Made by a program: the position numbers and the translations under genes. A stretch of DNA of 17,533 nt, taken from the NCBI GenBank assembly GCA_016208205.1, contig JACQYP010000138.1:1-17533 (forward strand), written 5' to 3'. The notes beneath the pieces are model-generated. The model made no database searches. It was not told where the DNA came from and was given only the letters and a program-made list of their open reading frames with translations. The stretch comes from Candidatus Desantisiibacteriota bacterium (GTDB taxonomy: Bacteria; UBA9089; CG2-30-40-21). Of the stretch, positions 1 through 17,533 are shown piece by piece; position 1 is the first letter of the stretch, and every line of letters begins with the position of its first letter.

Positions 1-840
1 CATCTCTTCATAGGGATGATAATCAGGTTTGTCAAGCTTGATGGTTATTTCATCCTCATTATTTTTGAATAAAAGCGGGGTATATCCAATCCCTTTATCA
101 TTTATGGTTATTTTTGATGGAGCCGGGGTTGAGGTGATTAGGATCTCTCGATTATCCTTGCCCCAGACAACCGGCACCTTCCTTACCTCGTCACCTGGCC
201 GTACAATCTTACCCTTGACCAATACAGCGGTACATTCCTGCTGAGAGGTTTTCGCTATTTGTAGCATGCCTGCTTTTTCACCCTTGTGAAAAACATCGAG
301 CATGTCACCACTTGCCAGTCCGGACAGATTTCCCATATTCAGGATAACATCCCGTCCCTTTGCCTGTTTTATCTGACACCTTAATTCATACCTTGACAGG
401 AATAGATCCAGCAGCTTCCCCTTCATTCCTGTTAAATCTCCTCTGCCGGTATCAATAAAGCTGGTGTTAATGGATACAGAATCACCATGTTGGATAAAAT
501 TTCCCACAACCAGCATATCTACATCCAGAATCCTGCCAAGCACGTACGCCTTTTGCCGACTGATCTCCCCAACAGACCGCATGGATTTTGCCGTAAGTAT
601 CGTATCCACAGATGCTCTGTCTAACAACTCATTGCCCTGAGACAAAACATCCTCCAAGAGTTTTCTAACCGTATCCTTACCATCCGTAAATGTAGGGGTA
701 GGTTCAAAACCTACCCTTACTTGCGAAGAACTCATATCTTCAGGCTCAAGGATAGCAATTCGTGCTGCCCAGACTTGAGATGAAAAAGTCAGGAAGGGTA
801 GCAAGCAAAGCAATAAACTGATAAGAATTTTGTTAATCAT
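1..840 (-). CDS. Secreted CsgG-like protein with C-terminal PEGA domain (3' end off the window)
   Basis: The gene runs leftward and leaves the window, so 280 residues are visible and the C-terminus is missing. Residues 1-25 are a signal peptide with a hydrophobic core and a V-W-A cleavage site, so the product is exported; there is no lipobox. Residues 54-132 resemble the CsgG/TolB-like nucleotide-free fold of envelope assembly proteins (RKLLEDVL, then ASVDTIL, then LGRILDVDMLVVGNF). Residues 165-221 (SGLASGDMLDVFHKGEK, later KIVRPGDEV) resemble the C-terminal domain of FlgT-type flagellar or envelope proteins. From about residue 238, TPAPSKITINDKGIGYTPLL begins a PEGA domain, a small beta-fold common in surface proteins. 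The exact role is unknown. I chose the ATG at 840; ATG 852 and GTG 849 are in frame, and AAGG is 5 nt before the GTG. Residues 41-50 are encoded by a palindrome (692-720). Confidence 0.7.
   Translation of the reverse strand, partial: MINKILISLLLCLLPFLTFSSQVWAARIAILEPEDMSSSQVRVGFEPTPTFTDGKDTVRKLLEDVLSQGNELLDRASVDTILTAKSMRSVGEISRQKAYVLGRILDVDMLVVGNFIQHGDSVSINTSFIDTGRGDLTGMKGKLLDLFLSRYELRCQIKQAKGRDVILNMGNLSGLASGDMLDVFHKGEKAGMLQIAKTSQQECTAVLVKGKIVRPGDEVRKVPVVWGKDNREILITSTPAPSKITINDKGIGYTPLLFKNNEDEITIKLDKPDYHPYEEM
692..720. repeat. Hairpin palindrome inside the CsgG-like gene
   Basis: GTAGGGGTAGGTT (692-704) pairs with AACCTACCCTTAC (708-720) around a CAA loop, a 13-bp stem with one mismatch. It keeps the reading frame open and encodes VRVGFEPTPT just after the signal peptide, before the conserved domain. 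It looks like a dispersed REP-type element that inserted in frame. Family membership is inferred from its form only. Confidence 0.7.
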
Positions 841-890
841 GTGTCTCACCATTACCTTGTAAGTGAAAAGTGAAGGTAAAAATCATTAAT

Positions 891-1079
891 TTATAGGGAG
901 TTGGTCTCAATTTTCTCCAATCTCTTTCTCATTTCTTGGCTTGAGATACTGCCATACTCAACCTGATGTTTACGAGAATGTTCGATCAGGGCAATAAATT
1001 GTGGATTGCTACTGAGTGAAACCGTTTCTACGAGCCGAGACGGCTCGTCTACAACAGTTACAGGACATGTTTCATCCAT
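891..1079 (-). CDS. Small ORF (62 aa) overlapping the 3' end of hemB; possible antitoxin-like tail
   Basis: This 62-codon ORF starts 22 nt inside the hemB 3' end on the same strand and ends before the CsgG-like gene. Residues 27-60 (NPQFIALIEHSRKH, then GSISSQEMRKRLEKIE) resemble the C-terminal helix pattern of Phd/YefM-type antitoxins (F..lIe.SR....G.iS.eEmr). No toxin gene is next to it and there is no DNA-binding N-terminal domain. The N-terminal third (VVDEPSRLVET) is encoded by the hairpin at 1030-1048, so the ORF may be a gene remnant joined to a repeat. The ribosome site is weak: GGATGG abuts the ATG. It could be a decayed fragment or may not be translated. Confidence 0.35.
   Translation of the reverse strand: MDETCPVTVVDEPSRLVETVSLSSNPQFIALIEHSRKHQVEYGSISSQEMRKRLEKIETNSL
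1030..1048. repeat. 8-bp stem palindrome, ACGAGCCG type
   Basis: ACGAGCCG (1030-1037) and CGGCTCGT (1041-1048) flank an AGA loop. The element lies 10 nt past the hemB stop codon, in the place of a terminator, but no T-run follows on the minus strand. It resembles GAGACGAGCCGTCTC-type dispersed palindromes of bacteria and encodes part of the small ORF at 891-1079. Confidence 0.6.
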
Positions 1080-2038
1080 CCGGCAACATCCTTGGCATGA
1101 TAGGTAATAATTATATCTGCACCTGCTCGCCTCATACTGAGCATAATCTCCATGACCACTTTTTTTTCATCAAGAAACCCTGCCTGAGATGCAGCCTTAA
1201 CCATAGCATACTCGCCACTGACATTATAGACTGCTGTTGGATATTCAAACCGCTGTTTTATTTGCTGAACCACATCTAAGTATGCAAGTCCGGGTTTAAT
1301 CATGACAATATCTGCCCCTTCCTGAGTATCCAGCTCTACCTCTCGAATAGCCTCCTGAATATTTGCCGGGTCCATTTGATAGCCTTGCCTGTCTCCATGT
1401 GCAGGGGCAGATTGAGCTGCTTTGCGAAATGGTCCGTAAAAGGCAGAGGCATATTTGGCTGCATAGGACATGATAGGGATATGGGCATATCCTGCCTCAT
1501 CAAGGCTATGACGGATAGCACTTATTCGTCCATCCATCATGTCTGATGGGGCAACCATATCTGCCCCTGCCCGGACATGAGAAAGGGCAATTCTGGATAA
1601 TAGTTTAAGGGATTCATCGTTCAAAACCCTGTCATCCTTAGGTACTCCACAGTGTCCGTGATTAGTATACTCACACAGGCAGACATCTGTAATCACCATT
1701 ATCTTAAGCCCTGCCTGCTTGATGGCTCTTACTGCCTGCTGGATGATACCATTCTCATCATATGCCTCAGAGCCGAGATTATCTTTTACTTTGGGCAATC
1801 CAAAAAGAAGGATGGCAGGTATCTCCAAGCTTTCTGTCTCTTTTACATCTTCTATTAATTTGTCTATAGAAAAGTGGAATATACCCGGCATAGAGCTAAT
1901 TTCATTTGCCTGTTTCTGTCCATGAATCACAAAATATGGCATAACCAGAGAATCTACAGACAGAGATGTCTCTTGAATCATCCTGCGACAGGATTCCTTC
2001 TCTCTTAATCTTCTTGGTCGGTATATTGGAAATTTCAT
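1058..2038 (-). CDS. hemB: Delta-aminolevulinic acid dehydratase (porphobilinogen synthase)
   Basis: HemB condenses two 5-aminolevulinate molecules to porphobilinogen in the cytoplasm, the second common step of tetrapyrrole synthesis. The 326-aa length is normal. Both Schiff-base lysines are visible: K195 in SYAAKYASAFYGPFR and K248 in IVMIKPGLAYLDVV. The metal loop DVCLCEYTNHGHCG (119-132) has all three cysteines (C120, C122, C130), which marks the zinc-dependent class and not the Asp-rich magnesium class. The N-terminal arm YRPRRLRE is typical. The ATG at 2038 has GGAG 4 nt upstream. The gene has its own extended -10 promoter and no other heme genes nearby. Family assignment is secure. Confidence 0.97.
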   Translation of the reverse strand: MKFPIYRPRRLREKESCRRMIQETSLSVDSLVMPYFVIHGQKQANEISSMPGIFHFSIDKLIEDVKETESLEIPAILLFGLPKVKDNLGSEAYDENGIIQQAVRAIKQAGLKIMVITDVCLCEYTNHGHCGVPKDDRVLNDESLKLLSRIALSHVRAGADMVAPSDMMDGRISAIRHSLDEAGYAHIPIMSYAAKYASAFYGPFRKAAQSAPAHGDRQGYQMDPANIQEAIREVELDTQEGADIVMIKPGLAYLDVVQQIKQRFEYPTAVYNVSGEYAMVKAASQAGFLDEKKVVMEIMLSMRRAGADIIITYHAKDVAGWMKHVL

Positions 2039-2080
2039 GTTGCTCCGGTTCCATTAGCTCAAGATAAATAAAGTATAAAT

Positions 2081-2109
2081 ATTATAGCACAAAACAAGGA
2101 TTTCTGCAA
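2081..2109 (-). promoter_or_regulatory. Predicted sigma-70 promoter for hemB (extended -10)
   Basis: On the minus strand TTGCAG (2109-2104) lies 17 nt before a perfect TATAAT (2086-2081), which is preceded by TGC, an extended -10. The -35 is weak (3 of 6 matches), so the extended -10 would do most of the work. The leader to the hemB ATG is about 35 nt. Confidence 0.65.
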
Positions 2110-2248
2110 TAATTTTGTTTGACAAATCTCTGAAACTCCGAATACGAAAAGCATGGCATAAGGTCAAGCAATGTTTAAGAATATAGATATGGCGGATAGA
2201 GCTATGCAACGCTCTCACAAGAATTGCTGCAGGAGCAGAACATTTTTC

Positions 2249-2277
2249 TTGACAAAACAAATAACATATGCTATCTT
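2249..2277 (+). promoter_or_regulatory. Predicted sigma-70 promoter for the 2335 gene and dapB
   Basis: A perfect TTGACA (2249-2254), a 17-nt spacer and TATCTT (2272-2277, 4 of 6 matches) lie about 50 nt before the ATG at 2335. It diverges from the hemB promoter. The rest of 2039-2334 shows no gene; I see only a 5-bp stem (AGAGC/GCTCT) near 2197-2215 with no clear function. Confidence 0.6.
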
Positions 2278-2334
2278 ATTATCGCTATATTGTTACGAAA
2301 ACACGAAGGTTATGGATGAAGGAGGCTACTATAG

Positions 2335-2544
2335 ATGGAAGGGATATACATTCTTTTGATGGGATTAGTTATGTTTTTTGCCTGCTATGAGGCTATTTTT
2401 GTTTATCGAAAGACAATAAAAACCTGGGCAGGGAGAGAACGAGCAATTTGTCTGGTTAAGGTTCCAGTGTTAGCTATGCTGATATGTATGCTTGTTTGTA
2501 TGATAAATTGCGTGATGGATCTTTCTGTAATAATAGGATTTTAA
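2335..2544 (+). CDS. Small two-helix membrane protein, unknown function (69 aa)
   Basis: I do not recognise this protein. It has two hydrophobic segments, residues 4-23 (IYILLMGLVMFFACYEAIFV) and 43-68, joined by a basic hydrophilic loop (YRKTIKTWAGRERA), so an inner-membrane hairpin is likely. GGAGG lies 9 nt before the ATG and a good promoter lies upstream, which supports real expression. It ends about 60 nt before dapB on the same strand and may share its transcript. It carries three cysteines in the second helix region. It could be a regulatory or accessory membrane peptide; nothing in the sequence decides this. Confidence 0.6.
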   Translation: MEGIYILLMGLVMFFACYEAIFVYRKTIKTWAGRERAICLVKVPVLAMLICMLVCMINCVMDLSVIIGF

Positions 2545-2604
2545 TGGTTGCTGGGTGACTGCCGGCAGGGATGTTGGCGGTACCAAAGAATAATGGAGGC
2601 TATG

Positions 2605-3435
2605 GTGATAAAGGTTGTTGTTACAGGTGCAATGGGACGGATGGGTAAAGCAATTGTCGGGCAGATTCTTGCAGCAGATGATTTAGCTATAACGGGTTGT
2701 ACTGAACGAGAAGGTCATCCCTTAATTGGTACGGATATAGGAAATGGTAGTATCTTAGAATCAAGCTTGGAGTCTGCGGCAAGGGATAGCCATGTAATCA
2801 TTGATTTTACCTCACCAGAGGCAACAATCAATCATCTTGAAACAGCATGCCTTTTAGGTTGCCCAATGGTTATCGGCACTACCGGTCTAAATAAATCTCA
2901 AAACGAAAGATTATCTATAGCAGCCGAGTCTATCCCTATCGTTTATGCAGCAAATATGAGTCTTGGAATGAACCTTCTCTTCAAGTTGGCAGCTATGGCA
3001 GCTAAAGCCCTTGGCAATGAGTATGAGGTGGAAATACTTGAGGCACATCATCATAAAAAGATTGATGCCCCTTCAGGCTCTGCCTTGAAGATAGCCGGGA
3101 TAATTGCCGAAGCATTAGAAAGGGATCTGGACAAGGTGGCTGTGTATGGCAGGCAGGGCTCCCCCGGGCAGAGAAAGCCTGAGGAAATCGGAATATTTGC
3201 CATAAGAGGCGGGGATATTATTGGCGAGCATACGGCTATGTTTATTGGGGATGGTGAACGATTAGAGATAACTCATCGTGTCCAGAACAGGGATACCTTT
3301 GCCTCTGGTGCTTTGCGAGCAGCAAGGTTTGCAGCTAATGCCTCACCAGGGCTATACGATATGATGGATGTACTGGGAATCGCTGAATCCTCACCTCATC
3401 CCTCTCCCATGAGGAGAGGGAGAAAGGGGGAATAG
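2605..3435 (+). CDS. dapB: 4-hydroxy-tetrahydrodipicolinate reductase
   Basis: DapB reduces the DapA product with NAD(P)H on the way to meso-diaminopimelate and lysine. The Rossmann motif GAMGRMG opens the protein, and the catalytic block EAHHHKKIDAPSGSALK is present, with Ser where many members have Thr. HTAMFIGDGERLEITH and the C-terminal GLYDMMDVLG are also typical. I chose the GTG at 2605 because GGAGG (2595-2599) is 5 nt away and the product starts MIKVVVTGAMGRMG, as family members do. ATG 2602 is only 2 nt from that site; ATG 2548 would add an unconserved 19-residue leader. The C-terminus is extended past the usual end by about 15 residues (SSPHPSPMRRGRKGE) encoded by a palindrome. ridA follows after 1 nt. 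Confidence 0.95.
   Translation: MIKVVVTGAMGRMGKAIVGQILAADDLAITGCTEREGHPLIGTDIGNGSILESSLESAARDSHVIIDFTSPEATINHLETACLLGCPMVIGTTGLNKSQNERLSIAAESIPIVYAANMSLGMNLLFKLAAMAAKALGNEYEVEILEAHHHKKIDAPSGSALKIAGIIAEALERDLDKVAVYGRQGSPGQRKPEEIGIFAIRGGDIIGEHTAMFIGDGERLEITHRVQNRDTFASGALRAARFAANASPGLYDMMDVLGIAESSPHPSPMRRGRKGE
3400..3420. repeat. REP-like palindrome forming the 3' end of dapB
   Basis: CCCTCTCC (3400-3407) and GGAGAGGG (3413-3420) are perfect 8-bp arms around CATGA. Read in frame it gives PHPSPMRRGR, a peptide style typical of dispersed CCCTCTCC palindromes translated at gene ends. The purine-rich continuation (AAAGGGGGAATAGG, 3423-3436) holds the dapB stop and serves as the ribosome site of ridA. 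Confidence 0.75.
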
Positions 3436-3436
3436 G

Positions 3437-3829
3437 ATGAAACGGATTATTGGTACAAACCCGGAGTCTCCATATTCTCAGGCAGTGGCATTTAAGGATT
3501 TGCTCTTTATCTCCGGACAGTGCCCCAAAGATCTGGAAACAGGAGAAATAAAGCATGGCAGCATAGAAGAACAAGTCAGGCTGACCATGGAAAACCTTAA
3601 GCATGTTCTTAATGCCGGTGGATCATCGCTGAACAATGTTCTCAAGGTTACAGTGTTTTTGGCTGATATGAATGATTTTGACAGTATGAACAAGATTTAC
3701 AAGGAATACTTCCTTGACGATAAACCTGCCCGATCCTGTATTCAAGCAGCCAGACTTCCCTTTGAGATTAAGGTGGAGATAGAGGCAATTGCTTATATTC
3801 CTGAGGAAGCTGCATGGATCATAATATAG
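3437..3829 (+). CDS. ridA: RidA/YjgF-family enamine/imine deaminase
   Basis: The 130-aa protein belongs to the RidA (YjgF/YER057c/UK114) family, cytoplasmic trimers that hydrolyse reactive 2-aminoacrylate-type enamines released by PLP enzymes. The N-terminal SPYSQAVAFKDLLFISGQ and the C-terminal block PARSCIQAARLPFEIKVEIEAIAY are diagnostic. R99 matches the catalytic arginine (R105 of E. coli RidA). It follows dapB by 1 nt and is very likely translated from the same mRNA. A link to amino-acid metabolism is inferred from this position. The final EEAAWIII is slightly longer than usual. The spacer to neuB (3830-3929) holds a degenerate purine/pyrimidine block and no gene. Confidence 0.93.
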   Translation: MKRIIGTNPESPYSQAVAFKDLLFISGQCPKDLETGEIKHGSIEEQVRLTMENLKHVLNAGGSSLNNVLKVTVFLADMNDFDSMNKIYKEYFLDDKPARSCIQAARLPFEIKVEIEAIAYIPEEAAWIII

Positions 3830-3929
3830 GAAGATCCTCCTCTCCTAACTCCTCCAATGAATAAAGGGGGAAGTAAGGTAAAGAATCTCATGAATATCCT
3901 CTGCTGTCTCCTCGGAAGGAAAACAAATA

Positions 3930-4967
3930 ATGCCATTATCACAAATAGCCATAAAAGATAAGATTATTTGTCAAGATAACCCTGTATTCATTATTGCCGA
4001 AGCAGGGGTTAATCATAATGGCTCGTTAGAGATGGCCAAACAGCTGATTGAAACAGCAAAAGAAGCAGGGTGTGATGCAGTAAAGTTTCAGAGCTTTACG
4101 GTAAAAAATCTGCTTTCTAATGCTGTTTCACAAGATGTGTTTCAGATGCTTGCATCTCTGGAACTATCCATCGATGCTCACCACATACTTTCAGAATATG
4201 CAGAAAAAACAGACATTATCTTCCTTTCAACACCCTTTGATGAGGAACATGCTGATATGCTTGAAGAAATAGATATGCCTGCCTTTAAGATTCCATCCGG
4301 GGAATTAACCAATCATCCTCTCTTAAAACACATTGCCAAAAAGAAAAAACCTGTCTTGCTTTCATGCGGAATGGCAAACATGGAAGAAATATCTGAAGCT
4401 GCCCGGATAATCTTAAAAGAAAATTCCCAGCTTATTCTTTTGCAATGCACAACAAGCTATCCTTGCTCACCTGAAGATGCAAACCTGATGGTCATTCCGA
4501 GCCTGTTTCATGCCTTTGGGTTATTGGTTGGTTACTCTGATCATACCCTGGGAACAACCGCAGCCATAGTTGCTATTACACTTGGGGCAAGGGTGATAGA
4601 AAAGCATTTTACCCTGAGCACAGCCCTTCCTGGTCCTGACCATAAGGCATCTGTTGAGCCGGCACAATTGAAGGATTTGGTCCAAAAGATAAGAGAGACT
4701 GAACAATGTCTTGGAAAAGCACAAAAATTCCTTACCTCTCCGGAGATAACAGCTCACCAGCAGGTAAGAAAAGGGGTTACAGCTAAAAGGGATATTGCTC
4801 AGGGAGAGGTGATTACGCCGGATATTATATGTATGAGGAGACCGGCCATTGGTATCTTGCCAGCTCAGATTGATCTGATCATTGGTAGAAAGGCAAGGGT
4901 GGATATTGTAGAGAATGAACCGATTGGGTGGGATAAGACAGTAGCTTGTTGTGACTTAGTGGCGTGA
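3930..4967 (+). CDS. neuB: N-acetylneuraminate/legionaminate-type (nonulosonate) synthase
   Basis: NeuB-family synthases condense phosphoenolpyruvate with a 6-carbon amino sugar to give a 9-carbon sialic, legionaminic or pseudaminic acid. The TIM-barrel motifs are complete: IAEAGVNHNG (22-31), KFQSF (52-56), LSTPFD (99-104), FKIPSGELTN (119-128), CTTSYPCSPEDANL (173-186) and GYSDHTLG (201-208). The likely metal histidines are H226 (IEKHFTL) and H238 (GPDHKAS). The C-terminal antifreeze-like SAF domain follows (about 282-340: VTAKRDIAQGEVIT, later RPAIGILP). The 345-aa length is normal. GGAAGG lies about 10 nt before the ATG. No CMP-sugar synthetase or epimerase is in the window, so the exact sugar is open; flagellin or surface glycan is the probable destination. 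Confidence 0.9.
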   Translation: MPLSQIAIKDKIICQDNPVFIIAEAGVNHNGSLEMAKQLIETAKEAGCDAVKFQSFTVKNLLSNAVSQDVFQMLASLELSIDAHHILSEYAEKTDIIFLSTPFDEEHADMLEEIDMPAFKIPSGELTNHPLLKHIAKKKKPVLLSCGMANMEEISEAARIILKENSQLILLQCTTSYPCSPEDANLMVIPSLFHAFGLLVGYSDHTLGTTAAIVAITLGARVIEKHFTLSTALPGPDHKASVEPAQLKDLVQKIRETEQCLGKAQKFLTSPEITAHQQVRKGVTAKRDIAQGEVITPDIICMRRPAIGILPAQIDLIIGRKARVDIVENEPIGWDKTVACCDLVA

Positions 4968-5001
4968 ACGCTTACCAAAATTAGAATTGCAATCTATGTA
5001 A

Positions 5002-5031
5002 CTGCTCAAAATCCAGCGGAGGTTTGAGCAG
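5002..5031. repeat. 9-bp stem-loop after neuB
   Basis: CTGCTCAAA (5002-5010) and TTTGAGCAG (5023-5031) are perfect arms around a 12-nt loop, 34 nt past the neuB stop. There is no T-run, so it is not a standard intrinsic terminator. The left flank TAACTGCTCA recurs right after the purB stop (8182) and, with one change, after fliK (14709), so it probably belongs to a repeat family. Confidence 0.55.
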
Positions 5032-5033
5032 AA

Positions 5034-5315
5034 ATGTAAAATGGAGACTGTAAATCTTAAAATGTGAAATGAGGAGAAGAATCGCTTGCCACAGGTAACA
5101 TGTTGGGCTTAAGGTAACCGTTCACGGTTGTCGGTTCTGAACTGACACCATATATTGCTGTCATTCCTGTGCATCACTGTCATTCCTGCCCCGTATCAAG
5201 TACGGGGCAGGAATGACAATGTCTTCTGTTCTTTTGTATCTATCCACTGTGAACGGTTACGGCTTAAGGAACTCATTTATTTTTCATTTTATATTTCCCA
5301 TTTTACAGTTTACAT
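5034..5315. repeat. Nested inverted repeat with 7-bp-period outer arms
   Basis: Three shells are visible between the convergent genes neuB and the PBP gene. Outer left (5034-5075): six 7-bp units of the ATGTAAA type. Outer right (5281-5315): five units of the same type on the minus strand. Middle: GTAACCGTTCAC (5114-5125) and its exact complement (5249-5260), each flanked by CTTAAG. Core: an 18-bp perfect stem, TGTCATTCCTGCCCCGTA (5178-5195) with its complement (5201-5218), around TCAAG. A partial direct copy of the core arm (11 bp) is at 5159-5169. There is no coding gene in 4968-5347. The core could end transcription from both sides, though no T-run is seen. Confidence 0.75.
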
Positions 5316-5347
5316 TGAATCCCACATGATTTTGAGTAATTACCAAT

Positions 5348-6670
5348 CTACGACTCAACATCCCTTACATGTTGTTTGTTGACCATATGCAGGGTAGATT
5401 TTTTATCTTTACCCTCAAAATATGCCTCTAAGAGTTTTCTAGTGACAGTACATGCCTTTACTCGCCAGGTATCATAATTAACAATTAACACTGCTATGGC
5501 TATTTCTGGATTATCTGCCGGAGCAAACCCTACAAACCATGTACAGTTTTTAGGTTGGCTCTTGCACGAAAGCGAGCCTGTTTTGCCGGCTATCTTAATC
5601 CCCTGGAGATAAGGATTCCCACGCCTATCATAAAACGCCTTATGGGCATTCCCTTCACCATGAACCGTTTGTATCATCATCGTCTTGATTATTTCTGCAG
5701 TTTCCGGTGTAATTGGTGTTCTCATTACCTGAGGGCTGGGTGTTACAAGAACCCTTCCCTCTGCATCCACAATTTGTTTAATAAGGGTTGGCTCCATTAT
5801 CTGCCCTTTATTAGCAATAGATGCAGCAAGCAATGCCCCATGAAGAGGGCTCATGTTTATATCTCCAAATCCGGCCCCTGATGCAGCAATATCATATGTT
5901 TCATCAGAAATATTAGCTGTTGATTCTTCTACGGGTATGTCGGGACACAGCTTAGAATTAAACCCAAACCTTTCGGCATATTTTTCTAAACAAGGGTATC
6001 CTACATCTATTGCCATGGTCGCAAAGGCTGTATTACAGGATTTAGCTAAGGCATTTCCCACACTAATTGGACCTGTTGGGACATTGGATGAATCCTGTAT
6101 CCATTTACCGTCATATTTAAGCCTTTTTGCAGCCTTCAGAATGTCATCAGGATGGATGGTTTCCCGTTCAAGGGCAGCTGACAGGGTTACAAGCTTAAAT
6201 ATAGAAGCAGCCGGATATGAAGATGAAAGGGCTAAGGGAAGCCGATGATTAAGGGGATTATCTCCCTGACTTGCCATAGCCAGGATTGCACCTGTGGAAG
6301 GATCCAGAGCAACAACTGCCCCAACCGGTATTCTATATTGTTGAAAGAGATTAACCGCAGCATCTTGAAGGAAGGGCAGGAGGGTAGATATTGCCCTTTT
6401 TCTATTGCCGATATTCATGGTGTATTCATTTTCTGATGTTTGCTTAAAGGAAGCAAGGGAAACAGTCATCCCACGCATATGCGATCCGACGATCTTCTTG
6501 CTTAAAGATGCTGAAGCAATACTGATATAGGTATAACAATACGAAATGCAAAAAACAATCAAAAGAGATGTCAAAACAATACAGCATGGCTTGTTCCATT
6601 CTTTTTTCCAGAACAAACCTTTCCCTTTGCGTTTTTTTACATACCTTTTCTGGCATTTTTTCCATCCCAT
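5348..6670 (-). CDS. Short class B penicillin-binding protein (transpeptidase)
   Basis: The protein would cross-link peptidoglycan in the periplasm. After a very basic N-terminus (1-27) there is one membrane anchor (about 30-52), then a short linker and a transpeptidase domain from about residue 105. The active-site motifs are complete: SIFK (nucleophile S156, K159), SCN (211-213) and KTG (363-365), with WFVGFAP following. At 440 aa it is short for the PbpA/FtsI class and lacks most of the usual N-terminal dimerisation module. I chose the ATG at 6670: GGGGGGG lies 7 nt upstream, while the longer ORF from 6739 would translate through the promoter. No rodA/ftsW or mreB gene is adjacent. Division or elongation role is undecided. 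Confidence 0.88.
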   Translation of the reverse strand: MGWKKCQKRYVKKRKGKGLFWKKEWNKPCCIVLTSLLIVFCISYCYTYISIASASLSKKIVGSHMRGMTVSLASFKQTSENEYTMNIGNRKRAISTLLPFLQDAAVNLFQQYRIPVGAVVALDPSTGAILAMASQGDNPLNHRLPLALSSSYPAASIFKLVTLSAALERETIHPDDILKAAKRLKYDGKWIQDSSNVPTGPISVGNALAKSCNTAFATMAIDVGYPCLEKYAERFGFNSKLCPDIPVEESTANISDETYDIAASGAGFGDINMSPLHGALLAASIANKGQIMEPTLIKQIVDAEGRVLVTPSPQVMRTPITPETAEIIKTMMIQTVHGEGNAHKAFYDRRGNPYLQGIKIAGKTGSLSCKSQPKNCTWFVGFAPADNPEIAIAVLIVNYDTWRVKACTVTRKLLEAYFEGKDKKSTLHMVNKQHVRDVES

Positions 6671-6707
6671 CAAAAGTCCCCCCCTTTTATCTAATGGAAT
6701 ATTATTA

Positions 6708-6736
6708 ATTATAGCAAAATAATCTTGTCTTGTCAA
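6708..6736 (-). promoter_or_regulatory. Near-consensus sigma-70 promoter for the PBP gene
   Basis: On the minus strand a perfect TTGACA (6736-6731), a 17-nt spacer and a perfect TATAAT (6713-6708) are present, and TGC before the -10 makes it extended as well. The leader to the ATG at 6670 is about 30 nt. It is the strongest promoter in the window and lies back to back with the purB promoter. Confidence 0.85.
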
Positions 6737-6747
6737 CAAAATTTATC

Positions 6748-6776
6748 TTGACAAATAGTCATTCGTCCAGTAAACT
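6748..6776 (+). promoter_or_regulatory. Predicted sigma-70 promoter for purB
   Basis: A perfect TTGACA (6748-6753), 17 nt, then TAAACT (6771-6776, 4 of 6 matches). Transcription would start near 6783, inside the first units of the heptamer array, so nearly all of the array would be in the purB leader. Confidence 0.6.
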
Positions 6777-6780
6777 TTGT

Positions 6781-6863
<83 letters not shown>

Positions 6864-6888
6864 AAATTTAGCAAGGAGGACAAAAACA

Positions 6889-8184
6889 TTGATTCAAAGA
6901 TACACGCGGCCTGAAATGGGCAACATATGGACAGATGAGTATAAATTCAGAAAATTGCTTGAGATAGAGATATTGGCATGTGAGGCTCAATCTGCCCTTG
7001 GCAATGTCCCAAAGCATAGTCTTGAGGTGATAAAGAAAAAGGCAAATTTTGATGTTCCAGGGATTTATGAGATAGAAGAGACCATCCAGCATGATGTTAT
7101 CGCCTTTCTCACCAATGTGGCCGGATATGTCGGTGAGGAATCAAGATATATTCATTTAGGACTAACATCCTATGATGTGGTTGACACCTGTCTTTCAGTC
7201 AGAATGCGTGATGCAGGCAGAATGATTGTTAATGATTTGAAAAGATTGGCTGAGGTGTTGAAAAAACAGGCACATAAATATCAGCATACTATTATGATTG
7301 GAAGAACCCATGGCATTCATGCTGAGCCAATGACCTTTGGCTTAAAGATGGCTTTATGGTATTTTGAAACCCTGCGAAACATTCATCGAATGGAAGAGGC
7401 AGTAACCGTTATCAGTGTTGGCAAACTCTCTGGTGCGGTTGGCACCTATTCTCAAATAGATCCCTTTGTTGAAGAATATGTCTGCCAAAAATTAGGGCTT
7501 AGCTGTGCTGAGGTAGCAACTCAGGTATTACAAAGAGATAGACATGCCCAATATTTATCTACGCTGGGTGTTATTGCCAGCTCTTTAGAAAAGTTTGCCA
7601 CAGAGATAAGAAACCTTCAACGAACAGACATGGGAGAGGTTGAAGAGCCATTCGGTAAGGGACAGAAGGGTTCCTCTGCCATGCCGCACAAACGAAATCC
7701 GGTTGTAGCCGAAAGAATATCCGGTCTGGCAAGGATTGTCCGGACAAATGCCATAGCTGCTATGGAAAATGTTGCCCTCTGGCATGAACGCGATATTGCT
7801 CACTCGTCCGTAGAAAGGGTTATAATCCCGGACAGTACTATTCTGATAGACTATATGTTGAGTAAATTCATATGGATTGCTGAAAATATAGTTGTCCGTG
7901 AAGACAGGATGAAAGAGAATATAGACCGTACCAAAGGATTGATTCATTCTCAAAGCTTGTTATTGGCTCTGACCCAGAAGGGTGTGCTTCGAGAGGATGC
8001 CTATCATCTGGTTCAGAGAAATGCTATGCGAGTCATAGATGAAGGCAGTGCCTCTATAGGGTTTAAGGAATTGGTACTTCTTGATCAGGATATAAGAAGC
8101 TGCCTCAGCCTTCAGGAAATAAATGATTGCTTTGATCTGAATAAGTATTTGAAGAATATAGATGTTATATTTAAGAGATTGTAA
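6889..8184 (+). CDS. purB: Adenylosuccinate lyase
   Basis: PurB splits fumarate from SAICAR and from adenylosuccinate, so it acts twice in purine synthesis. The 431-aa length is typical. The fumarase/aspartase-superfamily signature GSSAMPHKRNP (261-271) carries the catalytic serine loop (S262/S263). TSYDVVDT (93-100) and GRTHGIHAEP (138-147, H141) are the other active-site blocks. The start is TTG at 6889: AAGGAGG (6873-6879) is 9 nt upstream and MIQRYTRPEMGNIWTDEYK matches the usual N-terminus. A TTG start and a repeat-rich leader suggest restrained or tunable translation, which is inference. No other purine genes are in the window. Confidence 0.97.
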   Translation: MIQRYTRPEMGNIWTDEYKFRKLLEIEILACEAQSALGNVPKHSLEVIKKKANFDVPGIYEIEETIQHDVIAFLTNVAGYVGEESRYIHLGLTSYDVVDTCLSVRMRDAGRMIVNDLKRLAEVLKKQAHKYQHTIMIGRTHGIHAEPMTFGLKMALWYFETLRNIHRMEEAVTVISVGKLSGAVGTYSQIDPFVEEYVCQKLGLSCAEVATQVLQRDRHAQYLSTLGVIASSLEKFATEIRNLQRTDMGEVEEPFGKGQKGSSAMPHKRNPVVAERISGLARIVRTNAIAAMENVALWHERDIAHSSVERVIIPDSTILIDYMLSKFIWIAENIVVREDRMKENIDRTKGLIHSQSLLLALTQKGVLREDAYHLVQRNAMRVIDEGSASIGFKELVLLDQDIRSCLSLQEINDCFDLNKYLKNIDVIFKRL

Positions 8185-8191
8185 CTGCTCA

Positions 8192-8246
8192 GGTTCATGG
8201 TTCACGGTTGATGGCTTGCTCTCCTCTGAACCTTGAATCTCTGAAC
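8192..8246. repeat. Inverted heptamer repeat after purB (GGTTCAC type), copy A
   Basis: Forward 7-bp units of GGTTCAT/GGTTCAC/GGTTGAT type start at 8192, 8199 and 8206. Inverted units (GGTTCAG, GATTCAA, GTTCAGA on the minus strand) occupy 8226-8246. Positions 8199-8223 match 14764-14740 on the opposite strand at 24 of 25 bases, so this and the repeat before queC are one family. The element starts 8 nt past the purB stop. Confidence 0.75.
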
Positions 8247-8282
8247 ATGGTACAAAAAGAAAACATAGGGAGGAAAAAAGTA

Positions 8283-8687
8283 ATGAAGCCATCACAGAAA
8301 CAGTCTGATCATCAGGCAGAAATAAGAGAGGAATTGCGAAGCGACAATTTAGAACTGCTACGGTCCGAGATAACGGGAAAGGAGATACTTCTCAAAACAA
8401 ACACCCACTTTGACCGAAAGGAAAGAAAATATTTTGTCGAAGAGGTAAAGGATGAATACATTAAGGAGGCAGGGAAGCTTATCCGGGGTGTTCGGCTTGT
8501 AAACCATAAATTCCCAAAGGAAGAGCAGCCTCTTTTGAAATATCCTTCGGAATATATTGAAAAAACCATAGAGAACAACAAAAACAAGTTGGTTCTGCAG
8601 TATACATCTGAGGTAAATATTGGAAGAGACTTCAAGAGGCTTTATCGCGATACGATACAAGATTTGGAGATATATCTTTATTATTAA
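8283..8687 (+). CDS. Hypothetical charged soluble protein (134 aa)
   Basis: I do not recognise this protein. It is rich in Lys, Glu and Arg, has no signal peptide, no membrane segment and no cysteine, and looks largely helical (EIREELRSDNLELLRSEI, later KDEYIKEAGKLIRGVRL). I chose the ATG at 8283 because GGGAGG lies 9 nt upstream. An in-frame ATG at 8208 would add 25 residues encoded by the copy A repeat and has no ribosome site. It ends 17 nt before the DJ-1 gene and is probably cotranscribed with it. It may form a structural or nucleic-acid-associated small protein; this cannot be judged from sequence alone. Confidence 0.65.
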   Translation: MKPSQKQSDHQAEIREELRSDNLELLRSEITGKEILLKTNTHFDRKERKYFVEEVKDEYIKEAGKLIRGVRLVNHKFPKEEQPLLKYPSEYIEKTIENNKNKLVLQYTSEVNIGRDFKRLYRDTIQDLEIYLYY

Positions 8688-8704
8688 GGAGTCGTATTGT
8701 TAAA

Positions 8705-9328
8705 ATGAAGATTATTCGGTTATTTTTAATAGCAGTATGCAGCAGCATAGTAATTAGTTGTGTGTGTAGCAAAACATGTTATCAAGAGGGTAAAAAAATG
8801 GAGAGTATTATGGGTAAAAAGGTATTGTTTGTTATTGCTTCTAATAATTTTCGGGATGAAGAGTTTTTTGAGCCAAAACAGGTTGTTGAAACAAGGGGTG
8901 GTGTGGTGACCATTGCATCTTCTTCTCTGAATATTTCTAAGGGTGTGCGTGGAGCAGCAGTCAAGCCTGACATCCTTCTCAATAAAGCAAAAGCAGCAGA
9001 TTATGATGCTATTGTTTTTGTTGGTGGTGCAGGTTCCTCAGAATATTGGAATGACCCTGCAGCACATCAATTAGCAAAAGAAACCGCTGCCCTGGGCAAG
9101 GTTGTAGGTGCTATCTGTATTGCCCCGGTAACCTTGGCCAATGCCGGGCTTCTTAATGGGAAAAAGGCAACAGTATTTCCTTCTGAGATAGAAAGACTTA
9201 AGGCCAAAGGTGCTGTATATACCGGTGCTGGAGTAGAAATTGACGGTAAGATAATTACAGGTAATGGTCCACAATCTGCGACCTTGTTTGGTGAGGCAAT
9301 TGTAGCTGCCTTGCAGGAGAAAAGATAA
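8705..9328 (+). CDS. DJ-1/PfpI-family protein with lipoprotein signal
   Basis: From residue 37 the protein is a DJ-1/PfpI-fold domain (glutamine-amidotransferase-like): KKVLFVIASNNFRDEEFFEP, DAIVFVGGAGS (101-111) and the nucleophile elbow VGAICIAP with C138. The His next to Cys seen in PfpI proteases is Ile here, so protease activity is unlikely; glyoxalase/deglycase-like or redox-sensing roles are known in the family. Residues 1-19 form a lipoprotein signal with lipobox VISC (C19), predicting a membrane-anchored form. The ATG at 8705 has its AAGGAG 13 nt away, which is too far for efficient use. An in-frame ATG at 8798 has AGAGGG 7 nt upstream and gives a 176-aa cytosolic form of normal family length. 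Both forms may be made. Confidence 0.85.
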   Translation: MKIIRLFLIAVCSSIVISCVCSKTCYQEGKKMESIMGKKVLFVIASNNFRDEEFFEPKQVVETRGGVVTIASSSLNISKGVRGAAVKPDILLNKAKAADYDAIVFVGGAGSSEYWNDPAAHQLAKETAALGKVVGAICIAPVTLANAGLLNGKKATVFPSEIERLKAKGAVYTGAGVEIDGKIITGNGPQSATLFGEAIVAALQEKR

Positions 9329-9374
9329 CGGCAGGATAAATTGCCGAATCAAGAATGAACAAGGAGAAGTAAAT

Positions 9375-10391
9375 ATGCCGGAAACCTTGCTAAGGGTTAA
9401 GGGATTAAAGACTCAGATTCATACCCCTGAAGGGGTTGTCAGGGCTGTAGATGGTGTGGATTTTGAGGTAAATAAGGGAGAGATTGTAGGTATTATTGGA
9501 GAGAGTGGTTGTGGAAAGTCTATGACAGCCTTATCCATCCTTCAATTACTTCCTCCTCAGGCAAAAATAGAGGGCGAGATACTGTATCAGGGAAACGACC
9601 TGCTGAAATACAACACTTCCCAGATGCGGGAAATTCGAGGGAAAGGAATATCCATGATATTTCAGGATCCGGTTACATCCCTGAACCCTGTTTTTACTGT
9701 AGGCAATCAAATCTGCGAAGCAATTACCCTTCATCAAAAGATAAGCCAGAGGGCAGCAGTTGAAAAAGCCATTGAAATATTAAGATTATGCGGATTGCCG
9801 TCCCCTGAAGAACAATTCAAGAGATACCCCCATCAATTAAGCGGAGGTATGAATCAACGAGTTATGATTGCCATGTCTCTTGTTACCCATCCAGAGCTTC
9901 TTATTGCTGATGAACCAACTACTGCCCTGGATGTAACCATCCAGGCACAGATATTGGATTTAATAAAGAGCCTTCAATCTAAATTAAACATGGCTGTCTT
10001 GCTTATTACCCATGATTTGAGCATCATCTCTGCTATTACCAAAAGGGTTATTATTATGTATGCAGGTAAGATTGTGGAATATGCCGGAACAAATCTGATA
10101 TTTACTGCTGCTAAAGATATTGCATCTGCTAATCTTCACCCCTATACCAGAGGATTGATAAATTCTGTGCCAAACATAGATTTCATGGAAGATGAGATAT
10201 CGCCCCTGATACCTGCCTCAAAACGACTCAATACTATCCCGGGTGTTGTTCCAAACCCCATGGATATTCCGCCTGGATGCAGATTTCATCCAAGATGTCC
10301 TGTTGCTGTCCCAAGATGCAGAGAGGTTGAGCCGGAGATTCGCTTGTGCGGGGAAGAACATGGGATACGATGCTTTGAGGTAGAAGATTAA
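9375..10391 (+). CDS. Oligopeptide/dipeptide ABC transporter ATP-binding protein (OppD/DppD type)
   Basis: This cytoplasmic ATPase would power a peptide or nickel importer. Walker A GESGCGKS (42-49), Q-loop Q97, signature LSGGMNQR (155-162), Walker B LLIADEP (175-181) and H-loop H213 are intact. The C-terminal oligopeptide-type extension HPYTRGL (255-261) to [14 protein letters not shown] (302-315) is specific to the OppD/DppD class. Between residues 238 and 254 there are roughly ten more residues than usual before HPYTR. The 338-aa length is normal. AAGGAG is 8 nt from the ATG. No permease, binding protein or OppF partner lies in the window, so it is an orphan here and its substrate is unknown. 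Confidence 0.93.
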
Positions 10392-10401
10392 CCATACTAT
10401 A

Positions 10402-10500
10402 GCCACAGAGAACGCAAAGAACACAGAGATTTTTATCAAGATACCTCTGATTTTTCTCTGTGCCCTCTGTGTCTTCTGTGTCTTCTGTGACCTCTGTGGC
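10402..10500. repeat. Inverted repeat built from 9-bp units (CTCTGTGNC type)
   Basis: Three 9-bp units (GCCACAGAG type, 10402-10428) face five inverted units (CTCTGTGCC type, 10456-10500) across a 27-nt spacer. The outermost units GCCACAGAG and CTCTGTGGC are exact complements. It fills the gap between the ABC ATPase and gspF and would sit in the gspF leader if the genes are cotranscribed. Confidence 0.85.
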
Positions 10501-10532
10501 AAAAATCTTCCCGAGAGAAGAGGTGCAAGAAT

Positions 10533-11720
10533 ATGCCTACATTTATCTATAAAGCAGCCGACAAAGACGGCACCATCCACGAAGGAATTACCCAGAGAGA
10601 AACAGAGGCATCCGTTGTAGAATACATCAGACAAAAAGAGCTTTGTCCAATAAAGATAATGCCTAAAAAGAATCCTGTCCTTTTCAGGCTCAAGAGAAAA
10701 GAGGCGGGACAGATTATTGAGCAGCTTTCTAATCTCATTTGTGCAGGAATTACTATTGATAAGGGGTTAGACATCCTTGTCCGGGTTACAGAAAACAAAC
10801 AAAGAAAAGAACTCCTTTTGCAAATAAAAGAAGATATTCAAAAAGGCAATAGCCTTTCTACTGCCCTGTCTGCCTACCCGCATCTTTTTTCAAATCTTGA
10901 GATAGTTATGATCCGTATTGGAGAAACAAGCGGCACCATGAATTTGGCTTTAGAAAGAACACATGAGCTTTTTAAGAAACAAGAGGCTTTAAGTCTTAAA
11001 ATAGTATCCATGTTAATCTACCCCTTTTTGATGATTGCTGTTGGAGTAGTAGTAGTTACAACTGTTTTGGTCTTTGTTATTCCAAGGTTTGTCTCTATCT
11101 TTCAACAGATGGGGGAAACACTTCCTGTTCCAACCCAAATATTATTGTGGATAAGTCACATAATGAGTAACTATTGGTGGTTATTTGCCTGTCTTCTTGT
11201 CAGTGGAATTATTGGATACAGGTTTGCCCTGAAAACAAAAACCGGTGCAGCGATATTTGATTGGTGTGTTTTAGCAATTCCATGGATTGGATTCTTAGTA
11301 AAACTCCTCTGTGCAGCAAGATTTTGCAGAAGCATGGCCACCCTTTTAGATGGAGGGATACCTGTTATTGATGCGGTCAGGATTGCTAAGGATAGTATTA
11401 ATAATAGTATTGTAACCAAACGGATAATGATCGTTCAAAACAGGATAAAAGAAGGGTCGGAAATCTCGATACCACTTCGAGAAGCGAGGGTTTTTCCAGA
11501 GCTGATGATTCAGATGGTTGCCTGTGGAGAGGAAATGGGCAACCTGAAACAAATGCTGACGAATGTATCCGATACCTATGATATTACCTTGCAGAATCAA
11601 ATACTTAGAATCGTTTCCTTCTTAGAGCCAATTATGATACTAATAATGGGGCTAATCGTTGCAGGAATAGTATCCGCCATTCTTTTGCCAATATTTGGTA
11701 TGAGCCAGTTGCCGATATAG
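10533..11720 (+). CDS. Type II secretion / type IV pilus inner-membrane platform protein (GspF/PilC family)
   Basis: GspF/PilC proteins form the inner-membrane platform that connects the assembly ATPase to pseudopilus or pilus growth. The 395-aa product has two T2SSF domains (about 58-180 and 262-385) in tandem. The first contains EQLSNLICAGITIDKGLDIL, the second RSMATLLDGGIPVIDAVRIA. Membrane segments are at about 163-186, 214-232 and 360-388, ending in the typical EPIMILIMGLIVAGIVSAILLPIF. MVACGEEMGNL (328-338) is a family hallmark. The MPTFIYKAADKDGTIHEG start is also standard. AGAGG is 9 nt from the ATG. No GspE, pilin or secretin gene is adjacent, so whether it serves secretion or a pilus is open. 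Confidence 0.93.
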   Translation: MPTFIYKAADKDGTIHEGITQRETEASVVEYIRQKELCPIKIMPKKNPVLFRLKRKEAGQIIEQLSNLICAGITIDKGLDILVRVTENKQRKELLLQIKEDIQKGNSLSTALSAYPHLFSNLEIVMIRIGETSGTMNLALERTHELFKKQEALSLKIVSMLIYPFLMIAVGVVVVTTVLVFVIPRFVSIFQQMGETLPVPTQILLWISHIMSNYWWLFACLLVSGIIGYRFALKTKTGAAIFDWCVLAIPWIGFLVKLLCAARFCRSMATLLDGGIPVIDAVRIAKDSINNSIVTKRIMIVQNRIKEGSEISIPLREARVFPELMIQMVACGEEMGNLKQMLTNVSDTYDITLQNQILRIVSFLEPIMILIMGLIVAGIVSAILLPIFGMSQLPI

Positions 11721-11757
11721 TAGTACATTTTTTATTTGCAATATACCTTAATTTTTC

Positions 11758-11786
11758 TTGAATAATTTCTAAAAAAAGAGTATAAT
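11758..11786 (+). promoter_or_regulatory. Predicted sigma-70 promoter for the NIF3-family gene
   Basis: TTGAAT (11758-11763, 4 of 6 matches), a 17-nt AT-rich spacer and a perfect TATAAT (11781-11786). The leader to the ATG at 11874 is about 80 nt and holds a 5-bp stem (TCCTG/CAGGA) near 11816-11829. Confidence 0.75.
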
Positions 11787-11873
11787 ATATTGTAAGCGTT
11801 CAGTTGTCGAATATCTCCTGCTGACAGGAAGTGGAATGAAGCTGAAGACTTATTAAATAAAAGGAGGCTGTTT

Positions 11874-12830
11874 ATGTTGACTGTTGGTGAATTGTACAGA
11901 TTAGGGGTTGAGCATGGAATAAAGGCTGACCCGAGAGGAGAAGGAGAGATACGGGATGGGTTGAAACGGGTAGAACAAGAATATAATGAGATGAAGGAAG
12001 AAGAAAAGGCGGAGTTTGACATTGAAAGATTGACCAACCCATACAGGGATACACGAATACTCTATGGTGAAACAGATAGAACAGTAAAATGTGCGATTGT
12101 AGGGGTTGATATGGAAATAGGGGAAGTCTTGCTTGCAGAACGGCTTATCTCTCGAGGACAAAAGATTGATATTATTATTGCTCATCATCCAGAGGGATCT
12201 GCCCTTGCCGGATTCTATGATGTAATGCATCTGCAGGCTGATTTCTTGAACAAGCAAGGAGTGCCGATTAATGTAGCTGAAGGGATATTAAAGGAAAGGA
12301 TTTCAGAGGTGGAAAGAAGGGTGCTTCCTATAAATCATCAAAGAGCTGTGGATGCAGCAAGGTTGTTTGATATTCCGTTTATGTGTCTTCATACACCCTG
12401 TGATAATATGGTTACTGATTTTCTTCAAAAGAGGATAGATGAGGATGCACCTCGCATCCTGAAGGATATAATTAAACTCTTAAAGGATATACCTGAATAC
12501 AAACAAGGATTTCAGCAAGGAGCTGGACCAAAGATTATTGCAGGCTCTCAGGATAATCGGGCAGGGAAAATAATTGTCGAGATGACCGGCGGAACTGAAG
12601 GTTCAAAAAAGGCTATGGAAGCGTTTTCCAAGGCAGGTGTAGGTACGATTATCGGTATGCATTTTTCAGATGACCTGCGAAAAGAGGCGGAAAAGAATCA
12701 TGTTAATCTTATAGTTGCCGGGCATATCCCTTCAGATAATATTGGATTGAATCTGATGATAGATGCATTAAGAACAGAACATGAATTGGATATTATAGAG
12801 TGTTCAGGGTTTAAGAGAATGGAGAGGTAA
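11874..12830 (+). CDS. NIF3-family dinuclear metal protein (long variant)
   Basis: NIF3/YbgI proteins are ring-forming proteins with a two-metal site; some are called GTP cyclohydrolase 1 type 2, but the cellular role is not settled. The metal motifs are IIAHHPEG (H104, H105), CLHTPCDN (H173, D177) and GHIPSDN (H284, D288). The protein differs from the short form by an N-terminal region of about 70 residues rich in Glu and Lys (REYN-like helix, then RLTNPYRDTRILYG) and by a C-terminal MTGGTEGSKKAMEAF block. It appears to be a full-length member of the 310-330-aa variant. AAGGAGG is 6 nt from the ATG, and the gene has its own promoter. Confidence 0.82.
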   Translation: MLTVGELYRLGVEHGIKADPRGEGEIRDGLKRVEQEYNEMKEEEKAEFDIERLTNPYRDTRILYGETDRTVKCAIVGVDMEIGEVLLAERLISRGQKIDIIIAHHPEGSALAGFYDVMHLQADFLNKQGVPINVAEGILKERISEVERRVLPINHQRAVDAARLFDIPFMCLHTPCDNMVTDFLQKRIDEDAPRILKDIIKLLKDIPEYKQGFQQGAGPKIIAGSQDNRAGKIIVEMTGGTEGSKKAMEAFSKAGVGTIIGMHFSDDLRKEAEKNHVNLIVAGHIPSDNIGLNLMIDALRTEHELDIIECSGFKRMER

Positions 12831-12880
12831 TTGTTTTTCCATAATTAAAATTACTGAGAAACTAATCAGACTATTAGACG

Positions 12881-12917
12881 ATAAGAGACTGCTCGACTGC
12901 TGATCACTGACAACTGC
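12881..12917. repeat. Degenerate heptamer block before fliK
   Basis: Within the 140-nt spacer after the NIF3 gene, positions 12886-12913 read as four loose 7-bp units of the GACTGCT/TGATCAC/TGACAAC type. On the minus strand they resemble the GTCAGCA units found in fliK. No promoter for fliK was recognised in this spacer. Confidence 0.4.
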
Positions 12918-12970
12918 CGGAGATGCTACATCTTGAATACTTGCAGATTTGTGTCAGAACAGGGAGAATT

Positions 12971-14689
12971 ATGAATATAGAAAGTGTCTTTTCGTCAAAA
13001 TTAAATATCTGGAAATTGCTTGACTCCCATGATGTGTCAAACCGCAATCAAAGGCAATTGCCAGGGGTGTTACCCCTGCCAGAGGTGCTACCCCTTTCCA
13101 AAAATTTATACTTTAAGAATATTCTCATCCAAATTATGAATGAGATGGCGATGAGACAGTCATCCAGTAACTTGTATCAATGGTCAATGGTCAGTGGTCA
13201 GCAGTCAGGTGAGGCTATGCCTGCAAAGGTCGATCAATCGGTAGTCAGCAGTCTGCAGTCAGCAGTCAGCAGTGTTGAAGCTATGCCTGCAGCGGTTGAT
13301 CAATCAGTAGTCCGCAGTCAGCAGCCGGCAGTTAGCAGTGTTGAAGCTATGCCTGCAGCGGTTGATCAATCAGTAGTCCGCAGTCAGCAGCCGGCAGTTA
13401 GCAGTGTTGAGGCTATGCCTGCAGCGGTCGATCAATCGGTAGTCCGCAGTCAGCAGCCGGCAGTAGGCAGTGTTGAGTCCATGCCTGCAGCGGTCGATCA
13501 ATTGATAGTCAGCAGTGTTGAAGTTATGCCTGCAGCGGTCGATCAATCGATAATCAGCAGTCAGCAGTCTGCAGTCAGCAGCGTTGATGCTCTGCTTGCA
13601 GCGGTCGATCAATCAGTAGTCAGCAATCCGCAGCCGACAGTCAGCAGTGTTGAGGCTATGCCTGCAGCGGTCGATCAATTGATAGTCAGCAGTCAGCAGT
13701 CAGCAGTCAGCAGTGTTGAAGTTATGCCTGCAGCGGTCGATCAATCGATAATCAGCAGTCAGCAGTCAGCAGTCAGCAGCGTTGATGCTCTGCTTGCAGC
13801 GGTCGATCAATTGATAGTCAGCAGTCAGCAGTCAGCAGTCAGCAGTGTTGAGGTCATGCCTGCAGCGGTCGATCAATCGATAATCAGCAGTCAGCAGTCT
13901 GCAGTCAGCAGTGTTGAGGCTATGCCTGCAGCGGTCGATCAATCGGTAATCAGCAGCCAGCAGCCGGTAGTCAGCAGCGTTGATGCCAAACCAACAACAG
14001 TGGCTCAAGCTCAGTTGGACGTGATTAATCCAGCAGTAGTTGTTAATTCCGGTTTCACAGCAGCAAGTCAGTCCAAGCTGGATACAATAGACCCAACCAG
14101 CATGAATCAAGACATGGAAATAATGAATAAAATTAAGGAAGGGATAGAAAGAATATTGCTTAAGCATAGTAATAGCATAAATATGGGTATGGAAAATGAG
14201 CAGTCAAAAACACCGTTTAACACCCATGAGGAGACTTTAACGAAAGAGACATCTCCCACGACATCGTGGCAAGATCATTCTGATTTAGCGAAAGAAATAA
14301 TCAACAGATTGGTCCAGGAAATAAAAATTAATCTTAAAGATGAAATTACTCAAATGCATATCCAATTAAAACCTGAACATTTAGGGGAATTAGAGTTTAT
14401 ACTTTCCATGGAAGATGAAAAATTAACCGCTACATTTTTGGTTCAGGATGACCATGTTAAAGAATTAATTGAATCTAATCTGAAGATATTAAGAAATGCC
14501 ATAGAATTGTCAGAAATAAATGTAGGTTTGATTAATGTTTTTGTCAGGGATGAACATTTAGGAAATAGACAAAAGCGGGAAGATGCATTGTCTTTTGGTT
14601 TCCGTGGTTTGAAGGAAAAGAAACAGCAAACAAATACAGATGATACTTCCATGTTATGGAGGAGAAATACAATCAATCTTGTGGCGTGA
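12971..14689 (+). CDS. fliK: Flagellar hook-length control protein FliK with a large internal repeat
   Basis: FliK is exported through the flagellar type III apparatus, measures hook length and switches export from hook to filament subunits. The C-terminal Flg_hook domain lies at about 440-525, with the core ITQMHIQLKPEHLGELEF (LKPEHLGE 466-473) followed by VQDDHVKELIESNLKILRNAI and a final VGLINVFVRDEH. I chose the ATG at 12971 (572 aa), with AGGGAG 4 nt upstream; the ATG at 12923 has its GGAG directly abutting. Residues 80-336 are 12 tandem units of about 22 residues, consensus VEAMPAAVDQSVVSSQQSAV plus SS. The size is large for FliK because of this array. Other flagellar genes are not in the window. 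The array replaces the Pro/Thr-rich ruler region usual in the family. Confidence 0.88.
   Translation: MNIESVFSSKLNIWKLLDSHDVSNRNQRQLPGVLPLPEVLPLSKNLYFKNILIQIMNEMAMRQSSSNLYQWSMVSGQQSGEAMPAKVDQSVVSSLQSAVSSVEAMPAAVDQSVVRSQQPAVSSVEAMPAAVDQSVVRSQQPAVSSVEAMPAAVDQSVVRSQQPAVGSVESMPAAVDQLIVSSVEVMPAAVDQSIISSQQSAVSSVDALLAAVDQSVVSNPQPTVSSVEAMPAAVDQLIVSSQQSAVSSVEVMPAAVDQSIISSQQSAVSSVDALLAAVDQLIVSSQQSAVSSVEVMPAAVDQSIISSQQSAVSSVEAMPAAVDQSVISSQQPVVSSVDAKPTTVAQAQLDVINPAVVVNSGFTAASQSKLDTIDPTSMNQDMEIMNKIKEGIERILLKHSNSINMGMENEQSKTPFNTHEETLTKETSPTTSWQDHSDLAKEIINRLVQEIKINLKDEITQMHIQLKPEHLGELEFILSMEDEKLTATFLVQDDHVKELIESNLKILRNAIELSEINVGLINVFVRDEHLGNRQKREDALSFGFRGLKEKKQQTNTDDTSMLWRRNTINLVA
13176..13210 (+). repeat. 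Pure heptamer run at the edge of the fliK array
   Basis: Five 7-bp units starting at 13176, 13183, 13190, 13197 and 13204 follow GTCARNR: ATCAATG and GTCAATG grade into GTCAGCA. They encode QWSMVSGQQSG and abut the first 66-bp unit, as if a simple heptamer run seeded the larger array. Confidence 0.75.
13208..13978 (+). repeat. 66-bp tandem repeat in fliK (12 units, one shortened by 21 bp)
   Basis: The 771 bp divide into 11 units of 66 bp and one of 45 bp, exactly 257 codons. Each full unit has a stretch of (GTCAGCA)n-like heptamers, about 28 bp (for example units starting at 13244, 13251, 13258 and 13265), and about 38 bp of unique sequence encoding the VEAMPAAVDQ part. The short unit (residues VESMPAAVDQLIVSS) lacks exactly three heptamers, which keeps the frame. 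Units 6-7 and 9-10 share a VEVMP then VDALL order, so blocks of two or three units have been duplicated. A degenerate 13th unit follows. Confidence 0.92.
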
Positions 14690-14718
14690 TTATTTGTAAA
14701 TATTCAGGTAACTACTCA

Positions 14719-14777
14719 GGTTCACGGTTCAAGGGTTAAGAGAGCAAACCATCAACCGTGAACCTTGAACCGTGAAC
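14719..14777. repeat. Inverted heptamer repeat before queC (GGTTCAC type), copy B
   Basis: GTTCACGGTTCAAGG (14720-14734) pairs exactly with its complement at 14763-14777, a 15-bp stem. Both arms are 7-bp units (GGTTCAC, GGTTCAA). Positions 14764-14740 on the minus strand match copy A (8199-8223) at 24 of 25 bases. It lies between fliK and queC, 18 nt before the queC ATG. Confidence 0.85.
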
Positions 14778-14795
14778 TAGTTTAGAAGGACTAAA

Positions 14796-15503
14796 ATGCT
14801 TAAAAAATCATCCATATGCTTGCTTTCTGGTGGGCTTGATTCCATAGTAGCTGCTACTATGGCTACCCAAAAAACAACAGTATTGTTGGGTATTACATTT
14901 GATTATGGACAGAGGGCAAGAAAACAAGAGATAAAGTCAGCAGGCAGGGTGTGTGAATATTTGGGGATTCTGCATCGAGTAATTACACTGGATTGGATGG
15001 GACAGACAAGCAGTGCCATCCTTCAAGGGGCAAGAGATATTCCTGTGTTCAACTTTGAAAAAAGCAACCCAATCCAAACAGCTGAGGCTGTCTGGGTGCC
15101 CAATCGTAACGGTGTTTTTATCAATATTGCTGCCTCATTGGCAGAGGAAATGGACGCAAGTTTGATTATATCCGGGTTCAATAAAGAGGAGGCAGAAACC
15201 TTTCCGGATAACAGCGAAGAGTTTGTTCAGGCTGTTAATCAATCGCTGTCACTGTCTACCTTGCGTAAGGTTCAGGTAATGAGTTTTACTCAAGGGATGA
15301 ATAAAAAGGAAATAGTAGCATTAGGAAAACAAATATCTGCCCCTTTTCATCTTTTATGGAGCTGTTATCTGGGGTATGACAAGATGTGCGGCAAATGTGA
15401 AAGCTGTCAAAGGTGTATTCGGGCGTTTAAGTTAGCAGGAGCTTTTGAAATAATACAAGGGAGGTTTGAGGATGAATCACAAGTTTATTCAGAAAAGGAT
15501 TGA
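14796..15503 (+). CDS. queC: 7-cyano-7-deazaguanine (preQ0) synthase
   Basis: QueC converts 7-carboxy-7-deazaguanine to preQ0 using ATP and ammonia, on the route to queuosine in tRNA or to other deazaguanine bases. The PP-loop SGGLDS (11-16) binds ATP. FDYGQRARKQE (35-45), VPNRNGVFINIA (101-112) and SGFNKEEAETFPDNS (126-140) are standard substrate-region blocks. The zinc site is complete: C190, C198, C201 and C204 in WSCYLGYDKMCGKCESCQRC. The 235-aa length is normal. GAAGG is 6 nt before the ATG. The gene overlaps the DUF366 gene by 32 nt. QueD, QueE and QueF are not in the window, so the end product is unknown. Confidence 0.95.
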   Translation: MLKKSSICLLSGGLDSIVAATMATQKTTVLLGITFDYGQRARKQEIKSAGRVCEYLGILHRVITLDWMGQTSSAILQGARDIPVFNFEKSNPIQTAEAVWVPNRNGVFINIAASLAEEMDASLIISGFNKEEAETFPDNSEEFVQAVNQSLSLSTLRKVQVMSFTQGMNKKEIVALGKQISAPFHLLWSCYLGYDKMCGKCESCQRCIRAFKLAGAFEIIQGRFEDESQVYSEKD

Positions 15504-16062
15504 TTATACAGGGGCACAGCTTCGGTCTCATTGGATATATGAAAACTTTGAACTGCCCGGTAGTGCGATTGTTGTGTTTCGTGGGGCAGCAGATGTGGAT
15601 AAGCATTTAGTGGATATGGTGGATTCTCAGAAAAAGGAGTATATTTATAGCGAGGATATGCTGCATTTTATCGTTGAACATTTTTCACTTGATCTGGAAA
15701 GAACCATTGCCTATCAAAGATTATTAATAGCCATCATGGGTGAAGCTATTAATTCTTATTATCTTTCCGCTATGGGAGAAGAACAGGGCAGGAGATGTCA
15801 GATTAAACGGTATGGAGATGACCTTTATGATGGAGGAGATAAGCTTACAGTCTCTATTGCTACCCTGACTACTGTCTCAACCATGATTCACGCTGGGATA
15901 AATATCTCGTCCAAGGGTACACCTGTTCCAACCAAAGGGCTGCTGGATTATGGAATGTCGGAAACAGATATTTCAGCCTTTGCTGAAGCAGTATGTTCCA
16001 GCTACACAGAGGAGATAAAAAGTATTCGTATGGCACGATGTAAGGTAAGAGGGGTAAGGTAG
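15472..16062 (+). CDS. DUF366-family protein
   Basis: The 196-aa product matches what I know of the DUF366 family: DYTGAQLRSHWIYENFELPGSAIVVFRG at the start, then MLHFIVEHF, DLERTIAYQRLL, GDDLYDGGDKLTVSIAT, and SSKGTPVPTKGLLDYG. The family's function is unknown to me. It starts inside queC (32-nt overlap), with GGGAGG 7 nt before the ATG at 15472, so the two are almost certainly translated from one mRNA. This suggests a link to 7-deazaguanine metabolism. The TTG at 15466 is a poorer start. Conserved His, Asp and Arg clusters (HWIYE, HFIVEHF, GDDLYD) hint at an enzyme or nucleotide-binding protein, which is inference. Confidence 0.8.
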   Translation: MNHKFIQKRIDYTGAQLRSHWIYENFELPGSAIVVFRGAADVDKHLVDMVDSQKKEYIYSEDMLHFIVEHFSLDLERTIAYQRLLIAIMGEAINSYYLSAMGEEQGRRCQIKRYGDDLYDGGDKLTVSIATLTTVSTMIHAGINISSKGTPVPTKGLLDYGMSETDISAFAEAVCSSYTEEIKSIRMARCKVRGVR

Positions 16063-16119
16063 ATCAGAGATTTTTTACCACTGTGGTGATTACACAACAA
16101 AAGCGATCAGGAGTATTAC

Positions 16120-17533
16120 ATGTCCAGAAAAAAAAAGCAACACATAGCAAAACAAAAGGTCTTACAGTCTCAAGCCTCAAAGCTTAAGTCTCAAACCTCA
16201 CCAATATCATGGGGCTTAAGCCTGATTGGAATTGGGGAGGCTACTGTAGAGACAAGCAGATTTGGGATATTTGAGTATGGCTGTGGGATTTTTGTTTTTC
16301 TTGCGGCACTATTTACCTATCTTATTACCCTTACCCCGGATATTGGCTTTCATGACTGTGGCGATATGGTGCCGGCGGTTGTGAAGCTTGGGGTATGCCA
16401 TCCACCGGGGTATCCATTCTTCTGTCTGCTTGGCAAGCTATTCATAAGCCTTGTTCCAATAGGTAATATTGCTTATCGAATGAACTTCGCTTCCAGCCTC
16501 TTTGCCTCAACCGCAGTAATGATGGTTTATTTTATAGTGGTAAGGCTGGGACAATCCATTATCCCCAGCAGCCGTATCAGCTATATTATTTCCGGTATAG
16601 TCTCTGCAAGTATGCTTGCTTTTGCCACTACATTTTGGGAACAGGCGGTTATTGCAGAAAAATACAGCTTAAATGTCTTGTTTGCCAGCCTTTTGCTCTT
16701 TATCCTTGTCAGGTGGCAGGGCACGACAAAAATAAATTCCTCATTACCCTATGTATTTGCCATGACCCTTGGATTGGCGTTTACCCATCACCTTCAGACC
16801 ATATACATTGTGCCGGCAAGTATCTACTTTATTATGGTTATCTTATGGAATAAAAAACAACAGCCATTGCCCCTGCGGTTGATTCTTACCATGCTGCTTT
16901 GCTTTATTATCCCATTATCCCTGTACTTGTATCTACCCTTGCGAGCCATGTCTCATCCGCCGCTGAATTGGGGTGACCCGCAGACATTGCCGCGATTTAT
17001 GGATTATATTACTATTCAGGCATACAAGCATTTTATTATCAGCTCACCTGTAACCTGGCTGAAAAATGCATGGACACACATAACAACATTTTTCCCAAAT
17101 CAATTTACATGGTGGATAATGTGGCTGTCCATTGTTGGGCTTGTTTTTCTAATAAAATACCGTCGGGCTATTTCTCTGCTGCTCTGTCTGGTTGTCCTGA
17201 CCAATATTGCTGCTGCTGTCCGATATGGTATCTCAAACATTCAGGACTATTACCTTACCTCGTTTATGGTCTTTGCTATTTTTATCGGCTGTGGTCTTCT
17301 TGGGATAGTGAAACTTGGCGTCAATAGAGGACTTTCCCCTGCTATTGCCGTTATCTTTCTTGCTCTGCCTATAATTACATTTCGTGTCCATTATAATCAA
17401 TGTCAACATCGAAGCTATTATTTTCCTACAGACATTGCCAGAAATCTGCTCTCGTCCCTTGAGCCAAATTCAGTTATTCTCATCAAAGGGGATGTGAACG
17501 GATTCCCTGTCTGGTATCAGAGATATGTAGAGA
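16120..17533 (+). CDS. DUF2723-family multi-pass membrane protein (3' end off the window)
   Basis: 471 complete codons are visible and the gene continues past the right edge. After a basic, polar N-terminus (1-52) come many membrane helices. The DUF2723 core is clear: LTPDIGFHDCGDMVPAVVKL (71-90), HPPGYPFFCLLGKLF (94-108), NIAYRMNFASSLFAS, FWEQAVIAEKYSLNVLF (172-188), and later LPLRAMSHPPLNWGDP. Members are GT-C-fold, PMT-like glycosyltransferases (TMEM260 relatives) that act on the outer face of the membrane with lipid-linked sugars. Donor and acceptor here are unknown; envelope glycosylation is likely. CAGGAG is 6 nt before the ATG. Residues 14-27 are encoded by a heptamer array. Confidence 0.88.
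   Translation, partial: MSRKKKQHIAKQKVLQSQASKLKSQTSPISWGLSLIGIGEATVETSRFGIFEYGCGIFVFLAALFTYLITLTPDIGFHDCGDMVPAVVKLGVCHPPGYPFFCLLGKLFISLVPIGNIAYRMNFASSLFASTAVMMVYFIVVRLGQSIIPSSRISYIISGIVSASMLAFATTFWEQAVIAEKYSLNVLFASLLLFILVRWQGTTKINSSLPYVFAMTLGLAFTHHLQTIYIVPASIYFIMVILWNKKQQPLPLRLILTMLLCFIIPLSLYLYLPLRAMSHPPLNWGDPQTLPRFMDYITIQAYKHFIISSPVTWLKNAWTHITTFFPNQFTWWIMWLSIVGLVFLIKYRRAISLLLCLVVLTNIAAAVRYGISNIQDYYLTSFMVFAIFIGCGLLGIVKLGVNRGLSPAIAVIFLALPIITFRVHYNQCQHRSYYFPTDIARNLLSSLEPNSVILIKGDVNGFPVWYQRYVE
16159..16200 (+). repeat. Six degenerate heptamers (AGTCTCA type) inside the DUF2723 gene
   Basis: 7-bp units begin at 16159, 16166, 16173, 16180, 16187 and 16194. AGTCTCA occurs twice exactly (16166, 16187); the others are AGCCTCA, AACCTCA, AAGCTTA and GTCTTAC. 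The 42 bp encode VLQSQASKLKSQTS (residues 14-27), a polar stretch before the first membrane helix. Confidence 0.75.

Follow-up and report, generated by a model that had tools for sequence, protein, structure and literature searches.

Heptamer arrays of a Desantisbacteria contig as hairpin arms, and their possible kinship with elements bearing PF05635 genes

Repeat sites of the window

The window, which is the whole stretch of 17,533 nucleotides analysed here, comes from a host related to Candidatus Desantisbacteria and contains purB, a fliK-like gene (12923-14689) matching PF02120, queC, and a gene for a TMEM260-like membrane protein. Repeat sites, labelled A to G, are found within and between its genes:

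4998..5343, no strand: outer element of site A, an IS66-type miniature inverted-repeat element with ends GTAACTGCTCAAAATC and GATTTTGAGTAATTAC and ATGTAAA-type 7-bp arms within
5034..5075, plus strand: left ATGTAAA-type arm of site A (lag test, weak alone)
5281..5315, minus strand: inverted ATGTAAA-type units forming the right arm of site A (lag test and inverted-repeat search)
5114..5260, no strand: element nested in site A, with ends GTAACCGTTCAC and its inverse
6781..6863, no strand: site B, 7.9 perfect TCAGGAG units opposite an inverted arm of TCAGGGR-type units, before purB
8181..8252, no strand: site C, GGTTCAC/GGTTCAT units against weak inverted units, located between purB and the gene that follows it, with left end GTAACTGCTCA
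10402..10500, no strand: site D, hairpin of 9-bp units of CTCTGTGTC type, absent from the list of the sequence-only reading
13166..13986, plus strand: site E, 7-bp runs of GTCAGCA within a 66-bp repeat that lies in the open reading frame of the fliK-like gene
14708..14777, no strand: site F, left end GTAACTACTCA and GGTTCAC-type inverted arms with a 16-pair stem, between the fliK-like gene and queC
16159..16200, plus strand: site G, AGTCTCA-type units at the start of the gene for the TMEM260-like membrane protein (frame from 16120)

The sequence-only reading had placed 7-bp-period repeats at all of these sites except D, and these repeats prove real. In a best-lag test comparing 21 bases per listed site at lags 3-12, with 1000 dinucleotide shuffles per stretch, lag 7 was the top lag everywhere. 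The lag-7 scores are given here with, in brackets, the number of the 1000 shuffles that matched the score at lag 7, followed by the number that matched it when any lag from 3 to 12 could win: 13/21 for 5034-5075, where lag 8 scored 12 (13; 128), 15/21 for 5281-5315 (5; 51), 21/21 for 6781-6863 (0; 0), 14/21 for 8192-8246 (5; 23), 21/21 for 13176-13978 (0; 1), 17/21 for 14719-14777 (0; 1), and 14/21 for 16159-16200 (3; 17). Sites B, E, and F, with no shuffle matching at lag 7, are tandem heptamers beyond chance. The two stretches of site A are unconvincing alone, as the any-lag shuffles show, and gain support from forming together the two arms of a single inverted repeat.

A scan of the whole window at periods 3-15, with a threshold of 20/28 matches and three shuffles for control, gave 13 segments at period 7, one at period 9, and nine at period 14, which is a multiple of 7. 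No segment was found at periods 3-6, 8, 10-13, and 15, nor at any period in the three shuffles. As 10 of the 13 period-7 segments fall in a single coding array (13166-13921), just four separate loci pass this threshold, namely the right arm of site A and sites B, E, and F; the left arm of site A and sites C and G fall below it. An 18-bp repeat is present at 13059-13095.

The period is not strictly seven, as had been supposed: a 9-bp array at 10446-10506 (site D), scoring 19/21 at lag 9 and equipped with hairpin arms, had been missed, and periods 8 and 9 also occur elsewhere, including around PF05635 genes. Differing units do share a period, as the same reading held, but this period is not fixed at 7.

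The non-coding arrays of the window are mostly the arms of hairpin-shaped inserted DNA. Site A has an inverted repeat of 32 nt formed by its two arms (72% complementary) and a second inverted pair of 16 nt (88%), and folding compared with shuffles identifies sites A (z -8.4), B (z -5.4), D (z -6.2), and F (z -4.4) as hairpins. Inverted arms had been expected at four non-coding sites; they are confirmed at A, B, and F, whereas site C folds weakly (z -1.85). The supposed window-wide system is heterogeneous, comprising IS66-type miniature elements, hairpins devoid of such ends, and coding expansions. Rfam gave no match anywhere in the window.

IS66-type ends and turnover among relatives

IS66 ends begin with GTAA, and IS66 duplicates 8 bp of its target. 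Terminal inverted repeats resembling those of an IS66 copy bound both layers of site A. The outer element is flanked by CAATCTAT (4990-4997) and CAATCTAC (5344-5351), which are alike at 7/8 positions, and the nested element by GGCTTAAG at 5106-5113 and again at 5261-5268, a target duplication of 8 bp that is perfect (8/8). The corresponding neuB-pbp interval of the relative G001 exhibits a single CAATCTAC and no site A-type element, and is thus an empty site; another short hairpin is present there. Site A is therefore one IS66-type miniature element nested in another, each with its 8-bp target duplication, similar to IS66-family MITEs in its GTAAC ends, its duplications, and its lack of a transposase. 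Target duplication was scored at site A, as sites C and F exhibit a left end alone and site B neither end, leaving no end pair to score.

It is improbable that every array is a subterminal repeat of an IS66-type miniature element mobilised by an IS66 transposase, although ends of the form GTAACYRYTCA are common to the window and its relatives. Among 48 end pairs, the 8-bp flanks are identical in 11 and alike at 6/8 positions at least in 12 (1.1 expected); this list pairs each left end with the nearest right end and thus missed the outer ends of site A, a pair read by eye. In addition, the same kind of ends encloses an IS66 transposase gene in the relative G002 (contig C86). However, the flanks of the G002 IS66 copy are alike at only 3/8 positions, no array adjoins its ends (read by eye), and site B has no such ends at all. 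In G002 the ends lie near arrays no more often than near random intergenic points (12/50 vs 96/400), and the same holds in G001 (0/18 vs 30/400), G003 being the sole enriched sample of the three (14/21 vs 38/400). This lack of enrichment in G002 and G001 led to IS66 being set aside as the common cause; this explanation is contradicted in general and valid for site A.

The relatives differ in which arrays they carry and in how many units these hold, the variation for which the sequence-only reading had proposed a test. Site B, upstream of purB, is absent in all three relatives (G001, G002, and G003) with purB conserved, the hairpin downstream of purB is replaced by a different one in one relative and missing in two, and the unit number of site G varies. 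One further place exhibits three states: a PF05635 gene in AATTAAA arms in G002, a small gene-less hairpin with a weak fold (z -1.3) in G001, and no insert in G003. The G001 stretch L201 showed no structure in an RNA fold (z 0.49). The left arm measures 30, 38, 38, and 46 bases in four near-identical copies of a G003 element, which thus differ by whole-unit steps. Inverted partners were found for 52 of 93 segments, against 25 in a complement control, which is high, and 2 in a reversed control.

This turnover bears on the possibility that the arrays are regulatory, acting in 5' leaders as binding sites for a post-transcriptional regulator, an idea raised for the TAACTGA repeats of Beggiatoaceae. 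These repeats are also heptamers, mostly intergenic and just before start codons, and site B begins 4 bases past a sigma-70-like promoter match (6748-6776) and precedes purB. Nevertheless, a regulatory role appears very improbable, given the absence of site B next to a conserved purB in all three relatives, the presence of arrays inside and after genes, and the differing unit sequences. The TAACTGA repeats have one unit sequence and one inverted set among 170 (PMC4679880).

Segments at periods 6/7/8/9 numbered 1/45/13/9 in the G002 sample (40 contigs, 244 kb), 0/15/6/19 in the G001 sample (40 contigs, 315 kb), and 1/7/17/4 in the G003 sample (20 contigs, 180 kb). The expected excess of period 7 over 6, 8, and 9 thus holds for the window and the G002 sample, but not for the G001 and G003 samples. 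A genome-specific period (8 in G003, 9 in G001) was considered and rejected, since 15 of the 17 period-8 segments of G003 belong to one GTTGATAG-like family and 14 of the 19 period-9 segments of G001 fall in ORFs, which in the period scans and flank tests are greedy calls and not gene annotation.

PF05635 genes between inverted arms

PF05635 is the S23, or 23S rRNA intervening-sequence, protein family, which is related to the retroelement accessory protein Avd. The matches listed number 196, of which 126 come from the host phylum and 70 from genomes outside it. Loci were cut for the best 67 of these 196, of which 59 were tested, two having no tblastn match and six too little flank; all counts out of 59 below refer to this best-matching set. 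Single loci may be misjudged, because the ORF calls are greedy and some gene bounds are misplaced (e.g., L224).

Inverted arms of at least 17/20 across the gene were observed at 45/59 PF05635 loci, compared with 1/83 other ORFs of the same loci, 7/165 small ORFs of the sampled contigs, and 0/20 ParE genes of the phylum. At a threshold of at least 16/20, the counts were 47/59, 6/83, and 10/165, respectively. The arms were found in 22/31 loci of the host phylum and in 23/28 loci of cyanobacteria, Bacteroidota, Kapabacteria, and FCPU426, so the inverted design does not set the window apart from cyanobacterial heptamers, as had been suggested. Period 7 on both sides combined with inverted arms characterises 28/59 PF05635 loci, against 3/83 and 1/165 controls, and the same two-sided layout occurs at period 8 in two, period 9 in two, and period 6 in one of the 59. 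Conversely, 14/59 PF05635 genes have no inverted arms of at least 17/20, and 31/59 fall short of period 7 on both sides with inverted arms. On one side or both, period-7 runs occur at 45/59 PF05635 loci, 42/83 neighbouring ORFs, and 17/165 sampled small ORFs; as one-sided runs are frequent at neighbouring ORFs, it is the two-sided inverted layout, and not period 7 alone, that distinguishes PF05635.

The arm units change from locus to locus. Both arms exhibit the same order of variant units, with no mismatch, over 35 bp in L227, 34 bp in L283, and 25 bp in L229. The share of arm mismatches falling in one phase of 7 was 0.18 against 0.12 expected in 15 loci, a weak effect.

The best-known members of the family lie in the 23S rRNA intervening sequences of Coxiella and Leptospira, where, as at the loci described here, terminal inverted repeats form a hairpin stem whose loop holds the PF05635 gene. 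In contrast, none of the 59 loci, mostly of about 3 kb each, gave an rRNA match in Rfam, and many of their stems are tandem arrays of 7-9 bp units. Tandem heptamers of strain-dependent number do precede the S23 gene of the Coxiella intervening sequence, according to PMC4990558. The arrays of the window share the inverted stem with a loop, but lie outside 23S rRNA and are gene-less, as PF05635 has no match among the 15 main window ORFs. Since no PF05635 gene lies in the loop, they are treated as gene-less look-alikes and not as members of the IVS/PF05635 hairpin elements. A search of an open-access library (titles and abstract openings) retrieved no paper on PF05635/S23 genes in heptamer hairpins outside rRNA.

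At the level of genomes, the purB loci of 12 PF05635-bearing genomes from outside the phylum yielded 43 period-7 segments, with at least one in 9/12, whereas 24 Bacilli and Prochlorococcus genomes with no PF05635 match had 1 in 465 kb, and three host-phylum genomes with no match had 0 in 51 kb; few clades were sampled, and the lack of a match in 20 of the compared genomes does not prove absence. Array density does not scale with PF05635 copy number, as G005 has the most PF05635 matches (34, among the matches listed), yet 2 period-7 segments in 100 kb. In G002, 15 of 43 period-7 segments outside the AATTAAA-armed element share a 14-mer with the arms of its own PF05635 loci, 12 of them matching the single locus L227; seven random foreign arm sets shared 2.1 on average, with one or more also reaching 15. 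A 12-mer shared with PF05635 arm sets was found in 1/7 non-coding window pieces (site F alone) and in 2/3 coding pieces. Reverse transcriptase, considered as an Avd-like partner, was rejected: it occurs in 9/19 genomes of the phylum, out of step with PF05635.

A serious, though less probable, alternative to the reading favoured below is ordinary replication slippage, which would favour units of about 7 bp, with arms produced by template switching and PF05635 genes as passengers in slippage-prone intergenic DNA. Mrazek (2007), as cited in PMC4679880 and PMC4692102, found that heptanucleotides outnumbered the other repeat categories in most of the surveyed genomes, and a polymerase footprint has been proposed as the cause. 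The whole-unit steps between the copies of one G003 element, the arrays in coding DNA, and the one-sided runs at neighbouring ORFs are all consistent with slippage. However, slippage alone accounts neither for inverted arms around one gene family (45/59 vs 1/83), nor for the near absence of arrays in Bacilli and Prochlorococcus loci, nor for how common periods 8 and 9 are among close relatives.

A possible class of hairpin elements

We tentatively favour, at close to an even chance, the reading that the window arrays are gene-less hairpin elements, kin to the PF05635-bearing class and shaped by slippage and arm copying. The non-coding 7-bp arrays would be the stems of hairpin-forming inserted elements, and the gene-less ones would be non-autonomous representatives of a widespread class in which the gene-bearing elements hold a PF05635 protein gene in the loop. 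The PF05635 protein may act on the gene-less arrays in trans. Stem units would multiply by slippage in whole units of 7, less often 8 or 9 bp, and one arm would be copied onto the other, so that the unit sequence would drift while the period stays. The elements would become established in intergenic DNA and 5' leaders, where they may do little harm, as RNase III could trim the stem from the transcript. Some arrays may ride within, or nest with, IS66-type miniature elements moved by ordinary transposition, as at site A, and the coding arrays of sites E and G may represent the same kind of units expanded in open frames. The common mechanism suggested by the sequence-only reading becomes likelier because PF05635 genes show the same layout with different units per locus.

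Foldback elements of animals have long inverted ends built of short tandem repeats. Compared by description only, the elements considered here differ in being bacterial, in their 7-9 bp units, and in their link to PF05635 in place of a transposase.

A broader proposal, which we regard as rather unlikely, is that the PF05635 (S23/IVP) protein is the trans-acting factor of widespread bacterial hairpin mobile elements, gene-less arrays included, and reads or copies their stems in 7-base steps. This activity, and not polymerase slippage alone, would then be the source of the heptamer excess in cyanobacteria, Desantisbacteria, and other lineages. The excess has been in print since 2007 with a proposed cause (PMC4679880, PMC4692102), and for PF05635 proteins the structure of a pentamer has been solved while no function is known (PMC4990558). 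The occurrence of PF05635 between inverted arms in several unrelated bacterial groups, outside rRNA, joins these two questions and provides a first testable candidate for the maker of such repeats. It would also suggest why S23 genes occur inside rRNA, which would be just one of many places where a hairpin element can land.

Both questions become testable in culturable cyanobacteria. The passages of PMC4679880 and PMC4692102 considered treat the heptameric repeats of filamentous cyanobacteria and others (STRR, LSSR) as simple tandem repeats and mention no PF05635 link; they also note inverted repeats of Xanthomonas as possible stem-loops. Several unit families had been thought to set the window apart from cyanobacteria. 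Nevertheless, eight cyanobacterial loci other than Prochlorococcus resemble it in this respect and in period, with 38 period-7 segments against three at period 8 and two at period 9, and with several unit families, some of them inside one array (units read by eye).

Period and folding of the repeats

Judged from sequence, the source of the window is a relative of Candidatus Desantisbacteria. The PurB encoded in the window shares 94% identity with that of MAG Yes70-11 (G001), 94% with that of Modern_marine.mb.176 (G002), and 87% with that of CG2_30_40_21 (G003), and genome-wide statements are based on these relatives. The gene content of the window looks ordinary: delta-aminolevulinic acid dehydratase, dapB, L-PSP family, NeuB-family, penicillin-binding transpeptidase, purB, DJ-1/PfpI, ABC transporter ATPase, type II secretion F, fliK-like, queC, DUF366, and TMEM260-like genes. 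A 159-aa ORF next to purB (8208-8687) is kept in all three relatives and has no Pfam match; Pfam gave no match for 11874-12830 either.

The repeats listed by the sequence-only reading are real, lag 7 being the best lag at every one of their sites. Segments, i.e., stretches with 20 of 28 period matches, numbered 13 at period 7, nine at period 14, and one at period 9 in the window; periods 3-6, 8, 10-13, and 15 had zero, as did every period in three shuffles of the window. As one coding array supplies 10 of the 13 period-7 segments, four separate loci lie above this threshold. In the sampled contigs, segments at periods 6, 7, 8, and 9 numbered 1, 45, 13, and 9 in G002 (244 kb), 0, 15, 6, and 19 in G001 (315 kb), and 1, 7, 17, and 4 in G003 (180 kb), which indicates that both the window and G002 favour period 7 and that periods 8 and 9 are genuine alternatives in the relatives. 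The earlier observation is thus correct for the most part. Its strict 7-bp period is contradicted by a 9-bp array at 10446-10506, absent from its list, and the contrast it drew with cyanobacterial heptamers was wrong.

A heptamer excess and a polymerase-footprint idea had already been published (Mrazek 2007, as recounted in PMC4679880 and PMC4692102). By eye, two cyanobacterial loci (L019:11298-11417 and L023:9857-9970) change unit family mid-array while keeping the 7-bp register.

Within 400 bp, 52 of the 93 intergenic period 7-9 segments of the window and relatives have a partner in inverted orientation (16/20), versus 2 in the reversed control and 25 in the complement control. Given the latter, the excess is real, yet smaller than the reversed control implies. 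The fold of site B (-44.7 kcal/mol) is a regular stem in which each unit contains one mismatch, whereas the z score of site C is only -1.85.

Non-coding arrays of the window and z scores of their folds
Site A, 4998-5343: -8.4
Site B, 6781-6863: -5.4
Site C, 8181-8252: -1.85
Site D, 10402-10500: -6.2
Site F, 14708-14777: -4.4

IS66-type layer and turnover between relatives

In the IS66-type layer, G002 has 223 occurrences of GTAACYRYTCAGG, G003 has 140, and G001 has 9; its backward control has 0. The 8-bp flanks of IS66-type end pairs are identical in 11 of 48 cases and alike in at least 6 of 8 bases in 12 of 48, versus 1.1 expected. In G002, two such ends bound an IS66 transposase gene (PF03050), the 8-bp flanks of this copy being alike in only 3/8 bases. 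Site A is itself an IS66-type miniature element with a second one nested within. As a general cause of the arrays, the IS66-type layer was rejected, since G002 arrays have no excess of its ends nearby, and none of the 18 arrays in G001 lies close to one. The inner element of site A contains a near-perfect 21-bp hairpin at 5175-5221 (TGTCATTCCTGCCCCGTA).

Upstream of purB, the array is absent from all three relatives, G002 carrying an unrelated short hairpin; downstream, a different hairpin is present in G001 and none in G002 and G003. The neuB-transpeptidase interval, compared in G001 and G003, contains a short unrelated hairpin in the former and an element with GTAACTACTCA ends and different arms in the latter. 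After the fliK-like gene, where the comparison covers G003, there is an element with GTAACTACTCA ends and different arms, whose target duplication matches in 7/8 bases. The position of site D is occupied by other inserts in G001 and G003. Site G (16159-16200, in the TMEM260-like gene) has, by eye, five units in the window, two in G001, none in G003, and, in G002, 2 units and 2-3 units around another insert.

The fliK-like coding region also contains an 18-bp repeat at 13055-13097 (TGCCAGAGGTGCTACCCC), short matches to which were found repeatedly in all three relatives; G002 has copies where the coding sequence of the site G gene begins. One miniature element of G003 exists as near-identical copies with differing numbers of 8-bp arm units.

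Left arm length in copies of the G003 miniature element
L101:7349, 30 bases
L102:7786, 46 bases
L095:24, 38 bases
L110:73, 38 bases

PF05635 genes between inverted arms

The best account is that the arrays would form a class of hairpin elements whose stems consist of 7-9 bp units, some elements carrying a PF05635 gene, and that those of the window would be gene-less members, partly nested in IS66-type miniature elements. According to PMC4990558, rRNA intervening sequences are hairpins with a PF05635 gene in the loop, the hypotheses for them include a transposition relic or a mobile element, and the heptamers of the Coxiella intervening sequence vary by strain. PF05635 is described in PMC10053308 as similar to Avd of diversity-generating retroelements. 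Our literature search, covering titles and the beginnings of abstracts of open-access papers, found no paper tying a PF05635 gene to heptamer hairpins outside rRNA.

A hairpin of G002 encloses a 120-aa ORF that matches this 23S rRNA intervening-sequence protein family and whose sole PDB match, 2rld, contains the chain five times. PF05635 is present in 16 of 19 phylum genomes and 12 of 16 other genomes; none of 20 additional Bacilli and Prochlorococcus genomes gave a match, although lack of a match does not prove absence there. The best 67 of 196 matches were taken as loci, 59 being testable. Inverted arms (at least 17/20) enclose the PF05635 gene in 45 of these 59, versus 1/83 other ORFs of the same loci and 7/165 small ORFs elsewhere, and surround 0/20 ParE genes. 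Inverted arms with period 7 in both flanks are found at 28 of the 59 loci, with periods 8, 9, and 6 at 2, 2, and 1; at the other inverted loci, two-sided periodicity is not clear at the threshold used. Arm unit sequences vary among loci, and none of the 59 has an rRNA match. One shared place exhibits three states: a gene-bearing hairpin in G002, a small gene-less hairpin in G001, and an empty site in G003. Of 43 G002 arrays, 15 have a 14-mer in common with arms at PF05635 loci of that genome, and for 12 the arms are those of a single locus.

Several observations weigh against a link between PF05635 and the arrays. PF05635 gene number is no predictor of array density, as seen in G005, a phylum genome with 34 matches and 2 period-7 segments in 100 kb, and co-occurrence among genomes is confounded by phylogeny. 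One-sided period-7 runs are also frequent at neighbouring ORFs (42/83). The window ORFs scanned include no PF05635, and words common to the window arrays and known PF05635 arms were found in 1 of 7 non-coding and 2 of 3 coding pieces. Reverse transcriptases occur out of step with PF05635. We hypothesize that a PF05635 protein may act in trans.

At L228:1104-1370, inverted 9-bp ATGGACGGA arms lie close to a sub-threshold PF05635 match; this locus was left out of the count because tblastn gave no gene placement. Another PF05635 locus contains a group II intron match (L245:2032-2109), and a reverse transcriptase match lies on its contig, G004:C111, too.
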